Part shown: in pieces, positions 1 through 41,396 of the stretch
How the letters are laid out: every line of letters starts with the position of its first letter
How positions within the stretch are numbered: the stretch's first letter is position 1
Assembly (NCBI GenBank): GCA_947630675.1
Contig: CANRIN010000010.1
Span: 1 to 41,396 of the forward strand
Length of the DNA: 41,396 bases
Origin: an uncultured Clostridia bacterium
Lineage (GTDB): Bacteria > Bacillota > Clostridia > Oscillospirales > JAAYOS01
Direction: 5' to 3'
The notes under the pieces: model-generated
What the model saw: only the letters and a program-made list of their open reading frames with translations
What the model was told of the DNA's origin: nothing
Databases searched by the model: none
Translations under genes and position numbers: made by a program

Positions 1-383
1 GCCCCGTTCTCGTCCACGGCAAAGGGGATTATCCCCTCCGGCGGGATGCCCGCCTCCTGCCGCTCGGTGAGGACGTGCGGAGAGCCGCAGTACGGACACT
101 CCACGCTTGTCTCGCTTTCGGCGACGCTTATCTCGGCGCCGCAGGACTCGCAGCGGAGAGTGACGCGTCCCTCGCCCCAATCGCGCTTCGCGCGCTCTAT
201 CATCTCCGGAGTGAAGGGCAGCTCGCTCACGATGCCGTCTCCCTCGGCGTCGTCGGTCTCGGTACCGCAGGAGGGGCAGCGGAACTTCCCCGCCGCCGCG
301 TCCCAGCTCATCGCAGAGCCGCAGTTCGGGCAGAGAAATATCTCTGTCTCCCCGCCGTAGACCTCACTTTGTGCGTCGAACAA
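1..383 (-). CDS. Zinc-ribbon protein, N-terminal 127 residues (runs off the window)
   Basis: Only the N-terminus is present; the gene continues past the left edge. The frame contains two zinc-ribbon-like pairs, CPNC...CPSC (about residues 18-40) and CESC...CPYC (about 75-100), which resembles the TFIIB-type zinc-ribbon proteins of Clostridia. The frame has a stop two codons upstream of a TTG at 381-383, which is preceded by GGGGGTG, so TTG is the only sensible start; the nearby ATG at 384-386 is in another frame and hits a stop after seven codons. It lies 61 bp downstream of pspA, separated by a stem-loop, and so probably shares transcription with it. The role is unknown. A part in membrane-stress handling with PspA and SPFH proteins is inferred from neighbourhood only. 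Confidence 0.75.
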   Translation of the reverse strand, partial: MFDAQSEVYGGETEIFLCPNCGSAMSWDAAAGKFRCPSCGTETDDAEGDGIVSELPFTPEMIERAKRDWGEGRVTLRCESCGAEISVAESETSVECPYCGSPHVLTERQEAGIPPEGIIPFAVDENG

Positions 384-405
384 GCATCACACCCCCGTCC
401 TGCAA

Positions 406-428
406 GGAGGGCGGACAAGCCGCCCTCC
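406..428 (-). terminator. Intercistronic stem-loop between pspA and zinc-ribbon gene
   Basis: GGAGGGCGG and CCGCCCTCC form a perfect 9-bp stem around a 5-nt loop. No U-run follows on the minus strand, so it is more likely a partial terminator or an mRNA-stabilising hairpin that lowers expression of the downstream zinc-ribbon gene than a full stop. Confidence 0.55.
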
Positions 429-444
429 GAAACATCAGCTGATT

Positions 445-1119
445 TTATTTGCCGAGCTTTGCCTTGAGGGCGGCAAGCTCGTCCTCCACGTCGGTTGCCT
501 TCGCATCGTACTTCGCTTCGAGGTCCTTCAGATCCTCGCTCTTGTCGCGGTTGAGCTCGGCCATTGCATTTGCCTCGTCGAGCATACGGTCGGCCTTCTC
601 CTCCATGCGCTCGAAGGCGGATATGTTCCCTACGGCGCTCGATACGCTGTCGCTCACCTTGTTTATCCGCTCCTGCGTCTTCGCTACGGCGACCTTTGCC
701 TTTATCGCGTCGCGGCGGGCGTTCAGCTCGGAGAGCTCGCTTTCGAGCTTGTCATGCATCTGGCGCATCTTGGCCGCATTTTCGCTTGCGAGGCTGTACG
801 CCTGCTCAAGTCCGGGCAGTCCCGCTTCGAGCTCGTTCTTGCGCTTGAGGAAGGCGCGCGCATCGTCGTCGTTTCCGCTCTCGACGGCCTTCATCGCGTA
901 GTTCTGATACTTCTCTATCTCAGCCTTGCACTCGTCGAGCTTGCGCTTCTCGCGCTGCTCCTCGGCCATGACGCCGGCGGTCTCAGCCTTGACCTTGCCG
1001 AGGTCGTCGGAGATGTCGCGGATGAGCTGATCGACCATCTTGGCCGGATCCTCCATCTTGTCGAGCATAGCGTTGATGTTGGAAGCCATTATGTCCTTGA
1101 AACGCGAAAGGATTCCCAT
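445..1119 (-). CDS. pspA: PspA/IM30 family membrane-stress protein
   Basis: A 224-residue protein starting MGILSRFKDIM, typical of PspA/IM30 (ESCRT-III-like) proteins, which bind stressed inner membrane through an N-terminal amphipathic helix and polymerise through long helices. Almost the whole chain is charged helix with heptad character, the length matches the family (about 220), and the helix-0 and helix-1 region (SNINAMLDKMEDPAKMVDQ) is well conserved. The start has GGAGGT 8 nt upstream and is preceded by its own promoter. It sits next to SPFH and NfeD genes, a common partnership in Gram-positives for keeping the membrane intact under envelope stress. The gene does not show which signal it answers. 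Confidence 0.93.
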   Translation of the reverse strand: MGILSRFKDIMASNINAMLDKMEDPAKMVDQLIRDISDDLGKVKAETAGVMAEEQREKRKLDECKAEIEKYQNYAMKAVESGNDDDARAFLKRKNELEAGLPGLEQAYSLASENAAKMRQMHDKLESELSELNARRDAIKAKVAVAKTQERINKVSDSVSSAVGNISAFERMEEKADRMLDEANAMAELNRDKSEDLKDLEAKYDAKATDVEDELAALKAKLGK

Positions 1120-1178
1120 TTTATATTACCTCCGTTATGTTTTTTCGGTCTTTGTCCCAAGGCCGTTAATTACTTATT

Positions 1179-1207
1179 ATAATACCATATTGTATTCTTC
1201 TTTGCAA
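1179..1207 (-). promoter_or_regulatory. Promoter of pspA
   Basis: On the minus strand TTGCAA (1202-1207), a 17-nt spacer and TATTAT (1179-1184), preceded by TGG, so an extended -10. It lies 60 bp upstream of the pspA start and explains how pspA can be controlled apart from the nfeD-SPFH-nudix transcript. Confidence 0.7.
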
Positions 1208-1222
1208 GCGGGAGCCACCGTG

Positions 1223-1663
1223 TCATACTCGTTTAAGAACATCCGGGAACGCCGCCTGTATTCCGGGATAGCTCATACGCTCCGGCAGAGCGGGAAAGAC
1301 GCGCGTCTCCTCCATCTCGAACTCCTGCGGCGGGACGGGCGGCGGTGTGAGCCGCTCCGTGCGGCAGAGGAAGATACGCCCCCACGCGCTCGACCCGTCC
1401 GTCTTATCCGTCGAGAAGTAGTCGTAGAGCGGCTCCGCATTTTCGAGGCGCAGGCCGGTCTCCTCGTACACCTCGCGGAGCGCGCCGGCCTCGGCAGTCT
1501 CGCCGGGCTCGATGTGTCCCCCGGCGCACTCCCACGTCTCGCGCCCGCGCTTGCGGCAGAACAGGAACCCGCTCCCGTCGTAGATGTACACGACGGTGTA
1601 TTTCAGCCGGCTCTCGTCCGAAAGGCAGGGCTCGAGCCGGTCAAGACCCGGCGCGGCGCTCAT
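1223..1663 (-). CDS. Nudix hydrolase
   Basis: A 146-residue Nudix protein. The Nudix box is complete (G-x5-E-x7-REVYEETGL, roughly residues 50-72), giving the Mg-binding glutamates that cleave nucleoside diphosphates linked to another group X. The substrate cannot be told from the motif; the sequence around it (YTVVYIYDGSGFLFCRKRG, WECAGGHIEPGE) resembles small stand-alone Nudix enzymes of the MutT/ADP-ribose type. The ATG at 1661-1663 overlaps the stop of the SPFH gene by 4 nt (ATGA), so it is translationally coupled to it. A much longer open frame extends upstream but is only the shadow of the SPFH gene. Confidence 0.9.
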   Translation of the reverse strand: MSAAPGLDRLEPCLSDESRLKYTVVYIYDGSGFLFCRKRGRETWECAGGHIEPGETAEAGALREVYEETGLRLENAEPLYDYFSTDKTDGSSAWGRIFLCRTERLTPPPVPPQEFEMEETRVFPALPERMSYPGIQAAFPDVLKRV

Positions 1664-2601
1664 TTCTTCGCCGCCTCGTCCCCGGTGAAGACCTCCTTCA
1701 TCGAGGCAGCGAGGCCCGCGAGCCCCTGTATCTCGCTCGGGATGATTATCTTCGTCGCGCGGCCGTCCGCGGCCTTTTCGAAGGCTTCGAGAGCCTTTAT
1801 CTTGAGCATGCCCTCGCCCGGCGCGGCCTCGTTTATCATGCGTATCGAGTCCGCCGTCGCGCGCTGGACGGTGAGGAGCGCTTCCGCCTCGCCTTCGGCG
1901 CGGAGTATGGCCGCCTGCTTTTCGGCGTCCGCGCGGAGAATGGCGGACTGCTTTTCGCCCTCGGCGACGAGTATCTGGCTCTGCTTCTGACCCTCGGCCT
2001 GGAGTATCGACTCGCGGCGCTCGCGCTCGGCCTTCATCTGCTTCTCCATCGCGTCCTGTATCTCGCGCGGAGGGATGATGTTCTTGAGCTCGACGCGGTT
2101 GACCTTTATGCCCCACGGGTCGGTGGCCTCGTCGAGGATGGTGCGCATCTTGGTGTTTATGATGTCGCGGCTCGTGAGCGTCTGGTCGAGCTCGAGGTCG
2201 CCGATGATGTTTCGGAGCGTCGTCGCGGTGAGGTTCTCGATGGCGCTCATCGGATTCTCGACGCCGTAGGCGTAGAGCTTCGGATCGGTTATCTGGAAGT
2301 AGACGACCGTATCTATCTGCATGGTGACGTTGTCCTCGGTTATCACCGGCTGCGGGTCGAAGTCGACCACCTGCTCCTTCAGGGAGACGCGCTTCGCTAT
2401 CCTCTCGATGAACGGTATCTTGACGTGGAAGCCGACGTCCCAAACCGTATGGAACGCTCCGAGGCGCTCTATGACGTACGCCCGCGCCTGCTGGACTATG
2501 ACGATGTTGGATATTATGACGATGAACACGACTATGATGAGCGCGGCAAGCGCTATCCAGCCGATGTAGCCTCCTATTGAGGCAACAAGAAACAGTGCCA
2601 T
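1660..2601 (-). CDS. SPFH/band-7 (stomatin/QmcA-like) membrane protein
   Basis: A 313-residue protein with one N-terminal membrane segment (about residues 12-34), then an SPFH/PHB domain (about 38-200; ARAYVIERLGAFHTVWDVGFHVKIPF is the typical entry), a long charged coiled coil rich in AEGEKQ-type repeats (about 205-255), and a short C-terminal domain. This is the stomatin/QmcA layout; such proteins form oligomeric rings that organise membrane microdomains and often modulate membrane proteases. It is downstream of an NfeD gene, the classic partner of SPFH proteins, and coupled to the Nudix gene downstream. Membership of the family is certain; its client in this cell is not known. Confidence 0.93.
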   Translation of the reverse strand: MALFLVASIGGYIGWIALAALIIVVFIVIISNIVIVQQARAYVIERLGAFHTVWDVGFHVKIPFIERIAKRVSLKEQVVDFDPQPVITEDNVTMQIDTVVYFQITDPKLYAYGVENPMSAIENLTATTLRNIIGDLELDQTLTSRDIINTKMRTILDEATDPWGIKVNRVELKNIIPPREIQDAMEKQMKAERERRESILQAEGQKQSQILVAEGEKQSAILRADAEKQAAILRAEGEAEALLTVQRATADSIRMINEAAPGEGMLKIKALEAFEKAADGRATKIIIPSEIQGLAGLAASMKEVFTGDEAAKK

Positions 2602-2632
2602 GACATTTCCTCCTTTGATATTTACCTCAAAT

Positions 2633-3073
2633 TTACTTTACCGCAGCAGCCTTCGGGCGGACTATGACCTTCACGCCCTCGATGCGCAGTATCTCGACCG
2701 TCTCGCCCGCCGGAAGCGGGTCTCCGGACTCGGTACGCGCGGTCCAGGACTTGCCGTCGACATAGACCCGTCCCTCGCCGAGAGCATTGTCTATCGCCTC
2801 GGTGACGCGTCCCTCCGTGCCGACGATGCGGTCAAGGTTCGTAGCCTGGGTCCGCGACGTGACGTACTTCTTCGCGAGCGGCCTTGTCACGGCGAGCAGA
2901 GCGGCGCTCACCGCAAGGAAGAGCACTATCTGAAGCCACAGCTCCGCCCCGAGAAGAGCCGCCACCAGTGCGACGATCGCCCCGCCCGCAAACCAGATGC
3001 TCACGAGCATCGGACTCATCGCCTCGCCTATCAGTGCGACGGCAATTACCGCGAACCATATCAGCTCAAGCAT
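2633..3073 (-). CDS. nfeD: NfeD-like membrane protein
   Basis: A 146-residue short NfeD protein (the form lacking the ClpP-like protease domain). Residues about 1-65 hold three to four hydrophobic membrane segments (LIWFAVIAVALIGEAM, GGAIVALVAALLG, IVLFLAVSAALLAVT). Residues about 80-140 form the soluble OB-fold (GTEGRVTEAIDNALGEGRVYVDGKSW), the hallmark of NfeD. It is the first gene of the SPFH-Nudix transcript, 31 bp before the SPFH start. In the known pairs NfeD1b works with the SPFH partner in the membrane; a shared role here is inferred from this pairing. Confidence 0.92.
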   Translation of the reverse strand: MLELIWFAVIAVALIGEAMSPMLVSIWFAGGAIVALVAALLGAELWLQIVLFLAVSAALLAVTRPLAKKYVTSRTQATNLDRIVGTEGRVTEAIDNALGEGRVYVDGKSWTARTESGDPLPAGETVEILRIEGVKVIVRPKAAAVK

Positions 3074-3124
3074 ACAAAGCCTCCTCTCCGGCGCCGCGCG
3101 CAGCGCCCTTTTTGCTACGAGTAT

Positions 3125-3153
3125 ATTCTACCACGGCGCCGCGCATTTGTAAA
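3125..3153 (-). promoter_or_regulatory. Promoter of nfeD-SPFH-nudix operon
   Basis: Minus strand TTTACA (3148-3153), 17-nt spacer, TAGAAT (3125-3130) with TGG just upstream. It lies about 50 bp before the nfeD start, in the gap between the gatB terminator and nfeD. Confidence 0.75.
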
Positions 3154-3219
3154 GAGGTTTTAGTAAAAATTTTTTACCTTGCGTAAATTATTTTTCGCTT
3201 CGGTGCCCAAACATACAAG

Positions 3220-3248
3220 AAGCGAGGAAGCCGTCGGCTTCCTCGCTT
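3220..3248 (-). terminator. Terminator after gatCAB
   Basis: AAGCGAGGAAGCC pairs perfectly (13 bp) with GGCTTCCTCGCTT around a 3-nt loop, four bases after the gatB stop codon. On the minus strand it is followed by the pyrimidine-rich TTCTTGT, an acceptable intrinsic terminator. Confidence 0.8.
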
Positions 3249-3251
3249 TAC

Positions 3252-4673
3252 TTATTCTTCATTTAATATCCGGTCAAGTACCGCGGAAGCCGCCTGCGGG
3301 TCGGCGCGGCCGTCTGTACGGCGCATGACCCGCCCGAGCATCGCGCTGCGCGCGGCGCTCTTGCCGCGCCGGTAGTCCGCGAGGAGCTTGGGCTCCTCGC
3401 GAAGAGCCTCGCGGAGTATACTTTCAAGCTCCTTCTCATCCCGTATGACGCCTAGCCCCTCCGCACGCACCACGGCGTCCGGATCGGCGTCCTCCGAAAA
3501 GCATCTCTCGAACAGGTGCTTCGCGACGGCGGCGCTTATCTCCCCCGTCTCCGCCATGTCGGTTATCCTCGCCGCACGCTCCGGTGTGAGCGGCACGCTC
3601 TCCGGGTCGGACGGGAGCAGCCGGAAGAGCTCGGTGAGCGTGAGCGCGACGAGGCGGCGGCGGTGCGGCGTGAGTACCGCCGCTCGCTCGAACCAGTCTG
3701 CCACGGCGCTCTCGGACGCTATCTGCTCCGCGTCGAACGGGGCAAGTCCGAGCTCCGCCACATAGCGCCGCTTTCTCGTGTCCGGCAGCTCGGGCAGCGA
3801 CGCCCGTATGCTCTCGATCTCCTCCTCCGTGAGTATGAGCGGCGGAAGATTCGGCTCGGGGAAGTAGCGGTAGTCCCCGCCGCTCTCTTTTCTGCGCATG
3901 GCAAAGGTCCTTCCCGTCGACTCGTCGAACCGCCGCGTCTCCCGCGCGACGGCCTCGCCGCGCTCCGCCGCCGCCATGAGGCGCTTTGCCTCGTACTCTA
4001 TCGCGCGGGCGACAGAGCGGAAGCTCGAGAGGTTTTTCAGCTCGACTCTCTCGCCGAACGGCTCGCCGCGCCTGCGGACCGATATGTTCACGTCGCAGCG
4101 CATGCCGCCCTCGCTCATCCTGCACTCCGCCGCGCCGGACGCGCGGAGCACCGAGCGGAGCTTCTTCAGGTACGCCGCCGCTTCCTCTGCGCTGCGCATG
4201 TCCGGCTCGGAGACTATCTCCGCGAGCGGCACACCGCAGCGGTTGTAGTCGACAAGGACCCTCCCGCCGCCGTAGACGAGCTTTGCGGCGTCCTCCTCTA
4301 TGTGTATGCGCGCTATGCCGATACGCTTTTCTCCCCCGGCGGTCTCTATTGCAAGCGAACCTCTGAGGCAGAGCGGATGCTCCTGCTGCGTTATCTGGTA
4401 TCCCTTCGGGAGGTCCGGGTAGAAGTAGTTCTTGCGGTCGAAGGCGGAATATGTCTGCACCTCGCACCCGAGGGCGAGCCCCGCGCGGACCGCTTTCTCG
4501 ACGGCGGCCCGGTTCAGCACCGGCATGGCTCCCGGCATACCGAGGCAGACCGGGCAGACCTGTGTATTCGGCTCCGCGCCGAAGCCGGCGTGGCAGGAGC
4601 AGAATATCTTCGACGCTGTCGAAAGCTCCGCGTGTACCTCAAGTCCTATCACGGTCTCAAATTCCGGCGTCAT
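3252..4673 (-). CDS. gatB: Asp-tRNA(Asn)/Glu-tRNA(Gln) amidotransferase subunit B
   Basis: A 473-residue GatB, normal length. This subunit binds the misacylated tRNA and activates its carboxylate with ATP, so that ammonia from GatA can convert Glu-tRNA(Gln) to Gln-tRNA(Gln) and, where needed, Asp-tRNA(Asn) to Asn-tRNA(Asn). The start TPEFETVIGLEVHAEL is typical, CSC...CPVC supplies the zinc site near residues 25-43, and RKNYFYPDLPKGYQITQQ and DYNRCGVPLAEIVSEPD are hallmark kinase-core motifs. The C-terminal half is the YqeY-like tRNA-binding tail. The ATG overlaps the gatA stop by 4 nt. It implies that the cell lacks, or does not rely on, glutaminyl-tRNA synthetase. Confidence 0.97.
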   Translation of the reverse strand: MTPEFETVIGLEVHAELSTASKIFCSCHAGFGAEPNTQVCPVCLGMPGAMPVLNRAAVEKAVRAGLALGCEVQTYSAFDRKNYFYPDLPKGYQITQQEHPLCLRGSLAIETAGGEKRIGIARIHIEEDAAKLVYGGGRVLVDYNRCGVPLAEIVSEPDMRSAEEAAAYLKKLRSVLRASGAAECRMSEGGMRCDVNISVRRRGEPFGERVELKNLSSFRSVARAIEYEAKRLMAAAERGEAVARETRRFDESTGRTFAMRRKESGGDYRYFPEPNLPPLILTEEEIESIRASLPELPDTRKRRYVAELGLAPFDAEQIASESAVADWFERAAVLTPHRRRLVALTLTELFRLLPSDPESVPLTPERAARITDMAETGEISAAVAKHLFERCFSEDADPDAVVRAEGLGVIRDEKELESILREALREEPKLLADYRRGKSAARSAMLGRVMRRTDGRADPQAASAVLDRILNEE

Positions 4674-6112
4674 ATCTCTCCCACCTCCCGCTCAAGCGCG
4701 CAGGCAGCGCGGAATATTTCCCGTTCGCCGAACGCCGGGGCGATAAGCTGCACCGCCGCCGGAAGTCCCCCGCTGTCCTTGCCGAACGGCATACTGAGCG
4801 CCGGAATACCCGCGAGGCTTGCGGGCACCGCGCAGATGTCGGACAGGTACCTCGTCTCGGGGGCGGCATCCCGCTCCTCTATACGGTAGGGTGCGGTCGG
4901 AGCCGCCGGGGCGAGGACGAGGTCAAAGCGGGAGAATATCTCTCGAAAGGCGCGTGCCACCAGCGTCCGCACCTTCATCGCCTTCTCAAAGTACCTCTCC
5001 CGGTTCTCGCCGTCCAGGACGAACGTGCCGAGAAGTATCCGCCGCTTCACCTCCGCGCCGAAGCCATCGCCCCGGCTGCGGCGCATCAGCTCGTCCGGGT
5101 CGGAGGCATTGTCGGCGCGGCGGCCGTAGCGCACGCCGTCGTATCTCGCGAGGTTGCCGCTCGCCTCCGCCGTAGAGATTATATAGTATGCCGGCAGTGC
5201 CTGCGTAAGCACCGGGGCGGATATCTCCTCCGTCTCTGCGCCGAGGTTGCGGAACACCTCCGCCGCGCGGCGGACGCTCCGCTGCACCTCCTCCGCGAAA
5301 GGACGCCCGAAGAACTCGCGCACGAGCGCAATCTTCATACCCTTCACGCCGCGCGCCGTATCCGCTGTGAAGTCGGGGTACTCCCGCACAAGCGACGTCG
5401 CGTCGCGCGGGTCGTGACCTGCGAGTACATTCAATACCATGGCGCAGTCGAGCGCCGTGCGCGTGAGCGGCCCTATCTGGTCAAGCGAGCTTGCAAGCTC
5501 CGCCGTGCCGTACCGCGTGACCGTCCCGTAGGTCGGCTTCAGACCGACGACGCCACAGAACGCCGCCGGCTGGCGTATCGAACCGCCGGTGTCGCTTCCG
5601 AGTGCGAAGGCCGCCTCGTGCGCCGCGACGGCGGCGGCGGAGCCGCCGGACGAGCCCCCTGGGACATATCCCGGCGCCGCGGGGTTCTCCGTCCCGCCGA
5701 AGAAGCTCGTCTGTGTCGTGGAGCCCATCGCAAACTCGTCCATATTAGTCTTTCCAAGCAGTACCGCGCCGGCGCGCTCCAGGCGCTCCGCCACGCCCGC
5801 CGAGAACGGCGGCACGAAGTCCCGCAGCAGGCGGGATGCGCAGGTGGTACGTATCCCCTCTGTACAGATGTTGTCCTTGAGCGCCATCGGTACGCCCGCG
5901 AGCGGCCCGAGCGTCTCTCCCGAGGCGCGGCGGCGGTCTATTTCCCGCGCCTGCTCCCGCGCGCGTTCCGCCGTCACGGTGATAAATGCGCGGAGACGGG
6001 GCTCGCTGCGCTCTATCTCGCGGAGATACGCGTCCGCCGCCTCAAGCGCGGAGACTTCTTCGCGCGAGAGCAGCGCGGAGAGCTGCGCCACTGAAAGGTC
6101 GGTTATATTCAC
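4670..6112 (-). CDS. gatA: Asp-tRNA(Asn)/Glu-tRNA(Gln) amidotransferase subunit A (glutaminase)
   Basis: A 480-residue amidase-signature protein that hydrolyses glutamine and passes ammonia to GatB. With the GTG start at 6110-6112 the Ser-cisSer-Lys triad falls at Lys79 (in MALKDN), Ser154 (in PGGSSGGS) and Ser178 (in DTGGSIR), the spacing and numbering known for Staphylococcus aureus GatA. That supports this start over a longer version that reads 18 codons further up inside gatC. GTG is preceded by GGAGGGCGGA and overlaps the gatC stop (GTGA), so translation is coupled. The other end overlaps gatB. Complete and unremarkable apart from the GTG start. Confidence 0.97.
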   Translation of the reverse strand: MNITDLSVAQLSALLSREEVSALEAADAYLREIERSEPRLRAFITVTAERAREQAREIDRRRASGETLGPLAGVPMALKDNICTEGIRTTCASRLLRDFVPPFSAGVAERLERAGAVLLGKTNMDEFAMGSTTQTSFFGGTENPAAPGYVPGGSSGGSAAAVAAHEAAFALGSDTGGSIRQPAAFCGVVGLKPTYGTVTRYGTAELASSLDQIGPLTRTALDCAMVLNVLAGHDPRDATSLVREYPDFTADTARGVKGMKIALVREFFGRPFAEEVQRSVRRAAEVFRNLGAETEEISAPVLTQALPAYYIISTAEASGNLARYDGVRYGRRADNASDPDELMRRSRGDGFGAEVKRRILLGTFVLDGENRERYFEKAMKVRTLVARAFREIFSRFDLVLAPAAPTAPYRIEERDAAPETRYLSDICAVPASLAGIPALSMPFGKDSGGLPAAVQLIAPAFGEREIFRAACALEREVGEI

Positions 6113-6426
6113 GCTCCGCCCTCCCCCTGTACGTCTCCCGGCAGCGTTACAAAGCCCGCGCCGCACCGCGCCGGACTGCCGGCCGTACGCGGCGCCGGAC
6201 TATCATCCCGCAGCGCCGTCTCTCCGAGCAGGACGCGCTCAGTGGGTTCCGCGCCGCAGGTGTCGATGTCCGCTATGCAGTCTATGTAATCCACAAGGTC
6301 GGAAAGCTCGCGCGCGATACTGTCCGTCTCCTCCGGCGTGAGCGCGAGCCTCGCCGTCTCCGCGAGCCGAGCGACCGTCTCGTGCGTGAGGCGCGGCCCG
6401 TGAATATCGTCCTTTTTCAAGTTCAT
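6109..6426 (-). CDS. gatC: Asp-tRNA(Asn)/Glu-tRNA(Gln) amidotransferase subunit C
   Basis: A 105-residue GatC, the small belt subunit that wraps GatA and GatB together. The conserved N-terminal helix pair (LTHETVARLAETARLALTPEE ... LSDLVDYIDCIADIDT) is clear; the C-terminal end is Gly/Ala-rich and weakly conserved, as usual. It is the first gene of gatCAB, has GGAGGGT before ATG, and lies 50 bp past the terminator of the upstream tautomerase, so the promoter must be in that short gap, though I could not identify a convincing one. Confidence 0.93.
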   Translation of the reverse strand: MNLKKDDIHGPRLTHETVARLAETARLALTPEETDSIARELSDLVDYIDCIADIDTCGAEPTERVLLGETALRDDSPAPRTAGSPARCGAGFVTLPGDVQGEGGA

Positions 6427-6476
6427 ACCCTCCGAATCCGGCTGTATATGTCTTATATGCCCGTTACGAAGAAACA

Positions 6477-6504
6477 GCCTCCCGCCCGCAAGCGGGTGGG
6501 AGGC
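6477..6504 (-). terminator. Terminator after the clpX-tautomerase unit
   Basis: GCCTCCCGCCCG and CGGGTGGGAGGC form a long GC-rich hairpin (one G-U pair) right after the tautomerase stop. On the minus strand it is followed by TGTTTCTT. Confidence 0.75.
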
Positions 6505-6510
6505 CGGAAT

Positions 6511-6852
6511 TTATCTCCAGGTTCCGTTTGAGCCCCAGTTTTCAAACTCCATTATATTGAGGTATATGTCTCCGAGCGGGACGTCGAGCATGACCGAGAG
6601 GTCGCTCGTGAGCTTTTCGCACAGCTTCGCCTTTGCCTCTTCGGTGGTCTTGCCGAACAGGCGGACCTCGATGAATACGCAGACGCGCTGGCTCGCGTCC
6701 TTGTACATCCTGCGTCCGTCCTCGAGCTGCACCATCGTCGCCGCGACGGTCTTTCCCGGAATTATGGTGATGTGCTGACTTACCACATCATAGACCGCAG
6801 TACGCTCATTGTCCGAGAGCTTGCGGCCAACGCTTATCCTCACAAACGGCAT
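6511..6852 (-). CDS. Tautomerase/MIF-superfamily protein
   Basis: A 113-residue protein beginning MPFVRISVGRKL. The Pro right after the initiator Met is the catalytic base of the tautomerase superfamily, and the length fits the MIF-like or fused 4-oxalocrotonate tautomerase forms with two beta-alpha-beta units (the second begins near RVCVFIEVRLFGKTTEEA). GDIYLNIMEFENWGSNG resembles the C-terminus of MIF-like members. It follows clpX by 46 bp on the same strand and precedes a terminator, so it probably belongs to the tail of the clp transcript. Substrate unknown; a housekeeping link to proteolysis is not implied. Confidence 0.8.
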   Translation of the reverse strand: MPFVRISVGRKLSDNERTAVYDVVSQHITIIPGKTVAATMVQLEDGRRMYKDASQRVCVFIEVRLFGKTTEEAKAKLCEKLTSDLSVMLDVPLGDIYLNIMEFENWGSNGTWR

Positions 6853-6898
6853 ACCGTTACCTCCCTCTCCCGGCGGACGGCTCCGCCGGATATCTTTA

Positions 6899-8173
6899 TT
6901 ACGCCGCAGGCTCCGGGCGGCGGCTCGGGTCGCGCAGGATGCGCGGCGGTTCCTCTCCGCGCACGCACGCGGCGGTTATCTCCACGGTGGTGATAGTGCT
7001 GTCGGACGGCACCATGTACATTATGTCGCCGAGCACCTTCTCGACGACGGCGCGCAGTCCGCGGGCGCCGATCTTCCGCTCTATCGCCTTGTCGGCTATC
7101 GCCTCAAGTGTCTCGCGCGGCACGACGAGCTCGACTCCGTCCATCTCAAGGAGCTTCGCGTACTGCTTGATAAGCGCGTTCTTCGGCTCGGTGAGGATGC
7201 GTATGAGCTCCTCACGCGAGAGCTCCGCGAGCGGCGCTATCACCGGCAGACGCCCCACAAGCTCGGGTATGATGCCGAACTTCAGGAGGTCGTGCGGCTG
7301 TATCTCGCGGAGCAGCGCCGTCCTGTCAAGGTCGTCGTCCCGGCGCACCTCCGCGCCGAAGCCGAGTCCCCGTCCTCCGACGCGCCCGTCTATCGTCTTC
7401 TCGATGCCGTCGAACGCGCCGCCGCAGATAAAGAGGATGTTGCTCGTGTCCACCTCGATGAACTCCTGGTGCGGGTGCTTTCGCCCTCCCTGAGGGGGAA
7501 CGTTTGCCTTCGTACCCTCAAGTATCTTCAGCAGTGCCTGCTGCACGCCCTCTCCGCTGACGTCGCGCGTGATGGAGACGTTCTCGCTCTTGCGCGAGAT
7601 CTTGTCTATCTCGTCGATGTAGATTATCCCGCGCTCCGCGAGCTCCACATCGTAGTCCGCCGCCTGGACGAGCCGGAGGAGGATGTTTTCCACGTCCTCG
7701 CCGACGTAGCCCGCCTCGGTAAGCGTAGTCGCGTCCGCAATGGCGAAGGGGACGTTCAGGATCCTCGCGAGCGTCTGCGCTATGAAGGTCTTGCCCGAGC
7801 CGGTCGGGCCGAGCATGAGAATGTTCGACTTCTGTATCTCGACGTCGTCCGCGTTCTTCCGCTCGTAGTTTATCCGCTTGTAGTGGTTGTAGACGGCCAC
7901 GGCAAGCGACTTCTTCGCGTCCTCCTGCCCTATCACATACTCGTCGAGCCTTGTCACTATCTCCTCGGGAGTGAGCTTCTCGACCGGCGCGACGCTGTGG
8001 GTGTGACGGTGGTCGTGCCCGTAGTCCTCCATATCCTCTCCGAGAAGGTTCACGCAGAGGCGGACGCACTCGTCGCATATCCTGACGCCGGGGCCGGTTA
8101 TGAGCCGCTCGACCTGATTCTCGCTCTTTCCGCAGAACGAGCAGCGGAGGAGCTTTTCGTCGTTCTTTGCCAT
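6899..8173 (-). CDS. clpX: ATP-dependent Clp protease ATP-binding subunit ClpX
   Basis: A 424-residue ClpX, the hexameric AAA+ unfoldase that feeds substrates to ClpP. The N-terminal zinc-binding domain has Cys at 11, 14, 33 and 36. A His-rich linker (HDHRHTHS) follows, then Walker A GPTGSGKT (122-129), the GYVGED pore loop, Walker B ([10 protein letters not shown]), and the sensor and C-terminal small domain ([13 protein letters not shown]). It lies 17 bp downstream of clpP on the same strand, behind tig; tig-clpP-clpX is a widely conserved protein-quality-control operon. Complete, no anomalies. Confidence 0.98.
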
Positions 8174-8190
8174 TGCTGTCTCCTTGAAGT

Positions 8191-8793
8191 TTAGTGATGT
8201 GCGATTATGCGGTCGATAAGACCGTACTCAAGCGCCTGGTCGGCGGTCATGATGTTGTCGCGCTCGGTATCATGCGCTATCACGTCGATAGGCTTGCCGG
8301 TGTTCTCCGCAAGGATGCGGTTCAGCTTCTCGCGGGTACGGAGTATCCACTCGGCGTGTATCTTGATGTCGCTCGCCTGTCCCTGTACCCCGCCGAGCGG
8401 CTGATGTATCAGTATCTCGGCGTTCGGGAGCGCTATGCGCTTGCCCTTCGCGCCGGCGGAGAGCAGGAACGCGCCCATCGACGCGGCAAGGCCGATGCAG
8501 ACGGTAGAAACGTCGCACTTGACGTACTGCATGGTGTCGTATATCGCGAGTCCCGCGCTGACGCTGCCGCCGGGGCTGTTGATATAGAACTGGATGTCCT
8601 TGTCCGGATCCTGCGCCTCAAGGAAGAGGAGCTGCGCGACGACAAGGCTCGCCGTGACGTCGTTCACCTCGTCCGAGAGGAAAATGATGCGGTCGTTCAG
8701 AAGGCGGGAGAATATGTCGTAAGCCCGCTCGCCGCGGTTCGTGTTCTCGATAACGGTAGGCACCAGTGCCATTTTGGGGTCAAATATTTCCAT
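8191..8793 (-). CDS. clpP: ATP-dependent Clp protease proteolytic subunit ClpP
   Basis: A 200-residue serine protease subunit forming the double-heptamer chamber of ClpXP. The catalytic triad is Ser105 (GLAASMGA), His130 (ILIHQPLGG) and Asp179 (DTERDN); the spacings of 25 and 49 residues equal those of E. coli ClpP. I start at the ATG 8791-8793, preceded by AGGAAAGGAG at a good distance; a start 10 codons upstream has no ribosome binding site, and the Met seven codons in lacks one too. It sits between tig (92 bp) and clpX (17 bp). Confidence 0.97.
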
Positions 8794-8885
8794 TTTGTGT
8801 TTCTCCTTTCCTGTATGTGGCAATTCAAGTCCGTAAAGGTGTACACAAGAAAGACCCGCCCCGGCGCCGGAGGCACGGAAGGGAC

Positions 8886-10304
8886 TTACTCGCCCTTCTC
8901 CTCCGCCGGAGCCTCGGAGGATCCCTCGGCGGGCTGCTCCGCCGGCTCCTCCTTCTTCTTCTTTCTTGTGCCGGTGCTCGCGCGCTTGGCCTTCGGCTTT
9001 GCTTCGCTCTTGGCTGGCTTCGCATCCGGGTCGGTCCCGACGGCGCTCTCGAGCACGAGCTTTGACGCTTTCTCGCGGGTGAGGTCGGTCCTGAGCCCTT
9101 CGTCCGTCACAGCTATCTTAACCTGTTCCACCGGCATATTATACTGCTCGGCAAACTCATTGTACTTGGCGTCAAGCTCCTCCTGCGTGACCTCGATGCC
9201 CTCGTCCTTTACTATCTTGTCGAGCGCGAGGCCGATCTTGACCTGCGCCTCGGCTCTCGGACGGAGATCGGCCCGCATGTCGTCGAGCTTCATGCCGGTG
9301 ACCTTCATATAGGTATCCATGTCGATGCCCTGCGACTGGAGGCGGTAGGCCATGTTCTCGATCTGGCTCTCGACCTGATCGTCTACCATGACGTCGGGTA
9401 TCTCTCCCTCGACCTTCTCCGCGAGCCTGTCCATGACGGCGTTCTCAAAGCTCTGACGGACAGACTCCTCGCGGTCCTCACGGATGTGCTTCTCGATGTC
9501 CGCGCGCAGCTCGTCGAGCGTGTCGAACTCGCTGACGTCCTTGGCAAACTCGTCGTCCGCCTCGGGCAGTATCTTTTCGCGTACCTCGTGGACCTTGACC
9601 TTGAAGACCGCGGGCTTGCCCGCAAGCTCCTCGGCGTGGTATTCCTCCGGGAAGGTGACATGTACGTCGACATCCTCGCCGGCACGGACACCGACAAGCT
9701 GCTCCTCAAATCCGGGTATGAAGCTCTGCGAGCCTATCTCGAGCTCGTAGTTCTCGCCCTTGCCGCCCTCGAACGGGACGTCGTCCATAAAGCCCTCGAA
9801 GTCGATAACGGCTATGTCGCCGCCGGCTATGGCGCGGTCGACGGTCTCGATGCGGGCATTGCGGACGCGCATACGCTCGATCTCGTCGTTCGCTTCGCTC
9901 TCGCCCACGCTCACGGTATACTTCGGAGCCTCTATTCCCTTCCACTCGCCGAGGGTTATCTCGGGGCGGATCGGGACTATCGCCTTGAAGGTGTAGCCGT
10001 CCGCGTCGATACGGTCGATATCCATCCTGCCGGGGCCGACAGCGTCGATACCGCTCTCGGTGACGGCGGCCTCATACGCCGCGGGATAGCTCTCCTCCAC
10101 GGCGTCCTGCCAGAAGAAGTTCTCTCCGTACAGGCGCTCGATCATTTTGCGGCTCGCCTTGCCCTTGCGGAAGCCCGGAACGGTGATGCGTCCGCGCTGC
10201 TTGCGGTAGGCAGTCTCTATGGCGGCCTCGAATTCCTCTCTGCTCACCTCGATGGTAAGCTCTACCGTGCTCTTTTCTTTCTTTTCGGTGCTGATAAGCT
10301 TCAT
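8886..10304 (-). CDS. tig: Trigger factor
   Basis: A 472-residue ribosome-associated chaperone. The N-terminal ribosome-binding domain carries the signature GFRKGKA (with Ser in place of the usual Pro two residues on), followed by the FKBP-type prolyl isomerase domain (about 150-245; [20 protein letters not shown]) and the helical C-terminal chaperone arms. The start is the ATG at 10302-10304 with AAAGGAAAGG upstream; a longer reading starts at a weak codon without a binding site. The last 40 or so residues are a low-complexity tail, first Lys/Ala-rich (TRKKKK) and then Glu/Pro/Ala-rich, longer than the usual trigger factor end. First gene of the clp transcript. Confidence 0.96.
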
Positions 10305-10423
10305 AATAACTAACCTTTCCTTTCCGACTTTTCGCGGCGTCCCGAGTCGGCTCAAGATCACCGGGACCCATCGGGAGCCCGCGCCGGAGACGACAAAAAA
10401 ACGCGTTTTCGCGCACAGAATAT

Positions 10424-10452
10424 ATTATAGCAGATGGCGTCAAGGATTTCCA
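10424..10452 (-). promoter_or_regulatory. Probable promoter of tig-clpP-clpX
   Basis: Minus strand TATAAT (10424-10429) with TGC directly upstream (extended -10), 17-nt spacer and a weak -35 TGGAAA (10447-10452). It is 120 bp before the tig start and diverges from the rplS promoters. Confidence 0.6.
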
Positions 10453-10473
10453 TACCTTTTTGCAATTTTTTGC

Positions 10474-10503
10474 TTGTGCGGGAAGACTTTTCCGTGGTAT
10501 AAT
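10474..10503 (+). promoter_or_regulatory. Upstream candidate promoter P1 of rplS
   Basis: TATAAT at 10498-10503 with TGG directly upstream (extended -10); the -35 is weak (TTGTGC at 10474-10479, 18-nt spacer). RNA from here would read through the small hairpin at 10579-10598. Confidence 0.55.
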
Positions 10504-10608
10504 CTCTCGGGGAGGGTTTTGCGCCCGAAAAAACCGGCGGAGAGGACGCTTTCCCGGTATACCGTCCGACCCGCTCCGCCCGAAAAACGGGATTTTTTGA
10601 AAAAACGC

Positions 10609-10637
10609 TTGCAATCCCCGCCGCTTTGTGGTATATT
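10609..10637 (+). promoter_or_regulatory. Main promoter P2 of rplS
   Basis: TTGCAA (10609-10614), 17-nt spacer ending in TGG, TATATT (10632-10637). It predicts an RNA start near 10644 and a 75-nt leader. Confidence 0.75.
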
Positions 10638-10658
10638 ATTTTAGCTTGACTATGGATG

Positions 10659-10714
10659 GTCCTCTGCCGCCCCATCGACACTGCGGCATGAACGTCCTAA
10701 AAGAGAGGAGGACG
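10659..10714 (+). promoter_or_regulatory. Candidate L19 leader able to mask the rplS ribosome binding site
   Basis: In the short leader, TGCCGC (10665-10670) can pair with GCGGCA (10683-10688). The Shine-Dalgarno segment AGGAGGACG can pair in two exclusive ways: CGTCCT (10693-10698) with AGGACG (10709-10714), or GTCCTC (10659-10664) with GAGGAC (10708-10713). An autoregulatory L19 leader is known in Firmicutes; whether this is that family or an analogue needs a covariance-model search. Confidence 0.45.
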
Positions 10715-10719
10715 CACTT

Positions 10720-11061
10720 ATGAATCTGGTAGAAGCTCTTTCACAGAAGTACATGAAGGAGTCCCTTCCGGACGTACGCATCGGCGACACCGTTCGCGTT
10801 CACGTCAAGATAAAGGAAGGCAATCGTGAGAGGATCCAGACCTTTGAGGGTACCGTTATCGCGCGCAAGCACGGCGGCATAAGCGAGACGATCACCGTCC
10901 GCCGCGTGTCCTACGGCGTCGGCGTGGAAAAGATATTCCCGCTGCACTCGCCCAATGTCGATAAGATAGAGGTCGTTCGCCGCGGCAAGATCCGCCGCGC
11001 GAAGCTCTATTACCTGCGCGGCCGCGTCGGCAAGAGCGCCCGCGTCAAGGAAGATCTTTAA
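10720..11061 (+). CDS. rplS: 50S ribosomal protein L19
   Basis: A 113-residue L19, the protein at the 30S-50S interface. Hallmarks: [31 protein letters not shown], the [28 protein letters not shown] segment, and [25 protein letters not shown] at the end. GAGAGGAGGACG precedes the ATG. It is followed 20 bp later by an intrinsic terminator. In many Firmicutes rplS is followed by lepB, rbgA and rnhB; here those resume 3.5 kb further on, after two carbohydrate genes. Confidence 0.98.
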
Positions 11062-11080
11062 GGCACACGAGCAAGACAAG

Positions 11081-11110
11081 AAGGCACCTTCAAAAGGTGC
11101 CTTTCGTCTT
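11081..11110 (+). terminator. Terminator after rplS
   Basis: AAGGCACCTT and AAGGTGCCTT form a 10-bp stem with a 3-nt loop, followed by TCGTCTT. It ends about 30 bp before the next start codon, so the sugar kinase gene is probably reached by read-through or by a promoter overlapping this hairpin. Confidence 0.75.
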
Positions 11111-11138
11111 ATCTGAAAGAAAACATTTGGAGGAAGCC

Positions 11139-12233
11139 ATGATCTGTTCCGCTGTTTCAGAACGTGCCGCGATGTTCCGTATCGGCGGCGGCGTGCTCTC
11201 CGCCGTCCCCCACGGCTCGGGTCACATAAACGACACATACCTCGTCGAGACCGCAAAGGGACGCTTCATCCTTCAACGGATAAACACCAATGTGTTCAGC
11301 GACCCCTACGCGCTCACCGAAAACCTTCTTCTCGTCACGAGCCACATCCGCATGAAGGCCGCGCTCGACGGCAGCGACTTTGAGAGGTGTACCCTCACCC
11401 CGGTGCCCGCCGTGGGCGGCGCATTCTGCGCCGAGGCGGAGGACGGCTTCTGGAGAATGTCCAGATTTATCGAGGGAAGCTTTTCCATGGACCGTGCCGA
11501 ACGCCCCGAGGACACATACGAGGGCGGGCGCGGCTTCGGAAGATTCATGACGCTGCTCAGCGACTTTCCCGCGGAGCGCCTGCACGAGACTATACCGAAC
11601 TTTCACAACACTCCCCTGCGCCTCGAAGCCATGAAGCGCTCTGCCGCGGAGGACGCCGCCGGGCGGCTTTCTTCCTGTGCCGGTCTCTACGAGGAATACG
11701 CGTCCCGCGCGGCCCGATACTCCGAGGAGTGGCGGCGGCTCGACGCGGCGCTTCCGAAGCGGGTCACCCATAACGACACCAAGATAAACAACATCCTCTT
11801 CGACAGCGGGACGCGCCGGGCGCTCGCCGTCATTGACCTCGACACGGTGATGCCGGGCCTCTCCGTCTTCGACTTCGGAGACGCGATACGCACCGGCGCA
11901 GCCTCCGCCGACGAGGACACCACGTCCCCCGAAACCATGGGGCTGTCCGTCGGGCTTTTTGAGGCGTATGCGCGCGGCTATCTTGAGGAGGCAAAGGGAC
12001 TCACGCGTAAGGAGACGGAAGCTCTCGTCCTCGGCGCGAAGATGATGACCTACGAGTGCGGTTCGCGCTTCATGGCGGACTATCTCGCGGGAGACGTGTA
12101 CTTCAAGGCGTCGCGGCCGAGCCACAACCTCGACCGTGCGGCAAGCCAGATGGCGCTCCTGCGGGACATGGAGCGCAGGACCGACGAACTCGAGGAGACG
12201 GTGCGCGGACTTGCCCGCGTACAGACCGATTGA
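11139..12233 (+). CDS. NahK-like N-acetylhexosamine kinase (APH/phosphotransferase fold)
   Basis: A 364-residue kinase of the aminoglycoside-phosphotransferase fold. The N-terminal lobe has the nucleotide loop GGGVLSAVPHGSGHIND (about 16-32). The catalytic loop is HNDTKINN with Asp213 as the likely base, and the metal-binding step is VIDLDTVMPG...DFGDAIR (231-251). Both length and the HxDTKxNN form match the anomeric N-acetylhexosamine 1-kinase NahK of the bifidobacterial lacto-N-biose pathway, which makes GalNAc-1-P or GlcNAc-1-P, rather than antibiotic kinases. GGAGG stands 5 nt before the ATG. The next gene is a GH123-type hexosaminidase, so salvage of GalNAc released by it is the likely role. 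Specificity is inferred. Confidence 0.8.
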   Translation: MICSAVSERAAMFRIGGGVLSAVPHGSGHINDTYLVETAKGRFILQRINTNVFSDPYALTENLLLVTSHIRMKAALDGSDFERCTLTPVPAVGGAFCAEAEDGFWRMSRFIEGSFSMDRAERPEDTYEGGRGFGRFMTLLSDFPAERLHETIPNFHNTPLRLEAMKRSAAEDAAGRLSSCAGLYEEYASRAARYSEEWRRLDAALPKRVTHNDTKINNILFDSGTRRALAVIDLDTVMPGLSVFDFGDAIRTGAASADEDTTSPETMGLSVGLFEAYARGYLEEAKGLTRKETEALVLGAKMMTYECGSRFMADYLAGDVYFKASRPSHNLDRAASQMALLRDMERRTDELEETVRGLARVQTD

Positions 12234-12346
12234 CCTGCGGCGCGGCGCTTCTGCACCGCGCCACGCGCGTTTTTCGGAAAAATCTCCGCGATGACGCGAA
12301 CATATCCGCGCATCGCGGCATAAACAGAAAAAGAGAGGGTAAAAAC

Positions 12347-13924
12347 ATGAAAGCAAAGCTTGTAAGCGCAATGACAAAAGTGCTTCCCGCCCGCGAGCCG
12401 GAGGCTCTCGCCCTGCCGCTCCGCGCCCTTCGGGGCGAGCGGCTGTCGTTTCAGATAGCCGTGTGTCCGGATGCGACCTGCGGCGTGTCCGTTTCGGTAC
12501 GCACCGACCTCCGCTCCCGTGTGCGCGAGGTCGGGCTTGTCCCGGTCGGGCTGCCCTGCTACCCCGCAAGCGAGGGGCTGTATCTCAGCCGCGAGCCGGG
12601 ACTTTTCCCCGACCCGCTTCTCCCCCTCCGCGATGGAGAGACGCGCCTTCCGTTCGGACAGTGGCGCGCCTTCTTCATAGACGTCGAGGGCGACGGGGAC
12701 GGGGTGTTCCCCGTGGAGGTGACCGTCCGCGCCGGGGACGAGATCGAAGTTCTTCTCACCGAGGTGACGGTGCTGCCGCACGACCTGCCGCAGCAGAGGC
12801 TCAGCGTCACGCAGTGGTTCCACTATGACTGCCTTGCGGAGTATTACTCACTCGAGATGTGGTCCCCCGAGTATTTCGAGACACTCGGGAAGTGGCTGAC
12901 AAATTACGCACAGCTCGGAGGGAACATGCTGCTTACGCCGCTCTTCACTCCCCCGCTCGACACAGAGCCCGGAGGAGAACGCCTCACGGCTCAGCTCGTG
13001 GATGTCGGCGAGCGCGGCGGCGACTACGTCTTCGGCTTTGAGCGATTCGAGAAGTTCGTGCGGCTCGCGCAGAGCTGTGGGATAGAGCGGTTCGAGCTGT
13101 CGCACCTGTTCACGCAGTGGGGCGCGGCCGCCGCTCCGAAAATAGTCTCTACCGACGGGCGCCGCCTTTTCGGTTGGGACACCCCCGCCACGGGCGAGCG
13201 GTACTCCGCGTTCCTCGCGGCGTTCCTGCCGCGGCTCCGCGAGGAGCTCGACAGGCTCGGGATAGCGCGCAGCTGCGCCATGCACGTCTCGGACGAACCG
13301 AACGCCTCGCAGCTCGAGAGCTACTCCGCGGCAAAGTCGCTGCTGAAGCGCGGCATCGGCGACATACCGATAATGGACGCACTTTCCAACATAGAGTTCT
13401 ACCGGCGCGGCTATGTCGAGCTCCCCGTCGTCTCGCTTGACCATATCGGCCCGTTCCTCGAGGACGGGGTCTCGCCGCTCTGGGGCTACTACTGCTGCGG
13501 TCAGGACAAGAACGTTTCAAACCGCTTTATCGCGCAGGATCTGCGGATGACCCGCGCGTTCGGCGCGCAGGCGTGGAAGTTCCGGCTCGCGGGATTTTTG
13601 CAGTGGGGGCACAACTTCTACCACAACCAGCTCTCGCGGCGGCGCGTCGATCCGTGGCGCGTGACCGACGCGGAATATGCCTTCCCCTCGGGAGACGCGT
13701 TCTCGGTCTACCCCGGCGAGGACGGCGAGCCGATAGAGAGCATCCGCGCGGCGGCGTTCGCGGCGGCGCTTCAGGACATCCGCGCGTTTGAGCTCTGTGA
13801 GGAGCTTTTCGGGCGGGAAAGGACGCTCGAGGCGGTCGAGGACGGCACGCCCGTCCGCTTCGACGACTGTACCTTCTCAAGCGAGGCCGCGCGCGACAGA
13901 GTGAACGCGCTTCTTGCGAAGTAG
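12347..13924 (+). CDS. GH123-type (DUF4091) glycoside hydrolase
   Basis: A 525-residue protein with the layout of family GH123 beta-N-acetylgalactosaminidases: an N-terminal beta domain (about 1-145) followed by a TIM barrel and the C-terminal DUF4091-type part (AQAWKFRLAGFLQWGHNFYHN, DPWRVTDAEYAFPSGDAFSVYPG). The catalytic Asp-Glu pair of this substrate-assisted family is visible as S-D316-E317-P. There is no signal peptide, so it acts in the cytoplasm, probably on short imported glycans. GAGAGGG precedes the ATG chosen; a longer upstream reading overlaps the kinase and lacks a binding site. It pairs with the kinase 113 bp upstream: hydrolase frees GalNAc, kinase makes GalNAc-1-P. No export or transport gene is adjacent. 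Confidence 0.82.
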   Translation: MKAKLVSAMTKVLPAREPEALALPLRALRGERLSFQIAVCPDATCGVSVSVRTDLRSRVREVGLVPVGLPCYPASEGLYLSREPGLFPDPLLPLRDGETRLPFGQWRAFFIDVEGDGDGVFPVEVTVRAGDEIEVLLTEVTVLPHDLPQQRLSVTQWFHYDCLAEYYSLEMWSPEYFETLGKWLTNYAQLGGNMLLTPLFTPPLDTEPGGERLTAQLVDVGERGGDYVFGFERFEKFVRLAQSCGIERFELSHLFTQWGAAAAPKIVSTDGRRLFGWDTPATGERYSAFLAAFLPRLREELDRLGIARSCAMHVSDEPNASQLESYSAAKSLLKRGIGDIPIMDALSNIEFYRRGYVELPVVSLDHIGPFLEDGVSPLWGYYCCGQDKNVSNRFIAQDLRMTRAFGAQAWKFRLAGFLQWGHNFYHNQLSRRRVDPWRVTDAEYAFPSGDAFSVYPGEDGEPIESIRAAAFAAALQDIRAFELCEELFGRERTLEAVEDGTPVRFDDCTFSSEAARDRVNALLAK

Positions 13925-13953
13925 GCTGATTTTGCGTTCTTCGCACACGGCAC

Positions 13954-13982
13954 TTTATTTCGGACAGAATTTGTGGTATAAT
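13954..13982 (+). promoter_or_regulatory. Candidate promoter for the lepB operon
   Basis: TATAAT (13977-13982) with TGG directly upstream and a weak -35 TTTATT (13954-13959), 17-nt spacer. If used, lepB-rbgA-rnhB mRNA begins with a leader of almost 590 nt. Confidence 0.55.
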
Positions 13983-13984
13983 TA

Positions 13985-14025
13985 GTCGGCGCGAAATGTG
14001 CTCGGGCAATGAATTGCCCTGCGCA
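13985..14025 (+). repeat. 41-bp repeat module, copy 1
   Basis: Begins GTCGGCGC, ends TGCGCA and contains the hairpin GGGCAAT-GA-ATTGCCC (14004-14019). The same 41 bp occur inverted at 33128-33168 with two differences (39/41). It starts 3 bp after the -10 of the promoter above. Confidence 0.85.
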
Positions 14026-14030
14026 ATTTC

Positions 14031-14291
14031 CACGCGGTCGGCGACCGCGTGAGGGGCCCTTTCGATCAAAATGCTCGGGCAAGCACGAGGGCGCCGACAT
14101 ATTCCACGCCGAAACCTATTCAGCCCTCGTGAGCATTGCCCGCTTCGCGGACAATGCCAAACATTGATATAATGGCCCTGCGCGATGTTGCCTACGGCAA
14201 CATCAACCGCTGCGAACAGCGAGGGCTCAAGCCAATTCTTTATCCGACATTCTACCGCCCTCGCCGGCAATATTCACTTTGCGAATATTGC
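14031..14291 (+). repeat. Chain of hairpins with alternating complementary blocks
   Basis: Perfect hairpins: 10-bp arms at 14031-14040/14042-14051; GATGTTGCC/GGCAACATC (14184-14204); GCAATATTC/GAATATTGC (14267-14291). Four blocks alternate: CACGAGGGC (14084-14092), GCCCTCGTG (14123-14131), GCGAGGGC (14219-14226), GCCCTCGC (14257-14264). Block 1 pairs with 2 (9 bp), 2 with 3 (CCCTCG core, 8 bp with the flanking AG), 3 with 4 (8 bp), so alternative folds exclude each other. Confidence 0.6.
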
Positions 14292-14339
14292 CCGACATTG
14301 AGCTAATTAGAATGCGGAGACGGCTTCAGCGGAAAATAG

Positions 14340-14480
14340 GCGCGCGCTCCGCGAAAAGAGTTTTTCCGATGTCCGACCGTTTGCACAATGTCGGGACGTC
14401 GGTGCAGAGCGCCGAATGCCGATGCGTCCGGCAACGGGTTGCGTGCGTTATATCCCGAGGGCGCATTCTCTGCGAGGCTG
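14340..14480 (-). repeat. Diverged copy of the dispersed four-hairpin element
   Basis: Read on the minus strand it has the linker GCCTCGCAGAG (14468-14478) and further on GGAAAAACTCTTTTCGCGGAGCGCGC (about 14342-14368), both in the order seen in the copies at 22.8-23.1 and 32.9-33.1 kb. The first hairpin is replaced by a longer one and the last hairpin is missing, so this is a partial or decayed copy. Confidence 0.5.
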
Positions 14481-14570
14481 ACGCAGCAAAGGCGGTCAGT
14501 TTCCACACCGGTTCGCGCGGTTTGCGCTTTAATACTTTCACATTTAACCCCACACAGGGAGGCCGAAGAT

Positions 14571-15329
14571 ATGGACGAGAACAAAAATATCGAACCCGAG
14601 CTCTTGCGGGAGGACGACGGAGCCGGCTCCAGCAACCCTGCGGCGGAAAGCTCCGCCGCACCGTCCGTCGACACGGAGCCGGAAATCGACATGCCGTCCG
14701 AGGCGGATGCCGAGCCGTCATCCCCCGAGGGCTCCGAAGGCGAAGCGGAGCCGCAGGAGGCGGAGAGCGGCGCAAAGGCGCAGGGCAAGTCCAAAAAGAA
14801 GCCTCGCCGCCCCGGGCAGACGCTTTTTGAATGGGCGCAGGCACTCGCGGTTTCGATATCCATCATCGTCGTGCTTTTCACGTTCTTTGCCAGAATAATC
14901 GGCGTGGACGGCGACTCGATGAATCCCACCCTCACAAACGGCGACCGCGTCATCATCTCCGGCCTGTTTTACACTCCGAAGCACGGCGACATCGTCGTGC
15001 TCCACGCCGAAGGGTACAGCGACCCGCTCATAAAGCGTGTCATAGCGGTCGAGGGCGAGACCGTCCGCGTCGAGCCGGACGAAGGCGTGGTATACGTCAA
15101 CGGCGTGGCGCTCGACGAGGACTACACCGCCGAGCCCACCCTCAAGAGCTACGACATGACGCCCTCGGTGGACGTTATCGTTCCGGACGGATGCGTGTTC
15201 GTCATGGGAGACAACCGCAACCACTCCTCGGACAGCCGCTCGAGCATAGTCGGAATGGTGGATGAGCGGCAGATAATCGGCAAGGCGTACTGCCGTCTGC
15301 TGCCGATAGAGCATTTCGGAGGACTTTGA
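14571..15329 (+). CDS. lepB: Signal peptidase I
   Basis: A 252-residue type I signal peptidase that removes signal peptides on the outer face of the membrane. One membrane segment (about 90-110) is followed by the catalytic Ser116 (GDSMNPTL) and Lys155 (DPLIKRVIAVEG) and the GDNRNHSSDSR box (213-223). Unusual is the cytoplasmic N-terminal part of about 85 residues: strongly acidic and Ser/Pro/Ala-rich to residue 66, then basic (GKSKKKPRRPGQ) before the membrane; typical Gram-positive enzymes have 10-30 residues here. GGGAGG precedes the ATG; a longer upstream reading lies in the repeat region and is rejected. The stop shares one base with the rbgA start. Confidence 0.96.
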   Translation: MDENKNIEPELLREDDGAGSSNPAAESSAAPSVDTEPEIDMPSEADAEPSSPEGSEGEAEPQEAESGAKAQGKSKKKPRRPGQTLFEWAQALAVSISIIVVLFTFFARIIGVDGDSMNPTLTNGDRVIISGLFYTPKHGDIVVLHAEGYSDPLIKRVIAVEGETVRVEPDEGVVYVNGVALDEDYTAEPTLKSYDMTPSVDVIVPDGCVFVMGDNRNHSSDSRSSIVGMVDERQIIGKAYCRLLPIEHFGGL

Positions 15330-16225
15330 TGGACGAACTCAGGATACAGTGGTACCCGGGACACATGGCAAGGACGCGGCGTCAGCTTGCCGAAGCTCTC
15401 AGCCGAGTTGACGTCGTGTGCGAGCTGCTCGACGCGCGGATACCGCGCTCGAGCCGCAACCCCGACCTCGCGGAGCTCGTGCGCGGAAAGCCGCGCGTCA
15501 TCATACTCAACCGCGCGGACGAGGCCGATCCTTCCGCCACCGACCGGTGGGCGGAAGCGCTCTCTGCGGAGTGCGAGGTCATAAAGACAGACGCGCGGAG
15601 CGGGGCGGGACTTTCCGCCTTCGCGCCCGCCGTCCGCCGTGCGGGAAGCGAGCGGCTCGATAAGCTCGAGCGCGCCGGCCGCAGCGGAGGCGTCCGTGTG
15701 ATGATAGCGGGCATCCCGAACGTCGGCAAAAGCTCGCTTATAAACCGTCTCGCGGGCTCGGCGCGCGCGCAGACAGAGAACCGTCCCGGCGTCACCCGCC
15801 GCGAGCAGTGGTTCTATCTGAACGGCGGGCTTGAGCTGCTTGACACCCCCGGCATCCTCTGGCCGAAGTTTGACGACTACGAGGTCGGACTGAATCTCGC
15901 CTTCACCGGCGCGATAAAGGACGACGTGCTCGACATCGAGGGGCTTGCGGCACGCCTCGCGGCACGCCTCGCGGACATAGCCCCAGAGGCGCTTCGGCGG
16001 CGCTATTCGGTCGACATAGACGCGGCGCGGGAAAACGCCTTCGAGCTCCCGGGCGGAGGAACTACCCTCGGCGCGGAGCTTCTCGAACAGATAGGTCGCA
16101 GACGCGGATGCATAGTCTCCGGCGGCGAGGTGGACACGCTCCGCACGAGCCGTATCCTTCTCGACGAGTTCCGCTCCTGCAAAATCGGCAGGATAACTCT
16201 CGAGCTCCCCGACTCCGCCGGATAA
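15329..16225 (+). CDS. rbgA: Ribosome biogenesis GTPase RbgA (YlqF)
   Basis: A 298-residue circularly permuted GTPase needed for late 50S subunit assembly. The motifs come in the permuted order G4 (LNRADEAD, about 60), G1 ([12 protein letters not shown], about 129), G2 (PGVTRREQW) and G3 (DTPGILWP), with the family opening [14 protein letters not shown]. The ATG at 15329 has GGAGG 6 nt upstream and overlaps the lepB stop; a TTG three bases earlier is less likely. A 12-bp tandem duplication (cgcctcgcggca) near 15955-15980 gives AARLAARLA. Its place between lepB and rnhB is the standard Firmicutes order. Confidence 0.96.
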
Positions 16226-16235
16226 CGGAGGAAAT

Positions 16236-17204
16236 ATGGATAACTACACCTTTGAAAAGGAGCTCGCCGCAAAGCACGGCTTCTCTACGTTCTGCGGCGT
16301 CGACGAGGCGGGGCGCGGTCCGCTCGCGGGACCGGTCTGCGCTGCGGCGGTCGTGCTCTCGGACGAGCGGATAGACGGCCTCGACGACTCAAAGAAGCTC
16401 TCTCCGAAGAAGCGCGAGCGCCTCTACGATGAGATAACGGCAAAGGCGCGCGCGTACTCGATACAGCTCGCGGACGTGGATGAGATAGAGTCCTCCGACA
16501 TACTCTCGGCGACGATGGACGCGATGCGCCGCGCCATCTCCGAGGTAAAGGATGCCGTCTCACCGGACGGCGCGCTCATTGACGGCGACCGTCAGCGGGA
16601 CTTTCCGCTTCCTTCGGTCTGCGTCGTCGGAGGAGACGCAAAGTGCGCGTCGATAGCCGCCGCCTCGATACTCGCGAAGGTCACCCGTGACCGCCTTATG
16701 ACCGAGCTCGATGCGAAGTATCCCGGCTACGGCTTTGCAAAGCACAAGGGCTACGGCACAAAGGAGCACTTCGCCGCGATAGACAGGTTGGGTCCCTCCC
16801 CCATTCACCGCATGAGCTTTCTCAGAAAGCATCTCGACAAGTCCGCCCCCAAGCCCAGGACGAGCGGCGAAATAGGAGAGGACGACGCGCTCGCCTACCT
16901 CGAGCGTCTGGGATACGTCCCGCTTGAGCGCCGTGCGCGCTCTCGCTACGGAGAAGTCGACCTCGTGATGCAGGACAGCGGCACGGTCGTTTTCGTCGAG
17001 GTCAAGCTGCGTTCAAACGCGCGGTTTGCCGAAGCACGGGAGTTTGTGGACGAATATAAGCAGTTCCGCCTCCGCCGCACGGCGGAGATGTGGCTCCAGG
17101 AGCACGGAGACGAGCGCCCCGCGCGGTTTGACGTCATAGAGATATATCCCCCTCAGAGCTCGCTCGAGCGCGAGGAGATAATACATATCAGGGACGCGTT
17201 CTGA
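16236..17204 (+). CDS. rnhB: Ribonuclease HII fused to a YraN/UPF0102 nuclease-like domain
   Basis: One 322-residue chain carries two normally separate proteins. Residues 1-200 are RNase HII, which cuts RNA in RNA-DNA hybrids at ribonucleotides: D23-E24 in [16 protein letters not shown]116 in ALIDGD, D152 in KVTRDR, and the [15 protein letters not shown] and [10 protein letters not shown] motifs. Residues 210-322 are a complete YraN (UPF0102) domain with the endonuclease-like E240-x-D242 and E255-x-K257 ([14 protein letters not shown]). The joint is a short linker ([10 protein letters not shown]) with no stop or frameshift in the given sequence. rnhB and yraN are often neighbours in this operon, so the fusion likely arose by loss of the stop between them. 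GGAGG precedes the ATG. Confidence 0.93.
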
Positions 17205-17268
17205 GCCTTTGCGTCCCGAAAATCCACTGTAAAGCCGTTTCGGTTTTTACCCCTTCGGAGGTCATCTT

Positions 17269-18753
17269 ATGAAGTATACATCGACGCGCGGCAACACTCG
17301 GGAATTTACCGCGTCCGAGGCTATTGTGCGCGGTCTCGCGCCGGACGGAGGACTGTTCGTCCCGTGCGAGCTTCCGTCGCTCTCGCGGGAGGACCTGCGC
17401 TCGCTCATGCCCCTCTCCTACCCTGAGCGCGCCGCGCGGGTGATGAAGCTCTTCCTTGACGAGTTTTCTACGGACGAGCTCGGGCTCTTCTGCTTTGATG
17501 CTTACAACGAGGCGCGCTTCGGAGGCGCGCCGGCGCCGGTCGTCAGGCGCGGCGGGCTCTACCTCGAGCTCTGGCACGGCCCGACCTGCGCCTTTAAGGA
17601 TATGGCGCTGCAGATGCTGCCTCGCCTGCTCTTCGCGTCGCTTCAGAAGTGCGGCGGCAGCGAGGGCGCGCTTATCCTCACGGCGACCTCGGGCGACACC
17701 GGCAAGGCGGCGCTCGAGGGCTTCCGCGGCGTGAAGAACACAAAGATAATGGTGTTCTACCCCCTCGGCGGTGTGAGCGAGATACAGAAGCTCCAGATGA
17801 CGACGCAGCAGGGCGAGAACGTCCGGGTCATGGCGGTGCGCGGGAACTTTGACGACGCGCAGTCCGGCGTGAAGCGTATCCTTTCCGACGCGGCTCTTTC
17901 CAACGCCGCGCTCGGCCACGGTTGGCGCTTCTCCTCCGCTAACTCGATAAACTGGGGGCGGCTCCTGCCGCAGATAGCGTACTACGTCTCGGCGTACCTC
18001 GACTGCGCCGCCTCCGGCGCGCTGGAGTTTGGCGGCGAGCTCGACGTCTGCGTCCCCACCGGCAACTTCGGCAACATCCTCGCGGCCTACTACGCAAAGA
18101 AGATGGGCGTGCCTATCGGCCGCCTCGTCTGCGCGTCAAACTCAAACAACGTCCTCACTGACTTCATCCGTACCGGCGTGTACGACCGGCGCCGTGACTT
18201 TCACATGACGGTTTCGCCGTCGATGGACATACTCGTCTCCTCCAACCTCGAACGGCTGCTGTACGAGCTCAGCGGCGATGCGGCGCTTGTCTCTTCTCTC
18301 ATGTCGCGGCTTTCGGACGAGGGCTTCTACTCCGTTCCGGACACAATAAGGGAAGAGATAGGCCGTCTGTTCCGCGCCGGCTTCTGCAGCGACGCTGAGA
18401 CACTCGGGACCGTTCGGGACGTCTGGCGCGAGCACGGCTACCTTATCGACACGCACACCGCCGTCGCGGAGCACGTCCGGCGCGAATATCTCGCGGGCGA
18501 CGGCAAGGGCCGTACAACGCTCGTCGTCAGCACCGCGAGCCCGTACAAGTTCTGCGGAGCCGTGCTGAATGCACTCGGCGTCGATGCGCCGGACGGAGAA
18601 GGTGTGCAGCTGATAGAAAAGCTGCACGAGGTCACCGGCGTCAATCCCCCGCTGCAGCTTACAGCGCTGGGACGCATACCGGAGCGGTTCCGTGAGGTCT
18701 GTCTTCCGTCCGAGATGGCGCAGAAGGTCATGGACTTTGCGGAAGGCAGGTAA
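17269..18753 (+). CDS. thrC: Threonine synthase
   Basis: A 494-residue PLP enzyme converting O-phosphohomoserine to threonine. The PLP lysine is K110 in PTCAFKDMALQ. The phosphate-binding and catalytic stretches TATSGDTGKAALEGF and the long C-terminal domain identify the longer (E. coli/yeast-like) threonine synthase class. GGAGG lies 7 nt before the ATG. It begins 64 bp after rnhB with no terminator between, so read-through is likely. No other threonine genes are near. Confidence 0.96.
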   Translation: MKYTSTRGNTREFTASEAIVRGLAPDGGLFVPCELPSLSREDLRSLMPLSYPERAARVMKLFLDEFSTDELGLFCFDAYNEARFGGAPAPVVRRGGLYLELWHGPTCAFKDMALQMLPRLLFASLQKCGGSEGALILTATSGDTGKAALEGFRGVKNTKIMVFYPLGGVSEIQKLQMTTQQGENVRVMAVRGNFDDAQSGVKRILSDAALSNAALGHGWRFSSANSINWGRLLPQIAYYVSAYLDCAASGALEFGGELDVCVPTGNFGNILAAYYAKKMGVPIGRLVCASNSNNVLTDFIRTGVYDRRRDFHMTVSPSMDILVSSNLERLLYELSGDAALVSSLMSRLSDEGFYSVPDTIREEIGRLFRAGFCSDAETLGTVRDVWREHGYLIDTHTAVAEHVRREYLAGDGKGRTTLVVSTASPYKFCGAVLNALGVDAPDGEGVQLIEKLHEVTGVNPPLQLTALGRIPERFREVCLPSEMAQKVMDFAEGR

Positions 18754-18770
18754 CGCCTCCGGGATATGTA

Positions 18771-18799
18771 GCCGTCCCGACGGTTTCCGGAGGGACGGC
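18771..18799. terminator. Stem-loop between convergent thrC and DUF1540 gene
   Basis: GCCGTCCC (18771-18778) pairs with GGGACGGC (18792-18799). It sits between two converging genes; there is no clear T-run, so its efficiency as a terminator is uncertain. Confidence 0.5.
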
Positions 18800-18813
18800 G
18801 CGGCTCATGGCCG

Positions 18814-18999
18814 TTACGGGTGCGGCTCGAAGGTCGAGCAGAGGGTCTCGCTCGAGCAGGAGCAGTTCGTCGCCTCCTGACGGACGTTTATCCCGGGCGC
18901 CGCGCAGCAGTTGTCGCAGCAGTGGTATATGCAGCTCTCGACGCTGCACTGAACGCCGGGCAGAACGTCATGGTCCTTGCCGTAGGTGTTGTTATCCAT
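18814..18999 (-). CDS. DUF1540 domain-containing Cys-rich small protein
   Basis: A 61-residue protein with ten cysteines, arranged C-x3-C-x3-CC-x2-CC...C-x-C...C, and the pattern GVQCSVESCIYHCCDNCCAAPGINVRQ, typical of the DUF1540 family common in Clostridia. Family members are thought to bind metal through the cysteines, but the function is not known. The ATG at 18997-18999 has AAAAGGAGCG upstream; a longer reading of 87 residues lacks support. It is divergent from the metallophosphoesterase and convergent with thrC, so it is a single-gene unit. Confidence 0.85.
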   Translation of the reverse strand: MDNNTYGKDHDVLPGVQCSVESCIYHCCDNCCAAPGINVRQEATNCSCSSETLCSTFEPHP

Positions 19000-19088
19000 C
19001 TCGGTCGCTCCTTTTCTGAGATCTGTCGTTGCCGACACTTTATTTTCTGCGCGAAGCGCGCTGCTTATTCGCTGCATCGGAGGTTTTT

Positions 19089-19781
19089 ATGTCACTTTTT
19101 GCCATTGGAGACCTGCATCTGTCCCTCGGCGGAGACAAGCCGATGGATGTATTCGGCGGCGCATGGAGCGGATATGTGGATAAGCTGCGCGCGGGCTTCC
19201 GCGCTGTCGGCGAGGACGACACGGTGGTGCTCCTCGGAGACCTCTCCTGGGCGATGCACCTCGAGGACTCGAAGGAGGACTTCTCCTTTATCGCGGAGCT
19301 CCCGGGCCGCAAGCTCATACTCAAGGGCAATCACGACTACTGGTGGACGACAGCCTCCAAGATGCTCCGCTTCTTCGAGGAAAACGGCTGGGACATTGGG
19401 CTTCTGCACAACAACTGCTGTTTCTACGACACTACCGCACTCTGCGGCACACGAGGCTGGTTCTTTGCCGACACCTTTGCCGACGCCGGAGACGAGAAGG
19501 TCTTCAACCGCGAGCTTATCCGCCTCGAGACCTCGCTGAAGGCCGCGCGGGACGGCGGCGCGGAGCGTATATTCGTGTTTCTCCACTACCCGCCCATTCT
19601 GAAGGGGCGGGTGTGCGAGGAGATGACCGGTCTGATAGAAAAGTACGGTGCGGAGCGCTGCTTCTACGGACACCTGCACGGCGGCGCGCGGACGCGCGCC
19701 TTCGAGGGCGAATACAACGGCGTCGAGTACCGTCTGCTCTCCGCCGATCATCTGAACTTCGTACCGAAGAAGATACTCTGA
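19089..19781 (+). CDS. Calcineurin-like metallophosphoesterase
   Basis: A 230-residue phosphoesterase. All metal-site motifs are visible: GDLHLS (D-x-H) near residue 7, LLGDLSW (G-D) near 48, KGNHDYW (G-N-H-D) near 78, and the C-terminal histidines in FLHYPP and YGHLHGG. Domains like this hydrolyse phosphomonoesters or phosphodiesters using two metal ions; the substrate is unknown, and this form resembles cytoplasmic YkuE-like or serine/threonine-phosphatase-like proteins of Firmicutes. GGAGG is 7 nt before the ATG. It is monocistronic, ending at a strong hairpin. Confidence 0.88.
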   Translation: MSLFAIGDLHLSLGGDKPMDVFGGAWSGYVDKLRAGFRAVGEDDTVVLLGDLSWAMHLEDSKEDFSFIAELPGRKLILKGNHDYWWTTASKMLRFFEENGWDIGLLHNNCCFYDTTALCGTRGWFFADTFADAGDEKVFNRELIRLETSLKAARDGGAERIFVFLHYPPILKGRVCEEMTGLIEKYGAERCFYGHLHGGARTRAFEGEYNGVEYRLLSADHLNFVPKKIL

Positions 19782-19806
19782 GCCTCGGTTTTTCCTCTTA
19801 AATTTC

Positions 19807-19846
19807 AAAGCTGCCCGCGCCCGAAGTATCGGACGCGGGCAGCTTT
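19807..19846. terminator. Terminator after the metallophosphoesterase gene
   Basis: AAAGCTGCCCGCG (19807-19819) and CGCGGGCAGCTTT (19834-19846) form a perfect 13-bp stem followed by further T residues, flanked by the pair AATTTCA/TGAAATT. A good intrinsic terminator for the plus-strand gene. Confidence 0.85.
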
Positions 19847-19976
19847 TTGAAATTTATCTCAGAGCGCCGCATGTGCATTTTGCGCCAGCGTCCAGACATG
19901 ATGCAGACCCGGAAGTATGCGCGCGATCCGCCACGGGAAACTTTTCTAAAGTACGTCATTATTTTTTAAGACGCAA

Positions 19977-20004
19977 GATGGGCAGCGCTAACGCGCTGCC
20001 CATC
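19977..20004 (-). terminator. Terminator after the orphan substrate-binding protein gene
   Basis: GATGGGCAGCGC (19977-19988) and GCGCTGCCCATC (19993-20004) form a perfect 12-bp stem with a 4-nt loop, 64 bp past the stop of the minus-strand gene, followed on that strand by TTGCGTCTT. The 130 bp between this and the previous terminator contain nothing recognisable. Confidence 0.8.
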
Positions 20005-20067
20005 TTTGTCAGTCAGTCATTTCCCTTCGGAAAAATTCCACTTTGTTCTCTTATACCTTTTCGATAA

Positions 20068-21822
20068 TTACTCGTCGAAGTACTGGAGACGCCCGTAGTA
20101 GCGGCTCAGAGCTGCCTGATACATATCGATGGCGGTCTGGATGCCTATCTGATCCTTCAGCTTCGGAACCAGCTCGGTATCGTAGGTATCGATGCTCTTC
20201 TCGCCGGTGATGACCTCGGCGGCCCATTCGACGACCGCGCCGTTAGCGGAGGTCATAACGCCGCTCGCGGTAGCGCCTTCCTCAGCGGTGAGGGTGACGC
20301 CATCCGGCCACAGCCAGTCGCTGCCGACGGAGTCCCAAGTATTGGCGGCGTCAACTTCCTTCTGGGAGAGAACGGTGAACTCACGGTCCCAGATGTAGAG
20401 CTGCGGGCCGTTGTGGATGCAGAACTTGTTCATGAAGTTCACGCAGGTCTGGTACTTGTCCATCATCCACATCTGATAGACTTCCTCGTGTCCGTCGCCG
20501 TTGGCGTCGGTCGGGTCGAGGTAGTACGAAGAGTTGGTGTCGCCCTCTTCGCCGACATACGGACCCCAGTTGGAGGCCTCGATGCCCTCATCGGTCCAGA
20601 TGAAGTCCTGATACTTGAGCGCTATGTCAAGCGGATCGCAGGCGGTGGTAACACCGAGCGAGTTGTTGACGCGGACGACGTTGAAGCTCTCGCGGCAGTG
20701 GAAGTCGGTCTCCCAGTTCTGGCTGGCGTCAAGCTTCGGGGTCGGGATAGCGACTATATCGAAGTCGGGATCCGGATACTCGCCGGAGGCGTTGATCTGC
20801 TGGATCATCGAAAGCGAAGCGTACATGACGTCCGCGCAGCCGATGTAGCTGTTGGCCCAGTAGTCATCCGGGGTAGCCCAGTGGTTCTCGGCAATGTAGT
20901 TCCTGTTGACGAGACCCTTCTGGTACCAGTCGGCCATCTTTCCTATGAACTCCTTGTAGCCGGGCTCAAGAGGAGTGTAGACAGCCGTGCCGTCCTTGTT
21001 GAGGAAAGGCATCTGCGAAGGACCGGTCACGTTGTAGGAGCCAATCAGCGAGCCGGAATAGGTCGAGGAACCGGTGGAGAGGAAGAGCGGGCCCTGTCCG
21101 TCGGTGGTGTAGTCCTTGAAGACGGTGAGCGCATTCTCGAGGCCGTCCATGGTCTCAACATCGGCAGTGGTGAGGCCGGCGTCGCTCAGCCAGTCGCTGC
21201 GGATGCCGGTGCCTATCCACGAGCCCTGCTGACGGTCGAGTATGCAGTGGATGCCCCAGAGGTTACCGGAGTCGCTGACGCACTGCATGAAGGTGTCCTC
21301 ATCGCGGTAGACATGCTTGAGGTAGTTCGGCATATACTCCTCGGCCGGCTCATTCAGGTTGAGCAGGAACCCGTCGGCTATCGCCTTGTCAACGCCGCCG
21401 GTGTAGAAACGCTGGACATAGCTGACAAAGTCAGGATAGTCGTTGGAGAGCAGCATGGTCGAGAAGTTTTCGGCCTGGCCGCTGGCAGGAGGGGTGAGCC
21501 AGTTGATGTGAACGTTGGTCTTCTCCTCCATCCACTGGAAGAAGACGTTGTCCGCCGTGCCGTTGTAGCCCTCGAAGCTGTAGGTATCGGGGTGCCACCA
21601 GTCGAGAGTGATTATATCCTCGCTCAGCGGGAGCTTTATCTCGGCGCCCTCATGAGCAGGAGGAGTCTCACTCGTCGGCTCGCCTGTCGGCTCGGTGCTC
21701 GTGGTGCCACTCGGAGCGGAGCTCGGCTCGGTAGAGGCCTTTTCTTCCCCACCGCCGCCGCATCCGACGAGCAATCCGGCAAGCAGCAACACGGCAAGCA
21801 GCAGGCTTATTGTTTTTTTCAT
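20068..21822 (-). CDS. Orphan extracellular solute-binding lipoprotein (family 1, LplA-like)
   Basis: A 584-residue lipoprotein. The signal peptide ends in the lipobox LLVGC with Cys21 as the lipid-attachment site, followed by a disordered Ser/Thr/Glu/Pro linker (STEPSSAPSGTTSTEPTGEP) and a long type-1 ABC binding-protein fold (WWHPDTYSF, FFQWMEEKTNVHINWL). Length and motifs resemble the LplA-type proteins that bind oligosaccharides in Clostridia and Bacillus. No permease or ATPase gene is next to it: upstream is sigK and downstream a terminator. It must therefore use a transporter encoded elsewhere, or act only as a receptor. The start at 21822 has GAAGGG upstream; a Met six codons earlier does not. 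Promoter and palindrome lie just upstream. Confidence 0.9.
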   Translation of the reverse strand: MKKTISLLLAVLLLAGLLVGCGGGGEEKASTEPSSAPSGTTSTEPTGEPTSETPPAHEGAEIKLPLSEDIITLDWWHPDTYSFEGYNGTADNVFFQWMEEKTNVHINWLTPPASGQAENFSTMLLSNDYPDFVSYVQRFYTGGVDKAIADGFLLNLNEPAEEYMPNYLKHVYRDEDTFMQCVSDSGNLWGIHCILDRQQGSWIGTGIRSDWLSDAGLTTADVETMDGLENALTVFKDYTTDGQGPLFLSTGSSTYSGSLIGSYNVTGPSQMPFLNKDGTAVYTPLEPGYKEFIGKMADWYQKGLVNRNYIAENHWATPDDYWANSYIGCADVMYASLSMIQQINASGEYPDPDFDIVAIPTPKLDASQNWETDFHCRESFNVVRVNNSLGVTTACDPLDIALKYQDFIWTDEGIEASNWGPYVGEEGDTNSSYYLDPTDANGDGHEEVYQMWMMDKYQTCVNFMNKFCIHNGPQLYIWDREFTVLSQKEVDAANTWDSVGSDWLWPDGVTLTAEEGATASGVMTSANGAVVEWAAEVITGEKSIDTYDTELVPKLKDQIGIQTAIDMYQAALSRYYGRLQYFDE

Positions 21823-21847
21823 GTGATTACTTCCCTTCATTTTATTT

Positions 21848-21869
21848 CAGTACAAATTGTCTTGTACTG
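21848..21869. promoter_or_regulatory. Operator-like inverted repeat before the orphan binding-protein gene
   Basis: CAGTACAA and TTGTACTG are perfect 8-bp arms around 6 nt. The site covers the predicted RNA start region, 9 bp downstream of the -10 box, where a repressor would block transcription. The regulator is not in this window. Confidence 0.6.
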
Positions 21870-21877
21870 CTATTGTG

Positions 21878-21907
21878 ATTATAACACCTTCCACAAAAAA
21901 GCGTCAA
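21878..21907 (-). promoter_or_regulatory. Promoter of the orphan binding-protein gene
   Basis: Minus strand TTGACG (21902-21907), 18-nt spacer ending TGT, TATAAT (21878-21883). A near-consensus sigma-A promoter, 55 bp before the start codon. Confidence 0.85.
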
Positions 21908-21966
21908 GCTCCCCGCAAAAAAATAGCCATTTTTCCATGAGTGGAATACGATTTTCCAAGGCTTGG

Positions 21967-22656
21967 TTATTCGTCGCGGACAAGCTCGCAGCGCAGCTTG
22001 TCGAGCGCCTTCTTCTCTATGCGTGAAACATAGCTTCTCGAGATGCCGTAGCGAGCCGCTATTTCGCGCTGCGTGAGCGGCGCCGCGCCGCCGAGGCCGT
22101 ATCGCAGCGACACGATCTCGTGCTCGCGCGGCTCGAGTACGCGTTCCATGACGTCGAGCAGCCGCGCCTTCCGCTCCTCGCGGCTGATGCTCTCTATCAT
22201 CTCCTCGGACGTATCGGCGATGGTGTCGCCGAGGACGAGCGGGTCACCGTCACCGGCGGCGTCGAGCTCATCGTCGAGCGACAGCTCACCCGCCGTCTTG
22301 CGGAGGCCGCGGAAGTGCATCAGTATCTCGTTTTCGATGCACCTCCCGGCGTAGGTCGCGAGGCGGATGTTTTTCGTGTGGTCGAAGGTGTCTATCGCCT
22401 TTATGAGACCGATCGTGCCTATCGAGATGAGGTCCTCCTGGTCCGCCGCGGAGGTGTAGTACTTCTTTATAACGTGCGCCACGAGGCGCAGGTTGTGCTC
22501 TATCAGCCTGTCGCGGGCCTGCTTGTCCCCCTCGGCGCGGAGCTCGAGGCAGCGGCGCTCCTCCTCGGCGGAGAGCGGCTTCGGGAACGTCCCGCCGCCG
22601 TTTACCCTCAGCGTCATGTAGAACCCGTGAAGTATCAGCCAGAGCGCTATGTTCAT
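21967..22656 (-). CDS. sigK: Sporulation sigma factor sigma-K
   Basis: A 229-residue sigma-70 factor, the late mother-cell sigma factor of endospore formation. The opening has a hydrophobic pro-sequence (NIALWLILHGFYMTL) followed by FPKPLSAEEERR, as in Bacillus pro-sigma-K, so activation by membrane proteolysis is likely. Region 2 reads ARDRLIEHNLRLVAHVIKKYY...DLISIGTIGLIKAI...LATYAGRCIENEILMHFR, and region 4 LTQREIAARYGISRSYVSRIEKKALDKL. The gene is whole: no skin-like element interrupts it. I start at ATG 22656; a GTG 12 nt upstream is one base from the GGGGAGGA and too close, and an intermediate TTG (22659) is possible. A sigma-E-like promoter lies upstream. Confidence 0.93.
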   Translation of the reverse strand: MNIALWLILHGFYMTLRVNGGGTFPKPLSAEEERRCLELRAEGDKQARDRLIEHNLRLVAHVIKKYYTSAADQEDLISIGTIGLIKAIDTFDHTKNIRLATYAGRCIENEILMHFRGLRKTAGELSLDDELDAAGDGDPLVLGDTIADTSEEMIESISREERKARLLDVMERVLEPREHEIVSLRYGLGGAAPLTQREIAARYGISRSYVSRIEKKALDKLRCELVRDE

Positions 22657-22684
22657 CAATCGGATCACTCCTCCCCTGTCGTAT

Positions 22685-22712
22685 ACGGTATTCGGGGAAG
22701 AGTGGCAATATG
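22685..22712 (-). promoter_or_regulatory. Sigma-E-like promoter of sigK
   Basis: On the minus strand CATATT (22707-22712; consensus -35 of sigma-E contains ATATT), a 14-nt spacer and AATACCGT (22685-22692; consensus CATACANT). The predicted RNA start, near 22678, gives a leader of about 20 nt that includes GGGGAGGAG. sigK is a sigma-E target in Bacillus and Clostridia. Confidence 0.5.
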
Positions 22713-22720
22713 AGAAATTT

Positions 22721-22772
22721 CGCGGGAAATCGCAGGAGCGGGCTTTGCCCGCTCCTTTACCAATTTCCCGCG
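22721..22772. repeat. Nested inverted repeat (cruciform-like)
   Basis: Outer arms CGCGGGAAAT (22721-22730) and ATTTCCCGCG (22763-22772) enclose an inner hairpin GGAGCGGGC-TTT-GCCCGCTCC (about 22735-22755). Confidence 0.8.
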
Positions 22773-22774
22773 AA

Positions 22775-22950
22775 GCCGCCGGACAGAGCGGAGCTCTGCC
22801 GGCGGCAACGCTCCGCTACGCGCCGAGTTTTCCGCCTTCGGCGGAAAATCGACGCACGCTCCGCGAGAGGTATTTTCGGCGACGTACACGCCGCCGCCGA
22901 AAATAGATCCTACCTTATTTCGCGCCTGACGGCGCGAAACTCTGCGAGGC
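22775..22950 (-). repeat. Dispersed four-hairpin element, copy B1 (inverted)
   Basis: Read on the minus strand: linker GCCTCGCAGAGTTT; hairpin 1 (TTTCGCGCC-GTCA-GGCGCGAAA); hairpin 2 with the apex GGCGGCGTGTACGTCG; linker CGGAGCGTGC; hairpin 3 (TTTTCCGCC-GAA-GGCGGAAAA); linker GCGTAGCG; hairpin 4 (CCGGCAGAGCTCCGCTCTG...CCGG). The same order of linkers and hairpins recurs in copies B2 and B3. Confidence 0.8.
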
Positions 22951-22975
22951 AAAAGCGCCGAGACCTCTGCAAAAA

Positions 22976-23144
22976 GCCTCGCAGAGTTTTGCCGCGGAAG
23001 CGGCAAAATAGAGTCAAATTTCGTTTTTTTCGGCGACACGCGCGGCGAAAAAAACTCCTCTCACGGAGCGTGCGCCTTGACGGCGAAGCCGTCAAGGCGC
23101 GTAGCGGAGTGCTGCCGCCGGCAGAGCTCCGCTCTGTCCGGCGG
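22976..23144 (+). repeat. Dispersed four-hairpin element, copy B2
   Basis: Starts GCCTCGCAGAGTTT (a 14-bp inverted repeat with the end of B1, so the two copies meet head to head, 25 bp apart). Hairpin 1 is TTTTGCCGC-GGAA-GCGGCAAAA, hairpin 2 lies at about 23022-23055, then CGGAGCGTGC, hairpin 3 GCGCCTTGACGGC/GCCGTCAAGGCGC (23072-23100), GCGTAGCG and hairpin 4. Stem sequences differ from B1 but pair perfectly. Confidence 0.8.
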
Positions 23145-23180
23145 TCTCGCCGAAAATCGCGTCAGCGATTTTCGGCGAGA
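23145..23180. repeat. Perfect 16-bp-arm palindrome
   Basis: TCTCGCCGAAAATCGC and GCGATTTTCGGCGAGA, separated by GTCA, directly abut hairpin 4 of copy B2 and end 10 bp before the terminator stem of the opp operon. Confidence 0.85.
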
Positions 23181-23189
23181 TAAAAAATA

Positions 23190-23217
23190 GCACGGACGAC
23201 AACAAGGTCGTCCGTGC
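23190..23217 (-). terminator. Terminator of the opp operon
   Basis: GCACGGACGAC and GTCGTCCGTGC form a perfect 11-bp stem six bases after the stop of the DUF3899 gene; on the minus strand it is followed by TATTTTTTA. A strong intrinsic terminator. Confidence 0.9.
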
Positions 23218-23223
23218 TCATTT

Positions 23224-23640
23224 TTACTCTACGGAGTAGTACAGTACGATGAACACCACCGCAACGGCGATAAAGCCCAGTCCGCACCAGAAGAGGAAGC
23301 TGAAACCCTTCACGGGTCCCTTCTCCTCCTTGCGGGCGAGGTAGTCGCCGTACTTCTCGCGCTCGCGGAGTCCCCTGCCGGGGAGCAGCATCCGCTTTAT
23401 CGACTCGGCGGCGTATCCGAGAAACCTCAGCGAGCCCTCGTTTGTCAGCCATATGAGCGCGCCGACGCAGACCATTATCACTCCGGGGACGGTAAAGGAG
23501 TTCGCAAGCGCCTTATACCTGTCCGCCGGGTCGTGCATGAGCGAGAATTCGTTGAGCCAAAGGTACAGCAGCGCCATCAGCCCGCCGACAACCGCCGTCA
23601 CACCGTACTTTATGAGATTTCTTCGCAGCTTGTCGCTCAC
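23224..23640 (-). CDS. DUF3899-like membrane protein
   Basis: A 138-residue protein with three membrane segments: about 12-28 (YGVTAVVGGLMALLYLWL), 49-66 (VPGVIMVCVGALIWLTNEG) and 115-135 (LFWCGLGFIAVAVVFIVLYY), and between them a basic cytoplasmic loop (GRGLREREKYGDYLARKEEKG). This matches DUF3899, a small Firmicutes membrane family of unknown function. Translation starts at GTG (23638-23640), overlapping the oppF stop by 4 nt, so it is the last gene of the opp operon and coupled to it. A supporting role at the transporter is inferred from this position only. Confidence 0.75.
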   Translation of the reverse strand: MSDKLRRNLIKYGVTAVVGGLMALLYLWLNEFSLMHDPADRYKALANSFTVPGVIMVCVGALIWLTNEGSLRFLGYAAESIKRMLLPGRGLREREKYGDYLARKEEKGPVKGFSFLFWCGLGFIAVAVVFIVLYYSVE

Positions 23641-24845
23641 AGTCCGAGTTCCTTCTTGTAGCGCTCCTCCTCGGGGTCGTTGCAGTAGACGAAGTGACCC
23701 GGGAGTATCTCGCGCATGGACGGCTTCAGGACCGAGTAGTCGTGCGCCGCTATCGAGTTGTAGGTGATACGGGTGCGGCGCTTCTCCGCGTGCGGGTCGG
23801 GCAGCGGTATCGCCGACAGCAGCGAGCGGGTGTAGGGGTGCAGCGGGTGCGCGAACAGCTCATCCGAGCTCGCGAGCTCCACCATCTTGCCGAAGTACAT
23901 GACTCCGATGCGGTCGGAGAAGTACTTGACGACCGACAGGTCGTGCGCGATGAAGAGTATCGTGAGGCCGAGGCGGTCGCGGAGCTCGTTGAGAAGGTTT
24001 ATGACCTGCGCCTGTATCGAGACGTCGAGCGCGGAGATGGGTTCGTCCGCTATGAGCAGGTCGGGGTTCATGATGACCGCGCGGGCGATGCCGATACGCT
24101 GGCGCTGGCCGCCGGAGAACTCGTGCGGATAGCGGCCCGCGTGCTCGCGGACGAGTCCGACGAGCTCAAGTATCTCATAGACCTTCTGGTCGATGTATTC
24201 CTTGTCGCGTATGCCGTTGATGATAAGACCCTCCGCGATTATCTCGCGGACCGTCATACGCGGGTTGAGCGAAGCTATCGGGTCCTGAAATATCATCTGG
24301 ATCTGGGTTATCAGCTTGCTCTTTTTCGCGACGCGGATCTGCTCGCGCTTCTCGCGCTCTAATTCGGCGACCTTCGCCGCGTCGCTCCCGGCGGTGGCGA
24401 TCTTCTCGTCATACTCGTGAGCGGTCTCGTCGGCAAGGTGCTTTGCGTACTCCTCGTCCGAGTGGTTGTGGTCGAACTTAGCCTTCTTTATCTCCTCGCT
24501 GTTCTCGGAGATAACCTTCTCGAGCTCGGCTCTGCGGGCGGAGTCGGTCGTCGAGGAGAGCTCCTTGCGGGCGGCCTTTATCGCGTCCTTATAGGAGCGG
24601 GTGCCGGCGCAGATGCGTTGCCCCTTGAAGTAGACGCTGCCGGAGGTAGCATCGTAGACCTTGATTATCGTGCGGCCCGTGGTCGTCTTGCCGCAGCCCG
24701 ACTCGCCGACGAGTCCGAAGACCTCGCCGCGCTTTATCTCAAAGCTGACATCGTCGACGGCCTTGAGCTCGCTGTCGCCCATCTTGAAGTACTGGCAGAG
24801 GTGCTCCACACGAAGCAGGGTCTCGTTGTTATTCACGTTGTTCAT
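23637..24845 (-). CDS. oppF: Oligopeptide ABC transporter ATPase OppF with a charged insertion
   Basis: A 402-residue nucleotide-binding subunit of the peptide importer; usual OppF is about 310-330. Walker A GESGCGKT (47-54), Q-loop Q187 in MIFQDP, signature FSGGQRQR (243-250), Walker B LLIADEP (to 269) and switch His301 are intact, so it should be active. The extra length is one block, about residues 82-178, between Walker A and the Q-loop in the beta subdomain. It is highly charged and predicted helical (KAARKELSSTTDSARRAELE, ELEREKREQIRVAKKSK), coiled-coil-like. ATG overlaps the oppD stop by 4 nt and GGAGGGGAG precedes it. Together with OppD it forms the ATPase pair. Confidence 0.93.
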   Translation of the reverse strand: MNNVNNNETLLRVEHLCQYFKMGDSELKAVDDVSFEIKRGEVFGLVGESGCGKTTTGRTIIKVYDATSGSVYFKGQRICAGTRSYKDAIKAARKELSSTTDSARRAELEKVISENSEEIKKAKFDHNHSDEEYAKHLADETAHEYDEKIATAGSDAAKVAELEREKREQIRVAKKSKLITQIQMIFQDPIASLNPRMTVREIIAEGLIINGIRDKEYIDQKVYEILELVGLVREHAGRYPHEFSGGQRQRIGIARAVIMNPDLLIADEPISALDVSIQAQVINLLNELRDRLGLTILFIAHDLSVVKYFSDRIGVMYFGKMVELASSDELFAHPLHPYTRSLLSAIPLPDPHAEKRRTRITYNSIAAHDYSVLKPSMREILPGHFVYCNDPEEERYKKELGL

Positions 24846-27007
24846 GCGGTCTCCCCTCCTGCCTTCTTCATTCTCTCGATACGGTCGACTATCGCCTTGG
24901 GCGGGTCGATCTTAGGCGCGTCCGGATGCAGCAGCCATGTAGCTGCCCAGTGGGTCTCGCTCACCGGGAACTGCGGCGGCTCCATCTCAAAGTCTATCTT
25001 GAGCGCGTACTTGTTGCGGTCCGCGAACGCGTCGCCCTTGGGCGGATAGATCATATTCGGCGGGGTGCCGGGTATCGCGTCGAGCTTCTCCTTGGTGTCA
25101 AGGTCGGGCATCGACGAGAGCAGCGCCCAAGTGTACGGATGGCGCGGCTCGTAGAAGATGTCGTCCGCCGTGCCGTACTCGATTATCTTGCCGGCGTACA
25201 TGACGGCGATGTCGTCCGCCATGTTCGCGACGACGCCGAGGTCGTGCGTGATGAATATGACCGAAAGCTTGCGCTCCTCCTTGAGGTTGTTGATGAGCTC
25301 GAGGATCTGTGCCTGAATGGTCACGTCGAGTGCGGTGGTCGGCTCGTCGCAGATAAGGATCTCTGGGTCCGCCGCAAGCGCTATCGCTATGACGATACGC
25401 TGGCGCATACCGCCGGAGAACTCGAACGGGTACTGACGGAAGCGTGTGCGCGGCTCGGGTATGCCGACCTCCTCCATCAGCCCTATCGCCTTCTCCTTGG
25501 CCATGCGCTTTGTGACCTTGTAGACGACCTGGCTCGCCTTGTCGCGGAAGAAGTCTATCATTGCGACGGCGCGCGCATGGTAGTCGACGTTCGCGGCCTC
25601 CGCAATGCGGGTCTCATAGTTCTCTATCATGCGGTCAAAGACCGACACGATGTCCTGCTTGAGCTCGTCGAGGTCGTAGACGTTCTTCGGGATGACCTGC
25701 CAGTCGACGGTCTTCCCCTTCGCGACGAGCTTCTCACGCTTGGCGCTCTGCTTTGCAAAGCGCGCCTCCTCCTTCGGATTCTTCTTCTGAGCGTTGAAAT
25801 ACTTGTTTATCTCGCTCAAAAGGCCGGTCTTGAAGGTGTAAGCGACGCTGTCCTTGTTGACCTCGAGGCGGTCGATGGATTTCTCCACCTCTACCGCTAT
25901 CTCCTTAGCTTTAGCCTCCGCCTCGGATCTTGTGAAAGCTCCGAGGTAGAATTCGCGCGCAGTGCGGAGCTTCGGCAGAACATCCTTCTTTGCGGCAAGG
26001 GCGTTGGCTGCCGAATACTCTATACCCTTCGCGGCGTAGCCGATAAACTCGTTCATGAAGTCGCGGTTCAGGAACTCGAGCGCCTTCTCGTTGAGCTCCG
26101 CTATGTCGTACTTCGTAAGGTCCTCGTTCGGGTTCTTCATCTTGAAGTAGCCGATGCGGAAGAAGTTCACGCGGGTCTCGTCGATTATCTCCTTCAGGAC
26201 GCCGCCGAGCTCGTTCAGAGTGTCGAGGAAGTCGCGCGCAATGGGTGCCACGGTGCCCTTCTTCCCCTCGCGGTAGCCTGCGCGATAGCGGGAAATTATC
26301 GGCGGATACTTCGCAAGGCGCGCGTCGTACTTATGCGTGAGGAGCGGGTCCTTGAGCTCCTTCAGCTCCTTGAGTATCTCCGCAAGCTCCTCCTTCACGT
26401 CCTGCTTCTGATTGTTTTCTGCCATGAAGACGAAGTCCGTGATGTCCTTGGCCATGCCCTCGGCAGCGCCGAGCGCGAGGTCGTAGTTGTTCTCGAGCTT
26501 TATCGCCTCGATGCAGAAGTTATCGAAGGTCTTGCACATCTCGGTTATCTTCGACTCGGGAGCGGCCTTCGCGTCAATCATATTCTTCTTGAGGAGCGCG
26601 AGGGTATCGTTGAAGTCCCTGCGTCCCGCGCGGCGGGTGCCGCGGTTCTTCAGAAGCATCGCCTCGGTTATCTGGCGGCCTATCCGGACGACCGGGTTCA
26701 GCGCGGACAGCGGGTCCTGGAATATCATGGATATCCTGTCGCCGCGTATCCTGCACATCTCGTCCTCGGGTATCTTGAGGAGGTCCATGCCGTCGAAAAG
26801 TATCTCGCCGCCCTCGGTTATCGAGTTGCCGGCAAGGATGCCGAGTATCGCCTTCGATGTGACCGACTTGCCCGAACCGGACTCGCCGACTATCGCGAGC
26901 GTCTTGCCGCGTTCGAGGTCGAAGGAGATGTTGCGGACGGCCTTGAGCGTTCCGTTCTGCGTGCGGAACGAGATCTTCAGGTTCTTTACTTCAAGTATCT
27001 TATCCAT
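24842..27007 (-). CDS. oppD: Oligopeptide ABC transporter ATPase OppD with a ~370-residue insertion
   Basis: 721 residues; ordinary OppD has about 330-360. The ATPase core is complete: Walker A GESGSGKS (41-48), Q-loop Q97 (MIFQDPLSALNP), signature FSGGMRQR (530-537), Walker B ILICDEPT (550-557), His588, and the C-terminal OppD/F tail (HPYTWALLSSMPDLD). The insertion spans about 130-500, right where the helical subdomain lies between Q-loop and signature. It is mostly alpha-helical and charged (KEELAEILKELKELKDP, AEAKAKEIAVEVEKSIDRLE) with no motif I recognise and no stop or frame change. The tail lacks the cysteines seen in iron-sulfur-binding relatives (HWAATWLLHP). Start ATG 27007 lies after GAGGAGTGAG, 4 nt past the oppC stop. 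Confidence 0.93.
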   Translation of the reverse strand: MDKILEVKNLKISFRTQNGTLKAVRNISFDLERGKTLAIVGESGSGKSVTSKAILGILAGNSITEGGEILFDGMDLLKIPEDEMCRIRGDRISMIFQDPLSALNPVVRIGRQITEAMLLKNRGTRRAGRRDFNDTLALLKKNMIDAKAAPESKITEMCKTFDNFCIEAIKLENNYDLALGAAEGMAKDITDFVFMAENNQKQDVKEELAEILKELKELKDPLLTHKYDARLAKYPPIISRYRAGYREGKKGTVAPIARDFLDTLNELGGVLKEIIDETRVNFFRIGYFKMKNPNEDLTKYDIAELNEKALEFLNRDFMNEFIGYAAKGIEYSAANALAAKKDVLPKLRTAREFYLGAFTRSEAEAKAKEIAVEVEKSIDRLEVNKDSVAYTFKTGLLSEINKYFNAQKKNPKEEARFAKQSAKREKLVAKGKTVDWQVIPKNVYDLDELKQDIVSVFDRMIENYETRIAEAANVDYHARAVAMIDFFRDKASQVVYKVTKRMAKEKAIGLMEEVGIPEPRTRFRQYPFEFSGGMRQRIVIAIALAADPEILICDEPTTALDVTIQAQILELINNLKEERKLSVIFITHDLGVVANMADDIAVMYAGKIIEYGTADDIFYEPRHPYTWALLSSMPDLDTKEKLDAIPGTPPNMIYPPKGDAFADRNKYALKIDFEMEPPQFPVSETHWAATWLLHPDAPKIDPPKAIVDRIERMKKAGGETA

Positions 27008-27011
27008 CGTC

Positions 27012-28595
27012 TCACTCCTCAACTCCACGCAGCGACGGGTTGAACGCGTCGCGCAGACCGTTGCCGAACAGGTTGAAGCATATCATGAGCAGGCTCAGTA
27101 TCAGCGCCGGGAAGAGCAGCAGGTGCGGATAGCTCGTCCAGATGCTCGCGGCGTCCGAGAGGAGCGTGCCGAGCGACGTCGTCGTCGCGCTGCCGAGCTT
27201 GACTATGCCGAGGTAGCTGAGCATGCTCTCGCTGCCGATGACTCCCGGTATGGCAAGCACGCTGCCGGTGATTATCGTACCGAGCGAGTTCGGGAAGATG
27301 TGCTTCCAGATTATGCGGCGGTCCTTCGCGCCGAGGGTACGCGCCGCAATGACGTACTCCTGCCCCTTGAAGCGGTAGAACTGCGTCCTCACGCGGCTCG
27401 CCATGCCTATCCACCCCGTCAGGACGAACGCGAAGAGCAGACTTGGTATCGGGCCGACCTTCTGCGCGAGGTGCATCTGGAACAGCGTCGCGACGACGAC
27501 GAACGGCACGCCGCTCAGTATGTCGCTTATACGCTCGAGCGTGAGGTCGACCGCGCCGCCGTAGTAACCCTCGACCGCGCCGTATATCGCGCCGATAACG
27601 AAGTTTATCGCGCAGACGGAAAGCGAGAGTATCAGGCTGAGGCGGATGCCTCCGGCGAGGCGCAGGCTCATGTCGTAGCCCTGGCTGTCGGTGCCGAGGA
27701 GGTATTCCGGCTCGAAGCCGTTGAGGTAGCGGTAGTAATTGTAGTAGAGTATGCGGACCCTGTACTGCGCGGTCTGGGCGTTGCCGCCGCCGGTGTACTC
27801 GTAGTATATCGGGTTGCCGTCGGCATCGCGCTTATAGTTGTCCTCGAGCACCATATCCTCGCTGTACTTGAGGGTCTTGTCGAGGTCGCCCCACTCGTCG
27901 GTGGTTATCGGCGTGCCCTTGTTCGACTTGTACCAGTAGTTCGCGTCGTTTATGTCGACGTTCCACTGGTTGTCCTCAACGAGCGGATAGAGGACCTGCA
28001 GGCCGGTCTCGTTCTGCCAGTCGACTATTTTCTGGTACTCGTCCTGCTTGAGGCTCGTGTAGAGGAAGCCGACCTCGAGATAGTTGTCTATCGAGGCGTT
28101 GTACATGACCTTCGGCTTTGCGCCCTTTATCTCGGAGATCTCCCACGAGTCCTTGATGCTGCGGATGGGCTGGTAGTAGTTCCCAAGGCCTTCGGAGACG
28201 GATATGCCGCCCGTGCCCTCCGTGTCCGCCGCGCCGATGCCGATGCCGATAAACTTGATAAGTCCCTTCTCCTCGAAGGTGCGTGCGGTCTGGCCGTTGG
28301 CGATGCCGACGTTCATCAGGGCGAAGTTCCTCGGCGGTTTCTTCGCGTAGTAGACGTCCATGAAGGTCTCGTCATAGCGGGTGTTGGCGAGAGGTATGAC
28401 TATCGAGTAGAGAACTATCAGGAGGATGATTATAGCCGCGACGATAGAACCCTTGTTGCGGCGGAAGCGGAGCCACGCGTCCTTGAAGTAGCCGATAGGC
28501 TTATCCTCGAACTTCTTGTCGGTGATGCGCTCGCCGCGCTCGACCGGCTCGAAGAGCTCCTTCGGGATGTTGTTGTAATCAACTTTGTTCGTCAT
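27012..28595 (-). CDS. oppC: Oligopeptide ABC transporter permease OppC with large extracellular insertion
   Basis: A 527-residue permease; usual OppC is about 300. After a cytoplasmic N-terminus and the first membrane helix (about 50-69) comes a polar stretch of about 225 residues (72-298), rich in Tyr, Asn and Asp, facing outside by topology. The ordinary permease core resumes at LLGTDSQGYDMSLRLAGGIRLSL (the counterpart of the usual GTDxxGRD motif), with five further helices and the coupling EAA loop GQEYVIAARTLGAKDRRIIW (411-430) that contacts the ATPases. ATG overlaps the oppB stop by 4 nt. The extra domain could touch the binding protein; no known domain is recognised in it. Confidence 0.93.
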   Translation of the reverse strand: MTNKVDYNNIPKELFEPVERGERITDKKFEDKPIGYFKDAWLRFRRNKGSIVAAIIILLIVLYSIVIPLANTRYDETFMDVYYAKKPPRNFALMNVGIANGQTARTFEEKGLIKFIGIGIGAADTEGTGGISVSEGLGNYYQPIRSIKDSWEISEIKGAKPKVMYNASIDNYLEVGFLYTSLKQDEYQKIVDWQNETGLQVLYPLVEDNQWNVDINDANYWYKSNKGTPITTDEWGDLDKTLKYSEDMVLEDNYKRDADGNPIYYEYTGGGNAQTAQYRVRILYYNYYRYLNGFEPEYLLGTDSQGYDMSLRLAGGIRLSLILSLSVCAINFVIGAIYGAVEGYYGGAVDLTLERISDILSGVPFVVVATLFQMHLAQKVGPIPSLLFAFVLTGWIGMASRVRTQFYRFKGQEYVIAARTLGAKDRRIIWKHIFPNSLGTIITGSVLAIPGVIGSESMLSYLGIVKLGSATTTSLGTLLSDAASIWTSYPHLLLFPALILSLLMICFNLFGNGLRDAFNPSLRGVEE

Positions 28596-29554
28596 TTCTT
28601 CTGGCCCATCCTTATCCTGGGATCAATGAACCCGTAGCTGATATCCACAAGTATGCCGGCGAGGAGGCCGATAAACGTGTAGAACACGGTGTCCATCATA
28701 AAGACGTCGTAATCGAGCTGCTGTATCGACTGCATGTACAGCCGTCCGACGCCGGGTATCGAGAAGATCTGCTCAATTATCATCGAGCCGCCGAGAACGC
28801 CCACGAACTCGCCTATCAGCATCGGCAGTATCGGCACCATCGCGTTCCGGAGAGCGTGCTTGGTCGTGGCCTGTGCGCGGGTGAGTCCCTTGGTGCGTGC
28901 GAGCAGCATATAGTCGGATGTCAGTGTCTCGGTAAGCTCGGCGCGGGTGAAGCGCGTGAGTCCCGCTATCGTGCCGAAGCTCAGCGCGAGCACCGGCATT
29001 ATCATGCTCCGCAGCATCGTCCACGAGAACCACGAGTTCCCCGCGTCCGCAAGGGACGAGACGATGAGCGGCAGCCAGCCGAGCTTGAGGTATATGAAAT
29101 ACTGGAGCAGGAAGGCGTAGACGTAGCTCGGCACCGAGACGGCTATCATGACGCCGGTGCTTATCACCTGGTCCTGCCATTTGTTCTTCTTTATTGCCGC
29201 GAATATACCGAGGCCGATGCCCACAGGTATCGCGAACAGGAGCGAGTAGACGTTTACGAGGACGGTAGGCAGCAGACGGCTCGTAAGAACGGTGAGCGCG
29301 GGCTCGCTGTACTGTATCTGCCACGAGCTGCCGAAGTCAAACGCGGTGAAAATATTCTTGAGGTATATTCCGTACTGCACGAGAAGCGGCTCGTTGTAGC
29401 CGAGCGCGTCCCAGCGGGCGAGGACTATCTCCGCCTTGTTCTTGTCGATAGGGATATCGCGCGGGAGCATTCTTATGAGCATAAAGCAGATCGTCACTAT
29501 GACGAAGAGCGTAAATACCATCAGCGCGAGTCGTTTAAGTACATATTTTCCCAT
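28592..29554 (-). CDS. oppB: Oligopeptide ABC transporter permease OppB
   Basis: A 320-residue permease of normal length. The opening GKYVLKRLALMVFTLFVIVT is the typical first membrane helix, NEPLLVQYGIYLKNIF the conserved outer loop, and SDYMLLARTKGLTRAQATTKHALRNAM the EAA coupling loop for the ATPases. Six membrane segments in total. AAAGGAGAG precedes ATG. The only Opp subunit in the operon without an obvious enlargement. It is 148 bp from oppA, with a strong hairpin between. Confidence 0.96.
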   Translation of the reverse strand: MGKYVLKRLALMVFTLFVIVTICFMLIRMLPRDIPIDKNKAEIVLARWDALGYNEPLLVQYGIYLKNIFTAFDFGSSWQIQYSEPALTVLTSRLLPTVLVNVYSLLFAIPVGIGLGIFAAIKKNKWQDQVISTGVMIAVSVPSYVYAFLLQYFIYLKLGWLPLIVSSLADAGNSWFSWTMLRSMIMPVLALSFGTIAGLTRFTRAELTETLTSDYMLLARTKGLTRAQATTKHALRNAMVPILPMLIGEFVGVLGGSMIIEQIFSIPGVGRLYMQSIQQLDYDVFMMDTVFYTFIGLLAGILVDISYGFIDPRIRMGQKK

Positions 29555-29622
29555 AACATCTCTCCTTTTCGGCCGTCATGGTGATGCGTGGCCGAAGGTC
29601 TCGTGTGACAGCCGAATTGAGC

Positions 29623-29654
29623 GGCAGGGGGAGCGGAAGCACGCTCCCCCTGCC
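29623..29654 (-). terminator. Strong stem-loop between oppA and oppB
   Basis: GGCAGGGGGAGCG and CGCTCCCCCTGCC form a perfect 13-bp stem with a 6-nt loop. No T-run follows on the minus strand. In binding-protein-dependent operons such hairpins stabilise the abundant binding-protein mRNA and limit the permease genes; the same is likely here. Confidence 0.75.
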
Positions 29655-29702
29655 GGATTTCAACCGTTAGGTTGTAACGCAAAAGTATGCGCTTTTTATG
29701 GC

Positions 29703-32282
29703 TTATTCGTAATTGAGGGTGCCGCCCTGAGAAGCTACGAGCTCCGCCCACTGGGCGTCGGTGTAGTTCGGCTGAAGGAGCTCGGTTCCGCCGTAGCCAT
29801 AGAAGACGCTGTAGTTCGTGGTGTAGTTGCTGAACTGATAGCCGACAAGCGAGCAGACCGTCTTGCTCGCGAGCGGCATGCAGTAGTACTTCTCAAGGTA
29901 CTTCTCCTCGAGCTGAGAAGTGATCTCAAGGCAGGTATCAAACGGACCCTTCGTTCCGGGATAATACCGTCCGTTGCCGGAGCAGGCGTTGGCCCACTGC
30001 TGCCAAGTCATCGTGACGTCCTCGCCGTTGATGTTGAGGGTCAGAGTCTCGGAGGACGGATCCCAGCAGCCCGACTCGTGGATCTCGTACTGATCCGGAT
30101 CGCAGTAGCACTGCATTGTCTGGAACGGCTTGAATATAGCGCCGCCCCATGCGCCGTAACCGATGCAGTACTCGCCGTTCTCAACGTCTCCGTAACGGTC
30201 CGCGAGGTTACCGACAGGCTCAAGCTCGACCGTACCGAAGCCGGAGCCCTCGACGGCCGCATTGAGCGCGTCCTGAAGCACGCGAACCTGAGCCTGCGCG
30301 GCGCTGTCAATGGCGCCGGCCGCCCAACCGAGGCGGATGTGTATCGGCTCGCCCGCGGTGTAGAGGCCGTCAGCCACGAGCTCGTCGCAAGCGGTCTTCA
30401 TGAGCTCCTGCGCCTCGGTGAGGTTGTAGCCGTTGATGGACTTGTACGCATCCTCGAGGGTGGCGTAAGGAGTGCCCTCGCCATACTCAACACCGTACAG
30501 CTTGCATATACCCGCCATGGCCGGCTCGGAATGACGGAAGTTGGAGGTCGGGTCGTTCCAACCGTCGTACATGTAGAGGTTGTTCAGCAGGAAGGTCGCC
30601 GGGGCGTAGCCCGGGGTGGCCTGGCAATACTTGTCACGGTCTATTGCGAGGCTGAACGCCCTGCGGAAATTCTCGTTGCTCATAACGACCGAATTGGTGT
30701 TGCCCTTCGAGGCGTCCATTGCCTTCAGAGCGTCGAGGTTGGTGTTGAAGAACAGGCGCATGGTGTAGCTATCCTCGGTCTTGAGGAGCTGGTCGGATGT
30801 CGAGTAGGTGCTCGAGAGCTCATCCGCGGTCGGAGCATAGTTGTCAAGCTCGCCCTTCAGGAACGCCTGATGCGCGGCGGAGTCCTCCATGATGTCGGTG
30901 ACATCCCTATCGACTATGAAGCGCCTCACGTTCTCGCCGTCGACAAGGTAGTTGGTGTAGCTGACGAGGCAGCCGTTCTCATCACGAACAAAGTCGCCGT
31001 TCTCGTCGCGCTCCCAGCCCCACCACTCGGGGTTCTTAACAAAGACCATCTGGCGGTCGTTCTGGAAGGACTCGAGCATGTACGGGCCGAAGGCCATCGT
31101 GGTCTCGAGAGAGGTGCCGTAGTTGGTGGTCTTCTGCTTGCCGGTCACGTCATAGCCGGCCTCATAGAGCGGCTTGTAGACGAGCCAAGCGCCGTTGATT
31201 GTGTTGCGAACCTCGTTGAAGTCGCTTTTCGCCTCGGTAACGATCATCAGCGTGGTGTCGTCCGGGGCAAAGAAGCCGACGTTCTCCCAGTCAAAGGTCG
31301 GGTAGGTGTGCTGATAATAGCAGTAGTTAATTGCCTCAGCCTCGGTCTCACCCCAAGTCGGATTGGCGGTGATAGCGGTCTGGAGGAGGGCAAGGTTTGC
31401 CTCGTTGAGCGGGACAAGGCCGTAATCGTCGGCCTCGGGGTCGTCGCCCGTGACCTGCTCGACAAGAGCGGTGACCGCGTCGTCATCGAGGTAGCCGAGG
31501 CCGATGAAAGCCTCGAGCGTGTCGCCGCCGAGCCAGGCGAGCGCCTTGCTCGCGGCTATCATGACCTGCTCGCCGTCGGGCGTGGTGGCGCCGTCGGCAG
31601 TGACGGTGATGTCATCCATCGTGAAGACGCCGCTGGTCTCGACCCAGCCGGAGAAGCCGCTGTCGAAGTAGCTCTTAGCGCCGGCAATAGGAGTAGTGGA
31701 ACCGGTGTAGTAGAGGTTCGCGCGGTAGTTGCGCATATCCGAGTCAAGGCAGAGCTGCATCGACTCGACGAAGTCCTGCGCCTTTATCGGGGTGCCGTCC
31801 TGCCACTTGAGGTCGTCACGGAGCTTTATCTCGAAGACGTAGCCCTCGGTGGTGTCCTCAAGGGTCTGACCGTCGGGCAGCGCGGCGTTGTACTTCGTGA
31901 TGAGGTCCTGATGGTCGGCGGTGACGTCCTCATAAGAGGTCGCCATGTAGTACGCCCACTGCCAGACACCGTTTTCGCTGTCGAGAAGCGCCGTACTCAT
32001 AAACGTGTCAGCCAGCTGGTAGGCCATGGTGTCATCTGCGCTTGTTTCCATGGTGTGCGGGTTCCAGTTGGTAGCAAGTGCCGAAGTGTAACCATTATAT
32101 GTATAGATAATGGGTTCGCCCACCGACGTCAACTCGACGCAGGGCTCGGTGCTGGTAGTGCCGCCGGGTTCGGTCGAGGTTCCGGGTTCGGTGCTGGTCG
32201 CCGGGGTGTCGTTGCCGCCGCAGCCTGCCAGAAGTCCGAAGCACATGACCAATGCCAGCAGCATTGCTATGAGCTTTTTCAT
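29703..32282 (-). CDS. oppA: Enlarged oligopeptide ABC transporter substrate-binding lipoprotein
   Basis: An 859-residue SBP family 5 protein; usual OppA is about 540-600. Signal peptide with lipobox LLAGC (Cys21), then a Thr/Ser/Pro linker (TSTEPG repeated), then the binding fold with the hallmark FEIKLRDDLKWQDGTPIKAQDF (about 158-178). Later segments such as FGPYMLESFQNDRQMVFVKNPEWWG, RRAFSLAIDRDKYCQ and IHIRLGWAAGAIDSAAQAQVRVLQ follow family order. The added length is spread as acidic Asn/Gly/Asp-rich loops. First gene of the operon, with AGGAGGAGC before ATG. It supplies captured peptides to OppBC; substrate spectrum unknown. Confidence 0.94.
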   Translation of the reverse strand: MKKLIAMLLALVMCFGLLAGCGGNDTPATSTEPGTSTEPGGTTSTEPCVELTSVGEPIIYTYNGYTSALATNWNPHTMETSADDTMAYQLADTFMSTALLDSENGVWQWAYYMATSYEDVTADHQDLITKYNAALPDGQTLEDTTEGYVFEIKLRDDLKWQDGTPIKAQDFVESMQLCLDSDMRNYRANLYYTGSTTPIAGAKSYFDSGFSGWVETSGVFTMDDITVTADGATTPDGEQVMIAASKALAWLGGDTLEAFIGLGYLDDDAVTALVEQVTGDDPEADDYGLVPLNEANLALLQTAITANPTWGETEAEAINYCYYQHTYPTFDWENVGFFAPDDTTLMIVTEAKSDFNEVRNTINGAWLVYKPLYEAGYDVTGKQKTTNYGTSLETTMAFGPYMLESFQNDRQMVFVKNPEWWGWERDENGDFVRDENGCLVSYTNYLVDGENVRRFIVDRDVTDIMEDSAAHQAFLKGELDNYAPTADELSSTYSTSDQLLKTEDSYTMRLFFNTNLDALKAMDASKGNTNSVVMSNENFRRAFSLAIDRDKYCQATPGYAPATFLLNNLYMYDGWNDPTSNFRHSEPAMAGICKLYGVEYGEGTPYATLEDAYKSINGYNLTEAQELMKTACDELVADGLYTAGEPIHIRLGWAAGAIDSAAQAQVRVLQDALNAAVEGSGFGTVELEPVGNLADRYGDVENGEYCIGYGAWGGAIFKPFQTMQCYCDPDQYEIHESGCWDPSSETLTLNINGEDVTMTWQQWANACSGNGRYYPGTKGPFDTCLEITSQLEEKYLEKYYCMPLASKTVCSLVGYQFSNYTTNYSVFYGYGGTELLQPNYTDAQWAELVASQGGTLNYE

Positions 32283-32339
32283 TTTAGCTCCTCCTAAAAA
32301 AATTTCACGGCGCGGGACGTTGCCTTTGGTGAAGGTTCA

Positions 32340-32388
32340 TCGCATCATTCTTTCCTAAAGAATGATGCGAAAAGTGGCGCGCCACTTT
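32340..32388. promoter_or_regulatory. Two adjacent palindromes in the oppA leader
   Basis: TCGCATCATTCTTT (32340-32353) and AAAGAATGATGCGA (32357-32370) are perfect 14-bp arms with a 3-nt gap; next to it AAAGTGGCGCGCCACTTT (32371-32388) is an uninterrupted 18-bp palindrome. They lie 8-56 nt downstream of the predicted oppA RNA start, so they may be operators or a 5' mRNA hairpin pair that protects the transcript. Confidence 0.7.
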
Positions 32389-32402
32389 GCCGCGTTTGAA
32401 TT

Positions 32403-32434
32403 ATTATATCACAACGGAGCGAAAAGTGCCACAA
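32403..32434 (-). promoter_or_regulatory. Promoter of the opp operon
   Basis: Minus strand TATAAT (32403-32408) with TGA just upstream (extended -10); the only -35-like match is TTGTGG (32429-32434) with a long 20-nt spacer. The extended -10 likely carries the promoter, giving a leader of about 115 nt. Confidence 0.6.
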
Positions 32435-32812
32435 AAGTTTATTTACGCGATTAACAAAGATTGTCATACCGCCAAAAACATTTTTGATGAAGTTGACCAA
32501 ATCGGCTCCTCAAAATGCAAAACGCGGCGGGACTTCCCTGCCCCGCGTCCGGAAAATCCCGCCTCTCAAGGCATTTTCCAGCCGGAAGCGCCGCCGTGAG
32601 CGCGTCCGATTTGCAAGTTAGCGAGTAACAATTATGCATAATTCGGGCGCCGTGCGGCATTGTCCGCCGACCGCGCACAGCGGCATCGTTGTCCTCGGTC
32701 TGCCGCTGTATGTGTAAAATAGTGACGAATTGCCAGTTTGCCTAACTTCTTCGCGGAAGTGACGGGCCGCCGCATTCTGCAATAAAAAAGCAAATGTCCG
32801 CCAGATAAAGAC

Positions 32813-32902
32813 AGTGAAGAGGTAATAGTGAAAAGTGAAGAGTGGAGGTCTCCGCTTCGCGGAGGATAAAATGCAAAAAAGCCCCCGAGGGGGCTTTTTT
32901 GC
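32813..32902. repeat. MITE-like tract with GTGAAGAG repeats and a bidirectional hairpin
   Basis: AGTGAAGAG-type units repeat imperfectly (32813-32844), followed by hairpin CTCCGC-TTC-GCGGAG (32850-32864) and a perfect palindrome with 14-bp arms, GCAAAAAAGCCCCC/GGGGGCTTTTTTGC (32873-32902), which would terminate transcription in both directions. Small non-coding repeats of this make-up are common in gut Clostridia, from memory; no transposase or terminal repeats are proven here. Confidence 0.55.
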
Positions 32903-32943
32903 ACTCTGCTTTATCGGCCTCGCAGCTGTACCGTGTGCGACAG

Positions 32944-33112
32944 TCTCGCAGAGTTTCGCCGCCTATGGCGGCGAAATAGAGTCTGATTTGTTTTTTCCGG
33001 CGGCGTGTACGTCGGAAAAAACTCTTTGCGCGGAGCGCGCTTCGAAGCGCCGCAGGCGCGAGGAGCGAAGCGTAGCGCAAGGCACCGGCAGAGCTCTGCT
33101 CTGTCCGGTGCC
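32944..33112 (+). repeat. Dispersed four-hairpin element, copy B3
   Basis: Same order as B1 and B2: CTCGCAGAGTTT; hairpin 1 TTTCGCCGCC-TAT-GGCGGCGAAA (32954-32976); hairpin 2 GTTTTTTCCG/CGGAAAAAAC (32990-33022) with the apex GGCGGCGTGTACGTCG identical to B1; CGGAGCGCGC; a hairpin 3 of different sequence; GCGTAGCG; hairpin 4 (GGCACCGG...CCGGTGCC, 33081-33112), where the change to CACCGG is matched by CCGGTG. Confidence 0.8.
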
Positions 33113-33127
33113 CTCGGCGCAAAAGGG

Positions 33128-33168
33128 TGCGCAGGGCAATTTATTGCCCGAGCACATTTTGCGCCGAC
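33128..33168 (-). repeat. 41-bp repeat module, copy 2 (inverted)
   Basis: 39 of 41 bases match 13985-14025 on the opposite strand; it carries the same GGGCAAT/ATTGCCC hairpin and ends one base before the tldE stop codon. Confidence 0.85.
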
Positions 33169-33169
33169 T

Positions 33170-34462
33170 TTACTTGCCGCTTATCGTTACGCCGTCAAAC
33201 GCTGCCCACGGCATCACGCCGCCGCCCGACGATTCGGTGTCGCTGCTTATCGCGCGGACGCTCTTCATTAGCTCGAGGAAGCTGCCGTTTATCATCGTCT
33301 CGTTCACCGCGCCGACTATCTTTCCGTTCTCGACTAGGAAGCTGTTCTTCGCGACGCCGGAGAAGTCGCCGTTCTGGGCGGGCTCGCCGCCGGAGAAGCG
33401 GTTGACGATCATGCCGCGCTCCACGCCCGCTATTATCTCGGAGAGCGGGGTCGTGCCCGGCTCGACAAAGAAGCTGCCGGAGAGGTTCTTCGCGCGCTCG
33501 AAGCCGGTCTTGCGCGCGCCGTAGTCCGAGAGCATAAAGCCCTTGAGGACGCCGTCCTCGATGTAGGTCATGTTCTCCGACTTGAAGCCGCCCGCAAACC
33601 GCTCGCCGCAGACGACCTCCGGGTCGAGCGGGCGGCTCGTAAGGGTGAAGCCTTTCGATGCGACCTGACGGCCGAGCATCGAGAGCCACGGGCTCGTGCC
33701 GTCGATTATCGTACCGTTCGAGCAGAAGTTACCGAGAACGGTGTACATGAAGCTCGAGAGCAGGTCGGGGCTCGCGATGAGCGTGCCCGTGAACTTGCCG
33801 TCGACCGGCTTCGGGTAGAGAGAATCCGAGCTCTCGCGGAAGAGACGGCGGTGGGACGCCATGTCCATGAACGCGCGGTCGAGCGACGTGAACGCCGCGT
33901 CCGCGCCGTTGAAGGAGCCCGCCGTCTCGCCCTCGTGGGCGGAGAACATCGAGCTGAGGCCGTAGCAGCCCTCCTCAAGCTCGAACTCGGTGCCGTTCGT
34001 GTTCATGTAGATGCCGCTCTCGCGGCGGTAGTCCGCGATGAACTGCTCCATCATTATTTTCGGGAACTGCTCGCGCGTGTCGCGAAGGAACTCCTCTATC
34101 CTGTCATAGAGCGCCGCGACGTCCGGCACGAGCACGCCCTGCGTGAACTTCTCCTTGCCCTTGAACGGAGCGATGCGCTCGGCCTCGTCCGGCTTCGCGT
34201 TCTCGGCGGAGGCTATGGCTGCCGCGCACGCGGCGTCGATGTCCTCCTTCGAGGTCTGGTTTATCGCGGCGGTGCCCTTCGCGCCGTTCTTTATGACGGA
34301 GAGCGATACGCCGGTGTCGAAGAGCGTGCGCATGAGGCTGAACTCGCCGCCGTCGACGTTCAGCTCGTCGGTAGAGCTGTGGGAGACCGAGACCGCCGCC
34401 GCGTCCGCGCCGAGCTTTTCGAGCTTTTCGAGAGTGTATTCCGCTAATTTGCGATCGTTCAT
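33170..34462 (-). CDS. tldE: TldE/PmbA family protein
   Basis: A 430-residue TldD/PmbA family member, the partner subunit of the TldD-TldE metalloprotease. Hallmarks are RFSGGEPAQNGDFSGVAKNSFLVENGKI near the C-terminus and YGARKTGFERAKNLSGSFFVEPG. As usual for TldE it lacks the HExxxH zinc motif present in TldD. The complex trims and degrades unfolded peptides and matures peptide-derived natural products such as microcins; no precursor peptide gene is seen here. The gene follows tldD by 16 bp. A peptide-transport operon next door makes peptide turnover a plausible theme, but that is inference. Confidence 0.93.
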   Translation of the reverse strand: MNDRKLAEYTLEKLEKLGADAAAVSVSHSSTDELNVDGGEFSLMRTLFDTGVSLSVIKNGAKGTAAINQTSKEDIDAACAAAIASAENAKPDEAERIAPFKGKEKFTQGVLVPDVAALYDRIEEFLRDTREQFPKIMMEQFIADYRRESGIYMNTNGTEFELEEGCYGLSSMFSAHEGETAGSFNGADAAFTSLDRAFMDMASHRRLFRESSDSLYPKPVDGKFTGTLIASPDLLSSFMYTVLGNFCSNGTIIDGTSPWLSMLGRQVASKGFTLTSRPLDPEVVCGERFAGGFKSENMTYIEDGVLKGFMLSDYGARKTGFERAKNLSGSFFVEPGTTPLSEIIAGVERGMIVNRFSGGEPAQNGDFSGVAKNSFLVENGKIVGAVNETMINGSFLELMKSVRAISSDTESSGGGVMPWAAFDGVTISGK

Positions 34463-34478
34463 TTTATCTTCTCCCCTT

Positions 34479-35870
34479 TCAGCGCCCGCCGATGTTTATT
34501 TTGCACTTGAACGCCGGTCCGCCCATGCCGACCGGCATCGGCTGCTTCTTGCCGCAGAAGCCGGAGCTCACCCACACGTCGTCGTCAGACAGAGCCGTGA
34601 CCGACTTCAGCATCTCGAACGCCACGCCGGAGACGGTGGTGTCGCGTATCGCGCGGCCGAGCTTGCCGTTCTTTATCTCGAAGCCCATGTTCACGCCGAA
34701 CATGAACTCGCCCGTCGTATCCGCCTGACCGTTACCGGTCTCGGTGAGATAGTAGCCGTTATCTATCGAGGCTATCATGTCCTCGAGCTTGGAGGTGCCC
34801 GGGACGATGCCGGTGTTCCGCATACGGATAAGCGGCTCGTCCGAGAACGCGAAGGCGCGGGCGTTGCCGTGCGGCTCCATGCCGAAGTGCTGTGCCGACT
34901 CGCGGCTGTTCATGTAGCCGACGAGTATGCCGTCCTTTATAAGGACCTCATCGCTTGCGGGCGTGCCCTCGTCGTCGACGTAGACCGGCAGCGGCGCCTG
35001 CTTGCCGCTCGAGAGCGTGTGGGCGTAGTCGACCATCGTCACGAGCTCGCTTGCGACCGGCTTGCCGAGGAGATGCGCCGCGACCGAGCCGCCGAGCACG
35101 AGGTCCGCCTCGACCGTGTGACCGACCGCTTCGTGCGCTATCATACCCGCGAGGTTCGGCCCGAGTATGACGTCGCGCAGTCCGGCCTCGGCGTAGACCC
35201 CCTCGGCCTTGCGCATGACGTCGCCGTACAGCCGGTCTATTTCCGCCTTGAAGGGCTCTATCGAGGTGTAGCGCTTGTCGAAGCAGCCCGCGTCCTGCCC
35301 GCCCAGGACGGTGAAGAGCTCGACGGTGGAGCCGTCGCTCGTCGGGGCGGTGAGGGTGACGTAGACGTAGCTGCGCGGGAGGATCGAATAGCCGTCCGCG
35401 CCGTCGTTTGTCACGAGCAGCTTTTCCATGCTGTCGGCATACGCCGACACGCTGCGGCTCGCGAGCGCCGGATAGGTCTTCTCAAGGTATGCGTCGAGCT
35501 CGAGCACGAAGTCGAGATACTTCTTCTGCTCCGGGTCGGTGAAGCCCGGGTCGAAGGTGAGCTTCTGCGCCGGTATCACCGGCAGGGCGGGCTTACCCTT
35601 GCCCACGCGGGTGTCCATGAACTCCGCGTTCCGCTGCGCCGCCGCGAGTATGTCGCGCACGGCCTCCGGCGAGTATTCCGCGCCGGAGGCGAAGCCGTAC
35701 ACTCCGCTGCGGTACACGCGGGCGCAGACGCCCATCGTCTCGCTCCGCACGTTCGACACGACGTTCCCCTTGAGGACGCCGACGCGCCGCGTCGTGCTTC
35801 GCTGTGCGCGGATCTCGGTGTGTCCCGCGCCCATCAGTCCTTTCATTTCCGAGATGCGGTCACTTATCAT
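34479..35870 (-). CDS. tldD: TldD family metalloprotease subunit
   Basis: A 463-residue catalytic subunit. The zinc motif H246-E-A-V-G-H251 sits in AGMIAHEAVGHTVEADLV, with the conserved C-terminal GFCGKKQPMPVGMGGPAFKCK that completes the active site. It pairs with TldE encoded 16 bp downstream to form the heterodimeric protease whose active site degrades short unfolded peptides. GGGGAAGAACAACG stands before ATG; the start overlaps the last 11 nt of the upstream yitT-like gene, so translation may be linked. Confidence 0.94.
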   Translation of the reverse strand: MISDRISEMKGLMGAGHTEIRAQRSTTRRVGVLKGNVVSNVRSETMGVCARVYRSGVYGFASGAEYSPEAVRDILAAAQRNAEFMDTRVGKGKPALPVIPAQKLTFDPGFTDPEQKKYLDFVLELDAYLEKTYPALASRSVSAYADSMEKLLVTNDGADGYSILPRSYVYVTLTAPTSDGSTVELFTVLGGQDAGCFDKRYTSIEPFKAEIDRLYGDVMRKAEGVYAEAGLRDVILGPNLAGMIAHEAVGHTVEADLVLGGSVAAHLLGKPVASELVTMVDYAHTLSSGKQAPLPVYVDDEGTPASDEVLIKDGILVGYMNSRESAQHFGMEPHGNARAFAFSDEPLIRMRNTGIVPGTSKLEDMIASIDNGYYLTETGNGQADTTGEFMFGVNMGFEIKNGKLGRAIRDTTVSGVAFEMLKSVTALSDDDVWVSSGFCGKKQPMPVGMGGPAFKCKINIGGR

Positions 35871-36813
35871 CGTTGTTCTTCCCCTCTTTCTGATGGTTTT
35901 TTGAGTCTTTTCCTTCGTTCCGTATCTGATCCGGGATGGCGTTGAAGCCGTTGCCGACGACCTCCCGGGCGTTTGTGAGTATCATGAACGCGTGCGGGTC
36001 CGCCGCCGCCACGACCCGTTTGAGCGCAAGCAGCTCGTGGGAGCGTATCGCGCAGAGCAGCGTGGTGCGCGGGGTTTTGGAGAACATGCCCTCCGCGTTC
36101 ATCGCCGTCACGCCGCGCCCGAGGTGCGTGAACACCGCCTGGGATATCTCCTCCGGCCGGTCGGTGACGATGAATGCCGCGTTGCCGCTGTCCATGCCTC
36201 CGAGCATCGTATCTATGGCAAAGCTAGCTATCGTCTGCATGACTATGGAGTAAAGTATGGTCTCGAGCGCTATGCTCGGCGAACCGTTCGCGTAAGCAAA
36301 GCTCGCCGCGCAGATGATTATGCCGTTCAACAGGAGCATGATGTTGCCGACCGTCCTGCCGGTGCGGAGGCTCACTATCTTGCTTATGATGTCGGTGCCG
36401 CCGGTCGTGCCGCCGCGCGAGAAGATTATCCCCATTCCTATCCCGTGCAGCGCACCTCCGAACAGCGCCGCGAGCAGCCGGTCACCGGTGTAGGCGGGCA
36501 CGAACAGCTCAAATACGTCCATCAGTATCGACGTCATGAGCATCGCCGCGCCGGAGCGTATGACGAAGCTCCTGCCGAGCTCCCGCCAGCTCCACAGGAA
36601 AAGCGGGATGTTGAGGATTATCGTCTGAACGCCGAGGGGCCATCCCCAGAAGAAGTTGGAGATCATCGCGAGGCCGGTGAGGCCGCCGACCGGGATCTCC
36701 GCCGGGCGAAGGAACATAACCATGCTCATGGAGTACACGACCGAGCCCGCAAGCATTACGGCGTAGTCGCGCGCCACGGCCATCGGGCCGTGGACCTTGG
36801 TCTTTGGTGCCAT
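35860..36813 (-). CDS. YitT family membrane protein
   Basis: A 317-residue protein with five or six membrane helices in residues about 15-210 (RPAEIPVGGLTGLAMISN and FSRGGTTGGTDIISKIVSLRTG are the typical YitT motifs) and a C-terminal cytoplasmic DUF2179 domain (about 225-290; AMNAEGMFSKTPRTTLLCAI). The tail is hydrophilic, ending in Lys/Asn-rich residues. YitT proteins are widespread in Firmicutes with no settled function; transport is suspected. It heads the yitT-tldD-tldE group. GGAGGGAAAG precedes ATG. Confidence 0.92.
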   Translation of the reverse strand: MAPKTKVHGPMAVARDYAVMLAGSVVYSMSMVMFLRPAEIPVGGLTGLAMISNFFWGWPLGVQTIILNIPLFLWSWRELGRSFVIRSGAAMLMTSILMDVFELFVPAYTGDRLLAALFGGALHGIGMGIIFSRGGTTGGTDIISKIVSLRTGRTVGNIMLLLNGIIICAASFAYANGSPSIALETILYSIVMQTIASFAIDTMLGGMDSGNAAFIVTDRPEEISQAVFTHLGRGVTAMNAEGMFSKTPRTTLLCAIRSHELLALKRVVAAADPHAFMILTNAREVVGNGFNAIPDQIRNEGKDSKNHQKEGKNNDDK

Positions 36814-36883
36814 ATCTTTCCCTCCGAGCGCCGCCTCACAGTCACATAATACTGCCCCCGGGCGGCATAATCAATAAATTGGC

Positions 36884-36916
36884 GCTTGAGTATACATAAA
36901 TTTTTGCTTGAGTATA
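36884..36916. repeat. Direct repeat GCTTGAGTATA, two copies 22 bp apart
   Basis: Identical 11-mers at 36884-36894 and 36906-36916, two DNA turns apart, in the 190-bp gap between the yitT-like gene and mrnC. On the minus strand each contains TATACT, a possible -10. They may be a binding site for a regulator of the yitT-tld group, as they lie 70-100 bp upstream of it. Confidence 0.5.
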
Positions 36917-37004
36917 TTTATGTGCAGAATGCAAATCATGGCAGTCGGAGCTGCCGAGGCAGTGTAAAGCGCTTTGTTTGCTGTAGATTCGGTTCCGCGA
37001 AGGT

Positions 37005-37430
37005 TTACGCCTTGCCGGAGCCTCCGTCCGCCTCGCGGGAGGCGAGGATGGCCGCAAATATCTCCTCGAGGCGCTCCCTTCTGCCGGAAAGCCACAGGTA
37101 TCCGAAAAGGGCCTCGAGTCCGGTGGCCGCGTGGTACGCCGCGACCGGCGTGTGCTTCGGCGCCTTGGAGTGCGCGTTCCGTCCGCGCCGGAACACCTCC
37201 GTCTCCTCCTCGAGGAGTATGTCCTTCACGCTCTCGAATGCTTCGGCCTGCGCCGTCGCGCTCACGAACTCCAATGTGTGGAGGTGCATATCCTCGTTTG
37301 AGGAGCCGAAGCGGTTTGCGAGGTGGGTCCGCACCATCAGCTCGTACACCCCGTCGCCTATATGCGCGAGCGCTAGCGGACTGAGGCGCGTCACCTCCTC
37401 TCTGTCAAGCCGCGGACTTAACAATTCCAT
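37005..37430 (-). CDS. mrnC: Mini-ribonuclease III
   Basis: A 141-residue RNase III domain without the double-stranded RNA-binding domain, the enzyme that matures 23S rRNA in many Firmicutes. LALAHIGDGVYELMVRTHL carries the catalytic Asp26; HLHTLEFVSATAQAEAFE, RRGRNAHSKAPKH and the TGLEALFGYLWLSG box are the family hallmarks. It starts 4 bp after the pcrA stop with AAGGGGTGA as binding site, and is thus coupled to pcrA. mrnC usually neighbours cysS, so this pairing is less common. Confidence 0.94.
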   Translation of the reverse strand: MELLSPRLDREEVTRLSPLALAHIGDGVYELMVRTHLANRFGSSNEDMHLHTLEFVSATAQAEAFESVKDILLEEETEVFRRGRNAHSKAPKHTPVAAYHAATGLEALFGYLWLSGRRERLEEIFAAILASREADGGSGKA

Positions 37431-37434
37431 CCGC

Positions 37435-39861
37435 TCACCCCTTTACAAGAAACGCGGAAGCGCTCTTCAGCATCAGCCGTTTCGTCGCGCCGCTGTCGAA
37501 CTCTATCTCGATAAGCGCATCTCCGCTCATCGTCTTTACCGACTTCACCGTGCCCGCGCCGAACGCCTTGTGCGTCACTCTGTCGCCCGGCACGAGCTTC
37601 AGCATCGGCTTTCCTGCGGACGCGACCGCCGGACGCGTCTGCCTGAATGCGCCCGCCGCCGGACGGCGGCGCGGAGCCGCGCCGAAACCGTCGTCGTCAT
37701 CAAACGAGAAGGACAGCGGCCGCGATGACGCGCGCTCAAGCAGCTCGCTCCTTTTCTCCTCCACGCACTCCTCCGGCAGCTCCGAGACGAACCGGCTCGG
37801 CGGGTTGAAGCTCGTCTTGCCGAAGATCATCCTCCGCCGGGCGCAGGTGATGTAGAGCTGCTTCTTTGCGCGGGTGATGCCGACATAGCAGAGGCGGCGT
37901 TCCTCCTCGAGGTCGTCCTGCTCAAGGGCGGAGCGCATCCCGGGGAACATTCCCTCTTCAACTCCTATTATAAACACATTCGGGAATTCAAGCCCCTTTG
38001 CGGAGTGGAGCGTCATAAGCACCGCCGCGTCCGCACTCTCGTCGTAGCGCTCGATGTCTGTAAAAAGCGATATCTCGTCGAGGAACCCGCCGAGCGACGG
38101 CTCCTCCGCCGCGTCCTCATAGGCTATGATGTTCGACTTCAGCTCGAGCACGTTTTCTATCCGCACCTTGGCATCCGGGTCGTTTGCGCTCTTCGCCTCG
38201 AGCGCGAGGACGTAACCGCTCTTCTCGATAAGCTCGTCGTACAGCTCGCTTACCGTGTGCGACGCCGCGAAGTCCGTAAGGTAGTTTATCATATCCGCAA
38301 AGGCGTGGAGCTTCGCGCTCGCGCGAGAGAGCGTCGGATACTCGCTCGCGGCCTCTATGACCTCAAACATTGGTATTCCGGCAGAGGACGCGAGGTACGC
38401 CGCCGCGTCCTGCGTGGTGTTCCCTATCCCGCGCGCCGGGACATTGAGTATCCGCCCGAGCCGCAGGTCGTCCGCGTGATTATGTATCACCCAAAGGTAG
38501 GCGAGCATATCTTTGATTTCGGCGCGGTCGAAGAACCGCGTGCCGCCTACGACGCGGTACGGGACTCCGCTGCGCTTCAGCGCGTCCTCGACGCGGTTCA
38601 TCTGCGCATTCATGCGGTAGAGAATGGCGTGGTCGCGGAAGTGTCCTCCGGCGGTGACGTTTGCGAGTATCTGCCGCGCGACGAAGTCCGCCTCGTCGTT
38701 GTCGTCCGCCGCCGTGTAGACGACGACTCGCCCGCCCTCGTCGTTGGCCGTCCAGAGCTCCTTGCCCTTTCTGCCCGCGTTGTGCTCTATGACGCTGTTC
38801 GCGGCGGCAAGTATCGTCTTTGTTGAGCGGTAGTTCTGCTCGAGCTTTATCACGCGGGTCCCGCGGTTCTGGCTGTCAAAGCGGAGGATGTTCTCCACCG
38901 TCGCGCCTCGGAAGCGGTATATCGACTGGTCGTCGTCGCCGACGACGCAGAGGTTGCCCCACCCTCCCGCTAGCGTCGACGCGAGAAGATACTGTAAGTT
39001 GTTCGTGTCCTGGTACTCGTCTATCAGGACATAGCGGAACTTTCGCTGATAGTACTCCCGCACGTCGTCGTGCGTGAGGAGCAGCTGCACCGTGAAAAGT
39101 ATCAGGTCGTCGAAGTCAAGGGCATTCGCGGCCTTCATGCGGCGCATGTACTCGGCATACGCCTGCGCCGTCTTCGACGCGCGGTAGGCGTTGTCGCCCG
39201 AAAACGCCGCCTCGTATTCCCCGGGGAATATCATCTTGTCCTTGGCGCGGCTGATGCTCGAGAGCAGCGTGCGCGGCGCAAAGGAGGTCTCGTCGAGCCG
39301 GAGGTCGGCTGCGATCTCCTTCAACAGCCGCTCGCTATCTGCAGTGTCGTATATAGTAAAGTCGCGGGAGTAGCCGAGCTTCTCTATGTCCCGGCGGAGT
39401 ATGCGGACGCATGCGGAGTGGAAGGTGGACGCCCAGACGTCCTCCGCCCTCGATCCGAGCCGCGCCGCGAGGCGCTCCTTCAACTCCCCCGCCGCCTTGT
39501 TTGTGAACGTTATCGCGATTATGCTCCACGGCGACGCGGGGTCGAGCGCCGCAAGGCGCTCCGCCGCCTCGCGCTCCTCCTCGTTCGGAGACGCAAGGAA
39601 TCGCTCGAGGAACTCGACGTCGCTCTCGTCCGTGACTTCGCTTATCTCGTCCGAGTCGCTTGCCCTGCCGTATTTTATCAGGTTAGCGATGCGCTGTATG
39701 AGAACCGTCGTCTTGCCGCTGCCCGCCCCGGCGAGGACGAGGAGCGGCCCCTCGGTCGCCATGACGGCGCGGAGCTGCATATCGTTGAGCGCGGAAAAGT
39801 CGCGGGCAATGAGCCCGCGGCGCGCGCGCAGAAATCTTTCCTTCAGGCTGCCTGTAAGCAT
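37435..39861 (-). CDS. pcrA: UvrD/PcrA-type superfamily I DNA helicase
   Basis: An 808-residue 3'-5' helicase used in repair and in clearing replication-blocking proteins. Motifs: Walker A GAGSGKT (45-51), AITFTNKAA (Ia), YVLIDEYQDTN (II), VGDDDQSIYRFRGA (III), LEQNYRST (IV), LMTLHSAKGLEFPNVFIIG (V), ERRLCYVGITRAKKQL (VI), and a C-terminal Tudor-like domain (GDRVTHKAFGAGTV). Two oddities: an acidic insertion of about 45 residues (65-110) between motifs I and Ia, and a low-complexity stretch before the Tudor-like domain. ATG at 39861 follows GGAGGAAAA; a longer upstream reading lacks a binding site. Confidence 0.95.
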   Translation of the reverse strand: MLTGSLKERFLRARRGLIARDFSALNDMQLRAVMATEGPLLVLAGAGSGKTTVLIQRIANLIKYGRASDSDEISEVTDESDVEFLERFLASPNEEEREAAERLAALDPASPWSIIAITFTNKAAGELKERLAARLGSRAEDVWASTFHSACVRILRRDIEKLGYSRDFTIYDTADSERLLKEIAADLRLDETSFAPRTLLSSISRAKDKMIFPGEYEAAFSGDNAYRASKTAQAYAEYMRRMKAANALDFDDLILFTVQLLLTHDDVREYYQRKFRYVLIDEYQDTNNLQYLLASTLAGGWGNLCVVGDDDQSIYRFRGATVENILRFDSQNRGTRVIKLEQNYRSTKTILAAANSVIEHNAGRKGKELWTANDEGGRVVVYTAADDNDEADFVARQILANVTAGGHFRDHAILYRMNAQMNRVEDALKRSGVPYRVVGGTRFFDRAEIKDMLAYLWVIHNHADDLRLGRILNVPARGIGNTTQDAAAYLASSAGIPMFEVIEAASEYPTLSRASAKLHAFADMINYLTDFAASHTVSELYDELIEKSGYVLALEAKSANDPDAKVRIENVLELKSNIIAYEDAAEEPSLGGFLDEISLFTDIERYDESADAAVLMTLHSAKGLEFPNVFIIGVEEGMFPGMRSALEQDDLEEERRLCYVGITRAKKQLYITCARRRMIFGKTSFNPPSRFVSELPEECVEEKRSELLERASSRPLSFSFDDDDGFGAAPRRRPAAGAFRQTRPAVASAGKPMLKLVPGDRVTHKAFGAGTVKSVKTMSGDALIEIEFDSGATKRLMLKSASAFLVKG

Positions 39862-39950
39862 TTTTCCTCCGTAACACTTCTTATAGCCGGCGGGCCGGCT
39901 CCTTTCGGCGCGTTTCCGTTTGTTGCCGCCCGTCATCTGTGGCAAGGACG

Positions 39951-39979
39951 ATTATACCGCTTTTTGCCACTTGTTTCAA
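39951..39979 (-). promoter_or_regulatory. Promoter of pcrA-mrnC
   Basis: Minus strand TTGAAA (39974-39979), 17-nt spacer, TATAAT (39951-39956), 90 bp before the start codon. Unlike the other promoters in the window, it lacks a TG before the -10 (CGG instead) but has a better -35. Confidence 0.8.
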
Positions 39980-40024
39980 GCCAATTTTTACACGTCTCTG
40001 CGCATTTCCGGCGCATCTTTGCCG

Positions 40025-40138
40025 CCGTTTTGTCCGCGAACGGCGGACAAAACGGTCACAAACGGCTCTGCTGCGTGAAAAGAGCTGTCCGCGTACGGCG
40101 GACAGCTCCGAAAAAATGTCCGCCATTCGCGGAAAAAA
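40025..40138. repeat. Three successive TGTCCGC/GCGGACA hairpins
   Basis: Unit 1: 13-bp arms 40025-40037/40043-40055; unit 2: 11-bp arms 40082-40092/40098-40108; unit 3: degenerate, 5-bp stem around 40119-40133 flanked by A-runs. All share TGTCCGC and, in the first two, GCGGACA, with 5-nt loops; outer arms differ but pair. Unit 3, read on the minus strand, has T-runs on both sides and follows the stop of the TIGR04076 gene, so it can act as its terminator. The rest of the gap to pcrA (39862-40024) holds only the pcrA promoter. Confidence 0.7.
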
Positions 40139-40390
40139 TCATTCTTTGCAGACCTCTCCCCGGAGCGTGACGCGCCCCTCGTCCGGGCACTTCACCGAAA
40201 ACTCCTTCGCGCGGACGTCGCCGCAGTCGAGGCCCGCGCCGTTCAGCAGCGCAAAGACATAGGGATAGGCCGCGTTCCACAGCTCGTGGCAGAGCGGAGG
40301 ACAGATGTCCTCCACCACGAATTCGTCGCCCGCCCGGAAGTACCCGCAGCGGCAGCGGCTCTCGGTTACAGTGAGCTTTACCTTTGACAT
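40139..40390 (-). CDS. TIGR04076 family protein
   Basis: An 83-residue protein matching the TIGR04076 family: VKLTVTESRCRCGYFRAGDEFVVEDICPPLCHELWNAAYPYVFALLNGAGLDCGD, then KCPDEGRVTLRGEV. It has seven cysteines, which suggests metal binding or redox chemistry, but no function is established for the family. The ATG at 40388-40390 follows TTGGAGGGT; a longer reading with a Pro/Arg-rich leader is rejected. It is a single-gene unit with its own promoter at 40566-40594. Confidence 0.85.
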   Translation of the reverse strand: MSKVKLTVTESRCRCGYFRAGDEFVVEDICPPLCHELWNAAYPYVFALLNGAGLDCGDVRAKEFSVKCPDEGRVTLRGEVCKE

Positions 40391-40565
40391 ACGCGCCACC
40401 CTCCAAGGAAAACAAAAGCGTCTTCTGCCCGGCGGGGGCTTTCCCGCTCCGCCGGACGCCGGCGGCGGCAAGCCGTTCCGACGTTTCGGACGCGGCAGGA
40501 TCTTTCATCACGCCAGAGCTTTCTTGCCCCGCGGGACGGACTCCGGCTGTGCGCCGCCTACCCGA

Positions 40566-40594
40566 ATGATACCACAATTCCGCGTTCCGTTCAA
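40566..40594 (-). promoter_or_regulatory. Promoter of the TIGR04076 gene
   Basis: Minus strand TTGAAC (40589-40594), 17-nt spacer ending in TGTGG, TATCAT (40566-40571). It predicts a leader of about 170 nt. It is 17 bp from the -35 of the divergent valS promoter. Confidence 0.65.
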
Positions 40595-40610
40595 CCGCTC
40601 ATTTTCCCGC

Positions 40611-40639
40611 TTGACAAACCGCCCGTAATGTGTTATACA
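40611..40639 (+). promoter_or_regulatory. Promoter of valS
   Basis: TTGACA (40611-40616, perfect), 17-nt spacer ending TGT, TATACA (40634-40639). The RNA start is near 40646, just before the T-box. Confidence 0.85.
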
Positions 40640-40645
40640 TTTAGT

Positions 40646-40918
40646 AACCGAACAAGGCAAAAGGCTTTTGACGGGGAGGAGTACGTCGGGTGTCCTCTTT
40701 CAGAGACGGGGCGGAAGGTGCAAGCTCCGAGAGGATCGGCGGAAGGTCGCCCCCGAGCCCCGGAGCCGAAAGCGTGAGCAACTAAGCCCCGGCGGGTTCT
40801 CCCGTTACAGAGAAGCGGCGTTTCTGCGCCGCATGAGGTGCGCCGCATTCTGCGGCGAATTTAGGTGGTACCGCGGTTCATCCGTCCTAAGCTGTGTGCT
40901 TTGGGCGGCTATTTTTTT
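40646..40918 (+). promoter_or_regulatory. T-box riboswitch controlling valS
   Basis: The T-box core reads AATTTAGGTGGTACCGCGG (40857-40875), whose TGGT part pairs with the free acceptor end of uncharged tRNA. Stem I lies at about 40670-40760 with GGAAGGTGCAAGCTCC in its distal part; the specifier is probably GTC (Val) at 40685-40687, following AGTA. The CGGG/CCCG stem III is near 40795-40815. The terminator is CCGTCC-AAGC paired with GCTT-GGGCGG (40882-40908) followed by ATTTTTTT. Binding of uncharged tRNA(Val) would favour the antiterminator and switch valS on. Confidence 0.9.
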
Positions 40919-40978
40919 GCCGGAAGCGGCTCGCATGCGGAGCCGGAAGGCAAAGTAATTATAAGAGGTGTTTATTTT

Positions 40979-41396
40979 ATGGCACGAGAACTCCCGAAGG
41001 CATACGAGCCTCAGGGCGTCGAAAAGCGCATCTACAAGATGTGGCGGGACGGCGGGTACTTCAAGCCGTCCGACGACCCCGAGAAGAAGCCCTTCACCAT
41101 CGTCATACCGCCCCCGAACGTCACGGGTCAGCTCCACATGGGGCACGCCCTCGACGAGACGTGGCAGGACATCCTCGTCCGCTACAAGCGTATGCAGGGC
41201 TATGCCGCGCTGTGGGTGCCCGGGACCGACCACGCCGGCATCGCCACGCAGATAAAGGTCGAGGAGCATCTGCGCGAGAACGAGCACAAGACCCGCTACG
41301 ACTACGGGCGGGACGCGTTTATCGACCTCGTCTGGGACTGGAAGCGCCGCTATGAGGGGCGCATCCACGAGCAGCTCGCGGCTCTCGGCTCGAGCT
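40979..41396 (+). CDS. valS: Valyl-tRNA synthetase, N-terminal 139 residues (runs off the window)
   Basis: The N-terminus of a class I synthetase. The family opening [18 protein letters not shown], the HIGH-type motif in [29 protein letters not shown] (about 43-70) and [17 protein letters not shown] identify ValRS. It charges tRNA(Val) with valine. The specifier in the T-box upstream agrees with this. GAGGTG precedes ATG. The C-terminal part, with editing domain and KMSKS, lies beyond the right edge. Confidence 0.96.

Follow-up and report, generated by a model that had tools for sequence, protein, structure and literature searches.

A probable REP/BIME-like, palindrome-rich repeat mosaic at gene 3' ends in Clostridia

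Among described systems, REP/BIME (the PU elements of E. coli; GTAG and CGTC super-families) are high-copy extragenic palindromes that lie mainly downstream of genes, form mosaic groups and carry alternative complementary residues in their stems (Di Nocera 2013, PMC3733652). Their unit, the REP, measures 20-40 bp and consists of one hairpin with a GTAG or CGTC tag at its foot, and G-T pairing is frequent in it (PMC3733652). REPs mobilised by RAYT (REPINs) are non-autonomous hairpins scattered in one genome. Palindromic repeats of Volvox organelle genomes, proliferating short hairpins with loops of 3-5 nt in non-coding DNA, are described as selfish (PMC2670323). The words Clostrid- and Firmicutes are absent from the main text of PMC3733652, and the literature searched yielded no description of REP-like repeats in these Clostridia or in Oscillospiraceae. 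The element analysed here appears, from its sequence, to be a REP-like repeat with new features, for which no earlier report in these Clostridia was found in that literature.

The window, a stretch of 41,396 nucleotides from an uncultured gut bacterium of the Clostridia, holds three complete copies of the element (22775-22950 on the minus strand, and 22976-23144 and 32943-33111 on the plus strand). The first two had been delimited in the original prediction with coordinates that proved correct to within 1 nt; as it had described, their left ends face each other, both copies begin with GCCTCGCAGAGTTT, and 25 bp (22951-22975, a spacer without strand) separate the two starts. All four hairpins and three linkers ascribed to each copy are present; beyond these, the element includes a fifth hairpin (22719-22774 and 23145-23180) and, in copies other than these two, a sixth, both missing from the original prediction. 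In full, the left end GCCTCGCAGAG is followed by H1, L1, H2, L2, H3, L3 and H4, and then by one or two tail hairpins (H5, H5b, H6), so that units of 170-280 bp contain four to six hairpins with near-perfect Watson-Crick stems, joined by conserved linkers; from stop codon to left end the distance is 213-281 bp in the element's own genome.

The plus copy runs from its left end GCCTCGCAGAG (22976-22986; conserved in alignment A1 of 43 sequences) through H1 (22987-23008; from folding, with covarying pairs), L1 (TAGAGTCAAATTT, 23009-23021; alignment A1), H2 (23022-23056; inverted repeat and covariation), L2 (CCTCTCACGGAGCGTGCG, of the GC-GNA-GC type, 23057-23074), H3 with a GAA triloop (23075-23097; inverted repeat) and L3 (CGCGTAGCGGAGTGCT, 23098-23113) to H4 (23114-23144; inverted repeat), all on the plus strand. 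The tail hairpin that follows (23145-23180, plus strand), an inverted repeat with 100% complementarity, belongs to the array, and a terminator-like hairpin of the minus-strand gene 23224-23640 (23181-23226, minus strand; inverted repeat) lies between that gene's stop codon and the array. The minus copy, at about 22776-22950, comprises the left end (22940-22950), H1 (22918-22939), L1 (22906-22917), H2 (22871-22905), L2 (22853-22870), H3 (22823-22852), L3 (22807-22822) and H4 (22776-22806), with the tail hairpin H5 at 22719-22774 on the same strand (inverted repeat). The third copy, located by both BLAST and the covariance model, continues on the plus strand into tail hairpin H6 (33112-33169), which abuts the stop codon of the minus-strand gene 33170-34462. 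A decayed array on the minus strand (about 13984-14478) was built from the same modules, namely H6, nested composite modules, part of H3/H2 and the CTCTGCGAGGC end. Immediately before it, at 13925-13984, stands a promoter-like TTTATT...TATAAT, and the decayed array may have its own promoter and be transcribed in the same sense as the stop-adjacent arrays. Elsewhere in the window, at 40658-40892, a T-box leader (RF00230, 116 bits) lies upstream of a gene starting at 40979.

The prediction of a dispersed family was borne out. BLAST found 41 copies in the 2.06-Mb genome, mostly full length and with 72-100% identity, and the covariance-model search that had been proposed as a check, run with a model of H1-L1-H2 built from 43 sequences (R1), returned 83 matches in the same genome, 60 of them at 87 bits or more. 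The genus was represented by five genomes (G000, the element's own, to G004), all multi-contig draft assemblies. Three of the four congeners examined (G001, G003 and G004) are rich in the element, and the congener search found no copy in G002; a nested composite hairpin module follows the same distribution, with at least 53-58 copies per genome in G000, G001, G003 and G004 and none in G002, copy numbers in relatives being lower bounds set by the limited number of candidates scored. Matches were obtained in 19 of 197 genomes of the order, spread over four families and often with many copies per genome, and in two of 299 genomes of the phylum, both within the same order. Carriers include Intestinimonas, Pseudoflavonifractor phocaeensis and further Oscillospiraceae, names from which the order is taken to be Oscillospirales. 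There was also a weak match in Vescimonas: a partial one in Vescimonas fastidiosa (NZ_AP023416.1, 476946-477036), on an 861-kb replicon listed in a plasmid collection. Phages and plasmids gave nothing beyond three weak partial matches.

A GC-rich genome contains many short inverted repeats, and the assembly is metagenomic, which would fit chance palindromes or an assembly artefact; however, this explanation is already refuted by comparison across genomes and retains next to no probability. Four genomes, each assembled on its own, have arrays at matching gene ends, element loci in other genera include an isolate, and 83 model matches occur in the element's own genome. Folded as single-stranded DNA, moreover, the two window copies reached z = -7.0 and -7.5 relative to dinucleotide shuffles, none of 200 shuffles being equally stable.

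The copies lie between called genes, the calls coming from a codon-usage script trained on seven clear window genes and applied to metagenome-assembled contigs. In 30 of 37 copies the gene next to the H4/tail side points at the element (binomial P about 1e-4). The gap between H4 and the stop codon measures 38-62 bp in 16 of these 30 and 100-112 bp in another 10, corresponding to one or two tail hairpins. The same orientation was found at 28 of 31 pattern-scan loci, mostly from other genera. Read on the gene strand, the usual order is stop codon, tail hairpins, H4, H3, H2, H1 and CTCTGCGAGGC, in many cases with a terminator next. The window minus copy is an exception to this orientation, its tail facing the start region of gene 21967-22668. 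The head-to-head geometry is incidental and not a property of the element: among the 83 matches, no pair other than that of the window is opposed within 200 bp. What recurs is a fixed orientation behind stop codons. Two opposed left ends are retained at the orthologous sites of the window pair in G003 and G004; in G001 a single H4-like palindrome is left between tail hairpins, as if the pair had collapsed there.

Fourteen gene ends that carry the element were traced in G001, G003 and G004 and, where they exist there, in G002. In the first three genomes nearly all of the 14 ends have an array, or what is left of one, behind the same stop codon; two ends were scored empty by the pattern list, and one of these, segment 5 in G001, still has module sequence. 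In G002, nine of the ten ends found are empty. Stop codon and terminator are adjacent there, for example at segments 3, 9 and 12 (at segment 9 a related terminator starts about 20 nt past the stop), from which it follows that the interval separating stop codon from terminator is where the array sits. A fresh insertion, present in one sister and clean in another, was seen at none of the 14 ends compared. The copies would seem to have entered gene ends before the sister species split, and the likely course is an old insertion behind stop codons, vertical inheritance and ongoing exchange of hairpins between copies.

It had been noted that the stems vary in sequence yet remain paired, and we found covariation beyond that of all shuffles: in alignment A1, 14 of 21 pairs have changed on both sides, and the count of compensatory changes, likewise proposed beforehand, gave 113 double-changed cells versus 29 in shuffles, with none of 500 shuffles as high. 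Among 61 matches from named genomes, double changes occur in eight of nine H1 pairs, H1 being the only independent evidence in this set because H2 was preselected by the search pattern. The stem types within the element's own genome are few (mainly three for H1, four for H2, three for H3 and about four for H4) and nearly unlinked, as 38 copies show 32 combinations and mutual information does not exceed that of shuffles except for H2-H3 (P = 0.05). At orthologous sites, H2 had changed on both arms in 17 cases (one of which is a misparse of another module), on one arm in none, and was unchanged in four; the corresponding numbers for H1 were 11, five and 12. Pairwise alignments of orthologous sites show hairpin swaps directly, among them one in which both sides of a tail hairpin's foot changed in concert, from CACTTG/CAAGTG to CCCTTG/CAAGGG. 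Stem differences are mainly a matter of swapping within a small repertoire of existing hairpin versions, which are combined with almost no linkage. Composite hairpin modules, for their part, sit nested in loops and linkers; at one locus in G003 (L230, G003:C2:79000-82600, about 1205-1310) such a module is nested within the H2 loop, and part of the outer stem is retained.

Selection on structure, either in RNA or as DNA cruciforms, had been offered to account for the paired stems. The data favour the DNA half of this proposal, and the differences between stems arise mainly from the exchanges just described. Were an RNA strand selected, G-U pairs would be tolerated and A-C mismatches would not; the equal rarity of the two therefore argues for hairpins at the DNA level. 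In H1 of 106 elements (965 pairs), 951 pairs are Watson-Crick, five G-T, eight A-C and one other, and in all hairpins of 55 arrays, read on the gene strand, 2539 pairs include 11 G-T and 11 A-C; H1 of the 61 named matches has 11 G-T versus 12 A-C. Although the hairpin finder is biased towards near-perfect stems, it makes no distinction between G-T and A-C. DNA mini-hairpins of exceptional stability are formed by sequences of the type d(GC-GNA-GC), with a G-N-A loop. H3 has a G-N-A triloop in 34 of 38 copies, and both L2 and L3 have the form GC-GNA-GC with a variable N, which points to DNA, as do the mismatch counts. One exception is a conserved plus-strand G-T pair beside the H2 loop (26 of 43 sequences in A1, and 53 of 61 in the set preselected for H2), which would suit a plus-strand RNA. 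As a whole, these features argue for hairpins kept at the DNA level and not as folded RNA.

A rival reading is a functional 3'-UTR RNA, in which the transcript of the gene strand would fold and control translation, mRNA stability or termination, the covariation being ordinary compensatory evolution. The fixed orientation directly behind stop codons, the positions kept across species and the strong covariation are what such an RNA would show, and translation in E. coli is lowered by REPs that lie fewer than 16 nt away from the stop, as PMC12306157 states with reference to earlier work. However, G-T and A-C mismatches are equally rare both on the gene strand and in H1, both arms change in one step, no Rfam 15 family lies over the element at the gathering score, and nine of the ten gene ends found in G002 manage without it; we consider a 3'-UTR RNA unlikely. 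(A permissive Rfam scan gave sub-threshold matches to LOOT and MIR918, for which the large palindrome is the best explanation.)

Stems at the DNA level without strand preference, a location behind genes and retention at orthologous sites would also suit DNA sites for a nucleoid or topology protein, comparable to the BIMEs of E. coli, to which gyrase binds; selection would keep such sites at the 3' ends of transcription units, places of supercoil accumulation. Binding by gyrase, IHF or Pol I belongs to the features of REP/BIME. However, G002, a sister species, lacks the element, its distribution in the order is patchy (19 of 197 genomes), and the sequences that a protein would read turn over rapidly, which makes such sites quite improbable as the main explanation.

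Outside the genus, 11 of 43 loci have the same 19-30 bp sequence, in most cases a terminator-like hairpin, to the left and right of the element, and score above all mismatched-locus controls; one of the 11 (L087) may be an internal module, and ten loci then remain. Duplicate terminator-like hairpins flank the element at L094, L095, L134, L141, L103, L093, L142, L149, L100 and L106. Within the genus there was no convincing signal of this kind, with three short palindromic matches in 38. The duplicated stretches suggest that insertion may duplicate the terminator. At L105 (3255-6596) and L157 (204-6606), 3-6 kb of genes lie between a pair of copies whose left ends face outward; such a pair may form a composite unit, as an autonomous element bounded by two copies would, or may simply be ordinary copies at two gene ends. 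As for candidate movers, a Y1/RAYT transposase was rejected since Y1_Tnp (PF01797) is absent from G000-G004, as was a reverse transcriptase, none being found in the genus; the carrier enzyme would then be one not recognised in these genomes. Loss of SbcD was also considered as the reason why palindromes survive. A full SbcD match was obtained in array-bearing G001, and only matches below threshold in G000, G003 and G004, which also carry arrays, and in array-free G002, so that no link to palindrome survival is seen.

Taken together, a non-coding, palindrome-rich repeat mosaic of REP/BIME-like character that occupies gene 3' ends is probably the best explanation of the whole. Within it, homologous exchange or template switching, guided by the conserved linkers, would swap hairpins, and an agent acting on hairpin DNA, whether a protein reading hairpins or arm-templated repair, would keep the arms matched. 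Arrays that begin a few nucleotides past a stop codon might in addition hold up ribosomes or shield mRNA, a role proposed for E. coli REPs, and translation might be affected, since E. coli REPs close to stop codons lower it (PMC12306157). Tentatively, and with more doubt than confidence, we suggest that a process at the DNA level renews hairpins at fixed gene ends as entire cassettes, one arm being copied from the other or a finished hairpin being brought in from another array; palindromy would be kept by this mechanism and not by RNA selection, and the arrays would make up a rapidly changing stock of hairpins behind stop codons throughout the genome. Covarying stems are the usual evidence for structured RNA, and their occurrence here alongside DNA-level signs calls for caution in covariation-based RNA discovery. 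Close species with different hairpins at the same positions provide a natural experiment on palindrome turnover, and carrier isolates make the element testable.

Group IIC introns insert beside terminator hairpins in one orientation; unlike them, the element has no ribozyme match in Rfam and no reverse transcriptase gene accompanies it in the genus. A MITE derived from a DDE transposon would have terminal inverted repeats, which are lacking here, the two ends (GCCTCGCAGAG and the tail hairpins) being unrelated, and a short target-site duplication, with which the 19-30 bp terminator duplication at about ten of 43 other-genus loci, and at none in the element's own genus, may be compared. The Volvox repeats resemble the element as proliferating short hairpins, but belong to organelle genomes, and the available part of their report (PMC2670323) describes no fixed orientation behind stop codons. 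With REPINs it shares non-autonomous hairpins scattered in one genome, whereas the Y1_Tnp gene is in none of the five genus genomes. Likeness to REP/BIME extends to high copy number, position downstream of genes, mosaic grouping and alternative complementary stem residues (PMC3733652). In contrast to the single REP hairpin, the element has four to six hairpins in 170-280 bp; it seems to have no consistent terminal tag, linker L3 being GCGTAGCG in most copies and GAAG or AGAG in others, following the G-N-A pattern, and G-T pairs are not in excess. Of the systems compared, REP/BIME are the ones that the element most resembles in its workings, despite the missing tyrosine transposase, the different size and the lack of an excess of G-T pairs.

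Follow-up and report, generated by a model that had tools for sequence, protein, structure and literature searches.

A folded intergenic repeat of Oscillospirales as a likely MITE family moved by IS1182-type transposases

A chain of hairpins in an intergenic region of the window (the whole analysed stretch of 41,396 nucleotides) raises two questions: whether it belongs to a stationary structured region or to something that spreads, and for what its fold is kept. The sequence-only reading placed this chain, copy B3, at 32944-33112 as the third copy of an element; it belongs to an interspersed repeat built of several hairpins. That three-copy description holds with two amendments, in that a fifth hairpin belongs to the element too, extending B3 to ~33167, and that B1 and B2 are arranged head to head (~22718-23180). 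A PmbA/TldD-family gene runs convergently towards B3, whose 3' end lies 3 bp short of the stop codon of this gene. In the features below, R1 is a covariance model of hairpins 1 and 2 built from 27 sequences.

32875..32900, plus strand: intrinsic-terminator hairpin AAAAAAGCCCCCGAGGGGGCTTTTTT, upstream of the element (sequence)
32942..33024, plus strand: R1 match covering the conserved 5' leader (GTCTCGCAGAG), hairpin 1, linker and hairpin 2; 101 bits, E 2.4e-18, this copy itself being among the 27 sequences of R1
32954..32976, plus strand: hairpin 1, TTTCGCCGCC-TAT-GGCGGCGAAA (fold, covariation)
32990..33022, plus strand: hairpin 2, 13 bp with the 7-nt loop GCGTGTA, family consensus RCRTGYR (fold, covariation)
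33026..33080, plus strand: hairpin 3, multi-tier with internal loops, the counterpart of hairpin 3 in Oscillospiraceae (fold, comparison)
33081..33112, plus strand: hairpin 4, GGCACCGGCAGAGC-TCT-GCTCTGTCCGGTGCC (sequence, fold)
33114..33167, plus strand: hairpin 5, TCGGCGCAAAA...TTTTGCGCCGA, the 3' end of B3 (sequence, fold; recurs in other copies)
22718..22951, minus strand: copy B1, hairpins 1-5, hairpin-2 subfamily ATTTTCGGCG; R1 93.2 bits at 22870-22951
22975..23180, plus strand: copy B2, head to head with B1; R1 79.5 bits at 22975-23057
13984..14025, minus strand: solo part of hairpin 5, 95% identity to 33128-33169 (sequence match)
14342..14365, minus strand: fragment of the hairpin-2/hairpin-3 junction, 96% identity to 33017-33040 (sequence match)

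B1 and B2 share one intergenic region (22718-23180). Elsewhere, the window holds a T-box leader at 40658-40892 on the plus strand (RF00230, 116.4 bits, E 2.9e-25).

Direct reading of the sequence, with B1 taken on its minus strand, bears out the claimed identity of the hairpin-2 apex GGCGGCGTGTACGTCG in B3 and B1 and the difference between them in both arms of the stem: B3 has GTTTTTTCCGGCG-GCGTGTA-CGTCGGAAAAAAC (32990-33022), whereas B1 has ATTTTCGGCGGCG-GCGTGTA-CGTCGCCGAAAAT (within 22870-22951). The paired change in hairpin 4 is likewise present (GGCACCGG..CCGGTGCC in B3, GCCGCCGG..CCGGCGGC in B1). The apex 16-mer occurs exactly twice in the window and six times with up to three mismatches, where 1.0 is expected (equalled in 0 of 100 shuffles). 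The B3 region folds at -150 kcal/mol, with z-scores against shuffles of -8.0 on the plus strand and -6.9 on the minus strand.

The repeat is abundant in its own genome (G000, 2.06 Mb), where a DNA search found 47 matches and R1 found 94, ~60 of them scoring above 64 bits. Three congeners hold 93, 92 and 73 R1 matches, and a fourth (G002) holds none. In even samples, R1 matched 32 of 295 genomes of the order, mostly in one family, whose named records include Pseudoflavonifractor, Intestinimonas, Flavonifractor and Dysosmobacter, and 5 of 341 genomes of the class, two of these lying outside the order and matching weakly. Many copies were found with R1 in Oscillospiraceae. A phage origin was rejected; the hairpin-2 pattern occurs on one viral contig. 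The Rfam covariance models gave no family match for the element, and a literature search whose reach excluded supplementary tables found no publication describing it.

Conserved pairing and the folded strand

In 82 distinct copies, on which covariation was assessed, pairing is retained beyond the first three. For hairpins 1 and 2 together, 97.5% of cells are paired (81.2% when shuffled), 18 of the 23 pairs have two-sided changes, and the covariation score is 0.381 (0.126 when shuffled and at most 0.091 for slid versions), in an alignment that was fitted to the tested structure and is thus biased towards it; the verdict is unchanged with MAFFT alignment A1, which was built without the structure. 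Hairpin 1 is paired in 95.3% of cells and hairpin 2 in 99.0%, with two-sided changes in 7 of 10 and 11 of 13 pairs, respectively.

These results uphold the structure that had been proposed from paired changes in three copies, but not the reasoning from those three copies, since the variants represent subfamilies that transposition has spread. Within one genome, stems differ mostly in that copies fall into different hairpin subfamilies, such as GTTTTTTCCG, ATTTTCGGCG and ATTTTTCCCG, each of them multicopy, and the three copies therefore do not represent independent compensatory mutations. What supports the structure is the large number of subfamilies, together with copies in other genera.

Which strand folds is a separate matter. 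Mismatches of the G.T and A.C types in hairpins 1 and 2 are about equally rare (14 versus 10, with the fixed wobble at pair 77-95 and the pair closing the loop of hairpin 1 excluded); near-equality is expected of a DNA palindrome, and the stems alone do not decide between RNA and palindrome, so that these counts are not decisive as a strand test. Pair 77-95 of hairpin 2 is G.T in 49 sequences, A-T in 29 and G-C in none. In hairpin 3 of Oscillospiraceae, the outer stem varies as complementary pairs, the loop is AA/GCA, and a GTGC/GTGC helix contains U.G and G.U pairs. A tandem G.A motif (GCGAG..GAGTGC) is present in 34 of the 96 parsed Oscillospiraceae copies, within statistics that are partly conditioned, as complementarity was required in picking outer stems and a pattern was used to find the core (59 of the 96), the informative part being the two internal pairs only. 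The wobble pair of hairpin 2 and the motifs of hairpin 3 would be lost on the opposite strand, and it is therefore the plus strand, in the orientation given, that folds. Strand specificity is thus drawn from the G.T/A-T pair of hairpin 2 together with the wobble and tandem G.A motifs of hairpin 3.

Selection probably acts on the core in the form of a folded single strand, either as RNA in read-through transcripts or as single-stranded DNA. A narrower proposal, put forward tentatively, is that hairpins 1-3 constitute a new family of structured RNAs that function at the RNA level, with a 7-nt RCRUGYR loop that is recognised and with a GUGC/GUGC plus tandem G.A stem, carried as cargo by terminator-targeting IS1182 MITEs. 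Should this be so, gene 3' ends across Oscillospiraceae would gain a common RNA module.

Terminator duplications and a probable IS1182-family partner

The mobility of the element went unnoticed in the sequence-only reading. When the 5' flank of each copy was compared with its 3' flank, 23 of 117 copies, nearly all from Oscillospiraceae, exceeded the cut-off of 30.5 (the 99th percentile of mismatched flanks), with a best score of 75 and one unmatched pair reaching 61. About 20 Oscillospiraceae copies have a direct repeat of 17-45 bp at both flanks, which is typically a whole intrinsic-terminator stem-loop; in the typical pattern, the repeat on the left ends at the base of the stem, whereas the one on the right retains the T-tract. 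Directly inside the direct repeats are inverted ends, roughly CAGNCTGTCRAAAAA. Three candidates were discarded: 150-bp 'duplications' at L127 and L188 were artefacts of overlapping search windows, and the repeat at L041 was a shared hairpin-4 module. The joined flanks of copy L092 align without a break to G366 (80% identity) and six other genomes in a search of its genus, and G366 has one terminator hairpin at the equivalent site. The joined flanks of L080 had an unbroken match in no congener.

The inverted ends match those of IS1182-family elements from the same bacterial family, at two transposase loci (L269 and L270) with CAGACTGTCGAAAAA / CAGTTTGTCAAAAAA ends. One is a complete element of ~1.5 kb (L268/L269, genome G021) with ends of the same type and a 35-bp terminator duplication; its protein (L269, identical to L268) is assigned to the IS1182 family by NCBIfam (385.9 bits against a cut-off of 270). 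The other is a second complete element (L270, G150) with a perfect 31-bp terminator duplication. The terminator stem-loop is thus duplicated both by the repeat and by the insertion sequence, and is single at the unoccupied site. The core of the repeat is absent from the single IS1182 element that was read end to end, indicating that the repeat is not a simple internal deletion of it. Complete IS1182 transposases are present in G021, G150 and G294, and none was detected in several Oscillospiraceae genomes rich in copies, where the helper may have been lost, may have diverged or may be of another kind. The link between repeat and transposase is inferred from common ends and a common target. In G126, 17 short matches, mostly at contig ends, are ends of an IS1182 transposase gene, which suggests a multicopy insertion sequence that broke the assembly. 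A candidate composite at L168 with ends ~2.9 kb apart was rejected as a chance motif within a gene.

Taken together, the repeat is likely to be an undescribed MITE family moved in trans by IS1182-type transposases and carrying a strand-specific folded core. Its ends would be recognised in trans by the transposase, which would insert it at the base of a terminator stem with cuts flanking the stem-loop; gap repair would then double the whole hairpin, and the upstream gene would retain its terminator. The core between the ends consists of three to five hairpins with conserved loops; it folds on one strand, and its fold is kept by compensatory changes.

Copies in the window's genus and other explanations

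Most copies in the window's genus have lost recognisable ends and duplications, and at the window copy neither inverted ends nor a target duplication is visible. No IS1182 transposase was found in the five genomes of the genus (G000-G004) with a Pfam profile and a protein search. A decayed insertion is therefore the most probable identity of the window copy. The only clear terminator duplication in the genus is that of L019 (G000 contig 11, ~12680), in which a GGACAGCG..CGCTGTCC terminator is duplicated and the ends are CGGCTTGTCAAAAA / TTTTTTGGCAGACTG; partial ends are retained in L027, L079, L227 and L237. A terminator lies within 90 nt upstream in 8 of 40 scored G000 copies (compared with 0 in shuffles and with 2 when a control position was scored).

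Orthologous sites in G000 and G003 differ in presence, orientation and nested insertions, and some are occupied in both. At one intergenic site, L029 (G000) and L333 (G003) have opposite orientations, and the side on which the terminator lies is switched as well. In L015 (near 1236-1500), L231, L319 and L338 (G003), the part of hairpin 2 that follows GTGTAC is partly replaced by a second repeat, AATGCGCCC...CTACCGGGCGCATCAGACCTCGGCGC...TTGTACTGCG, whose constant position in separate copies suggests that it was nested there by insertion at a fixed site. Within hairpin 3, L027, L063 and L074 and, in G003, L231 and L244 contain yet another inserted hairpin repeat, the third, GCGCCTGTTCGCGCGGTTGAAG...TCCCACGCGGTC...GACCGCGTGGGAAT. 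L052, L055, L030 and L057 have an additional short variable hairpin after hairpin 5, frequent in the genus.

The same observations leave some room for the idea that in this genus the repeat spread by another route, through a different transposase or inter-repeat recombination, only its ancestor having been an IS1182 MITE. The prevalence of copies without ends and duplication, the failure to find an IS1182 transposase, and the confinement of hairpin 5 and the nested repeats to this genus among the copies examined are in its favour; the full anatomy of L019 and the partial ends of the other four copies count against it, and it is considered possible but the less probable course.

Structured regulatory RNAs or 3'-UTR elements that form a stationary family, having multiplied through duplication without being transposable, would accommodate the strong covariation, the conserved internal-loop motifs, the location at gene 3' ends and the sites occupied in both G000 and G003. 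This reading is nevertheless improbable in view of the terminator duplications, the inverted ends common to IS1182, the orientation differences and the unoccupied sites, the last of which contradict it as a full account. Still less credible is a REP/BIME-like palindrome that a Y1 (RAYT/TnpA-REP) transposase mobilises in single-stranded form, which would suit the high copy number, intergenic location, palindromic sequence and strand-specific fold, but Y1_Tnp was found in none of G000-G004 or most carriers, and DDE-type ends with target duplication do not fit. Equally remote is a SINE-like structured RNA spread by target-primed reverse transcription at terminators, which would also yield long variable duplications and agrees with the structured core and with duplications (17-45 bp) exceeding those of most DDE elements, whereas the inverted ends are identical to those of a DDE insertion sequence making the same duplications and an Rfam scan of the window had no match to a group II intron family.

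Comparison with known systems

A MITE family of the IS1182 type would tie a covarying hairpin chain that Rfam does not contain to a named family of transposases and to a precise insertion target. If this is right, a MITE and its insertion sequence together duplicate the transcription terminators of gut Oscillospiraceae, and a mobile element keeps a strand-specific fold across long evolutionary distances. Two questions become testable: why the fold of a MITE is conserved, and how a DDE transposase yields a duplication matching the length of the target hairpin.

Among known systems, the IS1182 family (IS1272, TnSha1) resembles the repeat in its ends, which are those of the IS1182-family elements found here, and in its target, as IS1272 inserts at terminator hairpins (PMC4923244, PMC5678879). 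Unlike these elements, the repeat has no transposase gene and an unrelated folded core, and it doubles the whole terminator, whereas published IS1272 insertions reportedly leave no duplication (PMC4923244, PMC5678879). REP/REPIN sequences with RAYT are likewise abundant extragenic palindromes, but their ends differ and no Y1 transposase was found in G000-G004 or in most carriers of the repeat. BOX, RUP and SPRITE of Streptococcus pneumoniae are also modular intergenic hairpin repeats that insert into each other (PMC10969869); their sequences and hosts differ. Bacterial MITEs in general are small and non-autonomous, with inverted ends, direct repeats and predicted stem-loop transcripts (PMC10969869), and the repeat shares these traits; it differs in having a core fold that covaries across genera and a duplication that is a terminator stem-loop of variable length.
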